A DNA stretch of 32,578 bases from a virus. The notes beneath the pieces are model-generated. The model worked only from the letters and a program-made list of their open reading frames with translations. It had not been told where the DNA came from and searched no databases. Below, piece after piece: positions 1 through 32,578 of this stretch. The DNA lies in IMG/VR virus record IMGVR_UViG_3300030331_000786, positions 1-32,578 of that record; one strand, 5' to 3'. How positions within the stretch are numbered: position 1 is the stretch's first letter; each line of letters opens with the position of its first letter. The translations under genes were made by a program, and so were the position numbers.

Positions 1-106
1 TAGGGACTGACGTTTTGTTTATGTCCCAAACTGGGTTGAGGAGCTTTGGGCGCACAATTCAAGAAAAGTCCCTGCCTTTGTCTGACTTGAGCAAAAACGT
101 CAAAAC
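1..106. repeat. Left copy of terminal direct repeat
   Basis: Bases 1-106 match 32473-32578 base for base except position 8 (T here, C at 32480). The difference is synonymous, ACT versus ACC for Thr in the tail gene. This is what an assembler leaves when it closes a circular or terminally redundant phage genome. The repeat alone cannot tell a packaged terminal repeat from an assembly overlap. Confidence 0.95.
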
Positions 107-770
107 TGAACTGATTAGCTTGATTGAGAACAGGTCGGCTCCGGTAGCATCTGTATACAGTCCTGAAAACTCTTTTTATTTGATTACGTTCCCAGATCAA
201 CAAACTACATACTGTTTTGATCTAAAGGCCAGACTAGAAAACGGGTCTTATAGAGCAACAAGATGGACTGCCGCTCCCTTCAAGTCTTATGATACAAAAG
301 ACGATGGCACCTTATTGGTAGGAACCAGTGATGGTGTTGGCACTTATGAGGGAAATTCAGACCAATTTAATGATTCTGGGACAATTAAAAACGGTACGTA
401 TCGGTTTGCTTACTTTAGTCCTGGCCTGACCTTTGGCGATCCGTCAAAGACAAAGTTCTTAAAGAAGCTGAAGCCGACCATTGTTGGTGCCAACACAGCT
501 ACGGTTTTTCTGAAATGGGCGTATGACTTTGAAACCACGTTTAATACAACGCAGTTTGTTGTTGGAAATCAGGTTCCGTTCTTTTTCAACGAATCAGCTT
601 CAGAATATACGGTTGCTGAATTTACAGGGGGGTCTACCACAAGCAGACCCTCTATCAACACGACAGGTGGAGGCTCTGTGATTACCATAGGACTTGAGTC
701 TGATATAGATGGTTTTAATTTATCCCTCCAAGAGATTAACGTATTAGCACTTATAGGTAGAACAGTGTGA
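1..770 (+). CDS. Tail tubular protein B-like, C-terminal part (continues from right end)
   Basis: This is the 3' portion of the gene that starts at 31677. The codon phase starts at base 3 (GGG ACT GAC) and matches the frame at 32475 exactly. Joined across the terminal overlap the gene is 1,566 nt and encodes 521 residues. The product is likely the distal tail-tube/nozzle subunit that follows tail tubular protein A in T7-like tails, assigned mainly by gene order and by an N-terminus typical of marine podovirus tail-tube proteins. At 521 residues it is shorter than T7 gp12 (about 790). No enzymatic motif is seen. The in-frame TTG at 15 is internal, not a start. The stop overlaps the next gene by 4 nt. 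Confidence 0.7.
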   Translation, partial: GTDVLFMSQTGLRSFGRTIQEKSLPLSDLSKNVKTELISLIENRSAPVASVYSPENSFYLITFPDQQTTYCFDLKARLENGSYRATRWTAAPFKSYDTKDDGTLLVGTSDGVGTYEGNSDQFNDSGTIKNGTYRFAYFSPGLTFGDPSKTKFLKKLKPTIVGANTATVFLKWAYDFETTFNTTQFVVGNQVPFFFNESASEYTVAEFTGGSTTSRPSINTTGGGSVITIGLESDIDGFNLSLQEINVLALIGRTV

Positions 771-1000
771 GCAACTATACAAAGACAACTGACTTTGCTG
801 CTAAGGACTCTTTGCCTTCTGGAGATGCTGGTAAGGTAGTCAAAGGCACAGAGTTTGATACTGAGTTCAACGCCCTTGCAACATCTATTGCGACTAAGGC
901 TGATCTCGCTTCACCCACCTTTACAGGGACAGTTACCATTCCTGCTCTTAACTTCACAGGAACTCTGTCTACAGGGACGATTGACGGAGGTACGTACTAA
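767..1000 (+). CDS. Small tail-fibre-type protein ending in DGGTY
   Basis: A 77-residue protein starting at GTG in a GTGA overlap with the tail-tube stop. The N-terminus (SNYTKTTDFAAKDSLPSGD) and the central ASPTFTGTV segment resemble N-terminal modules of phage tail fibres and short virion proteins, which anchor to the tail. I infer a small fibre or adaptor. The last five residues, DGGTY, are identical to the end of the collagen-like fibre at 24454. In both, the GGAGG coding for the two glycines sits 9 nt before the next ATG and serves as its ribosome binding site. The stop overlaps the next start as TAATG. Confidence 0.6.
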   Translation: MSNYTKTTDFAAKDSLPSGDAGKVVKGTEFDTEFNALATSIATKADLASPTFTGTVTIPALNFTGTLSTGTIDGGTY

Positions 1001-2073
1001 TGAGCTTAGAAATGGCATTATTAGGTTTAGGGGGTCTTGGTGGTCTTCTTACAGGTTTTGGTGTTAACGATCTTAGAGATATAGGTGAGGCAGCCAACAC
1101 GCAAGCTCAAGACCTTGCATCACAGTTGCAAGGCTTATCTACCTTTAAGCCGTACACGATGACTACGGCTACAGGCGGCACGTTCGGCGCAACTGCTAAT
1201 GAAGACGGCAGCATGGGAACCACCTTGACGCTTTCCCCAGAAGAGCGGGCGTTACAGGCGCAGATGTTCGGTGGTGCCAGTGACTTCTTTTCTAGGGCAA
1301 CGCAGGACACGGGTGCGCGTACACAGGACTTGTTTAACCAAATGCGAGCCATCCAATCCCCAGAGGAGCAAGCCCAGAGGCTGGCCTTAGAGGAGCGTCT
1401 AGCGGCACAGGGAAGACTGGGTGTACAAACGGCGCAGTTTGGCGGTACACCTGAAGCACTGTCTTTAAATATGGCTCAGGAACGCGCCAGAAACGAGGCA
1501 ATGTTCGGTGCGATGCAACAAGCACGACAAGAGCAGGCACAACAAGCGGCATTGGGTCAGCAGTTCTTGGGTCAAAGCTATGTACCGCAGGCTCAGATGC
1601 TGAATGCTATTCAAGGAACGTCTTTGTTCCCGCAGTTGCAGCAGCAGGCACAGTTGTTCAGCGCTGGTCAGTTTGGTGAAACCTCAATGTCCGGTATCGA
1701 GGCAGAGTTATTGGCAGAGCAAGCCAGAGCTAACCTTATTGGTGGTCTTGGTTCTAGTATGCTTAGTGGGTTGTTTACCCCTGTTGCTACTGCTGGTGGC
1801 GGTGTAGGCAACATTCTTACGACCGTTTTAGCAGCCTCAGATGTACGCCTCAAAGACAACATCGAGAAAGTAGGAGCAGTAGATGGCATCAATCTCTACA
1901 TTTGGGATTGGACAGACGAAGGCAAAGACATTGCAGGAGATCAAAAAACATTTGGTGTTCTTGCTCAAGAGGTTCAGCAAATCAGACCTTCTGCTGTTAT
2001 TGAAGGCTCTGATGGATACTTGAGAGTAGACTACAGCAAGCTGCCAGAAGTTTCTGCATTGATGGAGGTTTAA
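1000..2073 (+). CDS. Virion protein with C-terminal S74 chaperone-like domain
   Basis: 357 residues. A glycine/leucine-rich hydrophobic N-terminus (about 1-22) is followed by a long Gln/Ala/Glu-rich helical region (about 85-225), a Gly/Leu-rich stretch (about 240-275), and from Ser280 a SDVRLKDN motif. That motif marks the intramolecular chaperone auto-processing domain (peptidase S74), with the Ser-Lys dyad at S280/K285. The domain keeps the GVLAQEV and VDYSKL segments but stops about 78 residues after the Ser. It lacks the long terminal coiled coil that normally ends these domains. Position between tail-tube and internal virion genes suggests a tail tip or ejected protein. Start is coupled to the upstream stop. 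Confidence 0.65.
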   Translation: MSLEMALLGLGGLGGLLTGFGVNDLRDIGEAANTQAQDLASQLQGLSTFKPYTMTTATGGTFGATANEDGSMGTTLTLSPEERALQAQMFGGASDFFSRATQDTGARTQDLFNQMRAIQSPEEQAQRLALEERLAAQGRLGVQTAQFGGTPEALSLNMAQERARNEAMFGAMQQARQEQAQQAALGQQFLGQSYVPQAQMLNAIQGTSLFPQLQQQAQLFSAGQFGETSMSGIEAELLAEQARANLIGGLGSSMLSGLFTPVATAGGGVGNILTTVLAASDVRLKDNIEKVGAVDGINLYIWDWTDEGKDIAGDQKTFGVLAQEVQQIRPSAVIEGSDGYLRVDYSKLPEVSALMEV

Positions 2074-2076
2074 GTA

Positions 2077-3402
2077 ATGTCTAAATTTAACGCATTATTA
2101 CGATCGCTGGCTCGTCCTCCTGCTTTTCAAGAGGGTCTTTTTGATGCCGCTAGGGGCATAGGTGCTACCCCTGTGATGTTAGAGGCGCAAAGGCAGGCTG
2201 AAGAGAAAAAACAAATGTTATCTACACTGCTGAACGCTGCAGTAGATCCGGCTGCTACGTCTGCTACTTTGACAGAAACGTCAAGGTCTTTAATGAATAT
2301 AGACAAAGAGCTTGGATTGCAGGTTGCTGCCCAAGCCAAAGAAGCAGCATTAGAAGAAGAAAGGACAAGAAAGTTTGGTGAAAGGAGAGACGCATTAATT
2401 AATACTGCTACCAATTTAGGCTTTGAAGACATTGCAACTTCAATTCAATCAATTTCCGATCAGGAAGAGTTAGCAGACGTAGCAAAGGATCTTCGGAAAA
2501 GAGTGCTTGATTTAGCTCCAACACAAACTCTTGCGCAAAGAAGGTTTATGGCAAACGGCGTTGGTATTTCGCCGCAAAAATTCAAAGATCTTGATTTGGC
2601 TAACATGGAAGACGACGCTTTTAACACACTTATATCTGGACAAGGCGGTGAGTTAGAGCCATTTTTGATAGTCGAGGCGGATGGAACAAGTAAAGTTGTT
2701 CAGAAGCGAGTAAATAAAGGTCTTGTTTGGGACAATGAAGCCCAGACTTGGAAAACTGCTGAAGAATTAGGGCTTCAAAGACCACCCCCTCAAGTAAGGG
2801 TCGTCGAAAATATAAATAACACACTCGGGCCAGAACTTGTTGAAGAAGGCGTGAAGTTATTCGCTGAAAGTACGGAAGATGCAAGAAAGGCCGCAGAGTC
2901 CTTAAATTCTGTAAATAGATCTCTGCCTTTGATTGACAATATGTTCACAGGCATGGGTGCGGAGGTCAAGCTCAATATCGCTAGGTTTGGGCGTTTCTTT
3001 GGCATAGAGATGGCCGACCCTAAATCAATAGCAGACACCGAAGTATATTTAGCTGATTCTGGCCGAAGGGTTGCTCAGTATATCACCAATTTGGGCGCAG
3101 GAACGGGGCTTTCTGATGCTGATAGGCAATATGCACAGTCTGTTGTCGGTGGAGACATCAGTGTTGACGCTGAGGCCATGAAGCGAATTTTACTTATTGC
3201 TAAAAGTGCTAATGAAGGAATTCTTGCTCAATACTATGAAAGACGAGGCAGAATTAGAGATGCACTAGAAGAAAAAGGTCAAGAGGGTGCGCTGGAGTTT
3301 TTTCCCACCCCAGTTTTAAATGAACCTCTTGGGTCTGCCGCACCCGCTACCGCAACTTTAAGATGGGATGAAAATCGCCAAGATTTTGTCCCCATCCTGT
3401 GA
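2077..3402 (+). CDS. Large helical internal virion protein candidate
   Basis: 441 residues, mostly charged and helical, with Ala/Glu/Lys-rich segments at about 35-150 and no signal peptide or clear catalytic motif. I do not recognise a named family. Its place downstream of tail-tube genes, followed by a second long helical protein, matches the internal core or ejection proteins of podoviruses, and that is the basis of the call. ATG at 2077 has GGAGG 9 nt upstream, inside the end of the preceding gene. The C-terminus (about 385-441) contains a Pro/Ala-rich linker. The gene ends 10 nt before the start chosen for the next. Confidence 0.55.
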   Translation: MSKFNALLRSLARPPAFQEGLFDAARGIGATPVMLEAQRQAEEKKQMLSTLLNAAVDPAATSATLTETSRSLMNIDKELGLQVAAQAKEAALEEERTRKFGERRDALINTATNLGFEDIATSIQSISDQEELADVAKDLRKRVLDLAPTQTLAQRRFMANGVGISPQKFKDLDLANMEDDAFNTLISGQGGELEPFLIVEADGTSKVVQKRVNKGLVWDNEAQTWKTAEELGLQRPPPQVRVVENINNTLGPELVEEGVKLFAESTEDARKAAESLNSVNRSLPLIDNMFTGMGAEVKLNIARFGRFFGIEMADPKSIADTEVYLADSGRRVAQYITNLGAGTGLSDADRQYAQSVVGGDISVDAEAMKRILLIAKSANEGILAQYYERRGRIRDALEEKGQEGALEFFPTPVLNEPLGSAAPATATLRWDENRQDFVPIL

Positions 3403-3412
3403 GAATATTATT

Positions 3413-5080
3413 ATGGGTCAGATTGTTAGGCTTCCAGACGGCAAAACGGCGGAGTTTCCCGATGACATGCCATTGTCTGAAATAAAAATCATTTTAGCAA
3501 AGCGGTTTCCTCCTCCTAATTCTTCACAGATGCCGATTACAGGGCGAGCTGGTGCAATTATGCGCCGTGGAGCGCCCGATGTTGTAGGCGCTGCACAAGA
3601 CATTGGACAGACAGTATCCGAAAGCCCAGCAGCTCAAACTTTTTCAGAAGAAATGGCTCAGTTTGGGCCAGAGATTAGGCGTCGATCAGCGCGGATTATT
3701 GGTGAAGAGCTTGATTTGACTGATCCTGGCAAGGTTGCTGGGGTTGTGGCAAGCCAAGCGGCAAGAGCTGGCGGGGCAACGCTATCTTCATTCATAGGAT
3801 CAGTGATTCCTAACAACATAAAAGAAGGCGCATTAGGCGTTTATAACAACATCAAGGAAACAGATGCTTTTCAGTTGGCGGCAGATGCGGCAAGTAAGGG
3901 AATTGCCTATTACAACGACTTTGCTGAGCGGTTTCCAGAAGAAGCGGAGCAGTTTTCAACCGCAGTGGATCTATCGGCATTATTTGGGCCGCGTCCCGAC
4001 CTAATGAAGGCAGATCCATCATCCAGCTTTGTAAGTGGCAGAGCCGCATCAAAGAGAGAGTCTGCGCGATTAGCCTCCAGAGAGGCTAGGCAAACTGGTA
4101 TCACGCGGATGCTAGAGCCAGAAAACCGAGACATAACAACTCGCACCCGATTTGATGAAACCGGCCCCATAAGAACAAGAACTTGGCAACCTGATAAATT
4201 TGATCAAAGCGTAATTGACACCATCACGGATAAAGTTGAGGGTTTTGACCCTGATAGATCATACACTCACAATTTTGGGTTAGTTCAAGACTTTATTGAA
4301 TCAAGACAAAAAAGAACGGACAACATGATCGCCAGTCAGAACGTCCAGATTGACCAAGATATGCTGTCAATTCAAATGCGTCAAAACATGGATGAGTTGA
4401 TTTCTGACCCAGCGTTTAGGTTTTCAATACCTGACGAGCAAAAAGTTGCTAGGGAGGTTATGGAATTTGCTTTAGAGCTGGTGCAAAAGCACGGTACTGA
4501 TTTAAACGGAGTTCTAAAAGCTAGGCGCGAATTTGATAAAGCATTAGCCAAAAAATATGGGCAAGCAAATGACGCTAGAGGCGCGGCAGCCAAAAGGGTT
4601 AGGGAAGTTTTAAACGACACTTTAAAAGCCAACACAACGGGCGATGAGTTACATGAGGCGCTGACTGACCAGTTTCACTCAATAACCGCTCTTGAAAGAA
4701 TGTTGCCCAAGAGAAATGCTGAGGGCGAAAATGCGTTAAAGAGGCTTTTCGACAATCTTCAAGATGTTGGAAACATACCTACTAGCCCTCTGGCGCTCAA
4801 GACAACGGTATTTGCTGGCGTTGGGATACTGGCCAGCACTTTGGGGTCAGTTGCGGCTTTGAGCGGCGCTACGCTATATGGTGCATTTCTGGCGGCACAG
4901 CCTAAAAATCGTTTGAAGGCTCTTGCTGGGCTTCTGTCAACAACAGACAAGGCTATAAAAACAGCCAAAAAAGGCACTGAGGTTGCTCAACAATTACAGG
5001 CTGACAGGTTGCTATTGGTGGATTTGATTAACGCAACAAGAGCAGAAATACAATCTGGCGAGGAACCTAATCCCAACTAA
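3413..5080 (+). CDS. Large internal virion protein candidate with membrane segment
   Basis: 555 residues from the ATG at 3413. The first 35 residues (GQIVRLPDGKTAEFPDDMP and on) match the short domain that often opens phage ejection proteins. An upstream in-frame start at 3368 would overlap the previous gene by 35 nt and lose this natural N-terminus. The middle is charged and helical. A hydrophobic segment at about residues 464-492 (VFAGVGILASTLGSVAALSG region) may span a membrane, as expected for a protein delivered into the host envelope. Last gene of the late block. It overlaps the convergent NinG-like gene by 14 nt, and I see no terminator between them. Confidence 0.55.
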   Translation: MGQIVRLPDGKTAEFPDDMPLSEIKIILAKRFPPPNSSQMPITGRAGAIMRRGAPDVVGAAQDIGQTVSESPAAQTFSEEMAQFGPEIRRRSARIIGEELDLTDPGKVAGVVASQAARAGGATLSSFIGSVIPNNIKEGALGVYNNIKETDAFQLAADAASKGIAYYNDFAERFPEEAEQFSTAVDLSALFGPRPDLMKADPSSSFVSGRAASKRESARLASREARQTGITRMLEPENRDITTRTRFDETGPIRTRTWQPDKFDQSVIDTITDKVEGFDPDRSYTHNFGLVQDFIESRQKRTDNMIASQNVQIDQDMLSIQMRQNMDELISDPAFRFSIPDEQKVAREVMEFALELVQKHGTDLNGVLKARREFDKALAKKYGQANDARGAAAKRVREVLNDTLKANTTGDELHEALTDQFHSITALERMLPKRNAEGENALKRLFDNLQDVGNIPTSPLALKTTVFAGVGILASTLGSVAALSGATLYGAFLAAQPKNRLKALAGLLSTTDKAIKTAKKGTEVAQQLQADRLLLVDLINATRAEIQSGEEPNPN

Positions 5081-5492
5081 CGAACTCTAACCACCCTGCT
5101 GCACCCGCCGCCCTTTCGTTCTCCATACGGGCGGCTTCTGCCTTGTAATGCTTGGCGATGTCTTTGACTTCCCTCACCATGCGCTTGCCCAGCATGATGT
5201 CCTCTACTTTCTCCCTGAGTATCTCTAAGGCACCTTCACCATAAGTGTCAACATAATGACGGTAGAAGTAGTCGGGGTTACTGCCAAACCTTTGATGACA
5301 TCCATAACAATGGGCAAAGGCATTCATGGCATCATATCTAACACCCTTCTTTGCCCTGCCAAAGTAATGACTACAGTGCAGGCCCATACTGTTTTCTTCG
5401 TACTTCTTGCCACACCCCTGGCAAGCAAAGTCAGATCTGATCCTGATGCATCGGCTGAACCAATGATCTGCTGGTGTACGCTTTAATCGCAT
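5067..5492 (-). CDS. ninG: NinG/Rap-like recombination protein
   Basis: 141 residues. Lambda NinG (Rap) is a Holliday-junction-targeting recombination endonuclease with a zinc-binding HNH-like core. Here paired metal ligands appear in order: C24-x2-C27, H39/C40/H42 in a GLHCSH motif, and C62-x2-C65-H66 in HCYGCH, followed by the GSNPDYF segment and a helical tail. Start: the ATG at 5492 has GGAG 6 nt upstream, one base after the upstream stop. A GTG at 5504 would place that GGAG inside the gene. It is the last gene of the leftward recombination block, next to a NinB-like protein, an arrangement that recalls the lambda nin region. Family call is strong; the exact nuclease activity is inferred. 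Confidence 0.8.
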   Translation of the reverse strand: MRLKRTPADHWFSRCIRIRSDFACQGCGKKYEENSMGLHCSHYFGRAKKGVRYDAMNAFAHCYGCHQRFGSNPDYFYRHYVDTYGEGALEILREKVEDIMLGKRMVREVKDIAKHYKAEAARMENERAAGAAGWLEFVSWD

Positions 5493-5493
5493 A

Positions 5494-6327
5494 TCAATCT
5501 CCACAAAAGCACGGGATCGTCTCGCCCCCTGCCAAATCTAATTGTCCCTGCTCTCTGGCAATGACTTGCATCTGCGCGTAGCTGGGCCGGTCGTTACGCC
5601 ATAATGCCCCTGATTGTTGGCTGGCAGGGACTTCACGCTCCATCCTAGCCCACCAATCTGCCCTGCTAGGGCGTTCCACTATCAATGATTCAATCAGGTT
5701 TGCTCCCTTTAGGTAACAGAGATCGCAGTTACCATGCGGCGTAACGCCGTTGACGTTTGACAGTTTGAGGTCAAATGGTTGCTGTGCCCAGAATTGGCTG
5801 ACTGTTTCTTTGGTGACGCCCGCTGCCACTAGCGGCCTGCGATGCGGCTCTATCTTGGCGGCTCGACGTTGCTCGTCAGCCCTGATGCCAACGATCGCCA
5901 TGTTTTCACCATGAGAACGCTTCTCGCAAAGACCAACTGAAAGCAAGTAATTAGCAATCGTGCGAATCTTTAGCTCAATCGTGCAGAACCGCGCCACGGG
6001 GTTTGGCAGATACTTTTTGGCGTGAATCAACGCCTCAAACGGCTCGCCATTCCTCGCGGCGGTATCAAAATCTACCACCTTAAAGCGATCTTTGGTTTCC
6101 TCTGCCCACTGATATTCAAGCCAGACAATCGGCACACCCCATTCTTTGCTACATCTTTCTACAAACCTGAGCGTTGCTTCCTCTTCTTTGCCGGTGTTTG
6201 CAAAGGTGACAATGCAGTCATCAGGCAGGCCATCATTAGCCTCAATAAACCGCCACAGCATATAGGCGCTAGTCCTGCCGCCACTAAAGCTGATGCAGGA
6301 TGGCTCTGTCAGCTTAAAAGGATTCAT
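5494..6327 (-). CDS. Phosphoadenosine phosphosulfate reductase-family protein
   Basis: 277 residues. The N-terminal SGGRTS at residues 15-20 is the PP-loop that binds adenylated substrates in PAPS reductases and related ATP pyrophosphatases. Cysteines at C115 (ARFCTIELK), C201/C204 (CDLC) and the final CFCGD are spaced as in the subfamily that carries an iron-sulfur cluster, to which the DNA-sulfur enzyme DndC also belongs. Substrate is not readable from the sequence. Cysteine synthesis support, RNA or DNA thiolation are all possible; the setting among DNA-modifying genes favours nucleic acid work. ATG at 6327 lies within the previous 55-codon gene, a 14-nt overlap. No dnd partner genes are present. 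Confidence 0.8.
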   Translation of the reverse strand: MNPFKLTEPSCISFSGGRTSAYMLWRFIEANDGLPDDCIVTFANTGKEEEATLRFVERCSKEWGVPIVWLEYQWAEETKDRFKVVDFDTAARNGEPFEALIHAKKYLPNPVARFCTIELKIRTIANYLLSVGLCEKRSHGENMAIVGIRADEQRRAAKIEPHRRPLVAAGVTKETVSQFWAQQPFDLKLSNVNGVTPHGNCDLCYLKGANLIESLIVERPSRADWWARMEREVPASQQSGALWRNDRPSYAQMQVIAREQGQLDLAGGETIPCFCGD

Positions 6328-6481
6328 CTTTTGGCCCCGAATAGCGGATTATCTCGAGGGGGGTTTCTTGGGCGTCCTTGAGCGGCTTGGTGCTCAGATC
6401 CATCATTATGGCTACGTCTTCTTCTAATCGCTTAGCCATAGATTCTGCGGCCTCTACGGCTAGTTGTGCATCATTTTTCAT
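6314..6481 (-). CDS. Small hypothetical protein, 55 aa
   Basis: Encodes MKNDAQLAVEAAESMAKRLE and on to a C-terminus of KDESF. The first half is an amphipathic, coiled-coil-like helix. It fills the only gap in the leftward operon: its start overlaps the end of the upstream gene by 11 nt and its end overlaps the PAPS-reductase start by 14 nt. That tight tiling is the main argument that it is real. Function unknown. Confidence 0.55.
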   Translation of the reverse strand: MKNDAQLAVEAAESMAKRLEEDVAIMMDLSTKPLKDAQETPLEIIRYSGPKDESF

Positions 6482-6737
6482 AGCCGTATGCCTCTAGATC
6501 AATGGAAGGTCTGTTGCCGTCAATGGCAAATGTTATGTCATGTTTTTCACAAATATCCTGCATCTGTCCAATGATGCGGTTGATATATGCTTCTTGTTTG
6601 ATGATGTGGTCGCCAAGATCTTCGCGGATACGATCCATAGTGTCCGTTTCTTCTGACATGTAATGGGCGTGAGACGTGGCCTGATCCGTAATAAAATTAC
6701 AAAAAAATGTAGCCAGTTGTTTTTCTCTTCCGTTCAT
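6471..6737 (-). CDS. Hypothetical protein, 88 aa
   Basis: The protein is charged and helical, with a repeated acidic/basic pattern around DRIREDLGDHIIKQEAYI, probably a coiled coil, and no recognised motif. Start ATG at 6737 overlaps the NinB-like stop as ATGA, with AGGATGAG just upstream as ribosome binding site. It is translationally coupled inside the recombination operon between the NinB-like gene and the small 55-aa gene. Function unknown; a partner of the neighbouring DNA proteins is possible but unsupported. Confidence 0.6.
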   Translation of the reverse strand: MNGREKQLATFFCNFITDQATSHAHYMSEETDTMDRIREDLGDHIIKQEAYINRIIGQMQDICEKHDITFAIDGNRPSIDLEAYGYEK

Positions 6738-7150
6738 AACTCATCCTTTAATGTTTGCGGGAACGGGACATAAATGCCCTTATGCTCTGAGAGCCACCGT
6801 ACAAGCACCTCAGCGGCTTCGCTCAGTTCCTTGCCGGTTAGCTTAGTGGTGGACGTTTTATCGTACATGGCCTTAATGATGGGCTTGTAGAGCATCTCCT
6901 TTACCAGCCCCTCAGTGAAAGGTATTTCAATCTTATCGTTAAAGGGGTGGGTCGCCGTAAACCCAGCATCGTTTAGCTGCTCTGCCATCTGCCTGAACCA
7001 GAGGTGCATGGCGTTGTTCTGCCTCTCAGTCCTACCTGCTGGCTTGATTGAGTAAAGTAAATGATTGCCTTGGGCAAACTGATCTTTTACAAAGTCTGCA
7101 AAGAACTCCAGCTTCTCCTGGCTGTCTACTATCCATCTATGGCCGTCCAC
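6734..7150 (-). CDS. ninB: NinB-like recombination protein
   Basis: 138 residues from the GTG at 7150, which has GGAGG 6 nt upstream. The longer TTG start at 7177 would bury that site. The central RTERQNNAMHLWFRQMAEQL segment looks like the NinB family signature (R-x2-Q-N-x-x-H/L-W). Lambda NinB (Orf) binds single-stranded DNA and can replace RecFOR in homologous recombination. The N-terminal half would be the beta domain and the C-terminal half is helical. It overlaps the methyltransferase end by 14 nt and is coupled to the next gene by ATGA. Together with the NinG-like gene it makes a small recombination module. Divergent, so moderately sure. Confidence 0.6.
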   Translation of the reverse strand: MDGHRWIVDSQEKLEFFADFVKDQFAQGNHLLYSIKPAGRTERQNNAMHLWFRQMAEQLNDAGFTATHPFNDKIEIPFTEGLVKEMLYKPIIKAMYDKTSTTKLTGKELSEAAEVLVRWLSEHKGIYVPFPQTLKDEL

Positions 7151-8003
7151 GCTCTGCCTCCATAATTTGTCTACCAATCAACTCTGGTATCTGAGGCACT
7201 ACCGCGTTACCTAAGCATTTAAGTCTGTGTGACCTAGAGGGAACCCCATTAGCCACTCGACCCACGTTGGGTTCAATGTCCCAGTTAGCCACTGCTCTGA
7301 TGATTCGCCTCTCACAAATGGGTGGTTTCCCAGCATTGATTTCATATTGCCCTCCGGCGTTCCCGCCGCATCCTCGTTTGCTGTTGGCGTCGGCAGAACG
7401 TGAAAGGCTACTTGTGCTGCTAAGTGGCCCTGACCTCTTGGCTTTAGCCGGTAATACTCTTTCAAGCTCGCTTGCATCGAGGCCGATTGGCTGCTTGCAG
7501 ACGTTGGGGTAAGCCACAATCCAGACCCTATCTCTGTGATGGTGGGCGCCAATCGCGGAAGCTGGTATACAGTGCCACTCCGCATCGTACCCGACCGAGG
7601 AAATGTCCCATAAAACTCGCTTAAACCAATCTCCCCCGTCTCCAGTAAGCAGGTTTGTGACGTTTTCAAAGATGGCGTATCGGGGTCGAACGTCCCCAAG
7701 AAGACGGGCGCACTCTGACCACAACCCACTGCGCTCTGCATGAATTCCTTTTTGGCTTCCTGCAACGGAGATGTCTTGGCATGGGAATCCCCCTGTGATG
7801 ACATCGACTTCAATTCCATCGGAAATAAGTCTGTCTGCTGTGATTCGTCTGACATCATCATAAATCGGCACTCCTGGCCAGTTCTTTTTCAATACCTTCT
7901 GCGCGTAATCGTCTATCTCACAAAAGGCTGCGGTTTCGAATCCAGCGGCCTCTAAACCAAGGGCAAAACCGCCGATTCCGCTGAACAAATCCAAGACTTT
8001 CAT
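7137..8003 (-). CDS. dcm: DNA (cytosine-5) methyltransferase
   Basis: 288 residues with the C5-methyltransferase motifs in order: motif I DLFSGIGGFALGL (5-17) for S-adenosylmethionine binding, motif IV GGFPCQDIS with catalytic C75, motif VI FENV (E113), motif VIII HHHRDRVWIVA (153-164), and motifs IX-X NGVPSRSHRLKCLGNAVVP (252-270). The target-recognition region between 165 and 245 is short, and its specificity cannot be read. No restriction enzyme lies nearby, so protection from host restriction or control of phage DNA is likely. The gene is also open in a second frame for 216 codons, described separately. The start has a weak ribosome binding site. Confidence 0.93.
   Translation of the reverse strand: MKVLDLFSGIGGFALGLEAAGFETAAFCEIDDYAQKVLKKNWPGVPIYDDVRRITADRLISDGIEVDVITGGFPCQDISVAGSQKGIHAERSGLWSECARLLGDVRPRYAIFENVTNLLTGDGGDWFKRVLWDISSVGYDAEWHCIPASAIGAHHHRDRVWIVAYPNVCKQPIGLDASELERVLPAKAKRSGPLSSTSSLSRSADANSKRGCGGNAGGQYEINAGKPPICERRIIRAVANWDIEPNVGRVANGVPSRSHRLKCLGNAVVPQIPELIGRQIMEAERGRP
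7211..7861 (-). CDS. Overprinted frame inside the methyltransferase gene, 216 aa
   Basis: This frame lies entirely within the methyltransferase gene on the same strand, shifted relative to it. It is not the usual random shadow. Its peptide has segments I recognise as recurrent in phage and bacterial proteins: HAKTSPLQE, the YGTFPRSGTMRSGTVYQLP region, GSGLWLTPTSAS, VLPTPTANEDAAGTPEGN, and the ending NPTWVEWLMGFPLGHTDL. These are produced by the same bases that encode methyltransferase motifs IV to X. The start would be one of three ATGs at 7861, with no good ribosome binding site. Either a true overlapping gene or a frame forced by the conserved methyltransferase codons. Expression is unproven. 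Confidence 0.35.
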   Translation of the reverse strand: MMMSDESQQTDLFPMELKSMSSQGDSHAKTSPLQEAKKEFMQSAVGCGQSAPVFLGTFDPDTPSLKTSQTCLLETGEIGLSEFYGTFPRSGTMRSGTVYQLPRLAPTITEIGSGLWLTPTSASSQSASMQASLKEYYRLKPRGQGHLAAQVAFHVLPTPTANEDAAGTPEGNMKSMLGNHPFVRGESSEQWLTGTLNPTWVEWLMGFPLGHTDLNA

Positions 8004-8045
8004 GATTTTTCAGCCCAAATAAAAAAGTCAATCAAATCAAGAATA

Positions 8046-8120
8046 TGCCCACTTGGCCCACTTGGCCCCAATTTTTGGGGGCCGCCCCCTAAAACACGGG
8101 CAATGTGGGCAATGTGGGCA
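8046..8120. repeat. Long imperfect inverted repeat with tandem GGGC/GCCC units
   Basis: Between the ATPase end and the methyltransferase start. TGCCCAC at 8046 pairs with GTGGGCA at 8114. The left arm holds two CCCACTTGG copies and the right arm two GGGCAATGT copies plus a partial. The centre forms a tight hairpin GGCCCCAA-ttt-TTGGGGgCC (8064-8083). It occupies most of the only 145-bp gap in the leftward operon. It may be a terminator or attenuator, an mRNA processing site, or a replication signal. No T-run follows directly on the minus strand. Confidence 0.7.
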
Positions 8121-8148
8121 AACCGATGATTTTGTTGGAGTTTTTTTC

Positions 8149-9324
8149 TCACCACTTTTCCCCCTGCCAACGGTAAAGTTTTGCATTGTTTGTGGGATTT
8201 CTGCGGAGTTTCAAGATATTGTTCTTCAGCAAATCCATGCAGTTACGCAGGGTCTTTTTCGTGCATTCGTTAGGGTTCATATGTTCGTCTGACAGAAGTC
8301 TGAATAACTCAGCCTGACTATATTCAGCGCCGCCGCTCATAACGGACTCAAGAAATAACACTTCGTCCTCATACTTAGAAAAAGCCTTTCCTACATTGAT
8401 CTGCGCCGTCTGCTTCTTCTTCAAATCGCTGATGTCATCTTCATCAAGGAACTCAACAGAATCGACTGACTCTTCATAGCCGACCGTCTCATTGGTCTGC
8501 TTGTATCGGAACCCGCCAGAAAAAGAGATTTGCTTGCGATCCTTCTCGTTAATAACCAGAAGCTCTTGGTGGTCCGCGAACTTGTCGTTTAGGGGGTCTA
8601 GGCCAAACATATTGTCTACGTCAGCCTTGAGGTCGCCTACGCCTTCGTAAATTAAGCGACCGTCCAGCGATCGGTGCTTGTTACAGTGACCCAAAAGAAT
8701 GATGGTGCCACCTTCTGCTGCGAACTGCCTGAAAACGTGCAATATGTCTCTCATGTCGCCCTTGTTCAATACTGGCGCAAACTTCTTCAAGGTATCGCAA
8801 ATGACAATCTTGCCGTCAGCGTGACCCTCTAGGCGTATCATGTTCAGTAGGCCCAAGGCATCTTGGGTGGTGCGTAGGCCAGGATCTTGGCTTGTAGCTA
8901 AGGTGATCATTGACATCCCGTGCTTCTGACCCATCTTTGCCTTCTGTACTACACCTCTGGCCCCGTCATCTTCGTTGAAATAGATAACGTCTGAGCCTTT
9001 GATGAGGTTGTTGCGGATTGATTTAAACAGGCTACCCAGAATCCATACCGTCTTACCGGCCCCAGATGGCGCGTAGACGAGTGTTACGGTTCCGGTAGTA
9101 ATCATGCCTGAGATTACTTCGCGTTCGTTAGCGAGCCTCTCCTCAAGCTCTGCGATGCGATGATTGGTGGACGCGGCTTGCAGTCTAGCCAGAGATGACA
9201 TCATTGGTTGTGCATTGCCATTCATGCCGACTGAGTGCCGCTCGTAATCTGAATAGTCTGATTGATAACTCCTGGCTGATTTGATCTCTGATATTTTATT
9301 CATTAGATCGTCGTCACGAGACAC
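8149..9324 (-). CDS. RepA/RecA-fold AAA ATPase, probable replicative helicase
   Basis: 391 residues from the GTG at 9324, which has AGGAGG 9 nt upstream. The longer TTG at 9342 would encode that site as Arg-Arg. Walker A APSGAGKT lies at 85-92, the Walker B-like IVICDT at about 173-178, and a sensor-type IILLGHCNKH at about 208-217. This is the pattern of the AAA_25/RepA-like hexameric helicase family. The C-terminal third is charged and may be a winged-helix DNA-binding part (AEYSQAELFRLLSDE). It overlaps the primase-domain gene by 11 nt, so the pair likely acts as a split primase-helicase in phage replication. Confidence 0.78.
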   Translation of the reverse strand: MSRDDDLMNKISEIKSARSYQSDYSDYERHSVGMNGNAQPMMSSLARLQAASTNHRIAELEERLANEREVISGMITTGTVTLVYAPSGAGKTVWILGSLFKSIRNNLIKGSDVIYFNEDDGARGVVQKAKMGQKHGMSMITLATSQDPGLRTTQDALGLLNMIRLEGHADGKIVICDTLKKFAPVLNKGDMRDILHVFRQFAAEGGTIILLGHCNKHRSLDGRLIYEGVGDLKADVDNMFGLDPLNDKFADHQELLVINEKDRKQISFSGGFRYKQTNETVGYEESVDSVEFLDEDDISDLKKKQTAQINVGKAFSKYEDEVLFLESVMSGGAEYSQAELFRLLSDEHMNPNECTKKTLRNCMDLLKNNILKLRRNPTNNAKLYRWQGEKW

Positions 9325-9805
9325 AGTAAGCATCCTCCTCAACGACCTTATATCGCCATGCTGAATGATTTTTTAACACCTTTACGAACTCCTGAAGTTT
9401 GTTCACATCCATACCTTTTAGTTTTTCTCCGCGCCTGAAAGCGCCGTGATAGACCAGACACCAGTGCATCATGTAATCGAGGTCATCGGCAGAATAGTCC
9501 CGCACCCAAGTTGTGGAATTTTCAGCCCACATGCCCTGACTCCGTAAGGCGTTCAGAACTTCATCTTGAGTACAACCACTGAAGCAATGCACAAGGATCT
9601 TGTCATCAGCCTCAGTGATTGTCAGGCTGGGATTGCGATCGTCATGTGCGGGGCAGCAGGCAACATACTCAAACCGGCCGACCTGCTTGAACTTAGGTAA
9701 ATTAGATAGCTTGTTTAATATGCTGGCAGGACTTTCGCGCTGTACTTCTTTTCGCGTCTCACCAAATGGACTAAAGCCCAAAGGACCATTTTTATTTTCT
9801 GCCAC
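9314..9805 (-). CDS. Primase-type CHC2 zinc-finger protein
   Basis: 163 residues. The motif CCPAHDDRNPSLTI followed by ILVHCFSGCTQDEV supplies C51, H54, C74 and C78, the zinc ligands of the DNA primase CHC2 domain that reads template sequence. No TOPRIM catalytic core follows; after residue 90 there is only a helical tail. It therefore looks like a stand-alone primase DNA-recognition subunit working with the adjacent ATPase. Start GTG at 9805 has AGGGG 7 nt upstream. First gene of the leftward replication and recombination operon, divergent from the annealing-protein gene at 9979. Confidence 0.8.
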   Translation of the reverse strand: MAENKNGPLGFSPFGETRKEVQRESPASILNKLSNLPKFKQVGRFEYVACCPAHDDRNPSLTITEADDKILVHCFSGCTQDEVLNALRSQGMWAENSTTWVRDYSADDLDYMMHWCLVYHGAFRRGEKLKGMDVNKLQEFVKVLKNHSAWRYKVVEEDAYCVS

Positions 9806-9978
9806 CTTTCAACCCCTGTTTGTTGGCGGAACCTCTAACTCTGGATCAGTGATTTCAGAATGTCAATAAATGTCTAACATTTTTTAATGTCTGGCGCATA
9901 TCTCAAACTGTTATAAGGTGTTGCGCTGTTATAATCAATACGGTAATATCGGCATTGGTCAACAAAGGAGGGAAAAGT
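9806..9978. promoter_or_regulatory. Divergent promoter region of the replication blocks
   Basis: A 173-bp AT-rich gap between the leftward primase gene and the rightward annealing-protein gene. A perfect -10 hexamer TATAAT lies at 9930-9935 (rightward), but its -35 is poor. The 9-mer CTGTTATAA occurs twice 18 bp apart (9908 and 9926). Leftward, TTGACA occurs on the minus strand near 9859-9864. AATGTC is repeated three times, including a palindromic AATGTctAACATT. These look like overlapping promoters with operator sites. Confidence 0.5.
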
Positions 9979-10635
9979 ATGGCCGATAAAAACAAAGGTG
10001 AAGTTGAGATCCACGGTAAGGTATACCTAACGGTTGCCAGGAGGATTGATGACTTCAGAAAATCGGTAGAGTTCACGGATTGGTCAATTGAAAGCGAGCT
10101 GGTCAGCGCCGATGAGTCAATGGTCGTGATGAAGTCAACCATCAGGGATTCGGATGGGAAGGTTGCAGCCACCGGATTTGCAGAAGAGAACAGAAGCTTT
10201 GGAAAGATCAACAAGACTTCAGCCCTTGAGAACGCCGAAACCTCAGCGGTAGGACGGGCGCTAGCATTTCTGGGGTTAGGTGGTACTGAGATTGCGAGTG
10301 CTGATGAGGTGGCTGGAGCCATAAACCAACAAAAGCAAATAGAGGCAGATGAACATCTTTTAGCCCACGCAAACGCAGTTCACAAATACTTTGATGACAT
10401 AGTTTCCATCAAGGAAAGCATAGCCAATGAGGACTTTATCAGCGCCGGTGGTGCATGGTTTGACTTACATAACAAAGCCTCAGAAGAAGAATTGCAGGCT
10501 TTGAAAAGGGCTAGAAACAAGGGCGGTATTTGGTCAACTCATGAAACAGGGCTGCTAAGGCCTGATGGTGAGGTTTCAAGGGTTAGAGCCTCAATGATTA
10601 AGCAAGAATCAACAATAAAGGAGAACGCTGCATGA
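9979..10635 (+). CDS. Putative single-strand annealing protein (Rad52/Erf-like)
   Basis: 218 residues from the ATG at 9979, which has AGGAGG 8 nt upstream; the earlier in-frame GTG has none. A beta-rich N-terminal half leads into a segment with NKTSALENAETSAVGRALAF and then LGLGG (residues 78-102). That 'EN.ETSA.GRALA..G' pattern recurs in phage recombinases and single-strand annealing proteins of the Rad52/Erf type. The C-terminal half is helical. The next gene is an SSB-like protein, coupled by ATGA, the usual partner. Family membership is from memory of the motif; no profile search was made. Confidence 0.55.
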   Translation: MADKNKGEVEIHGKVYLTVARRIDDFRKSVEFTDWSIESELVSADESMVVMKSTIRDSDGKVAATGFAEENRSFGKINKTSALENAETSAVGRALAFLGLGGTEIASADEVAGAINQQKQIEADEHLLAHANAVHKYFDDIVSIKESIANEDFISAGGAWFDLHNKASEEELQALKRARNKGGIWSTHETGLLRPDGEVSRVRASMIKQESTIKENAA

Positions 10636-10904
10636 ATGAAGAAAAAGATTTTGTTGACGGCATGATCGTGAAACGACCTCACGACAATGCTCCAGATTTT
10701 ATAAAAGCAAACATCTCCATAAAACTCGATGACTTCAAGGGCTGGATTGGTCAGTTTGTTAAGAGCAATCCTGGCGATGAATGGATCAACATCGACATCA
10801 AAGAATCCAAAAAGGGTACGCTGTACGCGGAGCGCAATACTTACAAGCCTGAGAAAAAGCAGGCCGCACCAGAACCCAGCAAGGACGATGATATTCCTTG
10901 GTAA
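10632..10904 (+). CDS. Small single-stranded DNA-binding-like protein with acidic IPW tail
   Basis: 90 residues. Start overlaps the upstream stop (ATGA), with AAGGAG 9 nt before it. The C-terminus is a disordered Lys/Pro-rich linker ending DDDIPW. This is very close to the DDDIPF tip by which bacterial SSB recruits repair and replication enzymes. The body is too short for a full OB fold of the usual SSB length (about 110 residues), though alternating beta-like segments (ANISIKLDDF, EWINIDIKESK, GTLYAER) are compatible with a reduced one. Neighbourhood supports a role in ssDNA handling. A strong double hairpin follows. Confidence 0.6.
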   Translation: MNEEKDFVDGMIVKRPHDNAPDFIKANISIKLDDFKGWIGQFVKSNPGDEWINIDIKESKKGTLYAERNTYKPEKKQAAPEPSKDDDIPW

Positions 10905-10915
10905 CAACACTAACC

Positions 10916-10973
10916 CTGCCAGCAACCGGATGCGGCTGGCAGTCTTTGCCCCAGATTTTCTGGGGCTTTTTTT
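10916..10973 (+). terminator. Tandem hairpins with intrinsic terminator
   Basis: First, a perfect 8-bp stem CTGCCAGC / GCTGGCAG (10916-10942). Then GCCCCAG-atttt-CTGGGGC (10948-10966) followed by seven T residues. The second is a textbook Rho-independent terminator after the SSB-like gene. The next gene's ribosome binding site starts right after the T-run, so any expression of it needs readthrough or a local promoter. Confidence 0.88.
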
Positions 10974-10984
10974 AAGGAGAAACC

Positions 10985-11230
10985 ATGTCTGACGATTACT
11001 TGTACTACCGCGACCTTTTCAACATCTTCAAGGTTTACACCACCCCTAAGCTCAAGCGTGTTCTGGAAGCCAACGGCATCCCTTACCGCCAGGATGGCAA
11101 GGGTAAACCGTTCTGTTCACGATCTGCTATCGAGGGCGAGGCCACTGATAACGTCAGCTTGCCAGAATCTATGGATAATATGGACAAGCTGATCAGTGAT
11201 TTCCCCACCAGCGTAACGGTTCAGGAGTGA
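10985..11230 (+). CDS. DUF4224-like small protein
   Basis: 81 residues. The segment LKRVLEANGIPYRQDGKGKP resembles DUF4224, a short phage domain ('L...GI.y..g..G.P.v.r') that often precedes a tyrosine integrase and may act as a small DNA-binding or excisionase-like protein. No integrase is present here, so it is either a remnant of a lost lysogeny module or has another job. AAGGAG lies 5 nt before the ATG, directly behind the terminator T-run. Its stop overlaps the next start as GTGA. Confidence 0.55.
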   Translation: MSDDYLYYRDLFNIFKVYTTPKLKRVLEANGIPYRQDGKGKPFCSRSAIEGEATDNVSLPESMDNMDKLISDFPTSVTVQE

Positions 11231-11364
11231 GCAACGATCGGGGCAGTTGGAAGGATCAGGTGCCTGAGTTCCTACTGCCCTTGATTCTGGTGTTTGTCAT
11301 ATCTATGGCAATTCTATCCACAGCAGATGACGTTGTGATATCTGGATTTTATTTTTTTAGATAA
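11227..11364 (+). CDS. Small single-helix membrane peptide, 45 aa
   Basis: Starts at GTG in a GTGA overlap with the previous stop, with CAGGAG just before it. The product has a short charged N-terminus (SNDRGSWKD), a membrane helix at about residues 14-31 (EFLLPLILVFVISMAIL) and a short aromatic tail. Size and topology fit a phage membrane effector, antiholin or superinfection-exclusion peptide, but no family is recognised. It is immediately followed by the three-unit structured repeat. Confidence 0.55.
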   Translation: MSNDRGSWKDQVPEFLLPLILVFVISMAILSTADDVVISGFYFFR

Positions 11365-11575
11365 GGCGCAACGATTGTATCCATCGGGACGTTGCCAACC
11401 GACCATTTAGGGATGGGAGTCCCTTGGATTCGGGAGCGGCGATTTTGTCCATCGGGACGCCGCCGACCGATCATCGGGCAAGGAGTGCCGCCCTGGACGA
11501 AACAAGACGGCGATTTTGCTCACTGGGGCGCCGCCAACCAGCCAACAGGCGAGGGGATCGCCTTGAGCTAAGAAG
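11365..11575 (+). ncRNA. Three tandem copies of a two-hairpin unit, candidate structured RNA
   Basis: Units begin near 11368, 11436 and 11507 (68 and 71 nt apart, not multiples of three). Hairpin I has stems GCAACG/CGTTGC, GCGGCG/CGCCGC and CGGCG/CGCCG, so pairing is preserved while bases change. Each has a 6-nt bulge on the 5' side (ATTGTA, ATTTTG, ATTTTG), an inner TCC/GGA or CTC/GGG stem and a tetraloop. Hairpin II stems are AGGGA/TCCCT, GGCA/TGCC and AGGCGA/TCGCCT, with purine loops TGGGAG, AGGAG and GGGGA. The strand is inferred from the loops and the upstream operon. The 77-codon frame across it is judged spurious. Confidence 0.6.
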
Positions 11576-11598
11576 AGTTTATAACACCTTTTCGTTGT

Positions 11599-11877
11599 TT
11601 AACAATCACCGTGATCCGACCAATGATAATCAGCGCCAGAAACCTCATCATCTATAAGATCCATGATGTAGTCAAAGTTTACTAGGCTGCTGATATCGAC
11701 CGGCCCTTCAGCGCCAGCGATCCGCGTTGTTACCTTTACAAGCTCACAATTCTGGGGCTCCGCGTCACCGTCACCCGCATTGATGATGTAATGAATCTGC
11801 ACATCGCAGGCCATCCAATCACAATCAAGTTCGGCTTCCAGTACATGAATGCAACCGTACAAACTAGCAACACCCAT
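11599..11877 (-). CDS. Hypothetical acidic protein, 92 aa
   Basis: Very acidic, with several Cys (DCDWMACDV) and a C-terminal HWSDHGDC that could bind metal, but no named family. ATG at 11877 has GGAGG 7 nt upstream, lying at the end of the previous gene. It is the last gene of the leftward accessory block and faces the rightward block across the structured repeat. Function unknown. Confidence 0.6.
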   Translation of the reverse strand: MGVASLYGCIHVLEAELDCDWMACDVQIHYIINAGDGDAEPQNCELVKVTTRIAGAEGPVDISSLVNFDYIMDLIDDEVSGADYHWSDHGDC

Positions 11878-11879
11878 GA

Positions 11880-12086
11880 TTACGCCTCCGTCCTGATTTT
11901 TTCGTACAGCGCCTCAAGGTGTACCAGCGCCACGTCTAAGCCAGTTTCCTTGCCGCGCAAGTAACCCTCCATCGAGCGATCGTCTTGTGACATCGCCTGT
12001 TGTAGCTTCAGCAGCGCATCCTGATGCAGTTCTTTGACTCTTCTCAGAGACCAATCTACTTCGGTTAACGTGTCAAACTTGCTCAT
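11880..12086 (-). CDS. Hypothetical helical protein, 68 aa
   Basis: Almost entirely helical and charged (SLRRVKELHQDALLKLQQ region and VALVHLEALYEKI), so probably a short coiled coil. ATG at 12086 overlaps the upstream stop as ATGA, with AGGGGGTGAAGC before it. That is the same start context used by most genes of this block (purine-rich AGGGG, then A/G-rich spacer ending CA before ATG). Function unknown. Confidence 0.6.
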   Translation of the reverse strand: MSKFDTLTEVDWSLRRVKELHQDALLKLQQAMSQDDRSMEGYLRGKETGLDVALVHLEALYEKIRTEA

Positions 12087-12442
12087 TGCTTCACCCCCTG
12101 TAGTCGATCGACGATCATGCCCGTATCACGTAGCGCCATCGCTACATCATCGGATGGGTTGCGTACCTTTCCCAACCAATCCTGGGCAGCCTCAAGGCTG
12201 GCGATCGCCTCCGCAATACGGAACCGATTTACCTTCGCCAGATCCTCCGGTGATATGGGTGCGTGAGTAACGCGCCTTTCAATATCGGGGAACAAACTGC
12301 GTGAGGTACTGCGGAGCATGTCGGGATATATATCGTCATCGCTTCGCGTAATGTCCCGCGCATGACATAGCAACGCCTCGCACTCCGATTCTGTGAGTTC
12401 TGGGCATACCTTGCCCACATAATAAACGTCTAGGTTTTGCAT
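12083..12442 (-). CDS. Hypothetical protein, 119 aa
   Basis: The ATG at 12442 is chosen because GAGGGTGAAACA precedes it; an upstream in-frame start at 12493 lacks a site. The product reads MQNLDVYYVGKVCPELTESE at its start and has a helical C-terminal half containing AIASLEAAQDWLGKVRNP. No recognised domain. A short near-palindrome AGTGccgacaacatgccgaCACT (12465-12486) lies just upstream. Coupled to the 68-aa gene below it. Confidence 0.6.
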   Translation of the reverse strand: MQNLDVYYVGKVCPELTESECEALLCHARDITRSDDDIYPDMLRSTSRSLFPDIERRVTHAPISPEDLAKVNRFRIAEAIASLEAAQDWLGKVRNPSDDVAMALRDTGMIVDRLQGVKQ

Positions 12443-12506
12443 TGTTTCACCCTCTTTTGTTGATAGTGCCGACAACATGCCGACACTTTGCAAAGTTTAC
12501 CAATGT

Positions 12507-13148
12507 TTACCAAACAAAGCCAGCAGACTCTACCACTTCGCGGAACTCCTCCAGCAGGCCATCGAGCCTAGCGGTGAGTGCTTCCTTGCTCTGCAACTGC
12601 TCAAGTGTGGCGTCAGGCCAATTTGCGGCACTCCTGGCGGCGTCAATGTCTGGGGTCTTTCCCTCGCCAACTCTACAGCGGGGGATATATGTTATATCGC
12701 CATCATTCGCGGGCCTCTCAAGCGCTTTGATGTCACGCATTCCAACAATACTGTGCATATTGCACTGTCCGTCTAGTACCTTTGGTTCCCACAAATACAG
12801 GCCATCGCGGGTTTTTATCTTTTGAACTTCTCCCGCTTTTAGGCCCCAGTGATCACGGTCGCTGGCGAGGTAGGTTGTGTTTGCGATGTAGTGCAGCGGG
12901 CCATCGGTAGACACTAAGTGCCATCTAATCAGGTGCGCGAATTCTGGGAAGTGTTCGCGGATCTCATCATGCAGGCACCCGCCCCAATCAATACCGCGCC
13001 CGCGTATGTCTGCCGTAATTGAAAACGTGTTGTGGCCGTTTCCGCATCGGTCATCGAATCGTATGGTGACGGTCATCTTGCAGGGTACGCCGTCGATTTC
13101 CACTTGCTTGGTAAATTGTTCTTGCTGGCTGTTTATCAATGTAGTCAT
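12507..13148 (-). CDS. Conserved phage hypothetical protein, 213 aa
   Basis: Start ATG at 13148 follows AAGGGGAAAAACA. The segment RWHLVSTDGPLHYIANTTYL followed by ASDRDHWGLKAGE is one I recognise from many unrelated phages of Proteobacteria, so the family is widespread though uncharacterised. The N-terminal part is beta-rich (VTIRFDDRCGNGHNTFSIT); the C-terminus after residue 165 is a helical tail. No catalytic motif is obvious apart from conserved His and Asp. In phages such proteins usually sit in early accessory blocks like this one. Confidence 0.7.
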   Translation of the reverse strand: MTTLINSQQEQFTKQVEIDGVPCKMTVTIRFDDRCGNGHNTFSITADIRGRGIDWGGCLHDEIREHFPEFAHLIRWHLVSTDGPLHYIANTTYLASDRDHWGLKAGEVQKIKTRDGLYLWEPKVLDGQCNMHSIVGMRDIKALERPANDGDITYIPRCRVGEGKTPDIDAARSAANWPDATLEQLQSKEALTARLDGLLEEFREVVESAGFVW

Positions 13149-13174
13149 TGTTTTTCCCCTTGATTGGTTGAATC

Positions 13175-13212
13175 TGGGCGGTATGCCCATCAATACGGCC
13201 CACATGGGGCCG
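13175..13212 (-). promoter_or_regulatory. Paired hairpins in the leader of the 213-aa gene
   Basis: TGGGC-ggtat-GCCCA (13175-13189) and CGGCCC-acatg-GGGCCG (13196-13212) lie between the 40-aa gene and the 213-aa gene start at 13148. Neither has a T-run on the minus side, so mRNA structure or an operator is more likely than termination. Confidence 0.5.
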
Positions 13213-13264
13213 AATTAATTGGCGCACTTTCAGCAATATTTTTTGACCAGGTAATCCGCTAGAT

Positions 13265-13387
13265 TCAAATCTCCGTTAATACGTTAACGTGCGTGAACAA
13301 CCCGCGCAGCATTTCGCGGATAATGAAAGTCACTGGGAAGTCAAATTCTCGACCATTCCGCCATGTGCATTTAATATATGAAATCAC
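13265..13387 (-). CDS. Small hypothetical protein, 40 aa
   Basis: Starts at GTG (13387) with GGGGAGG 5 nt upstream, one of the best ribosome binding sites in the block, and begins 11 nt after the upstream gene's stop. The product is short and basic/hydrophobic (MISYIKCTWRNGREFDFPVT then FIIREMLRGLF). Without it there would be an unexplained gap here. Function unknown. Confidence 0.5.
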   Translation of the reverse strand: MISYIKCTWRNGREFDFPVTFIIREMLRGLFTHVNVLTEI

Positions 13388-13398
13388 TATGCCCTCCC

Positions 13399-13635
13399 CT
13401 ATACCAAGTTATCAAAGAACGCTTGTGGGCGCTCCGCTACTTGCTCAATGGGACCAAAAAATTTGTTGATGTGGCGTGTAGTGGTAGCACTCCACTTAGT
13501 GCTAGTTTTTACAACCGTGTCGCCGTTGTCAGCGTCTGCCAAGTATGCTGCAACGGGTGTGTCGTAAGAAAACAGGATAACCCCCTTTTCGGTTGTGACC
13601 TCTGTCACATTTCTGCCTACGTTTCTGAGTTTCAT
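13399..13635 (-). CDS. Small conserved phage protein, 78 aa
   Basis: Start ATG at 13635 follows AAAAGGGGCTATAAA; the longer frame to 13680 runs back through the intergenic cassette and is rejected. A 'LFSYDTPVAAYL ... KWSATTTRHINKFFG' arrangement recurs in small phage and plasmid proteins (I believe DUF8033-like), function unknown. Preceded by a hairpin cassette shared with the gene pair at 14274. Confidence 0.6.
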   Translation of the reverse strand: MKLRNVGRNVTEVTTEKGVILFSYDTPVAAYLADADNGDTVVKTSTKWSATTTRHINKFFGPIEQVAERPQAFFDNLV

Positions 13636-13663
13636 TTTATAGCCCCTTTTGTTAGTTGATGGA

Positions 13664-13733
13664 TTTGCCAGTGTTGGCACCTGAAAACCCCTGCGGCCGC
13701 ACCGGACAGGGGTTTTGGGTTTAGGTGGGTTTA
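13664..13733 (-). repeat. Intergenic cassette, copy 1: palindrome plus terminator
   Basis: A 70-bp block ending at the TAA of the 92-aa gene and homologous to 14274-14343. It holds the palindrome TGCCA-GTGT-TGGCA (13666-13679) and the terminator stem. The identical length and conserved ends, with changes mostly in loops or as compensated stem pairs, show duplication of an intergenic unit. Confidence 0.75.
13684..13716 (-). terminator. Intrinsic terminator after the 92-aa gene
   Basis: AAAACCCCTG (13684-13693) pairs with CAGGGGTTTT (13707-13716). The A and T flanks allow termination in both directions; on the minus strand it follows the gene ending at 13731. The counterpart at 14294 differs by compensatory CT/AG to GC/GC pairs. 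Confidence 0.75.
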
Positions 13734-14009
13734 GCAGGCGTTTCCGATGTCGTGGTTGAAATGCTCAAGACTCGTGGCGCGTAATTGCATTGCTGTAAGC
13801 GTGGTATCGTTTGGGTCAAAATCTGCCCAAGTGTTAGGGTCTAGCATGGCTGATGGATTGTATCGCGGGTCATCCTTTGAGAAGGGAAACCATCTTCCGG
13901 CGGTGATGAAGCACTCTTCACTTACCTTTTCAACAATTACTGCTCGCCATTCCGCGCCCATCGCCTTGGAGTCTATTGTGCTTCTAACTTTGTCGCCAAT
14001 TTTAAACAT
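13731..14009 (-). CDS. Hypothetical protein, 92 aa
   Basis: ATG at 14009 with AGGGGAAAAGCA before it. Starts MFKIGDKVRSTIDSKAMGAE, and the first 45 residues look like a small beta-barrel of the SH3 or KOW type (IGDKV ... WRAVIVEKVSEECF ITAGRW). The C-terminal half is acidic. Family and function not recognised. It lies 11 nt after the gene at 14021 and ends at the terminator cassette. Confidence 0.6.
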   Translation of the reverse strand: MFKIGDKVRSTIDSKAMGAEWRAVIVEKVSEECFITAGRWFPFSKDDPRYNPSAMLDPNTWADFDPNDTTLTAMQLRATSLEHFNHDIGNAC

Positions 14010-14020
14010 TGCTTTTCCCC

Positions 14021-14254
14021 TTATCGTCGGAATAGATTTTCATTGGTAGATTCGGTGCGGTCTTCGAGATCTTCCAGCGCATCCCAAAACTCAATAAACG
14101 CAGATAATGCTTTGCGTTGATAATCATTCATTAAATGTCCATGAGAAATGATCAACTCCATCGCACATGGCGCGGAGTCTTGGTAAACGTCACCAAATAA
14201 TTGACCAATCATTTCCACATAGGCGTCAGTTAAATATTCAGATGGTAAGTTCAT
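14021..14254 (-). CDS. Hypothetical protein, 77 aa
   Basis: Start ATG at 14254 follows AAAGGGGAAAGGCA; the upstream in-frame start lies in the intergenic cassette. The product is acidic and helical, with ALSAFIEFWDALEDLEDRTE near the C-terminus. No recognised domain. First gene after the second terminator cassette, co-transcribed with the 92-aa gene if transcription restarts here. Confidence 0.6.
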   Translation of the reverse strand: MNLPSEYLTDAYVEMIGQLFGDVYQDSAPCAMELIISHGHLMNDYQRKALSAFIEFWDALEDLEDRTESTNENLFRR

Positions 14255-14273
14255 TGCCTTTCCCCTTTGTTGG

Positions 14274-14343
14274 TTTGCCACCATTGGCACCTAAAAACCC
14301 GCGCGGCATGATCCGGTGCGGGTTTTGGGTTTGGGTGGGTTTA
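14274..14343 (-). repeat. Intergenic cassette, copy 2: palindrome plus terminator
   Basis: Second copy of the 70-bp block, with palindrome TGCCA-CCAT-TGGCA (14276-14289), terminator stem, and conserved GGTTTTGGGTTT region ending on the TAA of the 67-aa gene. The palindromes lie just upstream (minus strand) of the next gene's ribosome binding site and may be operators. Confidence 0.75.
14294..14326 (-). terminator. Intrinsic terminator after the 67-aa gene
   Basis: AAAACCCGC (14294-14302) pairs with GCGGGTTTT (14318-14326). Same position and flanks as the hairpin at 13684 but with a different, compensated stem sequence. Confidence 0.7.
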
Positions 14344-14544
14344 CTGCAACAGATGATTTTCTGCTAAAAAGTCTTCGATTCTCATTACCCAATCTGGCTG
14401 TGCTTCCTCCATATCTGCGAGTTTGCTGCTCAGTGCTGCTTGGCGCGGTCCAGTGATAAGGCCAGGATAATTATCCTCTTTGCACGATAGAAATTCAGTT
14501 AAAGTAGCGATGTACTCAGATCGGAATTCGAGATAGTTTTGCAT
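14341..14544 (-). CDS. Hypothetical protein, 67 aa
   Basis: ATG at 14544 follows AAAGAGGAAATACC. An acidic, helical product (MQNYLEFRSEYIATLTEFLS at the start, MEEAQPDWVMRIEDFL near the end) with no recognised family. It sits between two terminators, so it may be its own transcription unit. Function unknown. Confidence 0.6.
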   Translation of the reverse strand: MQNYLEFRSEYIATLTEFLSCKEDNYPGLITGPRQAALSSKLADMEEAQPDWVMRIEDFLAENHLLQ

Positions 14545-14576
14545 GGTATTTCCTCTTTGTTGTGGTGTTTCTACTG

Positions 14577-14605
14577 AAAAAAGCCCTCGCCATGACGCGG
14601 AGGGC
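14577..14605 (-). terminator. Intrinsic terminator after the cysteine-peptidase-like gene
   Basis: On the minus strand GCCCT, bulged C and CGC pair with GCG and AGGGC, followed by six T residues (plus-strand A-run 14577-14582). It lies 21 nt after the stop at 14626, so it would end most transcripts of that gene. Confidence 0.8.
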
Positions 14606-14625
14606 CGGATCTGTTTTTTAAATTG

Positions 14626-15012
14626 TTAGGCGCGCATGTCAAAATAACCTTGTAGCTTTCTGCGCTGGGCGGTATCGCCGGTCCAATCTTGGACTGCGCC
14701 GTCAACAACTGCCAAAGCATGACCGCGCACCAATACATAATAACTCCCGCGCGGATGTGTCTTTACAAATCGGTTAATAGTCATTCCGTTACAATCGCTG
14801 GAAATTGTTTTTCCAATATTGCGTAGTGCTTTGCAGATTTGAAAAGTTGACATTCCGCATCTATCACGCCGCCCAAACTTCTTCATGTAACGGTGTGCTT
14901 TGCCAAATGACCAATCCATTGTGTTCGCCAATGCAATAACCGTACAGCATCCGTTCTCACGGTATCGGTTAATTTGTTCTTCGCATTGTCCCCATGTTTG
15001 TTGATGTTTCAT
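14626..15012 (-). CDS. Papain-fold cysteine peptidase-like protein
   Basis: 128 residues from the ATG at 15012, which has GGAG 9 nt upstream; ATGs at 15027 and 15051 have none and lie in the folded leader. Three elements appear in the order of a C39/papain-like triad: NGCCTVIALAN (C22 or C23), GSYYVLVRGHALAVVDGAVQ (H98) and the Asp of VQDW (D109). The Cys-containing helix start, the YYVLV strand and GHA-x4-DG loop are typical. A peptidase acting on host or phage proteins is inferred; activity could be lost. It stands directly behind the long structured leader and is followed by its own terminator. Confidence 0.55.
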   Translation of the reverse strand: MKHQQTWGQCEEQINRYRENGCCTVIALANTMDWSFGKAHRYMKKFGRRDRCGMSTFQICKALRNIGKTISSDCNGMTINRFVKTHPRGSYYVLVRGHALAVVDGAVQDWTGDTAQRRKLQGYFDMRA

Positions 15013-15028
15013 GTAGTTGTGCTCCATT

Positions 15029-15321
15029 GGTAACAACACTGAAGAACACACAAATGCCCTTTAGTGTTGCCACCAGTTACTCGCTAATAATGTGGCTTGC
15101 GCCAATGGCTCCGGATTGTCTGCCCATTGCCTACACCATTAGCTTTCGCATGGTAGCTTCTGCCAGTCTTCACGTCGGTGGATAACCTATTGCGCATGGT
15201 GGCCCATGTGATGCCGTCGGCGTCCGTTGACAACTGCCCCAAGTTATAACCGTCTAGGGAGACGTCGAACTTACAGTACTCGCGTTATCCTTTGGTAGGC
15301 TCACTACCTTTGGGCTTTCCC
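15029..15321 (-). ncRNA. Large structured leader RNA candidate
   Basis: On the minus strand nine or more helices tile about 290 nt. In 5' to 3' order: GGG/CCC (15312-15321); GGTAG/CTACC (15294-15308); a long-range stem GTTATCC/GGATAAC (15284-15290 with 15180-15186) enclosing a nested hairpin ACTG, AAGTT, CGTCT with their complements (15233-15277), GCC/GGC (15213-15221) and CATGG/CCATG (15195-15208); CTACCAT hairpin capped by GC-GAAA-GC (15131-15156); CAATGG/CCATTG (15103-15129); GGC-GCAA-GCC (15094-15103); and a final stem GTAAC-AACACT/AGTGTT-GTTAC (15030-15080). GNRA loops appear only on this strand. Could be a riboswitch, attenuator or free ncRNA. It matches no class I know. Confidence 0.6.
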
Positions 15322-15336
15322 TGTCACTTGCTAACC

Positions 15337-15366
15337 AATATACAGAAACACCTAAAGATTGTCCAA
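15337..15366 (-). promoter_or_regulatory. Sigma70-type promoter for the leader RNA and accessory block
   Basis: On the minus strand -35 TGGACA (15360-15365) and -10 TATATT (15337-15342) are separated by 17 bp, with TG directly before the -10. Predicted start is near 15330, just upstream of the first helix of the leader. It reads toward the accessory genes from 15012 down. Confidence 0.6.
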
Positions 15367-15468
15367 GAATATTAACTTCTAAAAAGTTGTCCTTCTTATT
15401 GCTTTTTGTTTGGGGTATTGGTTGTCTTTAGTGGGTGCCATATCGCCCCACACATTCCCAGTTCTGAA

Positions 15469-15636
15469 ACTTGCTTGTTGCCAACAAGTAAGTTACTTGT
15501 CGTGAACAAGTATCTGGCTAGTTAGTACTCACTAACATCGGGTTAGTTGGTTAGTGCTTACTAACATCCAGGTTGGTTAGTACTCACTAACAACTTACTT
15601 GTCGCAAGCAAGTATCTTACTTGTTCGGAACAAGTA
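15469..15636. promoter_or_regulatory. Symmetric array of seven palindromes (A-A-B-B-B-A-A)
   Basis: A sites: 15469-15493 (core CTTGTTGCCAACAAG), 15494-15512 (TACTTGT-n5-ACAAGTA), 15596-15614 (TACTTG..CAAGTA) and 15618-15636 (TACTTGTTC-G-GAACAAGTA). B sites: GTTAGT-n4-ACTAAC at 15521-15536, 15550-15565 and 15576-15591. A-site centres are 22 bp apart within each pair, two helical turns. The layout is nearly mirror-symmetric around the middle B site. Best read as binding sites for two dimeric regulators or a replication-origin complex. No regulator gene is recognised. Confidence 0.8.
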
Positions 15637-15875
15637 ACTTGGGCGGGGGCGGTGACAACTTTAAATTTATTATTATTGTAGCCCCCCAGCCACAAAAAAA
15701 GCCAAAATGGGGATATCTCAAGTGTCTGTTACCAAAAGAAACATTAAGTGTTACCGTGTTACCTTTGGTAACAAATATTTATTTTCAAAAAAGGGTTGTA
15801 GTACTTGAATATTAATATAGGATAGGGTGGGTAGGAGGGCTTAAATGGCCTTTTAATTTTTTAAGGAGAGCTAAA
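15637..15875 (+). promoter_or_regulatory. Leader of the rightward late block with GTTACC sites
   Basis: This 239-bp stretch holds no convincing gene. GTTACC occurs at 15728 and 15750, and as a perfect palindrome GTTACC-TTT-GGTAAC at 15758-15772, a third operator type. Downstream, TTGTAG (15796) and TAGGAT (15818) spaced 16 bp make only a weak promoter candidate. An AAGGAG ribosome binding site precedes the gene at 15876. The 64-codon open frame here has no start signals. Confidence 0.5.
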
Positions 15876-16076
15876 ATGGAAACTAGACCAGAACATACTG
15901 TTGAGTATCGTTCCGTTGATTATTATTCAATGTGTGAGAAGTCCAAGGCCAAGGTAAAGGCTATGCAGGATGCTGGTTTTAGCACTATGTATGATGCCAA
16001 ATCTACGCCTGAAGAGACTGAAATCCATAATAATGGCAATATGGGCGGTTTTTCTGTCGTAATGATGGGTAAGTAA
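15876..16076 (+). CDS. Small hypothetical protein, 66 aa
   Basis: ATG at 15876 has AAGGAG 7 nt upstream. The product starts METRPEHTVEYRSVDYYSMC and is charged and mixed helical, ending in a Gly/Met-rich GGFSVVMMGK; no family is recognised. First gene downstream of the palindrome array. A B-type palindrome overlaps its last codons and stop (16073-16088), so its 3' end doubles as a control site for the terminase genes. Confidence 0.6.
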   Translation: METRPEHTVEYRSVDYYSMCEKSKAKVKAMQDAGFSTMYDAKSTPEETEIHNNGNMGGFSVVMMGK

Positions 16077-16088
16077 GTGCTTACTAAC
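16073..16088 (+). promoter_or_regulatory. Isolated B-type palindrome before the terminase genes
   Basis: GTAAGTGCTTACTAAC differs by one base from the middle B site of the array (GTTAGTGCTTACTAAC) and lies 10 bp before the ATG at 16099. The 12-nt core AGTAAG-TG-CTTACT is also a palindrome. Likely bound by the same regulator. Confidence 0.6.
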
Positions 16089-16098
16089 CTGCAATCCT

Positions 16099-16263
16099 AT
16101 GGCTGACGTAGGTGTTCTGGAGCAGATAGCTGATCATCTGGCGGATATTGTTGATGAGCTAAGAATTTTCAATCAATTTCTAGCGGATATAGATGAGCGA
16201 ACAGGATTCACAGAGCCATTACCAGAAGCGGAAGGCGGAACTCAAAGCAAAGAAAGCAGATAA
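16099..16263 (+). CDS. Small hypothetical protein, 54 aa
   Basis: Reads MADVGVLEQIADHLADIVDE followed by LRIFNQFLADIDERTGF: an amphipathic, acidic helix pair, then a polar tail. It overlaps the next gene by 71 nt in another frame and has no clear ribosome binding site, so its start is uncertain. The regular heptad-like pattern and its fit between the operator site and the terminase-small candidate argue for a real gene. Function unknown. Confidence 0.42.
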   Translation: MADVGVLEQIADHLADIVDELRIFNQFLADIDERTGFTEPLPEAEGGTQSKESR

Positions 16264-16633
16264 GCCCTCTAACAAGGAGTTGGCGGCTAGATCCCCTGGC
16301 GGAAGGGGTAAAATAGGCCGACCAAAGGGTGATGCCGCTATTATCAACGAGTATAAGGCTCGTATGCTGGCGTCTCCTAAGTCTAGAAGGGTGCTGGATA
16401 CCATATTTGAAGCTGCGCTGGATCATGAACACAAGAATCAGGCTGCTGCATGGAAGCTGGTGATGGATCGAATACTGCCTGTAGCCGCATTTGAGAAAGA
16501 TGTTATAAACAGTAGCGGTAAATCGGCTATCCAGATTAATATCACTGGCGTTGGTGGTGCTGAGATATCGCCGGAGCCTACGATAAATCAAACAACGATA
16601 GACGGTAAGTCCGGTGAGATACTTCAGGATTGA
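16193..16633 (+). CDS. Terminase small subunit candidate
   Basis: 146 residues. A basic N-terminus (QKRKAELKAKKADK) leads to GGRGKIGRPKGDAAIINEYK, a DNA-contacting stretch followed by a helical region (ARMLASPKSRRVLDTIFEAA and on to WKLVMDRILPVAAFEKD), then a polar tail with IQINITGVGG. This architecture and its position just upstream of the lysis and large-terminase genes suggest the DNA-recognition subunit of the packaging motor. The family is very divergent and no diagnostic motif exists. The start overlaps the 54-aa gene; ribosome binding site weak. Confidence 0.5.
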   Translation: MSEQDSQSHYQKRKAELKAKKADKPSNKELAARSPGGRGKIGRPKGDAAIINEYKARMLASPKSRRVLDTIFEAALDHEHKNQAAAWKLVMDRILPVAAFEKDVINSSGKSAIQINITGVGGAEISPEPTINQTTIDGKSGEILQD

Positions 16634-16958
16634 AGAATTTGACTGTCAAGAAACAGGGGAAAACAAAATGAACCCTGATTTCTTGGAAAGGTTGGATGAA
16701 TTACGCCATCTATGTGGCTTTCCCTTTACGATTACATCGGGATACAGAGATCCCTCTCATAGTATTGAAGCCAAAAAAGACAATCCAGGTATGCACACTA
16801 AAGGCATTGCTGCTGATGTGTACATTGGTAGCGGTGTTGACCGCTATAAAATTCTATTGACTGCTTTTAGCATGGGTTTTACAGGGATAGGGGTAGCCAA
16901 AACCTTTATTCATGTAGATACTCGCAATAGTCAGCCTGTAGTCTGGACCTATCAATAA
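16614..16958 (+). CDS. Peptidase M15A family lysin
   Basis: 114 residues. GTG at 16614 is chosen because the conserved N-terminus YFRIEEFDCQETGENKM begins there. The pattern ITSGYRDPSHSIEAKK, GMHTKGIAADVYI (H61, D68) and FIHVDTR (H100) gives the zinc ligands and active-site region of M15A D-Ala-D-Ala or L-Ala-D-Glu peptidases, used by phages to cut peptidoglycan cross-links at lysis. The usual Ser two residues before H61 is replaced (PGMH). It overlaps the previous gene by 20 nt. A holin-like gene lies one gene downstream, completing a lysis cassette. Confidence 0.85.
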   Translation: MRYFRIEEFDCQETGENKMNPDFLERLDELRHLCGFPFTITSGYRDPSHSIEAKKDNPGMHTKGIAADVYIGSGVDRYKILLTAFSMGFTGIGVAKTFIHVDTRNSQPVVWTYQ

Positions 16959-17296
16959 TGCTATACACCAAACACACCAATGTAACGGGCACCGCAGAAG
17001 TAGTGCTTTTAACCGTTCCAACGGGGTTTGTGGCTCATGTCAGTTATATTTTGGTGGCAAATAATCATGCCTCATCAAATAACTGCTCTATGCACTTCGA
17101 TGACGGCACAAATGAACTACACATACTAAAAACTAAGGCGATCGCTAGCGATTCCAGAGAAGAGTTCTATCGTGGTGTATTTGTTTTGCAACCTGGGGAT
17201 CAAATCAAAGTTCAGACAAGTGGCGCTGGAGATGTTGAGTTTGCGGTGACATTTGATTTGCTTGAAGCACCTACAACCTTTGTGAACTTCGCATGA
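16958..17296 (+). CDS. Small beta-rich virion-type protein, 112 aa
   Basis: Reads as a compact beta sandwich (TGTAEVVLLTVPTGFVAHVS and YILVANNHA...LHILKTKAI, then GVFVLQPGDQIKVQTSGA). I recognise similar short proteins from cyanophages and other marine phages, usually near structural or lysis genes, annotated as hypothetical or decoration-like. Possibly a capsid decoration or fibre accessory. ATG overlaps the lysin stop (TAATG). Function inferred only. Confidence 0.55.
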   Translation: MLYTKHTNVTGTAEVVLLTVPTGFVAHVSYILVANNHASSNNCSMHFDDGTNELHILKTKAIASDSREEFYRGVFVLQPGDQIKVQTSGAGDVEFAVTFDLLEAPTTFVNFA

Positions 17297-17487
17297 CTCC
17301 TGAACAGCTTAATGCATGGCGAATCATTCCAAGGATATTGATGTTTGCCATGATAGCTATGACATACCGTACAGTTGAATGGTTTATGTCTTTGCCCGAT
17401 CCTAATCCTGAGCAAGCGGCTCTGGTTAGCGTAATGACAGGCGCATTGACTGGATCTTTTGGTTTATTTTTGGGCAAAAAAGAATAA
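17293..17487 (+). CDS. Holin-like membrane protein
   Basis: 64 residues with two membrane helices, about 11-32 (IIPRILMFAMIAMTYRTVEW) and 42-61 (AALVSVMTGALTGSFGLFLG), a short cytoplasmic-type start (MTPEQLNAW) and a GKKE tail. This layout and the MTPEQLNAWR start are familiar from marine podoviruses, where the gene sits directly before the large terminase. A holin would release the M15 peptidase two genes upstream. ATGA overlap with the previous gene; TAATG overlap with the terminase. Confidence 0.7.
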   Translation: MTPEQLNAWRIIPRILMFAMIAMTYRTVEWFMSLPDPNPEQAALVSVMTGALTGSFGLFLGKKE

Positions 17488-18737
17488 TGGCTGACTTGAA
17501 CGTACAGCTATTGCCGTGGCAGCAGGATGTATATTCTGATCCTACGCGCTTTAAGGTAGTTGCTGCAGGCAGACGTACAGGAAAGTCTAGACTCGCCGCA
17601 TGGTTGTTGATCATCAATGGCCTACAAGCTGACAAAGGCCATGTCTTTTATGTAGCCCCAACACAGGGGCAAGCACGAGACATTATGTGGCAAACTCTTA
17701 TGGAGTTAGGCCATCCAGTAATATCAGGCTCTCATATTAATAACTTACAGATTAAGCTTATAAACGGCGCAACCATTAGCTTAAAAGGAGCTGACAGGCC
17801 AGAAACCATGCGTGGTGTGTCCTTGAAGTATCTTGTGATGGACGAATACGCTGATATGAAGCCTGATGTATGGGAGCAGATACTGCGTCCAGCCCTTGCA
17901 GACCAAAAGGGTGAGGCTTTGTTTATTGGTACGCCTATGGGCCGCAATCATTTTTATGAATTGTATAAGTATGCTGAGCTTGGTGATGATGAAACTTACA
18001 AGGGCTGGCACTTTACGAGTTACGATAATCCAATTCTAGACTCTGGAGAAATTGATATAGCCAAAAAATCAATGTCCAGTTATGCATTTCGTCAGGAGTT
18101 TATGGCCTCGTTTGAGGCTAGAGGCTCAGAAATGTTTAAAGAAGAGTGGATAAATATTGGCGAGGGTGATAGTGATGGAGACTATTATATTGCCATTGAC
18201 CTTGCAGGCTTTGAGGACGTAAACAAAAAGCGAACCAAGAATACAAATCTAGATGAAACGGCTATTGCAGTAGTAAAAGTTGGCACAGATGGTTGGTTTG
18301 TTGAAAACATTATTCATGGCAGGTGGGAACTGAACGAAACTGCTATGAAAATCTTTCAAGCGGTACGTGATTACCGCCCTGTTAGTGTAGGAATCGAAAA
18401 AGGCATAGCAAAGCAGGCCGTAATGTCGCCCTTAACGGACTTGATGAAGAGATATGGCATGTTTTTCCGTGTTGAAGAGCTAACTCACGGGAATAAGAAG
18501 AAAACAGACAGGGTAATGTGGGCATTGCAGGGCCGATTTGAAAACGGGTATGTTACGTTAAATAAAGGCGAATGGAATACGCGCTTTTTAGACCAGTTAT
18601 TCCAGTTCCCAGATGCTTTAACGCATGATGACTTGGTGGATGCATTGGCGTATATAGATCAGTTAGCCCAGGTTGCATATGATTATGAGTATGAAATTGA
18701 CGACCACGAGATATTGGATGTGGTAGCAGGATACTAA
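17487..18737 (+). CDS. terL: Terminase large subunit
   Basis: 416 residues. The packaging ATPase has Walker A AAGRRTGKS (26-34) and Walker B YLVMDE (115-120). The RNase H-like nuclease has IAIDLAGFED (D238), GIEKG (E304) and HDDLVDALA (380-388, catalytic Asp). It translocates DNA through the portal and cuts concatemers. Lengths of ATPase and nuclease are normal for compact phage terminases. Coupled to the holin-like gene and followed one base later by the portal gene. The terminase type that would fix the packaging mode cannot be told by eye. Confidence 0.95.
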   Translation: MADLNVQLLPWQQDVYSDPTRFKVVAAGRRTGKSRLAAWLLIINGLQADKGHVFYVAPTQGQARDIMWQTLMELGHPVISGSHINNLQIKLINGATISLKGADRPETMRGVSLKYLVMDEYADMKPDVWEQILRPALADQKGEALFIGTPMGRNHFYELYKYAELGDDETYKGWHFTSYDNPILDSGEIDIAKKSMSSYAFRQEFMASFEARGSEMFKEEWINIGEGDSDGDYYIAIDLAGFEDVNKKRTKNTNLDETAIAVVKVGTDGWFVENIIHGRWELNETAMKIFQAVRDYRPVSVGIEKGIAKQAVMSPLTDLMKRYGMFFRVEELTHGNKKKTDRVMWALQGRFENGYVTLNKGEWNTRFLDQLFQFPDALTHDDLVDALAYIDQLAQVAYDYEYEIDDHEILDVVAGY

Positions 18738-18738
18738 T

Positions 18739-20763
18739 ATGGCAGAAGAGATTTACAGTCCAGATCCATTGATGATTCAGCAGTCACTTAGTGAATGGGT
18801 TATGACAAAGTGCGAAGGCTGGCGTGATTACTATGAGTCAAACTATGAATATAGGTTTGAGGAGTATTATCGGTTATGGCGCGGTCAGTGGGATCCTCAA
18901 GATTCTCAAAGAGCGTCAGAGCGATCTAGGATTATTAGCCCTGCATTGCAACAAGCAGTGGAATCTAATGTTGCGGAGCTTGAAGAGGCAACTTTTGGCC
19001 GTGGAAAGTTTTTTGACATTGCAGATGATTTCGTTGATGGTCAAAAACAAGATATTGCGTATTTACGTAAAAAACTCAATGAAGACTTTGAAACCTGCCA
19101 AGTTAGAAAGGCCGTGGCTGAATGCCTTATTAACGCGGCTGTATTCGGAACTGGCATTGGTGAAGTGGTTATTGAGGAAATTAAAGAGATGGCTCCGGCG
19201 AAAGAGCCGGTCATGGGTGGCGTTCTCGAAGCGGTTGGTGTGAATGTTACGGATCGTGTAGTTGTAAAACTAAAGCCTGTACTGCCTCAAAACTTCTTGA
19301 TAGACCCTGTTGCGACTTCTGTTGAAGATGCCTATGGGGTAGCCATTGATGAGTTTGTAAGCCGACATGCGGTAGAGATCCTGCAAGAACAGGGCATATA
19401 TAGGGAAGCATTTATTGAATCTGCTGCTTCTGATAGCAATTTAGAGCCAGATCAAGACCTAACTGTATATAACGATGATAAGGTCAGGCTTACGAAATAC
19501 TATGGTCTTGTACCAAAGGATCTCCTAGAAGAAGAAGATGTAGAGGTTGAAGGAGATTCTAAATTCGTAGAGGCAATTGTCGTAATCGCCAATGGCGGCA
19601 CTCTTCTTAAAGCAGAAGTAAATCCTTACATGATGGGTGATCGCCCTGTTGTGGCTTTTCCTTACGATGTGGTTCCAGGTCGATTCTGGGGTCGTGGTGT
19701 ATGCGAAAAGGGTTACAACAGCCAAAAGGCTCTTGATACTGAGCTGAGAGGCCGTATTGATGCATTAAATTTAACAATTCATCCAATGATGGCTATAGAT
19801 GCTACTAGGCTTCCTAGAGGAGCTAAGCCGGAAGTCCGTCCAGGCAAGATGATTTTGACAAATGGAGATCCCCGTGAAGTCTTACAGCCGTTCAACTTCG
19901 GACAAGTCAACCAGATTACGTTTGGTCAAGCCGCAGCCTTACAACAGATGGTTCAACAGGCTACAGGGGCGGTGGATTCTGCTGGAATTGCAGGTCAGAT
20001 CAATGGTGAAGCGACAGCCGCTGGCATCAGTATGTCTCTCGGCGCTATTATCAAGCGCCATAAGCGTACTCTTATTAATTTCCAGCAGTCTTTTCTATTG
20101 CCCTTTGTAACAAAAGCAGCACATCGGTATATGCAGTTTGATCCTGATAACTATCCGGTTGCAGATTATAAGTTTATAGCTACCAGCACCCTTGGAATTA
20201 TTGCTAGAGAGTATGAGGTTACTCAGCTTGTTCAATTGTTGCAAACAATGAAGCAAGATAGCCCAGTTTATCCTATTTTGATTCAGAGCATTATTGACAA
20301 CATGAACCTTAGCAACAGAGAAGAGATTATTGCGACCATGCAGCAGGCTTCTCAGCCAAATCCGCAGGCGCAGCAGATGGCGTCAATGGCGCAACAATCA
20401 CAGTTGGAGCTTCAGCAAAGTCAAGCAAACGCATTGAATGGGCAGGCGGCAGAATCGCAGGCTAGAGCAGCCAAGCTGGCTATCGAAGCCCAGATCGCTC
20501 CTGAAGAGTTACAAATTGACAGGATTAATGCAGTGACCAAAAACATGAAAGAAGGCGATGCTGACGATAAAGAGTTTGAGCGTAGGTTAAAAATAGCTGA
20601 CAGGCTCTTGAAAGAACGTGAACTGGAAGGAAAGATACCAAATGCTAATGACACAAACCGAAATCAACAATCTCTTGAGCCAAGTGAACTTGGCGTTCAA
20701 AGAGCAGTCCGACAGCTTGAAAGAACTGAAGGCCAAGCTGGACCTACTAGAACAGAGGTTTGA
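18739..20763 (+). CDS. Portal protein
   Basis: 674 residues, directly after the large terminase. The WGRGVCEKGYNSQKALDTEL segment (about 311-331) and the following RGIDAL helix correspond to the core of podovirus portal (head-tail connector) proteins. The C-terminal 140 residues are Gln/Ala-rich and helical (QQMASMAQQSQLELQQSQAN) and form the barrel or tail of the ring. The dodecameric ring is the channel for DNA entry and exit. The final 122 nt also encode the start of the next gene in another frame. Confidence 0.88.
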   Translation: MAEEIYSPDPLMIQQSLSEWVMTKCEGWRDYYESNYEYRFEEYYRLWRGQWDPQDSQRASERSRIISPALQQAVESNVAELEEATFGRGKFFDIADDFVDGQKQDIAYLRKKLNEDFETCQVRKAVAECLINAAVFGTGIGEVVIEEIKEMAPAKEPVMGGVLEAVGVNVTDRVVVKLKPVLPQNFLIDPVATSVEDAYGVAIDEFVSRHAVEILQEQGIYREAFIESAASDSNLEPDQDLTVYNDDKVRLTKYYGLVPKDLLEEEDVEVEGDSKFVEAIVVIANGGTLLKAEVNPYMMGDRPVVAFPYDVVPGRFWGRGVCEKGYNSQKALDTELRGRIDALNLTIHPMMAIDATRLPRGAKPEVRPGKMILTNGDPREVLQPFNFGQVNQITFGQAAALQQMVQQATGAVDSAGIAGQINGEATAAGISMSLGAIIKRHKRTLINFQQSFLLPFVTKAAHRYMQFDPDNYPVADYKFIATSTLGIIAREYEVTQLVQLLQTMKQDSPVYPILIQSIIDNMNLSNREEIIATMQQASQPNPQAQQMASMAQQSQLELQQSQANALNGQAAESQARAAKLAIEAQIAPEELQIDRINAVTKNMKEGDADDKEFERRLKIADRLLKERELEGKIPNANDTNRNQQSLEPSELGVQRAVRQLERTEGQAGPTRTEV

Positions 20764-20860
20764 TGCTGAAGAGAAAAAAATCAAAAGGCGTCCAGGCAGG
20801 CCCAAGCGTGTGCAGCAGGTTGAAGAGAATGTTGAAGAAAACAAAGAATTGGCGAGTTAA
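20642..20860 (+). CDS. Coiled-coil basic-tail protein nested in the portal end, 72 aa
   Basis: ATG at 20642 has AAGGA 10 nt upstream; an in-frame GTG at 20618 lacks a site. The product has a heptad-type helix (TEINNLLSQVNLAFKEQSDS to LKAKLDLLEQRFDAEEKKIK), then a basic KRRPGRPKR patch that could touch DNA or an acidic partner, then an acidic end. It overlaps the portal gene by 122 nt in another frame. Possibly a scaffold or connector accessory. Function unknown. Confidence 0.58.
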   Translation: MLMTQTEINNLLSQVNLAFKEQSDSLKELKAKLDLLEQRFDAEEKKIKRRPGRPKRVQQVEENVEENKELAS

Positions 20861-20908
20861 AAAACTCCCCTAAGCCAGACCGCGAATAGGCATGGAAGTT
20901 TAATTAAT

Positions 20909-21196
20909 ATGGCTACTACCAAGGATGTTAAAAAACTGCCTTCAGGCCGTTTGAAATACAGAGGTGAAACCTTTTCAGGCTACAACAAGCCTAAAAACAC
21001 CCCAGGAAAGTCAAAGAAAAGTGCTGTGTTGGCTAAGAAAGGCAAGGAAGTAAAACTTATTCGATTTGGCGATCCCAACATGTCCATCAAAAAAGATCAG
21101 CCTGACCGCAAGAAGTCTTTTCGTGCTAGACATAAATGTGATACAAATCCTCCAGACAAGCTAACAGCAAGATATTGGTCTTGCAGGAAATGGTGA
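20909..21196 (+). CDS. Small basic conserved phage protein with Cys pair, 95 aa
   Basis: Lys-rich (MATTKDVKKLPSGRLKYRGE at the start). The C-terminal FRARHKCDTNPPDKLTARYW followed by SCRKW is a motif I recognise in many marine phages. The two Cys and His may bind zinc or form a disulfide. First of a run of six small, very basic genes between portal and scaffold. Such proteins are likely packaged with the DNA or bound to the capsid interior; that role is inferred. Confidence 0.65.
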   Translation: MATTKDVKKLPSGRLKYRGETFSGYNKPKNTPGKSKKSAVLAKKGKEVKLIRFGDPNMSIKKDQPDRKKSFRARHKCDTNPPDKLTARYWSCRKW

Positions 21197-21197
21197 T

Positions 21198-21383
21198 ATG
21201 GCAAAAGGTGTAAAGCATTACAAGCGTGATGGAACCTTGTATACAGGGAATACCCATAAAATGCCAAATGGCACTTTGCATACTGGCAAAACTCATGGCA
21301 AAACATCTGTAAGATTGTTCCATTACAAGGATCTTTCAAAGCGAGCACAAGCAAGAGCTGATGCTCAAAATGGGAAAAAGTAA
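21198..21383 (+). CDS. Small basic conserved phage protein, 61 aa
   Basis: Starts one base after the previous stop. Contains the repeat-like YTGNTHKMPNGTLHTGKTHG, then KTSVRLFHYKDLSKRAQARA. The paired 'TG.TH' units are a recurring feature of short marine-phage proteins in this position. No enzymatic motif. Probably a minor virion or DNA-associated protein. Function unknown. Confidence 0.62.
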   Translation: MAKGVKHYKRDGTLYTGNTHKMPNGTLHTGKTHGKTSVRLFHYKDLSKRAQARADAQNGKK

Positions 21384-21393
21384 GGAGATTATT

Positions 21394-21519
21394 ATGCCAA
21401 TGGGGCCAGGAACGTACAGCAGACCAGGTAGACCTAAAGCTTCAGCAAAACCCTCACCTAAAAAGAAGAAAAAAAAGAAAGCGAGTACATCACGTAAACC
21501 TAAAATGGTAGGTTATTAA
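21394..21519 (+). CDS. Very small Lys/Pro-rich protein, 41 aa
   Basis: ATG at 21394 has AAGGAG upstream. The sequence starts MPMGPGTYSRPGRPKASAKP and has seven consecutive Lys near residues 23-29; the tail is RKPKMVGY. The MGPGTYGRPG-type opening recurs in marine phage minor proteins. Stop overlaps the next start as TAATG. Likely disordered and nucleic-acid binding. Confidence 0.6.
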   Translation: MPMGPGTYSRPGRPKASAKPSPKKKKKKKASTSRKPKMVGY

Positions 21520-21638
21520 TGCCTAAAACTAAATATTCTGCCAAACAAAAGAAGCTGGCAAAGGTTGCTTCCCCAAAGGATAAGATTACTGGCGCTGACT
21601 TTAAGAGGTTAAAAAAACGTGCCACAAAAAAAATCTAA
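21519..21638 (+). CDS. Very small basic protein, 39 aa
   Basis: Reads MPKTKYSAKQKKLAKVASPK then DKITGADFKRLKKRATKKI. The KITGADF motif is one I recall from short proteins in marine phage head operons. ATG overlaps the previous stop, and the end overlaps the next gene by 20 nt. Function unknown; a capsid-interior or DNA-bound role is inferred from composition and position. Confidence 0.6.
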   Translation: MPKTKYSAKQKKLAKVASPKDKITGADFKRLKKRATKKI

Positions 21639-21807
21639 AGCAAAGTCTAAGGCAAAAAAAAGCTCTATACCTGATAACGTAAAGAATAAGGCTCTTTACT
21701 CTAGGGTAAAGGCTGCGGCCAAGAAAAAGTTTGACGTATATCCCAGTGCCTACGCCAATGCGTGGCTGGTGCGGGAATACAAAAAACGTGGTGGCACTTA
21801 TGCCTAA
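21619..21807 (+). CDS. Small basic protein with YPSAYAN motif, 62 aa
   Basis: Starts at GTG with AGAGG 9-10 nt upstream. A Lys/Ser-rich N-terminus is followed by KKKFDVYPSAYANAWLVREY then KKRGGTY, a motif shared by a widespread group of short phage proteins of unknown function. Its end overlaps the following gene by 8 nt. Codon phase and overlaps show it is part of the same translated run. Confidence 0.63.
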   Translation: MPQKKSKAKSKAKKSSIPDNVKNKALYSRVKAAAKKKFDVYPSAYANAWLVREYKKRGGTYA

Positions 21808-22054
21808 GCCAAAGGGCGGCTTAACAAAATGGTTTAAAGAAGAATGGGTCGATATTAAGACTGGCAAAAAATGTGGTCGTAAAAAAGCAAAAGGATCTAA
21901 GCGCCCTTATCCGGCTTGTAGGCCAAAAGCCGTAGCTGCAAAGATGAGCAAAGCCGAAAAGGATGCGGCCAAGCGGAAGAAGACAGGACCAAAAGCAATT
22001 AAGTATGCGGTAACAGCTTCAGGGAGGAGGCGAAAACCTGCAAAGAAAAAATAG
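21800..22054 (+). CDS. Basic conserved phage protein (DUF5872-like), 84 aa
   Basis: ATG at 21800 is chosen because the conserved opening MPKPKGGLTKWFKEEWVDIK starts there; the longer frame reads through the previous gene. GKKCGRKKAKGSKRPYPACR carries two Cys, and MSKAEKDAAKRKKTGP a helical basic segment. The W-F-K-E-W and PYPACRP elements match a family I know as DUF5872-like from phages and plasmids. Role unknown; high charge suggests DNA or capsid interior. Confidence 0.65.
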   Translation: MPKPKGGLTKWFKEEWVDIKTGKKCGRKKAKGSKRPYPACRPKAVAAKMSKAEKDAAKRKKTGPKAIKYAVTASGRRRKPAKKK

Positions 22055-22075
22055 AACTAGGAAAGAGATAACCTT

Positions 22076-22333
22076 ATGGCCTCTATTGATAAAGAAACTG
22101 AAGATTATTACAACAGGTATTTCGACCTGTTTACCGCCGATGGGTGGAAGCAGTTAATCGAAGAGCTTAGGCAAAATGCCTTAGCAATTAATAGTGTTGA
22201 AGCTACAAAAGACTCTAATGATTTGTATATTCGTAAAGGACAGCTAAATATTTTGGCGTATTTATTAAACCTTGAGTCTACTGTAAACAACAATTTTGAA
22301 GAGTTGCAAAAAGAAGATGTACAAGATATTTGA
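22076..22333 (+). CDS. Helical head-assembly-region protein, 85 aa
   Basis: ATG preceded by AGGAAAGAG. The product is acidic and helical (MASIDKETEDYYNRYFDLFT; RKGQLNILAYLLNLESTVNN). The 'D.W..LI..L ... KGQL..L' pattern occurs in short proteins beside scaffold genes of marine podoviruses. Possible scaffold accessory. It overlaps the zinc protein start by 17 nt. Confidence 0.6.
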   Translation: MASIDKETEDYYNRYFDLFTADGWKQLIEELRQNALAINSVEATKDSNDLYIRKGQLNILAYLLNLESTVNNNFEELQKEDVQDI

Positions 22334-22562
22334 CTTTCGTTGTGAAAACGGTCATATATTTGAAGAGTTAGTAGCGAGCGCAACCACGGTTAGTAGGTGC
22401 AAATGTGGTGCTTTAGCTACAAAGATTGCTTCAGCGTCAAATTTCGTGCTGGATGGGTCTTCTGGGGATTTTCCAGGCAGGCACATGAAATGGGTACGAG
22501 AACACGAAGAAGCAGGACGAAAAGGACGGGAAGCTCGCCAAAAGGAGAGTCAAGCCCAATGA
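22317..22562 (+). CDS. FmdB-like zinc ribbon protein
   Basis: 81 residues from the ATG at 22317, where the conserved start MYKIFDFRCENGHIFEELVA lies; an earlier start at 22296 has no support. C9, H13, C28 and C30 (SRCKCG) are the probable metal ligands; the CxxC of typical FmdB regulators is altered at both ends. The C-terminus has the PGRHMKWVREHEEAGR tail common to phage versions, which sit before scaffold genes. Regulatory or assembly role unknown. Confidence 0.65.
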   Translation: MYKIFDFRCENGHIFEELVASATTVSRCKCGALATKIASASNFVLDGSSGDFPGRHMKWVREHEEAGRKGREARQKESQAQ

Positions 22563-22595
22563 TTCCATAACCGTTAGGCGGAATAGGTTTACATA

Positions 22596-23396
22596 ATGTC
22601 AAGAGCGACAATTATTGATGAGCGTTTAGATGTAGAAGAATCTAACGTCTCGCAGGAAGATCAACAGGAATTACTTGAGGTTCCAGAAATGGAGCAGCCT
22701 GAAGAACCTGATATTCCAGAAAAGTATCGTGGCAAGTCTGTGCAAGAATTAGTACAGATGAACCAAGAGCTTGAGAAGTTTTCAGGCAAACAGAGTACGG
22801 AAGTGGGAGAACTGCGAAAGTTAGTTGATACATATATTCAAACAGAACTCAACAACAAACAAGCACCACAAGAACAGCAGGAAGATAGCAATTCAGATGA
22901 TACTGATTTTTTTGTTGACCCCCAAAATGCTGTTAATCGGGCTATAGACAATCATCCCAAGATCAAAGAGGCAGAAGCATACACACAACAGTACAAACAA
23001 CAGGCCACTCTTGCTCAGTTAAAATCAACTCATCCTGACATGGAAGAGATTTTGCAAGATCCTAAGTTTGCCGAATGGATTAAGGGATCGAAGGTTAGAA
23101 CACAATTGTTTGTTAATGCAGACCGGCAATATGATTATGATTCTGCACATGAGTTATTTTCGCTTTGGAAAGAACGAAGCAGCATAGTTCAACAGACTGC
23201 TAATGCAGAACGTGCAAGTCGTAAGAATGCGGTTAAGTCTGCCACTACAGGCACTGCCCGAGGTACAGGAGAGAAGTCAAGCAAAAAACGCTATCGTCGT
23301 GCTGACATTATTAAACTTATGAAGACCGACCCCGAGCGTTACAATGCTTTGTCAGATGAAATTCTACAAGCCTACGCGGAGGGTCGAGTTAAATAG
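22596..23396 (+). CDS. Capsid scaffolding protein
   Basis: 266 residues, strongly charged and helical: an acidic N-terminal third with EPDIPEKYRGKSVQELVQMN (the 'P.KY.GKS..EL' box of podovirus scaffolds), a Gln-rich linker, a helical middle (PKIKEAEAYTQQYKQQATLA) and a basic C-terminus (SSKKRYRRADIIKLMKTDPE). Directly precedes the major capsid gene, as scaffolds do. It guides procapsid assembly and leaves before DNA packaging. Confidence 0.85.
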   Translation: MSRATIIDERLDVEESNVSQEDQQELLEVPEMEQPEEPDIPEKYRGKSVQELVQMNQELEKFSGKQSTEVGELRKLVDTYIQTELNNKQAPQEQQEDSNSDDTDFFVDPQNAVNRAIDNHPKIKEAEAYTQQYKQQATLAQLKSTHPDMEEILQDPKFAEWIKGSKVRTQLFVNADRQYDYDSAHELFSLWKERSSIVQQTANAERASRKNAVKSATTGTARGTGEKSSKKRYRRADIIKLMKTDPERYNALSDEILQAYAEGRVK

Positions 23397-23413
23397 CCTA
23401 AAGGAGATTTATC

Positions 23414-24397
23414 ATGGCTACAGCGACTTATCCTGGCGCGGCGGGTAATACCGCATTAGCAGAAGCGGCAACTTTTGTACCAGAAATCTGGTCCGATGAG
23501 ATTATTGCTTCTTATCAAAAGAATCTGAAGATGGCACCCCTTGTTAAGCGTATTGCTTTTAATGGCAAGAAGGGTGACGTTATTCATATTCCAAAGCCCA
23601 CTCGTGGTAGTGCCAACGCAAAAGCGGCTGATACTGCGGTAACAATCATCGCCAATACTGAGTCAGAGCTTCAGATTGCAATCAATCGTCACTTTGAATA
23701 CTCAAAGTTGATTGAAGACATCGTAGAAGTGCAGGCTCTTTCTTCATTGCGTCAGTTCTACACTGAAGATGCTGGTTACTCACTGGCTGTGCAGATTGAC
23801 AATGACCTGCACTCTTGTGGTACTGGCTTTGGTGATGGTGGTTCGGTGGTATTTGCTGGATCAGTAGCCCCTACTGACTATCAGCATACTGGTTGTTTCT
23901 TCAACGACAATGGCACTACTACTCAGTACACTGATGATACTTTGGTAGCTGGCGATGCGTTCACGGATGCATTTTTCCGTGACATGATTCAAAAGCTAGA
24001 TGACAACAATGTACCGATGGATGGTCGTAACTTGATCATTCCTCCTGCAACGCGCAATGCGATCATGGGAATTGATCGGTATGTGTCATCAGATTTCGTA
24101 TCTGGCGGAACAGTTAACAATGGCTTGATTGGTAACCTCTACGGTGTAGATGTTTACGTTTCAGCAAACTGCGCGACTATTGAGGCGGCGGCCGACAACA
24201 CTGCATCAAGTGTTGATACTCGTGCAGCATTGTTGTTCCATACCGATGCGATTGTCATGGCAGAGCAAATGGCCGTTCGGTCACAAACTCAGTACAAGCA
24301 AGAATACCTCTCTACGCTGTACACCGCAGATACCCTTTATGGTGTCCAGGTGTATCGTCCAGAGGCTGGCTTTGTACTTGCAGTACCATCTGCCTAA
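23414..24397 (+). CDS. Major capsid protein
   Basis: 327 residues with a strong AAGGAG ribosome binding site 8 nt before the ATG. Opens MATATYPGAAGNTALAEAAT, then FVPEIWSDEIIASYQKNLKM, a start typical of T7-type HK97-fold capsid proteins in marine podoviruses. Glycine-rich loops and GVDVYVSANC strands follow, and QVYRPEAGFVLAVPSA ends the chain. It forms the icosahedral shell. Position after the scaffold and before a strong terminator is consistent with the most highly expressed product. Confidence 0.92.
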   Translation: MATATYPGAAGNTALAEAATFVPEIWSDEIIASYQKNLKMAPLVKRIAFNGKKGDVIHIPKPTRGSANAKAADTAVTIIANTESELQIAINRHFEYSKLIEDIVEVQALSSLRQFYTEDAGYSLAVQIDNDLHSCGTGFGDGGSVVFAGSVAPTDYQHTGCFFNDNGTTTQYTDDTLVAGDAFTDAFFRDMIQKLDDNNVPMDGRNLIIPPATRNAIMGIDRYVSSDFVSGGTVNNGLIGNLYGVDVYVSANCATIEAAADNTASSVDTRAALLFHTDAIVMAEQMAVRSQTQYKQEYLSTLYTADTLYGVQVYRPEAGFVLAVPSA

Positions 24398-24404
24398 TTA
24401 AGAC

Positions 24405-24429
24405 GGGGGCTTCGGCCCCCTTTCCTTTT
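24405..24429 (+). terminator. Intrinsic terminator after the capsid gene
   Basis: Perfect GGGGGC-TTCG-GCCCCC hairpin (24405-24420) with the very stable TTCG tetraloop, followed by TTTCCTTTT. It lies within the late block, so it probably raises capsid over fibre expression by partial termination. Confidence 0.92.
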
Positions 24430-24453
24430 GCTTCGTGTTTTTTGGAGTAGTTT

Positions 24454-25230
24454 ATGCCAATCTTTCGCGGTACTGGTGGGTCAGGTGATGCTTCTACGGA
24501 TGCGTTTGCGTCCCAAGTAAACACTGACGCCCAGACTGCTACTACAAAAGCAAATGAAGCTGCTGCTAGTGCTACTGCGGCGGCGGCTAGTGCAACTGCG
24601 GCTGCGAATGAAGCCACAACTTTTAACAGCAGTTTGGGAGTTTCTGCTTCTACGTTATCTGTAGGAGCCTCTGCAACTGCATCCTATGACAGTTCAACAA
24701 AGGTTATATCATTTGGTCTTCCTACGGGGGCTACCGGAGCTACGGGCGCAACTGGCGCTACTGGTGCAACTGGCGCTACTGGCGCACAAGGTGCTACAGG
24801 CGCACAAGGCCCAACTGGTGCTACAGGTGCTGCTGGAGCAAATGGCTCTGATGGTGCCGATGGTGCGGCGGCTACTATTGCAGTAGGAACGGTTACTACA
24901 GGGTCGGCAGGAAGCTCTGCAACTGTGACCAATGCAGGCAGCTCTAGTGCTGCTACGTTTAATTTTTCTATTCCCAAAGGCGATACAGGGGCCACTGGCG
25001 CTACGGGCGCGACAGGTGCTACGGGAGCCACGGGCGCTACAGGTGCCGGTGTTGCTGCTGGAGGCTCTACAGGGCAAGCATTAGTCAAAATAGACGGCAC
25101 TGATTTTAATACACAGTGGGCAACTGTTTTAACTGCCAATCAAACTATTACTTTGTCTGGGGCAGTTACTGGCTCAGGAACAACATCTATTTCTACAACA
25201 CTGTCAACTGTTGACGGAGGTACTTATTAA
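24454..25230 (+). CDS. Collagen-like tail fibre protein
   Basis: 258 residues. Helical Ala/Thr-rich stalk (about 20-50), then GAT-type collagen triplets at about 90-135 and again at about 178-200 (G-A-T repeated, with GAQ, GPT, GSDGAD variants), which should form a triple helix. The C-terminal part ([19 protein letters not shown], then [13 protein letters not shown]) is a beta region common at fibre ends. Likely a trimeric receptor-contact fibre. The end DGGTY contains the next gene's ribosome binding site. Triplet-rich DNA is prone to length change. Confidence 0.85.
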
Positions 25231-26639
25231 TGACAACGATCAAGTTAAAGAACGGTTCAGGCGCACCAGCGGCAAGTGATCTTGTTCAGGGCGAACCGGC
25301 GCTGGATCTCACTAATAAGCGCCTTTATTCAGAAGATGCAAGCGGCAATGTAATTGAGGTAGGGACTAACCCAACCACTCTTACAGTTGATACTGATACT
25401 TTGGTTGTTGATGCAAGCAATGACAGGGTTGGCATTGGCACTACAACCGTCAACAGGAAGCTAGAGCTGTCAGGCAACAACAACGCTGGCGCAAAAGCTA
25501 ACTACCTTAGAATCACAGATACAGACACAACAGCAACCGCCGCAAATCAACAAGGTGGCATTGAGTTTTTTGCTAGCGACTCCAGTGCCGGCGCAGGGGT
25601 TACGGCCTCAATGGAGGTGGTCTACGCAGGTTCGGGTGGTGGCGGCGAGATTACTTTCAACACTGCCGCAAATAGCGGTGCTGGCGTTGCAGAGGCCATG
25701 AGGATCGATGAGTCCGGTAACGTGGGGATTGGCTGCAGTCCTAGCAGGCTATTAGACATTGAAGACACAAGTGCTAGCCCTGTAGCCTCACTTGTTTCAA
25801 GCACTAGCGGCACGCCTTCTATATTTTTTGGTGACACTGACAGCGATTCGCGTGGCCGCATAGAGTATGAAAACGCCAATGATAAAATGAGATTTTATGC
25901 CGCAGGCACCAACAGGTTGTCTATTCAAAGCAATGGTCAGATTTTAGCCAGTTCTTGCGTTTTTACTTCAGCAGTTCAGGACTACACGGAAACTGGGTTG
26001 TATTTAAGTAACGAAGGCTCAAGCACAATGGAAATTGGCGCTTGGCGATCAGGTACTAGTGTTGCAGTTTTAGCTTTTGCAACTGATTCGGGATCTGATG
26101 CCGCGCCTGTGGAGCGTGCCCGAATTACTGGTGGCGGTGATTTTTTAGTAAACAGAACAGGAACGCCTACCACTAGTAATTCGTTTGACATGGGATTTAC
26201 GCCTTCCACCGGAACTCTTTATATTAATTCTGCCGCCGCAGAGGGGCCATTACGGCTCAATCAAACCACCGGAGACACTTCCTCAAGACTCCAAATTCGC
26301 TTTTTTAGAAATGAGTCAGTGGTTGGATCTATAACATCTGACACCTCTGCTACTGCATACAACACATCCTCAGATGTTCGTCTCAAAGAAAACATCGTTG
26401 ATGCGCCAGCAGGAAATATTGATGGCATTAGGGTGCGCTCATTTGATTGGAAGTCTGATGGTACTCACCAACCATATGGCATGATTGCACAAGAGCTTGT
26501 TAGTGTGGCTCCCGAGGTAGTTCATCAAGGAGAAACTGATGATGATATGTGGGAGGTAGACTACAGCAAGTTGGTCCCAATGATGATCAAAGAAATTCAA
26601 GATTTGAAAGCCGAAGTAGCGGCATTGAAAGGAGCATGA
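25230..26639 (+). CDS. Tail fibre/spike with S74 chaperone domain
   Basis: 469 residues. Opens with TIKLKNGSGAPAASDLVQGE and a beta-rich region with repeated VGIGT/GNVGIG units typical of phage fibre shafts. From Ser381, SDVRLKEN marks the intramolecular chaperone auto-processing (peptidase S74) domain, with GMIAQELVSVAPEVV, VDYSKLVPMMIKEIQDLKAE and a terminal coiled coil. The domain trimerises the fibre and then cuts itself off before Ser381. Unlike the truncated domain in the gene at 1000, this one is complete. Start coupled to the collagen-like gene. Confidence 0.85.
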   Translation: MTTIKLKNGSGAPAASDLVQGEPALDLTNKRLYSEDASGNVIEVGTNPTTLTVDTDTLVVDASNDRVGIGTTTVNRKLELSGNNNAGAKANYLRITDTDTTATAANQQGGIEFFASDSSAGAGVTASMEVVYAGSGGGGEITFNTAANSGAGVAEAMRIDESGNVGIGCSPSRLLDIEDTSASPVASLVSSTSGTPSIFFGDTDSDSRGRIEYENANDKMRFYAAGTNRLSIQSNGQILASSCVFTSAVQDYTETGLYLSNEGSSTMEIGAWRSGTSVAVLAFATDSGSDAAPVERARITGGGDFLVNRTGTPTTSNSFDMGFTPSTGTLYINSAAAEGPLRLNQTTGDTSSRLQIRFFRNESVVGSITSDTSATAYNTSSDVRLKENIVDAPAGNIDGIRVRSFDWKSDGTHQPYGMIAQELVSVAPEVVHQGETDDDMWEVDYSKLVPMMIKEIQDLKAEVAALKGA

Positions 26640-26640
26640 G

Positions 26641-26952
26641 ATGGCACACACATGGACTATAGCCGCAATGGACTATGACGTTTCGTCGGGCGGCAAAACT
26701 AACGTAGTTACGCAACTGCACTGGCGTTGCATGAAAGCTGATGGCGACCACACTGGATCACGCTATGGCTCTGTGGGGCTTGAAGCTCCCGGAGAATCGT
26801 TTGTTGAGTGGAATGATATTACCGAATCTACGGCAGTGGGCTGGGCCAAGGCCGCGATTGGTGCGGATCAGGTTACAGCGATCGAAACCTCCATTGATGC
26901 ACAGATAACGGAATCAAAGACCCCTACCACTGGCTCAGGCGTTTCTTGGTAA
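26641..26952 (+). CDS. DUF7936-like virion-region protein, 103 aa
   Basis: Starts MAHTWTIAAMDYDVSSGGKT and has VVTQLHWRCMKADGDHTGSR, a Y-G-S-V-G-L block, and an end IDAQITESKTPTTGSGVSW. The 'HWR.. DGD......YGSVG' and 'I..Q....P....G.PW/SW' pattern matches a family found near phage tail fibres (I believe DUF7936). Beta-rich, probably a small tail or fibre chaperone protein. Function not established. Confidence 0.6.
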   Translation: MAHTWTIAAMDYDVSSGGKTNVVTQLHWRCMKADGDHTGSRYGSVGLEAPGESFVEWNDITESTAVGWAKAAIGADQVTAIETSIDAQITESKTPTTGSGVSW

Positions 26953-26960
26953 TCCAATGA

Positions 26961-27431
26961 ATGGATCCTTTATCTTTAATTGCTATGGCGTCTACTACCT
27001 TCAAGGGTATACAGACGCTGGTGAATCAAGGCGCAGAGATTGAGAATGTCGCTCAAAAACTGGGGCAGTGGTATAGCTTTGCGGCAGATTTAAAGCAGAT
27101 AGAAAAGGAATCAGAAAGCCCAGGGATATTTAAGAAGTTATTTGATGGCAATACAGTTGAACAGCAGGCACTTAATTCTGTTATTGCGAAGAAAAAGCTA
27201 GAGGAGCAGGAAAAACAAATACGAGAGTTGATTGTCTGGAGTTATGGTGTTGAAACCTATCAAGAGATGATATTGCTCCGTAGGAAAATAAAGGCGCAAA
27301 GAGAAGATGCTATATATCGGCAAAGGAAACGACAGCGAATGTTGCTAGATGGTGTAATTATTATATTGGGTTTAGCGGTAATGGGCGGTGTCATATATTT
27401 TGCTGTATCAATTATTAGGAGTGGATTGTGA
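26961..27431 (+). CDS. Membrane-anchored coiled-coil protein, 156 aa
   Basis: A largely helical product with a long charged coiled coil (about 70-125) followed by a single membrane helix at about 129-152 (LDGVIIILGLAVMGGVIYFA). The opening MDPLSLIAMASTTFKGIQTL is seen in marine phage structural clusters. Length and topology resemble i-spanin-type lysis proteins or an ejection-channel protein. The next gene is a lipoprotein overlapping by 4 nt, which is what a spanin pair would look like. Confidence 0.55.
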   Translation: MDPLSLIAMASTTFKGIQTLVNQGAEIENVAQKLGQWYSFAADLKQIEKESESPGIFKKLFDGNTVEQQALNSVIAKKKLEEQEKQIRELIVWSYGVETYQEMILLRRKIKAQREDAIYRQRKRQRMLLDGVIIILGLAVMGGVIYFAVSIIRSGL

Positions 27432-28297
27432 AGAAACTTAGTCTTGTGCTGTGTCTTTTTTTGGGTGGCTGTGCTTCTGCAACAACTGAATACTACGAAG
27501 CTGTGACAGCGGCGGCAAATGCCAATGCGGCGGCTTCTCAGGCCAAGTTTGATGCTTTGGCGAAGATTGCCTCTTCTGGAGATGGGCAGGCGGCTAGTGC
27601 AGCCGTAATGGCTTTGGCCCTTACTAAGACACCAACTATTGCGCCAGTGCCACAGCAGTCTCAAAGCATTCAATGGGCCAGTATTTTGGCGGCACCGATC
27701 ACTTCACTAGGCATGGCATGGGTGCAATCTGATGCGTCAAAGAGTATTGCAAAATATAACGCAGATGTCTCCTTAGCAAGGGTACAAGCAACATCTCAGA
27801 GCAATGCTGCATTATATGGGGCATTTGCCGACATGAATCAAGGAACTGTTGATTTAGGGGTTGCTGGTATTGATGCGGCAGGATCTACTCCCGACTATTC
27901 AGATTTTATTGACGGAATGGTTACTCTTGGAACAGCAGGAATTACAGGTGCAGTCGATCTAGGCATAGCTGGATTTGACTCAAATGTTGATTTAGGAACA
28001 GCAGGATTTAATGCAAATGTAGATATTTCTACGGCTGGAATAAATGGACTTGTGAATTTAGGTAACACAAGTGTTACCAGTGTTGTGGAGATGGGTAACA
28101 CTGGGATCGCTGGGGTAACAAATGTGTCTCTTGATGCGTTTGATGCAATTTTAGATTTGGATACTGGGAATAACTCATTGCTTGAGGGGGTTTGGGAAAA
28201 TTACACCACTTCCATTGAGCAGATTATTGATGATGTCCCGCGTGTATGTCAGGCAACAACAAATGAAGATGGCGAGCTGGTGTTGGTGTGCAACTGA
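27428..28297 (+). CDS. Phage lipoprotein with undecapeptide-like repeats
   Basis: 289 residues from a GTG with GGAG 6 nt upstream. Signal peptide MKKLSLVLCLFLGGC with lipobox LGGC, so C15 is probably lipidated at the outer membrane. After a helical Ala-rich part, residues about 158-245 carry about eight 11-residue units of the kind V-D-L-G-T-A-G-F-x-x-N, which suggests a beta-solenoid. Overlaps the upstream membrane protein by 4 nt. It could be an o-spanin partner, a receptor-masking (superinfection exclusion) protein or a virion part; no family known to me matches. Confidence 0.6.
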   Translation: MKKLSLVLCLFLGGCASATTEYYEAVTAAANANAAASQAKFDALAKIASSGDGQAASAAVMALALTKTPTIAPVPQQSQSIQWASILAAPITSLGMAWVQSDASKSIAKYNADVSLARVQATSQSNAALYGAFADMNQGTVDLGVAGIDAAGSTPDYSDFIDGMVTLGTAGITGAVDLGIAGFDSNVDLGTAGFNANVDISTAGINGLVNLGNTSVTSVVEMGNTGIAGVTNVSLDAFDAILDLDTGNNSLLEGVWENYTTSIEQIIDDVPRVCQATTNEDGELVLVCN

Positions 28298-28470
28298 TGG
28301 CTGATGAGGGATTGAAACAAGTAGCAGATACTGTATCTGTTGCAACGGGTGTTGGTGCCCTTACGGGCGTGTTACCGGCTTTGAGCGCGTTAGTAACGAT
28401 TGTCTGGATGTCTATCCGTATTTGGGAAACAGACACTGTACAGCGGTTATGTGGGCGAGGTAAGGCATAA
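28297..28470 (+). CDS. Holin-like single-helix membrane protein, 57 aa
   Basis: ATG at 28297 shares one base with the upstream TGA; the longer frame to 28288 is unsupported. A hydrophobic segment runs over about residues 20-43 (VGALTGVLPALSALVTIVWM), followed by IRIWETDTVQRLCGRGKA, a charged tail I recognise from small membrane proteins of marine phages. Second holin candidate besides that at 17293. Could be an antiholin or pinholin. Confidence 0.5.
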   Translation: MADEGLKQVADTVSVATGVGALTGVLPALSALVTIVWMSIRIWETDTVQRLCGRGKA

Positions 28471-28850
28471 TGTTGCAGGCATTGATAGCACCAATAGCTA
28501 ACCTAGCTTCTGGTTATCTCAGCAACAAGCACGAGCAGGCACAGGCCAAACATCAGGCTAAATTGCAGGTGATACAAAATGATGCTGATTGGGAATCAAA
28601 GATGGCTGCGGCTTCAGCATCTAGCTGGAAGGATGAGTTCTGGACTATCGTACTTGCCGTCCCGCTCTTCTGTCTGGGTTACAGCATTATTGTTGATGAT
28701 CCCGCTATTCTTGACCGCGTTTCTGACAGTTTTTCTGCTTTGGATTCTTTGCCAGATTGGTATCAGTATCTACTATTTTTGGCAGTATCTGCGTCATTTG
28801 GAATCCGTGGTGCTGACAAGCTCATGAAGCTAAAAGGGGGTAAACAATAA
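28470..28850 (+). CDS. Conserved phage membrane protein, 126 aa
   Basis: N-terminal amphipathic helix, a charged coiled coil (about 20-50), then two membrane segments at about 58-76 (FWTIVLAVPLFCLGYSIIV) and 98-114 (YQYLLFLAVSASFGIRG) joined by an acidic loop, and a basic end. The 'PDWY.......A.SFG..G.DK' ending is frequent in marine phage proteins of unknown role near tail genes. Possibly a holin-like or ejection protein. Start overlaps the previous stop. Confidence 0.6.
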   Translation: MLQALIAPIANLASGYLSNKHEQAQAKHQAKLQVIQNDADWESKMAAASASSWKDEFWTIVLAVPLFCLGYSIIVDDPAILDRVSDSFSALDSLPDWYQYLLFLAVSASFGIRGADKLMKLKGGKQ

Positions 28851-30253
28851 TGGCTGATGATTTTCTTGATAATCCTTTTGATGACTTGTTTGTTCCTAGC
28901 CCCCGAGGAACTACTTATTCTGTAACTGATAGAGGAACTACTCAAATTCCTAGCGATCTTATTCGTGATGAACTTGCAGAAATGGAGTTCTTCAGAGACT
29001 TCATTGGTCAGTTTGGTGATTTATTTAAAAACGATGAAACAAAAGACGCAGCTTCAGAGTTTTTACGTGTTTTAGGTCAGTACATGGCAGGTGAAGCTCA
29101 ACTGTCGGATCTAGAGGCAGTAGACGTTAGTGATCTGATGGGTGTCGAAGGGTTTGAGGACTACTACTACGAAACTGTGCCTAGACCTTTAACAGAAGAT
29201 GTAGATGGTGGTTTCTTTCAGAGCATCTTAGATCAAATGCCTGACAGTATGCGAGACTTTATCGAAGATATCGGTGAAGATCCTGCTGAAGTTTTAAAAA
29301 GAATACTTGACACAATGCCTGATATAGAAGACCAACTAAAACAAGGTCAGGTAGGTGTTGAAGTTATTTTTGGTGATTGGGAAAACAGTAACGTCTTTGG
29401 TCCTTTTGTTATTCCGGGTGTTCCGCTACCTCCGGGTATTATTGATATCACAATCAAAGATATCCAAGATATGGTTGATAAGATAGGCGGCACTGTAGGC
29501 GATTTTATTGACGATCTTAAAAACGATCCTCTAGGAACAATCGAAGGTGCTATTGATAGTGCTGGTGAGTGGATTCAAGGCGTCTTTAACGACATTTTTG
29601 ATGGAACAAGTGATGACCCCTTTGGAGGTACTTTCGGTGGTTTTGAAGATTGGGTCCGAGGTATTTTTGGGAACGTGCTTGGGGGTTCTATTCTTGTCGG
29701 TGTTTACGATACGGTCACTGGGTTCTTTGACCCTGATGATGGAACTTTAATTCCCGGTGGGCCACCAGACGATGAAGAGGAAGGCCCAAAACCTAAACAA
29801 GGTGACGACATTGCTGAACGCCCAGATCGAGGTGATTTATTTGTAGACGGAAGTTTGGCTTTTGATGATTTAAATGATGATGATGATTTGCTTGGTGGTA
29901 CTAATATTAGGTCCATTGATAGGGACCTGATTATTCCCGGTGGACCACCTGACGATGACGATGAAGACCCTGACATTCCCGGTGGGACTATTGGTCCTGA
30001 TCCTAATGAAGAAGTTGATCCTCAAGATCCACCCGGAAGTACAGATGGTGGCGGTGGTGGCGGTGGTGGCGGTGGTCAAGGAAACTTTGATCCGTTTATG
30101 CGCGGTCTTTCTTATGTTCCTATAGAGCAGCCTTCTCTTGTTGCTGTTCCTAAAAAAGATTTTGTTGCTGATATAACCGCAAAACAACAGTTAGATGATT
30201 TTTTGAACAGAAATCTTGGAAATTCTCCTGGTTTGTTTGAGGGCAAAATCTAA
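28850..30253 (+). CDS. Acidic virion-region protein with Pro-Gly repeats, 467 aa
   Basis: Highly acidic throughout, unlike the basic head proteins. Residues 1-290 mix short helices and Asp-rich loops (DNPFDDLFVPSPRGTT near the start). Three IPGG repeats at 301, 362 and 376 are followed by Asp/Glu-rich runs (IPGGPPDDEEE and IPGGPPDDDDE), and a run of ten Gly lies at about 400-409. The C-terminal domain (about 410-467, GLSYVPIEQPSLVAVPKKDF) looks folded and is probably the conserved part. Placed just before the tail-tube genes; may be a tail or internal virion component. Family not recognised. Confidence 0.55.
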   Translation: MADDFLDNPFDDLFVPSPRGTTYSVTDRGTTQIPSDLIRDELAEMEFFRDFIGQFGDLFKNDETKDAASEFLRVLGQYMAGEAQLSDLEAVDVSDLMGVEGFEDYYYETVPRPLTEDVDGGFFQSILDQMPDSMRDFIEDIGEDPAEVLKRILDTMPDIEDQLKQGQVGVEVIFGDWENSNVFGPFVIPGVPLPPGIIDITIKDIQDMVDKIGGTVGDFIDDLKNDPLGTIEGAIDSAGEWIQGVFNDIFDGTSDDPFGGTFGGFEDWVRGIFGNVLGGSILVGVYDTVTGFFDPDDGTLIPGGPPDDEEEGPKPKQGDDIAERPDRGDLFVDGSLAFDDLNDDDDLLGGTNIRSIDRDLIIPGGPPDDDDEDPDIPGGTIGPDPNEEVDPQDPPGSTDGGGGGGGGGGQGNFDPFMRGLSYVPIEQPSLVAVPKKDFVADITAKQQLDDFLNRNLGNSPGLFEGKI

Positions 30254-31020
30254 TGGCTTCTATGAATTATGTTCCGGGCGTAGGTTTTGTAAGAAACATT
30301 CCGGGCACTGACCGTACAGTTGTCATGGGAAGCCCAGAAGAACGGGCTATGAAGGAAGCTGCTATTAAAGAACAACAAGACTTTATGTCTAGCGTTGTGT
30401 TTGATAGCAGCAAAGATTATAGCGGCACATGGGATAAGTTATTTGGGGCCGAATCAAGACAAGAATCTTCTCCTATGTTTGGTGGTGGACCCTCTGATCG
30501 TTGGTTGGGCGCTATGACTGATAGATTAAAAAGGCGTCGAGAAGGAAAGTTTGATGACGTAGGATTTTATGAGCGATCAGCGCAGTTCGCGGATAGGGAC
30601 TATCAACGCAATATGTATGAGCGTAACAATGCTATTGAAGATATGTATCGACATGGATACGACATTAGTCAAATCAACGCCCATCTTGCTGGAGATCGTA
30701 ATGTTCTGGAGGAAGGGCCAAGCTATAAAGAATATTACAAAGAAAAAGAGGCTGCTGGCGAAGGTATTAACTGGACAGATGGATACTTTAAGGGTGCGCC
30801 TGATCAGGATCGCGGGGGGTACGTTGCTCAACGTCTTTCAACAGCGTTAGATACTATGGCTGACAGGTTTAATCAATTTTTTGGTGTAACTGGTACTTTA
30901 AATATTGATGGCACACCCGTTCCAAAGCCAACTCCTGATGTTTTTCCAGAACAAGAAAATAATCTTAAAACTACTCGTGGATTATTTGGCAAGTATATAA
31001 ACAAAGGACAACAACAGTGA
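30253..31020 (+). CDS. Hypothetical virion-region protein, 255 aa
   Basis: Starts in a TAATG overlap. Opens MASMNYVPGVGFVRNIPGTD, then a charged helical middle with many Arg/Tyr (SAQFADRDYQRNMYERNNAI) and a Gly/Pro-rich C-terminus. Its YVPG start resembles the SYVPIEQP end-domain of the previous gene, so the two may interact. The stop overlaps the tail-tube A start as GTGA. No family recognised; a head-tail connector or tail part is likely from position. Confidence 0.5.
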   Translation: MASMNYVPGVGFVRNIPGTDRTVVMGSPEERAMKEAAIKEQQDFMSSVVFDSSKDYSGTWDKLFGAESRQESSPMFGGGPSDRWLGAMTDRLKRRREGKFDDVGFYERSAQFADRDYQRNMYERNNAIEDMYRHGYDISQINAHLAGDRNVLEEGPSYKEYYKEKEAAGEGINWTDGYFKGAPDQDRGGYVAQRLSTALDTMADRFNQFFGVTGTLNIDGTPVPKPTPDVFPEQENNLKTTRGLFGKYINKGQQQ

Positions 31021-31664
31021 CATACCTAGACTTAGTAAACAATGTGCTGCGTAGATTGCGAGAAGACGAAGTAACCACTGTCTCAAGTAATACCTATAGC
31101 AAGATGTCCGGTGATTTTGTTAATGACGCCAAAAAGCTGGTGGAGGCTGCATGGGATTGGTCTGCTCTTAGAACCACTCTTACAGTAACCACTTCTGCTG
31201 ATGTTTTTAATTATGTTCTTACAGGTTCACAAAATAAGGTCAAAGTACTTAATGCTTTGAATGACACCTCAAATGCAACTTTGCAATATCAAACTCAGGT
31301 TTACTTTGACGATAAGTACTTGCTTAACACACCTGCATCAGGATCTCCTGTTGACTACACATTTAACGGCGTAGATTCTAATGGCGATACTCAGGTTGAC
31401 GTATATCCCAAGCCAGATGGTGTATATACCCTACGTTTTAACTGTACTCTGCGTAACGATGACCTCACCGCAGACACTGACAATATGTTAATACCAGCAC
31501 AGCCAGTAATTCATACGGCTATTGCTTTATTGGCTCGTGAGCGTGGCGAGACAGGTGGTACATCAGCACCTGAATACTTTGGTATTGCTGATAGGTATTT
31601 GTCTGATGCGATTGCTCTGGATGCACAAAAGCACCCAGAAGAAACCATTTTCTACGTCCCTTGA
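31017..31664 (+). CDS. Tail tubular protein A-like / head-tail adaptor
   Basis: 215 residues from GTG in a GTGA overlap. MTYLDLVNNVLRRLREDEVT is the typical start of podovirus gp11-type tail tubular A proteins, which ring the portal. Helical N-terminal third with AKKLVEAAWDWSALRTTLTV, then beta-rich (FNYVLTGSQNKVKVLNALND; YPKPDGVYTLRFNCTLRNDD) and a helical end (RYLSDAIALDAQKHPEETIF). The next gene is the tail-tube B partner, the usual order. Confidence 0.8.
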   Translation: MTYLDLVNNVLRRLREDEVTTVSSNTYSKMSGDFVNDAKKLVEAAWDWSALRTTLTVTTSADVFNYVLTGSQNKVKVLNALNDTSNATLQYQTQVYFDDKYLLNTPASGSPVDYTFNGVDSNGDTQVDVYPKPDGVYTLRFNCTLRNDDLTADTDNMLIPAQPVIHTAIALLARERGETGGTSAPEYFGIADRYLSDAIALDAQKHPEETIFYVP

Positions 31665-31676
31665 GGATATTGGTGT

Positions 31677-32578
31677 ATGGCTCAGCCATTACAAAGCATT
31701 AATTTAGTTGCCCCTGGGTTTAAAGGGGTCAACACAGAAGACTCCCCGATTGGGCAGGATTTTTCTTTTGCGGATGTTGCCGATAACGCAGTAATTGACA
31801 AGCGTGGACGTATCGCTGCCCGCAAAGGCGTGAAGTTATTAACAACTGTGAAGACTCCATTGGGTTCTGACTACGTTACTAGGCTTCATTACTTTTATGA
31901 CAATGCAAACAACGATGAGATATTTGTTACAGGAAATAACAAGATATTTAAAACAACAACCACTTCAACTACTGACGATACTCTCACGGATATTACTCCA
32001 GGGTCATACAGCATTACGGCCGACAACTGGAAGATTGTAAACTTTAATGATAAAGCATACTTTTTCCAAAGAAACCTTGACCCTTTGGTTTACGATAATA
32101 CCAATGGCTTACGGACCTTCACAGTTGTAAACAGCGCATCTACTAATGCTGCGCTCAAATGCAATGAGGCTATTGCTGCCTACGGCAGAATGTGGATTGC
32201 TGATAACAACACAGACAAACAGACTATCTTCTGGTCTGATCTTCTGATTGGTAACGACTTTACTGGCGGTTCTAGCGGTTCTATAGACGTATCGAAGGCT
32301 TGGCCTGATGGTTATGATGAAATACAGGCACTGTATGCACACAACAATGCCCTGATAATCTTTGGTAGCCATAGCGTTCTTGTGTACGGCAACGCTTTTA
32401 GCCCAGCTAATATGGCCCTGATTGACACCATATCAGGAGTTGGCTGCATTGACAGAAACTCTGTACAGGGCATAGGGACCGACGTTTTGTTTATGTCCCA
32501 AACTGGGTTGAGGAGCTTTGGGCGCACAATTCAAGAAAAGTCCCTGCCTTTGTCTGACTTGAGCAAAAACGTCAAAAC
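31677..32578 (+). CDS. Tail tubular protein B-like, N-terminal part (runs off right end)
   Basis: ATG at 31677 follows GAGGATATTGGTGT. The first residues read MAQPLQSINLVAPGFKGVNT, then EDSPIGQDFSFADVADNAVI and DKRGRIAARKG, an opening common to large tail-tube/nozzle proteins of marine podoviruses. Beta-propeller-like repeats follow (NNDEIFVTGNNKIFKT, AYGRMWIADNNTDKQTIFWS, NALIIFGSHSVLVYG). No stop before the end. The frame continues exactly in the first 770 bases (521 residues in total). T7 gp12, the positional counterpart, is longer. Confidence 0.75.
   Translation, partial: MAQPLQSINLVAPGFKGVNTEDSPIGQDFSFADVADNAVIDKRGRIAARKGVKLLTTVKTPLGSDYVTRLHYFYDNANNDEIFVTGNNKIFKTTTTSTTDDTLTDITPGSYSITADNWKIVNFNDKAYFFQRNLDPLVYDNTNGLRTFTVVNSASTNAALKCNEAIAAYGRMWIADNNTDKQTIFWSDLLIGNDFTGGSSGSIDVSKAWPDGYDEIQALYAHNNALIIFGSHSVLVYGNAFSPANMALIDTISGVGCIDRNSVQGIGTDVLFMSQTGLRSFGRTIQEKSLPLSDLSKNVK
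32473..32578. repeat. Right copy of terminal direct repeat
   Basis: Matches 1-106 with one substitution (32480 C versus 8 T). Lies inside the tail-tube B-like gene, so the repeat is coding sequence and no gene is interrupted at the genome ends once they are merged. Confidence 0.95.

Follow-up and report, generated by a model that had tools for sequence, protein, structure and literature searches.

Introduction

Among the structured RNAs of phages and metagenomes, GOLLD, ROOL, HEARO and others are orphans. The xrRNAs of flaviviruses fold as three-way junctions in which a loop forms a pseudoknot with downstream sequence; they are found in tandem in 3' UTRs and mechanically stop Xrn1, Dxo1, and the bacterial RNase J1 (PMC5760640). 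HDV-like ribozymes have been found in phages (PMC10879173).

The locus studied here lies in IMG/VR virus record IMGVR_UViG_3300030331_000786, of which the whole stretch of 32,578 nucleotides was analysed (the window). The window carries tailed-phage genes, including those for a terminase, portal, head protein, primase, and DNA methyltransferase, and three tandem units sit at the junction of two gene blocks in this uncultured phage. Judged from the covariation among relatives, each unit is a compact pseudoknot of four helices, P1, P2, P3, and P4. Two features of xrRNAs are present when the units are read on the minus strand: a three-way junction closed by a helix (P2) and bearing two hairpins (P4 and P3), and a loop-to-downstream pseudoknot (P1, 6/6 pairs compensatory). 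A feature of HDV-like ribozymes, the nested double pseudoknot of P1 and P2, is present on the plus strand.

Three tandem units between two gene blocks

The region 11368-11568 contains three tandem copies of a unit of 62-63 nt, spaced by 68 and 71 nt, which bears out an earlier note on this DNA that described three repeats about 70 nt apart. The outer stems given there, CAACG/CGTTG and CGGCG/CGCCG, were both found in the units, and its second hairpin, with divergent yet complementary stems, corresponds to P4 in every unit. The features of the locus were as follows, with helices in plus-strand coordinates:

10985..11230, plus strand: DUF4224-like gene, 81 aa, always left of the units
11227..11365, plus strand: small rightward ORF, 45 aa, hydrophobic; stop about 3 nt before unit 1
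11368..11429, likely minus strand: unit 1; P1 11368-11373/11390-11395, P2 11379-11382/11426-11429, P3 11384-11387/11399-11402, P4 within 11403-11425
11436..11498, likely minus strand: unit 2; P1 11436-11441/11458-11463, P2 11447-11450/11495-11498, P3 11452-11455/11467-11470, P4 within 11471-11494
11507..11568, likely minus strand: unit 3; P1 11507-11512/11529-11534, P2 11518-11521/11565-11568, P3 11523-11526/11538-11541, P4 within 11542-11564
11569..11598, minus strand: spacer of 30 nt separating unit 3 from the minus-strand gene's stop codon; 9-16 nt in most relatives
11599..11877, minus strand: ORF of 92 aa without family that closes the leftward operon, its stop codon lying ahead of the units when read on the minus strand

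On the likely RNA strand (minus), unit 3 comes first and unit 1 last. The parsed helices of unit 1 are 100% Watson-Crick. The terminal pair of P1 in unit 3 reads A-C on the plus strand and G-U on the minus strand.

Diverged homologues of the 92-aa gene are present in several relatives, and the 45-aa ORF is kept in L010, L013, L014, L020, L023, L028, L030, L034, and L036. Pfam DUF4224 matched 11 of 16 family members of the gene to the left; the window copy was under the cut-off. The predicted fold of this protein (window 10985-11230; pLDDT 71) showed a weak likeness to the DNA-binding domains of BldC, RacA, and Xis. A strong intrinsic rightward terminator at 10948-10974 (GCCCCAG..CTGGGGC-T7), kept in most relatives, ends about 10 nt upstream of the DUF4224 start codon. 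Expression of DUF4224 must therefore rely on read-through, antitermination, or RNA processing. Further along the window, at 15816-15830, a late-promoter-like block (TTGNNT-N16/17-TAGGATAGGG-NGGG) lies ahead of the rightward late genes, as it does in 12/12 distinct copies compared; the block with TAGGATAGGG mostly occurs once per genome.

Fold and covariation

The fold was evaluated on an alignment of 54 distinct units built purely from sequence. In this alignment, the structure comprising P1, P2, P3, and P4 was paired in 95.6% of cells. Compensatory double changes, affecting both sides of a pair, were found in 16 of the 18 pairs: 6/6 in P1, 4/4 in P2, 2/4 in P3, and 4/4 in P4. The covariation score was 0.376, versus 0.160 for shuffles and ≤0.12 when the strands were slid. 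The fold is thus kept while the letters change, and the selection for structure that the earlier note had proposed from the three copies is strongly supported by the relatives. The copies in the window scored 66.8 bits (unit 1), 75.2 bits (unit 2), and 70.3 bits (unit 3) with covariance model R2, whose training alignment includes these same sequences. By these scores the window copies are far above chance; the independent homologues with their compensatory changes are the stronger proof.

Individual helices varied as follows. P1 was 98.5% paired and occurred as GCGGCG/CGCCGC, GCAACG/CGTTGC, GCCGCG/CGCGGC, GTCGCA/TGCGAC, GCGGTG/CACCGC, and others. P2, whose 3' partner is the tetranucleotide past the second hairpin, occurred as GUCC:GGAC, AUCC:GGAU, GCUC:GAGC, GACC:GGUC, GUCU:AGAC, and GCCU:AGGC. 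P3, between the loop and a CCRR motif past the outer stem, was paired in 54/54 units and covaried (UCGG:CCGA, CCGG:CCGG, CUGG:CCAG, and UUGG:CCAA). The invariant unpaired positions are two U, located in the P1-P2 junction, and one A that separates P2 from P3.

The inner stem of the earlier note (TCC/GGA) is less well supported than P2, a pairing not given in that note, in which the same 5' strand joins the GGAC past the second hairpin. The nested fold preferred by RNAalifold was likewise less supported than the pseudoknot fold. The minimum free energy of single units was unremarkable (z about -1) because such programs leave pseudoknots unmodelled. A protein-coding repeat, which the earlier note had named as the rival of a structured RNA, was refuted: each of the three frames is interrupted by stops in some units, so that none stays open throughout the set; the unit lengths are not divisible by three; and variation is no higher at one codon position than at another.

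Read on the minus strand, the order of elements is 5'-stop codon, spacer, P2, P4 hairpin, junction, P3 hairpin, P2', an A-rich linker (NNAAU), and the second P1 strand. The P4 loop is pyrimidine-rich (CUCC or UCUCU). The loop of the P3 hairpin contains one strand of P1, and its pairing with the 3' flank makes the pseudoknot. A contact between the 5' end and the junction, the third feature of xrRNAs, was weakly suggested: pairing amounted to 124 versus 114.2 expected when G-U was allowed (13/1000); the corresponding value with Watson-Crick pairs only was 150/1000.

Relatives and distribution

Pattern scans of IMG/VR returned 11, then 29, then 27 DNA stretches, and 80 loci emerged when the aligned DUF4224-like genes served as the query. 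The covariance model located the unit in 72 of these 80 loci, on the same side each time. The remaining eight end before the position at which their nearest relatives have the unit, so that 72/72 loci with enough downstream sequence have it; the unit of L112, one of the eight, was recovered in L006. In total, about 75 contigs in IMG/VR, from a single uncultured phage lineage, carry the family, with one, two, or three units per contig, a variation in copy number of the kind that the earlier note had suggested looking for. From the sample numbers that these contigs bear in IMG/VR, we presume that the phages are marine.

Searches beyond the lineage were negative. Neither Rfam nor INPHARED nor the GTDB genomes gave a match to the family, and isolated phages contained no similar DNA and no relative of the neighbouring helicase or of the DUF4224 protein. 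In Rfam, the window had no match at the gathering cut-off, to curated xrRNA models or to others; at a relaxed E≤10 it gave sub-cut-off matches only, mostly at the unrelated terminator of 10948-10974 and none to an xrRNA family. Eight relatives had no Rfam match, xrRNA models included, at E≤1. A pattern scan of 85,000 bacterial and archaeal species yielded 32 matches, with P1, P2, and P3 all paired in 0/32; these are chance matches and were used as decoys for a negative control. A second consensus, with which the fold was sought beyond the lineage, recovered family members and one chance match. Based on the alignments and searches, this is a real, not previously described structured-RNA family of an uncultured tailed-phage lineage.

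Several loci depart from the usual arrangement. Next to the unit, L097, L153, L132, and L019 have acquired genes in either orientation, for which the conserved flanks supply stop codons; by eye, we take the gained genes to be methyltransferase, PAPS-reductase-like, metallophosphatase-like, and nuclease-like. An ectopic unit of the GCAACG type (L002 209-271; L083 3589-3651) lies among rightward genes, just ahead of a frameshifted serine-recombinase-like gene. A degenerate unit (L006 900-950), lacking 2 nt of P2, follows the late promoter and precedes the first late gene. The 58-kb contig IMGVR_UViG_3300046167_000364 (L103 and L160) contains two DUF4224 loci with differing units and may be two genomes joined. 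Finally, in L132, L146, L102, and their relatives, a conserved non-coding block about one unit long, carrying TTRGAYAGGGTG and a repeated GTGCCAAC/GTGCCACC, lies 50-100 nt left of the unit; it is perhaps a decayed unit or an additional RNA domain.

Strand of the RNA

Mismatches and gene positions indicate that the working RNA is quite probably the minus strand. Read on the plus strand, mismatches in P1-P3 were A-C in 18 cells (seven lineages) and G-U in two lineages (L019 by reading). The pattern is reversed on the minus strand, with A-C in only two lineages. Such a pattern would be expected of a minus-strand RNA and is suggestive, the lineage count of 7 versus 2 being small and not significant. 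As a control, the rightward intrinsic terminator that precedes DUF4224 in the same loci had 14 G-U versus 1 A-C, so that the mismatch test picks the correct strand there.

Position relative to genes points in the same direction. About 35 distinct units lie 9-16 nt past a minus-strand stop codon, the stop being provided by different gene families, and this gap comes back after gene gain or loss; on the plus side, the distance to a gene ranges from 1 to >500 nt. The 30-nt spacer of the window is outside the usual range of the relatives. Leftward genes flank both sides of the unit in the L132, L146, and L152 groups, in L019, and at the extra copy of L008, and the placement of the degenerate L006 copy again gives a minus reading. 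The ectopic L002 copy is the one exception, and counts against the minus strand. The minimum free energy of P4, compared on both strands, was equivocal. We also rejected a rightward promoter driving the units: the upstream GGATAGGG motif is late-promoter-like, yet it has no -35 and is merely unit flank in both L156 and L164.

Proposed role and alternatives

We tentatively favour a reading in which this family of three-way-junction pseudoknots, probably read from the minus strand, would act as a mechanical barrier at the end of the leftward mRNA, in a 3' UTR or between genes. The leftward early operon would be transcribed across the units, which begin shortly past the stop codon of its last gene. 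The compact pseudoknot, in the 3' untranslated region or intergenic, would then form a mechanical road-block that halts exonucleases; these, once blocked, would leave the leftward mRNA with a defined and protected end, or leave a stable small RNA. Tandem copies would provide redundancy. In nearly all loci, no intrinsic terminator was found on the leftward strand from the leftward gene up to the units or over the 450 nt that follow them, which leaves the units as the one 3'-end signal visible for the leftward early operon. A simple 3' end is opposed by the L132-type relatives, in which leftward genes carry on beyond the unit.

We regard as somewhat doubtful the possibility that the 3' UTR is cut to release a small RNA acting in trans or an RNP scaffold. 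The core of such an RNA would bind a phage or host protein, or its CUCC-type loop would pair with purine-rich ribosome-binding sites, and tandem copies would raise the dose. The copy number of one to three is in keeping with this, as is a loop type that stays recognizable though the stems change (GGAG or AAGAGAA on the plus strand, CUCC or UUCUCUU on the minus strand). The loop is nevertheless less conserved than the core. Also in keeping with this reading, the loci always encode a DNA-binding-like DUF4224 protein close to the units, though synteny alone may have retained it.

The position of the pseudoknot, 9-16 nt past a stop codon in most relatives and with leftward genes directly downstream in some, would also suit a cis-acting regulator of translation termination or of downstream leftward genes, through recoding, reinitiation, or ligand sensing. 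We consider this improbable: most of the phages have no leftward gene after the units, read-through hits an in-frame stop immediately (L155 and L108, read by hand), and the tandem array is left unexplained.

We assign a similarly low probability to a DNA-level element that works as a folded single strand, such as a replication priming or recombination site. Pairs in P1-P3 are nearly all strict Watson-Crick (747/770 cells), the adjoining site gains genes of both orientations, and one ectopic copy adjoins a serine recombinase gene. Against these stand the interleaved pseudoknot covariation and the conserved single-stranded A and U, both typical of RNA, and the skew of mismatches to one strand; GC skew tracks gene direction and indicates no origin at the units.

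It is quite improbable that the units are a new self-cleaving ribozyme whose nested double pseudoknot cuts the transcript beside P1. The P1/P2 double pseudoknot of the plus strand resembles HDV-like ribozymes, and a conserved GG stands immediately ahead of P1. The P3 hairpin that HDV-like ribozymes have between P2 and P1 is absent, however: 6-7 nt lie there, four of them in the loop helix, and an alternative TCC/GGA stem is less supported. The catalytic C, defined as the first position of J4/2 (PMC10879173), has no counterpart either, the P4-P2 junction being U, UU, CU, UC, or UA, mostly U and without an invariant C. Membership of the HDV-like class is ruled out by these two absences; in addition, no Rfam ribozyme matched, and the strand evidence favours the opposite strand.

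The CsrB/RsmZ-like sponge for CsrA/RsmA that the earlier note had read from GGA-exposing loops is highly improbable: GGA is found in the P4 region of 43/55 distinct units on the plus strand but is missing from 12/55, including whole sub-groups, ANGGA occurs in only 6/55, the pseudoknot core is conserved over the loop, the likely RNA strand reads CUCC, and no Csr/Rsm family of Rfam matches.

Returning to the mechanical barrier, its extension to evolution is rather unlikely, namely that a lineage of DNA phages evolved tandem exonuclease-blocking RNAs of flavivirus-xrRNA topology past the stop codon of an early operon, as a case of convergent evolution. If the units do block nucleases, bacterial viruses would share the 3' UTR trick of flaviviruses, and the unit would offer a short natural module to stabilize bacterial RNA. 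Should they prove to be a ribozyme or a regulatory RNA instead, the small size and good alignment of the family make these alternatives directly testable. In either case, this is a compact fold with unusually clean covariation, present in about 75 contigs and absent from the curated families searched.

Comparison with known systems

Of the known systems, CsrB/RsmZ sponge RNAs resemble the plus strand of the units in their repeated hairpins with GGA; the units differ in having a conserved pseudoknot core and a GGA that is not conserved, and in probably being read from the opposite strand. GOLLD, ROOL, and HEARO are likewise structured RNAs of uncultured phages with no assigned function, but the units are far smaller, are tandem, and hold a fixed intergenic position. 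The HDV-like and theta ribozymes of phages, like the plus strand of the units, interleave P1 and P2 in a nested double pseudoknot, which measures about 65 nt. Unlike these ribozymes, the units have a 4-bp loop helix rather than a 2-bp P1.1 and no adjoining tRNA genes, and the strand is probably the wrong one.

Compared with flavivirus xrRNAs, the units belong to a DNA phage, have no sequence similarity and no Rfam match, and carry a 6-bp pseudoknot strand in the hairpin loop. They are at best like xrRNAs in their working and are not classed as such, nuclease resistance being putative. What the two have in common is a three-way junction closed by a helix, a hairpin loop paired just downstream, a frequent tandem arrangement, and a location in the 3' UTR soon past a stop codon.

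Follow-up and report, generated by a model that had tools for sequence, protein, structure and literature searches.

A stretch of intricate folding at the head of a phage operon raises the question of whether it is a real RNA and, if so, what that RNA does. The stretch considered here lies in a 32.6-kb virus record, hereafter the window, whose plus strand encodes a terminase (Terminase_6) and a portal similar to that of SU10, and whose minus strand bears a block of leftward genes. A first-pass annotation had proposed a heavily folded leader of about 290 nt in front of this leftward block. The structured region is found on the minus strand where it had been placed and is slightly longer: positions ~15329-15029 encode a real structured RNA, the complete leader of a type here called A, of ~300 nt. 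Its extent and type were assigned by covariance model, homologue alignment and covariation; the covariance model matches the 5' domain at 15329-15236, and the 3' limit is the end of the final hairpin, P7, at 15029. That the fold exists is nearly certain. The RNA represents a new family of phage RNA whose function is hypothetical.

Homologues and RNA types

Homologues of the leader RNA are present in ~36 IMG/VR contigs besides the window. Searching with the protein of the downstream gene yielded three contigs in which the upstream sequence is conserved, and further homologues were collected with a DNA pattern of the conserved core, a protein profile search and additional patterns. Three architectural types can be distinguished. 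Type A RNAs resemble that of the window and span ~290-340 nt, type B RNAs are ~360 nt or more (L045, L046, L051, L117, L118, L131, L133, L134), and type C RNAs are ~450 nt and carry two copies of a core 13-mer (L008, L019, L039, L053, L059, L137, L139), their 5' end being mapped in L053 only. A covariance model built on the 5' domain of type A finds type B RNAs at E values of 1e-9 to 1e-12, with weaker scores for L117, L046 and L133 (0.001-0.025), and the type C RNA of L053 at 1e-6; these matches lie directly upstream of the gene. The other loci searched, including the remaining type C loci, gave no match to this model. Motif hits unaccompanied by the gene were taken as chance (L005, L007, L009, L011-L015, L018, L022, L023, L025, L027, L029-L031, L033, L035, L124, L132, L144-L150), and those that were scanned with the covariance model (R1) gave no match. 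The leader RNAs are a family of large (~290-450 nt), multiply pseudoknotted RNAs of uncultured tailed phages.

Comparison of the window with 4227 families of Rfam, among them riboswitches, introns, RNase P, ornate RNAs and self-cleaving ribozymes, gave no match at gathering score and only chance-level matches at lax thresholds, in agreement with the earlier statement that the region bears no known RNA signature. Likewise, there was no Rfam match in 13 loci, nearly all of them with the RNA, and a lax scan of further loci returned only a hammerhead in L133, outside the RNA, together with chance-level matches. ARAGORN reports 0 tRNA or tmRNA genes in the window, blastn finds nothing for types A, B and C among INPHARED phages and nothing for type A among PLSDB plasmids, and no RNA is annotated upstream of the PHROG 3754-like genes of four cultured phages (three Pseudomonas, one Tunturiibacter). 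The literature searched gives no description of the leader RNA, which may nonetheless be described elsewhere. The absence of an Rfam match and the covarying homologues in related phages bear out the suggestion of an undescribed structured leader or phage RNA.

A coding explanation was also considered and rejected. By inspection, one long frame is open in L001 and L028 and is stopped by a TAG in the window; moreover, the indels that separate the homologues are not multiples of three. The region is non-coding.

Folding energy and covariation

Folding energy alone is weak evidence for the RNA of the window. The minus strand of 15013-15335 has a minimum free energy of -105.6 kcal/mol, compared with -94.8 on average for shuffled sequences; this is better than the mean but marginal (z -2.07; 4 of 100 shuffles do equally well). 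All 29 RNAs tested nevertheless have negative z scores, the means being -1.8 for type A, -2.2 for type B and -3.3 for type C.

The decisive and strong support comes from covariation, by which the helices and two pseudoknots are seen to be preserved by compensatory changes across the alignments. In the type A 5' domain (P2, P3 and PK1; 12 RNAs), 7 pairs are doubly changed, none of 500 shuffles reaches the score, and slid registers, used as a control, collapse. Full-length type A RNAs (n=9) have 5 doubly changed pairs, again with 0/500 shuffles scoring as high. Compensatory changes, which the first-pass annotation had named as a check, are present in related contigs. RNAalifold, run with no structure imposed, recovers P2, P3, P4 and P7 with 8 doubly changed pairs. 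The arms of P2, P3, PK1, PK2 and P6 are paired at 87-100%, compared with 49-71% for mismatched partners, the former figures being biased towards pairing since the arms were extracted and chosen by hand.

Architecture of the leader RNA

The conserved architecture, as read from the aligned sequences, comprises hairpins P2, P3 and P4, a pseudoknot PK1, a second pseudoknot PK2 around an arm P6 that bears an invariant 13-mer, a probable third contact PK3, and the terminal hairpin P7. All coordinates below are on the minus strand. Hairpin P2 (GGUAG/CUACC; 15294-15308) covaries, with double changes at 4 of 5 positions across types A and B, and hairpin P3 (CGUC/GACG; 15251-15264) covaries as well. In PK1 (15238-15259) the P3 loop at 15259-15255 pairs with 15242-15238, and all 5 positions are doubly changed across types A and B; the helix is 3-4 bp long in the close relatives of the window and at most 5 bp elsewhere. 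Domain P4 (AGUU-GUC / GAC-N5-GACU; 15165-15235) encloses a hairpin at 15208-15195, and its closing pair shows a G-C to A-U double change.

PK2 (15070-15156) joins CUACCA at 15156-15151 to UGGUGG at 15075-15070. Across types A and B, 5 of its 6 positions are doubly changed (CCGTAGC/GCTACGG, CCATAAC/GTTATGG, CTTTAGC/GCTAAGG), while within type A the changes are one-sided only. The arm P6 (UAAUGGUGU/ACAUUAUUA; 15085-15141), paired at 95% versus 71% for mismatched partners, presents the invariant 13-mer GGGCAGACAAUCC (15113-15125), which occurs once in the window. This 13-mer has zero mismatches in the motif-bearing RNAs, whose loci were fetched by protein search and not by the motif, and GGGCAGACAATCC is present with zero mismatches in every motif-carrying locus fetched by protein.

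PK3 (15123-15269), a probable long-range contact and the least supported of the helices, emerged from the RNAalifold run. It pairs CC(G/A) before P3 with (C/U)GG of the 13-mer, in the window as UUCG (15269-15266) with UGGG (15126-15123); 69 of 69 pairs are kept in 23 sequences, with a shuffle p of ~0.03. A kissing interaction between the 13-mer loop and UUGUC/GUCUG segments was rejected by eye as inconsistent across sequences. The final hairpin, P7 (15029-15074), has 21 bp and ends 3 nt before the Shine-Dalgarno sequence at 15025-15022; over 15 RNAs, pairing is kept in 96.5% of cases across its 21 pairs, of which 7 are doubly changed.

The individual fold drawn from the single sequence was partly right. 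Its final bulged stem is correct and corresponds to P7, which is longer than had been stated. Two pseudoknots were missed, and the proposed long-range stem (GTTATCC/GGATAAC) is mostly specific to the window, where it pairs 7/7; elsewhere it pairs 4-6/7 with no double change. As a closing helix this 7-bp stem is unsupported beyond 4 bp, and of it only GGAU/AUCC may be real. The hairpin with a GCAA loop is confined to the sub-clade of the window, and the supposed GAAA hairpin has an invariant sequence (GCGAAAGC) but overlaps P5/PK2.

Promoter, first gene and linkage

The sigma70-type promoter reported directly upstream is indeed there, as TGGACA-17-TATATT at 15337-15365. It ends at 15337, and the RNA starts ~7 nt past the -10 box, at 15329. 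The same geometry, with a score of at least 8 of 12, occurs in 14 of 16 tabulated loci lacking an inserted 5' element (the exceptions being L020, which scores 6, and L002, which is mis-anchored), a score of 8 being reached by ~7% of random positions. The leader RNA is not followed by a terminator.

The RNA opens the leftward block, and the gene that it precedes (14626-15012) encodes a small papain/C39-like protein of PHROG 3754, whose function category is 'unknown function'. The protein model (pLDDT 86.7) best resembles C39/papain-type cysteine peptidases (Foldseek against ComA: probability 0.98, TM 0.55, E 0.03), and Cys, His and Asp are invariant in the PHROG 3754 protein. The RNA precedes a PHROG 3754 gene in all contigs whose length allows this to be seen, and in every complete locus the 13-mer lies 158-276 nt ahead of the catalytic-Cys motif. 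What had been called an accessory block is a leftward operon, ~10 kb long in the window and, judging from its gene content, probably early.

The linkage to one gene does not extend to the type of RNA. On the protein tree the RNA types cross protein lineages, with six changes against a minimum of two; more specifically, L006 (type A) and L059 (type C) have nearly identical proteases. Because the RNA types do not track the protein lineages, they behave as interchangeable modules, and their exchange before near-identical proteases suggests a function common to the types and not tuned to the protein. This swapping, together with the position of the RNA, suggests that it leads the leftward operon and acts in cis. 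The leader RNA probably governs the switching-on of the first genes of the phage, its position pointing to control of the first step in the phage programme. Three architectures before near-identical genes offer a natural comparison for finding the functional core, and the strong covariation, the unchanging 13-mer and the full linkage to one gene make this RNA a clear target for RNA biochemistry.

Possible functions

We infer that the leader RNA acts in cis, either on its own transcript or on the polymerase that made that transcript. RNA-based antitermination or anti-pausing of the kind performed by put RNAs is judged the likeliest mechanism, although only tentatively. A folding-based scan finds three strong intrinsic-terminator-like hairpins in the operon of the window: one directly after gene 1 (14577-14605, position 14582), 38 nt before the next open reading frame; one before the third open reading frame (14293-14323, position 14297); and one further down the operon (13684-13716, position 13687). 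The three lie only 13-52 nt before the following open reading frames, which leaves little or no room for promoters, and the region as a whole has 6 such hairpins compared with 1-3 in dinucleotide shuffles. L001/L010 have one terminator-like hairpin right after gene 1. Read-through is essential in lambdoid early operons (PMC9378689), and the likeness of the terminators in the window to those operons makes RNA antitermination the leading idea. It would work as follows. The nascent leader RNA would fold on leaving the polymerase, the core formed by PK1, PK2 and PK3 would expose the arm with the invariant GGGCAGACAAUCC to the polymerase or a Nus-type host factor, and the polymerase so modified could then read through the long operon, including the terminators after genes 1 and 2 and further down. 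Consistent with this proposal are the conserved fold with its unvarying 13-mer, the promoter directly at the RNA 5' end, the lack of a terminator after the RNA, the place of the RNA at the head of an operon that contains three terminator-like hairpins, the exchange of types A, B and C before near-identical proteases, and the similar promoter-proximal position of HK022 put. However, the operons of L020, L021, L136 and L019 (11-12 kb, with the RNA) have no strong intergenic intrinsic terminators and thus no general intrinsic termination to overcome, and it is for this reason that confidence in antitermination is held below an even chance. In addition, the RNA is ~4 times the size of put and has pseudoknots, which put is not described as having, and antitermination does not require an invariable linkage to one gene. 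The full claim, that these RNAs form a family of machines of 290-450 nt that make host RNA polymerase termination-resistant with no dedicated phage protein, through an invariant 13-nt contact loop on a triple-pseudoknot scaffold, and that they are common among uncultured phages while no cultured example was found, is bolder and somewhat unlikely in its entirety.

A second reading makes the RNA a regulator of gene 1 itself, such as the possible riboswitch or attenuator suggested from the single sequence. Such a leader, binding a ligand or a protein, perhaps the encoded one, would set translation or early termination. The placement of the 13-mer before the catalytic-Cys motif in every complete locus fits this, as does P7 of type A, which finishes a few nucleotides before the ribosome-binding site; furthermore, GGUGGC in type A can pair in either P7 or PK2, a possible switch. 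Yet type B uses separate strands and has no P7/PK2 overlap, the Shine-Dalgarno sequence lies outside the conserved helices, no Rfam riboswitch matches, and the mixing of RNA types with protease lineages, exemplified by L006 and L059, does not suit a leader tuned to its gene. Regulation of gene 1 is judged rather unlikely, somewhat less probable than put-like antitermination. A ligand or protein partner, if there is one, would make this a new kind of regulatory RNA in phages. A lower probability still attaches to an RNA cut from the mRNA and acting in trans on host polymerase, ribosome or defence. The promoter defines its 5' end, a role that in L133 falls to a hammerhead ~10 nt upstream, and elaborate folds with unvarying loops are a usual trait of RNAs in functional ribonucleoproteins; however, the RNA has neither a terminator nor a 3' end of its own, always adjoins the start of the same gene, and was never found elsewhere. 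The same observations, a missing terminator and adjacency to one gene start in every complete case, disfavour the free-standing phage RNA that had been entertained.

Two further readings are improbable, and about equally so. A passive stabiliser or shield of the mRNA 5' end would account for a structure that begins near +1 with scarcely any single-stranded 5' tail, but it leaves unexplained why a 13-nt invariant motif and long-range contacts persist across large divergence. A new ribozyme, processing the leftward mRNA by self-cleavage or self-splicing, would suit the complex pseudoknotted fold, and in related loci hammerheads are found at similar places in the operon, some immediately ahead of PHROG 3754 genes; the leader RNA, however, lacks a known ribozyme core, an Rfam match and an evident conserved cleavage site. 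The group I intron version of this reading, including a circularly permuted one, fails: GGGCAGACAATCCGGAGCC and CCTAGACGG resembled Q/R elements, but there is no Rfam match and no P4-P6/P7-P8 geometry, and since PK2 encloses only P6, with P7 and then the gene start coming next, P4-P6/P8 would have no space.

Comparison with known systems

RNA-only antitermination is known mainly from HK022-type put RNAs. HK022 put, ~70 nt long with two stem-loops, is located a short way downstream of an early promoter; it functions without a dedicated phage protein and is effective at 10 kb (PMC9378689). Antiterminators of the put type suppress termination in cis via the zinc-binding domain of polymerase beta'. 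Like HK022 putL and putR, the leader RNA is found at a phage promoter, here one that is probably early, and stands first in a long operon that contains internal terminators, and under the hypothetical function proposed here it too would need no dedicated phage protein. Unlike put, it is 290-450 nt long and has pseudoknots, long-range contacts and an invariant 13-mer. Were RNA polymerase its target, antitermination by RNA alone would have a second solution, and a far more elaborate one.

The EAR element of Bacillus exopolysaccharide operons is another leader RNA proposed to act on polymerase in cis; it is ~120 nt long and belongs to other hosts, and the RNA of the window and its relatives have no Rfam match to it. 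GOLLD and ROOL RNAs are usually larger and are not leaders of one gene. They are described as large, conserved, structured RNAs, partly phage-linked, with function unknown (PMC12286853). The leader RNA resembles them in being large, conserved and structured, with no Rfam match to either. RAGATH-1 and type III hammerheads are self-cleaving RNAs of ~50-80 nt with a CUGANGA/GAAA core, which the RNA of the window lacks; a motif scan for the hammerhead core (CUGANGA, GAAA, three stems) found none in the window.

Neighbouring elements

Hammerhead cores were found by motif scan in L133, L117, L131, L051, L075, L077 and other loci. That of L133 (minus strand ~931-986) is a complete core (CUGAUGAG, CGAAAC, GUC) with a predicted cut ~10 nt upstream of the first conserved base of the type B RNA; its Rfam scores (Hammerhead_3 E 0.011, RAGATH-1 E 0.08) are below gathering. 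Several hammerheads per operon occur in L075, L077, L082, L084, L085 and L087, where the large RNA is absent, some of them immediately preceding the PHROG 3754 gene. In L117 (3939-3968) and 11 other type B loci, a conserved insert, GGCGACGGGGAGCCACAATCCCGCNAGGCGCAANCCTNTCAGAACT, at the 5' end of the RNA occupies the spot of the L133 hammerhead and is found nowhere else in the viral contigs searched. A known ribozyme was rejected for this insert, as a lax scan of L119 and L130 gave no Rfam match, and it is possibly a 5'-processing element of a new kind. Just upstream of position 2501 in L116 (Gemmatimonadota MAG CP070792), a degenerate hammerhead-like sequence and a masked stretch of N precede a PHROG 3754-like gene; this locus is possibly a prophage and a hint of the host.

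Three repeat elements were also observed in the window. A palindromic array (TACTTGTT..AACAAGTA, GTTAGTACTCACTAAC) at 15468-15640 lies in the divergent intergenic region, adjoins the promoter of the leader RNA and is operator-like. A 70-nt element is repeated at 13664-13733 and 14274-14343 with 77% identity, each copy containing a terminator hairpin and, ahead of the gene that follows, a short inverted repeat. Finally, three imperfect 47-nt direct repeats (CGGCGATTTTGTCCATCGGGACG...) are spaced 68-71 nt apart at 11369-11554.

Follow-up and report, generated by a model that had tools for sequence, protein, structure and literature searches.

Palindrome arrays resembling SlmA-binding sites in a variable slot upstream of phage terminase genes

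Known SlmA-binding sites and the array in the phage genome

Phages are known that stop the division of their hosts by small proteins directed at FtsZ. On the bacterial side, SlmA is an FtsZ antagonist of the TetR family, a nucleoid-occlusion protein that stops division over the chromosome. When bound to its DNA sites (SBS), SlmA antagonises FtsZ polymers, and together with a multicopy plasmid carrying tandem SBSs it causes a lethal block of Z-ring assembly (PMC3573117); relocating arrays of nucleoid-occlusion sites to the terminus delays division (PMC4726725). SlmA can also act as a transcription factor (PMC5519180), and one report describes its binding to lipids (PMC7468209). The 12-bp ChIP consensus in E. 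coli is GTGAGTACTCAC (PMC3116907), and the duplex of the biochemical studies contains the 20-bp GTAAGTGAGCGCTCACTTAC within 5'-AAGTAAGTGAGCGCTCACTTACGT-3', a native E. coli example being SBS17, GTTAGTGACCATTTACTTAC (PMC4423959, PMC7468209). In E. coli and Vibrio cholerae, SBSs are single sites scattered over the non-Ter part of the chromosome. The phage locus described here shares with them the half-sites (GTNAGY/RCTNAC), the core, the double site and scores like those of SBS12 and SBS17, but differs in that its sites form a tandem, helically spaced array by the packaging genes, mixed with other palindromes. No report of SBS arrays in phages was found in the open-licence literature.

The window, i.e. 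the whole stretch of DNA that was analysed, comprises 32,578 nt (IMG/VR record IMGVR_UViG_3300030331_000786). Its ends (1-106 and 32473-32578) share a 106-bp overlap with a single mismatch, and an ORF spans the join; although classed as linear, the record is thus effectively a complete and circularly permuted genome of ~32.5 kb. The early genes, most of them on the minus strand, occupy the region left of the array and include a PAPS-reductase-like protein (5494-6327, a weak match), a C5 DNA methylase (7137-8003) and, at 8149-9805, an AAA_25 helicase together with a DnaG-type zinc-ribbon protein that is separate from it; neither an integrase nor a repressor was noted. To the right, and facing rightward, are a 66-aa ORF, a putative terS, and the endolysin, terL, portal and capsid genes. 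The 66-aa ORF (15876-16076, plus strand) has no assigned function but is conserved (64% mean column identity in an alignment of 17 sequences) and serves as the marker of the locus. The putative terminase small subunit (16193-16633, plus strand) is named from its position upstream of terL; it has no family match, but shows ~40% identity over 79 aa to ORFs preceding terL in four other contigs (L133/141/145/157). The large subunit (17487-18737, plus strand) matches Pfam Terminase_6N/6C.

The array occupies 15474-15634, within the intergenic region that separates the leftward early gene block from the rightward late one, and its seven palindromes stand in the order A-A-B-B-B-A-A, as the earlier note had described. 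The A pattern, CTTGT-N5-[A/G]CAAG, was found by pattern search at A1 (CTTGTTGCCAACAAG, 15474-15488), A2 (CTTGTCGTGAACAAG, 15496-15510), A3 (CTTGTCGCAAGCAAG, 15598-15612, the most constant A site among relatives) and A4 (CTTGTTCGGAACAAG, 15620-15634), none of which is assigned a strand. The B pattern, GTTAGT-N4-ACTAAC, forms the exact 16-mers 15521-15536, 15550-15565 and 15576-15591, each within an SBS-like 20-mer: B1 (GCTAGTTAGTACTCACTAAC, 15517-15536), B2 (GTTGGTTAGTGCTTACTAAC, 15546-15565) and B3 (GTTGGTTAGTACTCACTAAC, 15572-15591). Centres of neighbouring A sites are 22.0 bp apart on both sides of the array, the remaining distances being 21.5-25.5 bp for A-B and 29 and 26 bp for B-B. Both patterns are restricted to these seven places in the window, which disposes of the concern that they might be equally frequent throughout the genome, and among 200 resamplings that preserve dinucleotides, two A- or B-pattern sites never came together within 170 bp. 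With up to two mismatches allowed, B is found six times (0.77 expected; none of 100 shuffles reached six) and A four times (1.7 expected); the count of A alone is unremarkable, and its weight therefore rests on clustering.

The window was scanned blind with the 20-bp SBS consensus of E. coli. The best 20-mer in all 32.6 kb is an extra B-type site at 16069-16088 (GTAAGTAAGTGCTTACTAAC, 16/20), overlapping the end of the 66-aa ORF; B1, B2 and B3 are tied in second place with one unrelated site at 5713 (14/20 each). Native SBS17 and SBS12 score 15/20 against the same consensus, one match above the array sites. By chance alone, about one match at 14/20 is expected in a genome this large, and the five sites at or above that level compare with 0.81 on average over 300 permuted palindromes, one of which reached five. 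B also has the architecture of an SBS, with half-sites GTTAGT, GTAAGT and GTGAGT, a 16-bp unit, and a 20-bp double unit in which two such units overlap with a shift of 4 bp. Many of the SBS-like sites consist of two 16-mers shifted by exactly 4 bp, among them 16069/16073 in the window and sites in several relatives; in the three array B sites the second unit is weak (two mismatches). Such doubling fits the binding of SlmA as a dimer of dimers. Taken alone, the array sites of the window are a moderate match to the E. coli consensus, and the case for SlmA rests on the family-wide pattern.

Variation of the slot in related and unrelated phages

Through the conserved 66-aa ORF and TerL, more than 150 related contigs were retrieved, all of them metagenomic. 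Their common backbone has GGGT-10 nt-CACTCACACT to the left of a variable slot and, to its right, a G-tract, an A+T-rich segment, CCCACCCANNNACAAAAAAA and ATATAGGATAGGG. In the window, on the plus strand, the conserved left border of the slot is GTGGGTGCCATATCGCCCCACACATTCCC (15431-15459), and the slot is closed by the G-tract GGGCGGGGGCGG (15641-15652), which reads GGGGGGAGGGG in most relatives and is C-rich in a few. The A+T-rich stretch with the conserved [C]CCACCCANNNACAAAAAAAGC block follows at 15660-15703, and another block conserved in relatives, ATATAGGATAGGGNGGG..AGGNGGGC, lies upstream of the 66-aa ORF at 15814-15841. A role of the G-tract as a strand-specific R-loop primer was rejected, since the strand of the tract flips between relatives; FtsK KOPS sequences were sought in the tract of the window and are not present.

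The slot itself is filled in many ways. Relatives carry AABAA, AAABAA, ABBBAA, arrays of an unrelated palindrome G (GTTCC-N5-GGAAC, which takes the places of A in some relatives), G mixed with B (e.g. GGGBG), a single B, or nothing. Asymmetric orders thus occur beside symmetric ones, and the conserved mirror symmetry proposed in the earlier note does not hold; moreover, 3 of the 35 possible orders of four A and three B sites are mirror-symmetric, so that the symmetry of the window is weak by itself. What relatives with the same flanks do keep is the dyad lattice, while the order and number of sites vary, A may be replaced, or the array may be missing. Dyad centres are 22.0 bp apart for A-A and for most G-G pairs (some 28 or 50 bp), most A-B steps measure 21.5 bp and G-B steps 22.5 bp, and longer steps of 25.5-29 bp separate tandem B sites and some of the A-B pairs. 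Dyads thus keep to an almost constant pitch of two helical turns, B taking the inner and A or G the outer positions, whereas the recognised sequence is interchangeable. What stands of the proposed symmetric complex of two proteins is that the lattice, phased with the helix, carries two or more distinct recognition sequences.

The exchange can be very local. The slots of L027 (G type) and L255 (A/B type) are wholly different, although the two contigs show 95% identity across 3 kb on the right and 91% across 2.2 kb on the left. Protein clustering of the left flank (~10 kb) of 19 relatives yielded no family whose distribution distinguishes AB from G arrays. By eye, positions 1-190 of L033, upstream of the 66-aa ORF, read like a stand-alone LexA-type DNA-binding domain, and three contigs (L255, L264, L027) carry an orthologue of the window's 12083-12493 ORF with an inserted domain resembling an AlpA/excisionase HTH; the insert does not track the array type. 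In more distant relatives the array is absent, which shows that it is not essential to the locus. Tandem A sites are found in this clade alone, the remaining matches being coding or dissimilar.

B has a much wider distribution. A scan of viral contigs for tandem B sites returned more than 119 stretches, and in a large set of them the array immediately precedes terS-terL of a P22-like, unrelated terminase family, here named TerS1; there too a G-tract and an A+T-rich stretch come after the array. Fourteen B-bearing records that were searched whole have one B locus each. Compared by phmmer with two near-complete TerS1-family genomes, the window has in common with them a virion protein and a weak TerL match, but no early protein. 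The common phage form GTTAGTGACCACTAAC is identical to SBS17 in its first 11 bases. In the TerS1-family genomes G009 and G002 every match of 15 or more falls inside the array, with scores of up to 17/20; across 80 TerS1-family loci the exact 12-mer GTGAGTACTCAC occurs seven times in the 45.6 kb upstream of terS against none in 335 kb elsewhere, and GTNAGYRCTNAC 169 times against none. Within 50 loci of the window's own family, 40 of the 44 SBS-like sites are located between -650 and +700 of the 66-aa ORF (in the slot or the interval between the ORF and terS), and the other four at +865 to +1317. For comparison, the 12-mer with up to two mismatches shows neither enrichment nor a clear SBS set in a 500-kb oriC-proximal region of E. 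coli, indicating that natural sites are degenerate and the test a weak one. One TerS1-family relative (L245, MW202483) has an array of GTTTAYGTAAAC palindromes at ~28250-28700, where its relatives carry SBS arrays; this would be another interchangeable motif family.

Candidate readers of the palindromes

A reader encoded by the phage itself is opposed by two results given above: no left-flank family tracks AB versus G arrays, and no early protein is common to the window and the TerS1 genomes. As B occurs in phages without common early proteins, and the array type follows no phage gene, the reader of B would most simply be a host protein. The earlier note did not consider host SlmA for this role, and B appears best explained as its binding site. 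We propose, with a probability of roughly 60%, that the B dyads (15517-15591 and 16069-16088) are sites for host SlmA placed on the lattice of the slot, through which division of the infected cell would be blocked. Two other readings of the dyads were rejected. Among 84,980 bacterial species genomes, tandem B sites turned up in one unrelated Firmicute and in no other; this practical absence argues that they are not prophage operators, and speaks against lysogeny. An RNA hairpin is disfavoured by the little or no loop of many of the relatives' dyads (20-mers), which a dimer site in double-stranded DNA fits better. Searches of cultured phages and plasmids gave no near-consensus array.

The strongest competitor, which we nonetheless regard as unlikely, is an operator or enhancer of an early/late switch, read by host TetR/MarR-type regulators, with the likeness to SBS arising from look-alike operators. 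The position between leftward early and rightward late genes, the helical phasing of the dyads and the presence of at least two motif families all suit such a switch, as does the ability of SlmA itself to regulate transcription. Regulators of the TetR or MarR type other than SlmA could plausibly use GTTAGT..ACTAAC as an operator: the lone tandem match among bacteria is that of the Firmicute, and copies of GTTAGTYATRACTAAC are scattered over many large A+T-rich contigs. The exact copies of the 12-bp SBS consensus and the doubling by a 4-bp offset are, on the other hand, specific features, and no linked repressor gene was found. The genetic switch considered in the earlier note, if taken as phage-encoded, is not supported, nor is a phage repressor operator or immunity region: in the left ~10 kb neither a repressor nor any other gene co-varies with AB or G arrays.

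The likelihood drops further for a replication origin, in which the dyads would be initiator iterons beside an A+T-rich unwinding element. Palindromic iteron origins of the lambda ori type likewise have an array of dyads of ~16-20 bp next to an A+T-rich stretch, and such a stretch does follow the G-tract here. Unlike these origins, the window has no linked initiator, and the motif family swaps while the replication genes stay unchanged: the array type differs between phages that are ~91-95% identical in both flanks and have the same replication-gene families, and it follows that the dyads are not read by a phage initiator. The GC-skew calculation suggested in the earlier note places the cumulative minimum of the window at 15792, near the array, but skew follows gene direction, and since transcription diverges at the same place it cannot separate an origin from gene orientation. 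DnaA-box-like sequences point in both directions. Next to the array, the TerS1 family shows a ~150-fold enrichment of TTGYCYACA-type nonamers and one of ~190-fold for TTRTCCACA, whereas the TTWTMCACA box is absent from the window. Tandem TTGYCYACA nonamers extend up to ~750 bp upstream of terS in TerS1 loci (e.g. L455-L534), and the TerS1-family locus may also be a candidate origin.

Least probable of all is a packaging start (cos or pac) with the dyads as terminase-binding, cosB-like sites, for although several families have the slot upstream of terS-terL, and the starts of five contigs from different lineages coincide at one backbone base to its left (GGGT^10 nt CACTCACACT), the dyads are swapped or absent beside ~95% identical terS-terL, unrelated terminases have B in common, none of three contigs ends at that base from the left, and near-complete TerS1-family contigs break at many other places. 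As the dyads vary next to unchanged terminase and replication genes, they are explained neither by packaging nor by initiation. The five contig starts (L251, L258, L273 (=L006), L305 and L067) suggest a physical genome end (cos or pac) after GGGT, at 15436/15437 in the window; the left border may thus be a packaging end, of which the dyads are not the terminase sites.

Predicted consequences of SlmA recruitment

If B is a set of SlmA sites, host SlmA would load onto the phage DNA there. As the genome with its four SBS-like sites multiplies, complexes of DNA-activated SlmA would dissolve FtsZ polymers everywhere in the cell, which would stop dividing and stay one large factory. The expected block of division is drawn by analogy from the lethality of multicopy SBS plasmids. 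A second dimeric protein, with a sequence preference that differs between lineages, would occupy the outer A (or G) dyads and is probably not encoded in this phage region; a search for a candidate reader of A or G found none. Membrane attachment and transcription control are alternative outcomes that recruited SlmA might also have, by analogy with its other activities.

Comparable arrangements are the plasmids pUC-2xSBS (PMC3573117) and those with Noc sites (PMC4726725), in which several sites on a multiplying replicon are likewise predicted to activate the inhibitor throughout the cell; those are laboratory constructs, whereas the window represents a natural phage arrangement. Lambda Kil, a phage-encoded FtsZ antagonist (PMC3961180), is comparable in the predicted block of cytokinesis during infection, but is a protein inhibitor, where the phage described here would use DNA sites that employ the host's own inhibitor.

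A broader proposal, made more tentatively, is that unrelated lytic phages independently gained tandem SlmA sites upstream of terS as a protein-free, cis-acting decoy, with A and G as interchangeable docking sites for a second host factor on the shared lattice. If SlmA is indeed the reader, some phages would block division by DNA alone, with host SlmA sites multiplying along with the genome. This would account for a conserved yet hypervariable non-coding region in abundant aquatic phages, and would hint at an SlmA-bearing host for phages to which no host is assigned. A different pattern, unlike the terS arrays, is seen in five large A+T-rich virus contigs (L102, L105, L120, L129 and L166), which contain many scattered copies of GTTAGTYATRACTAAC.
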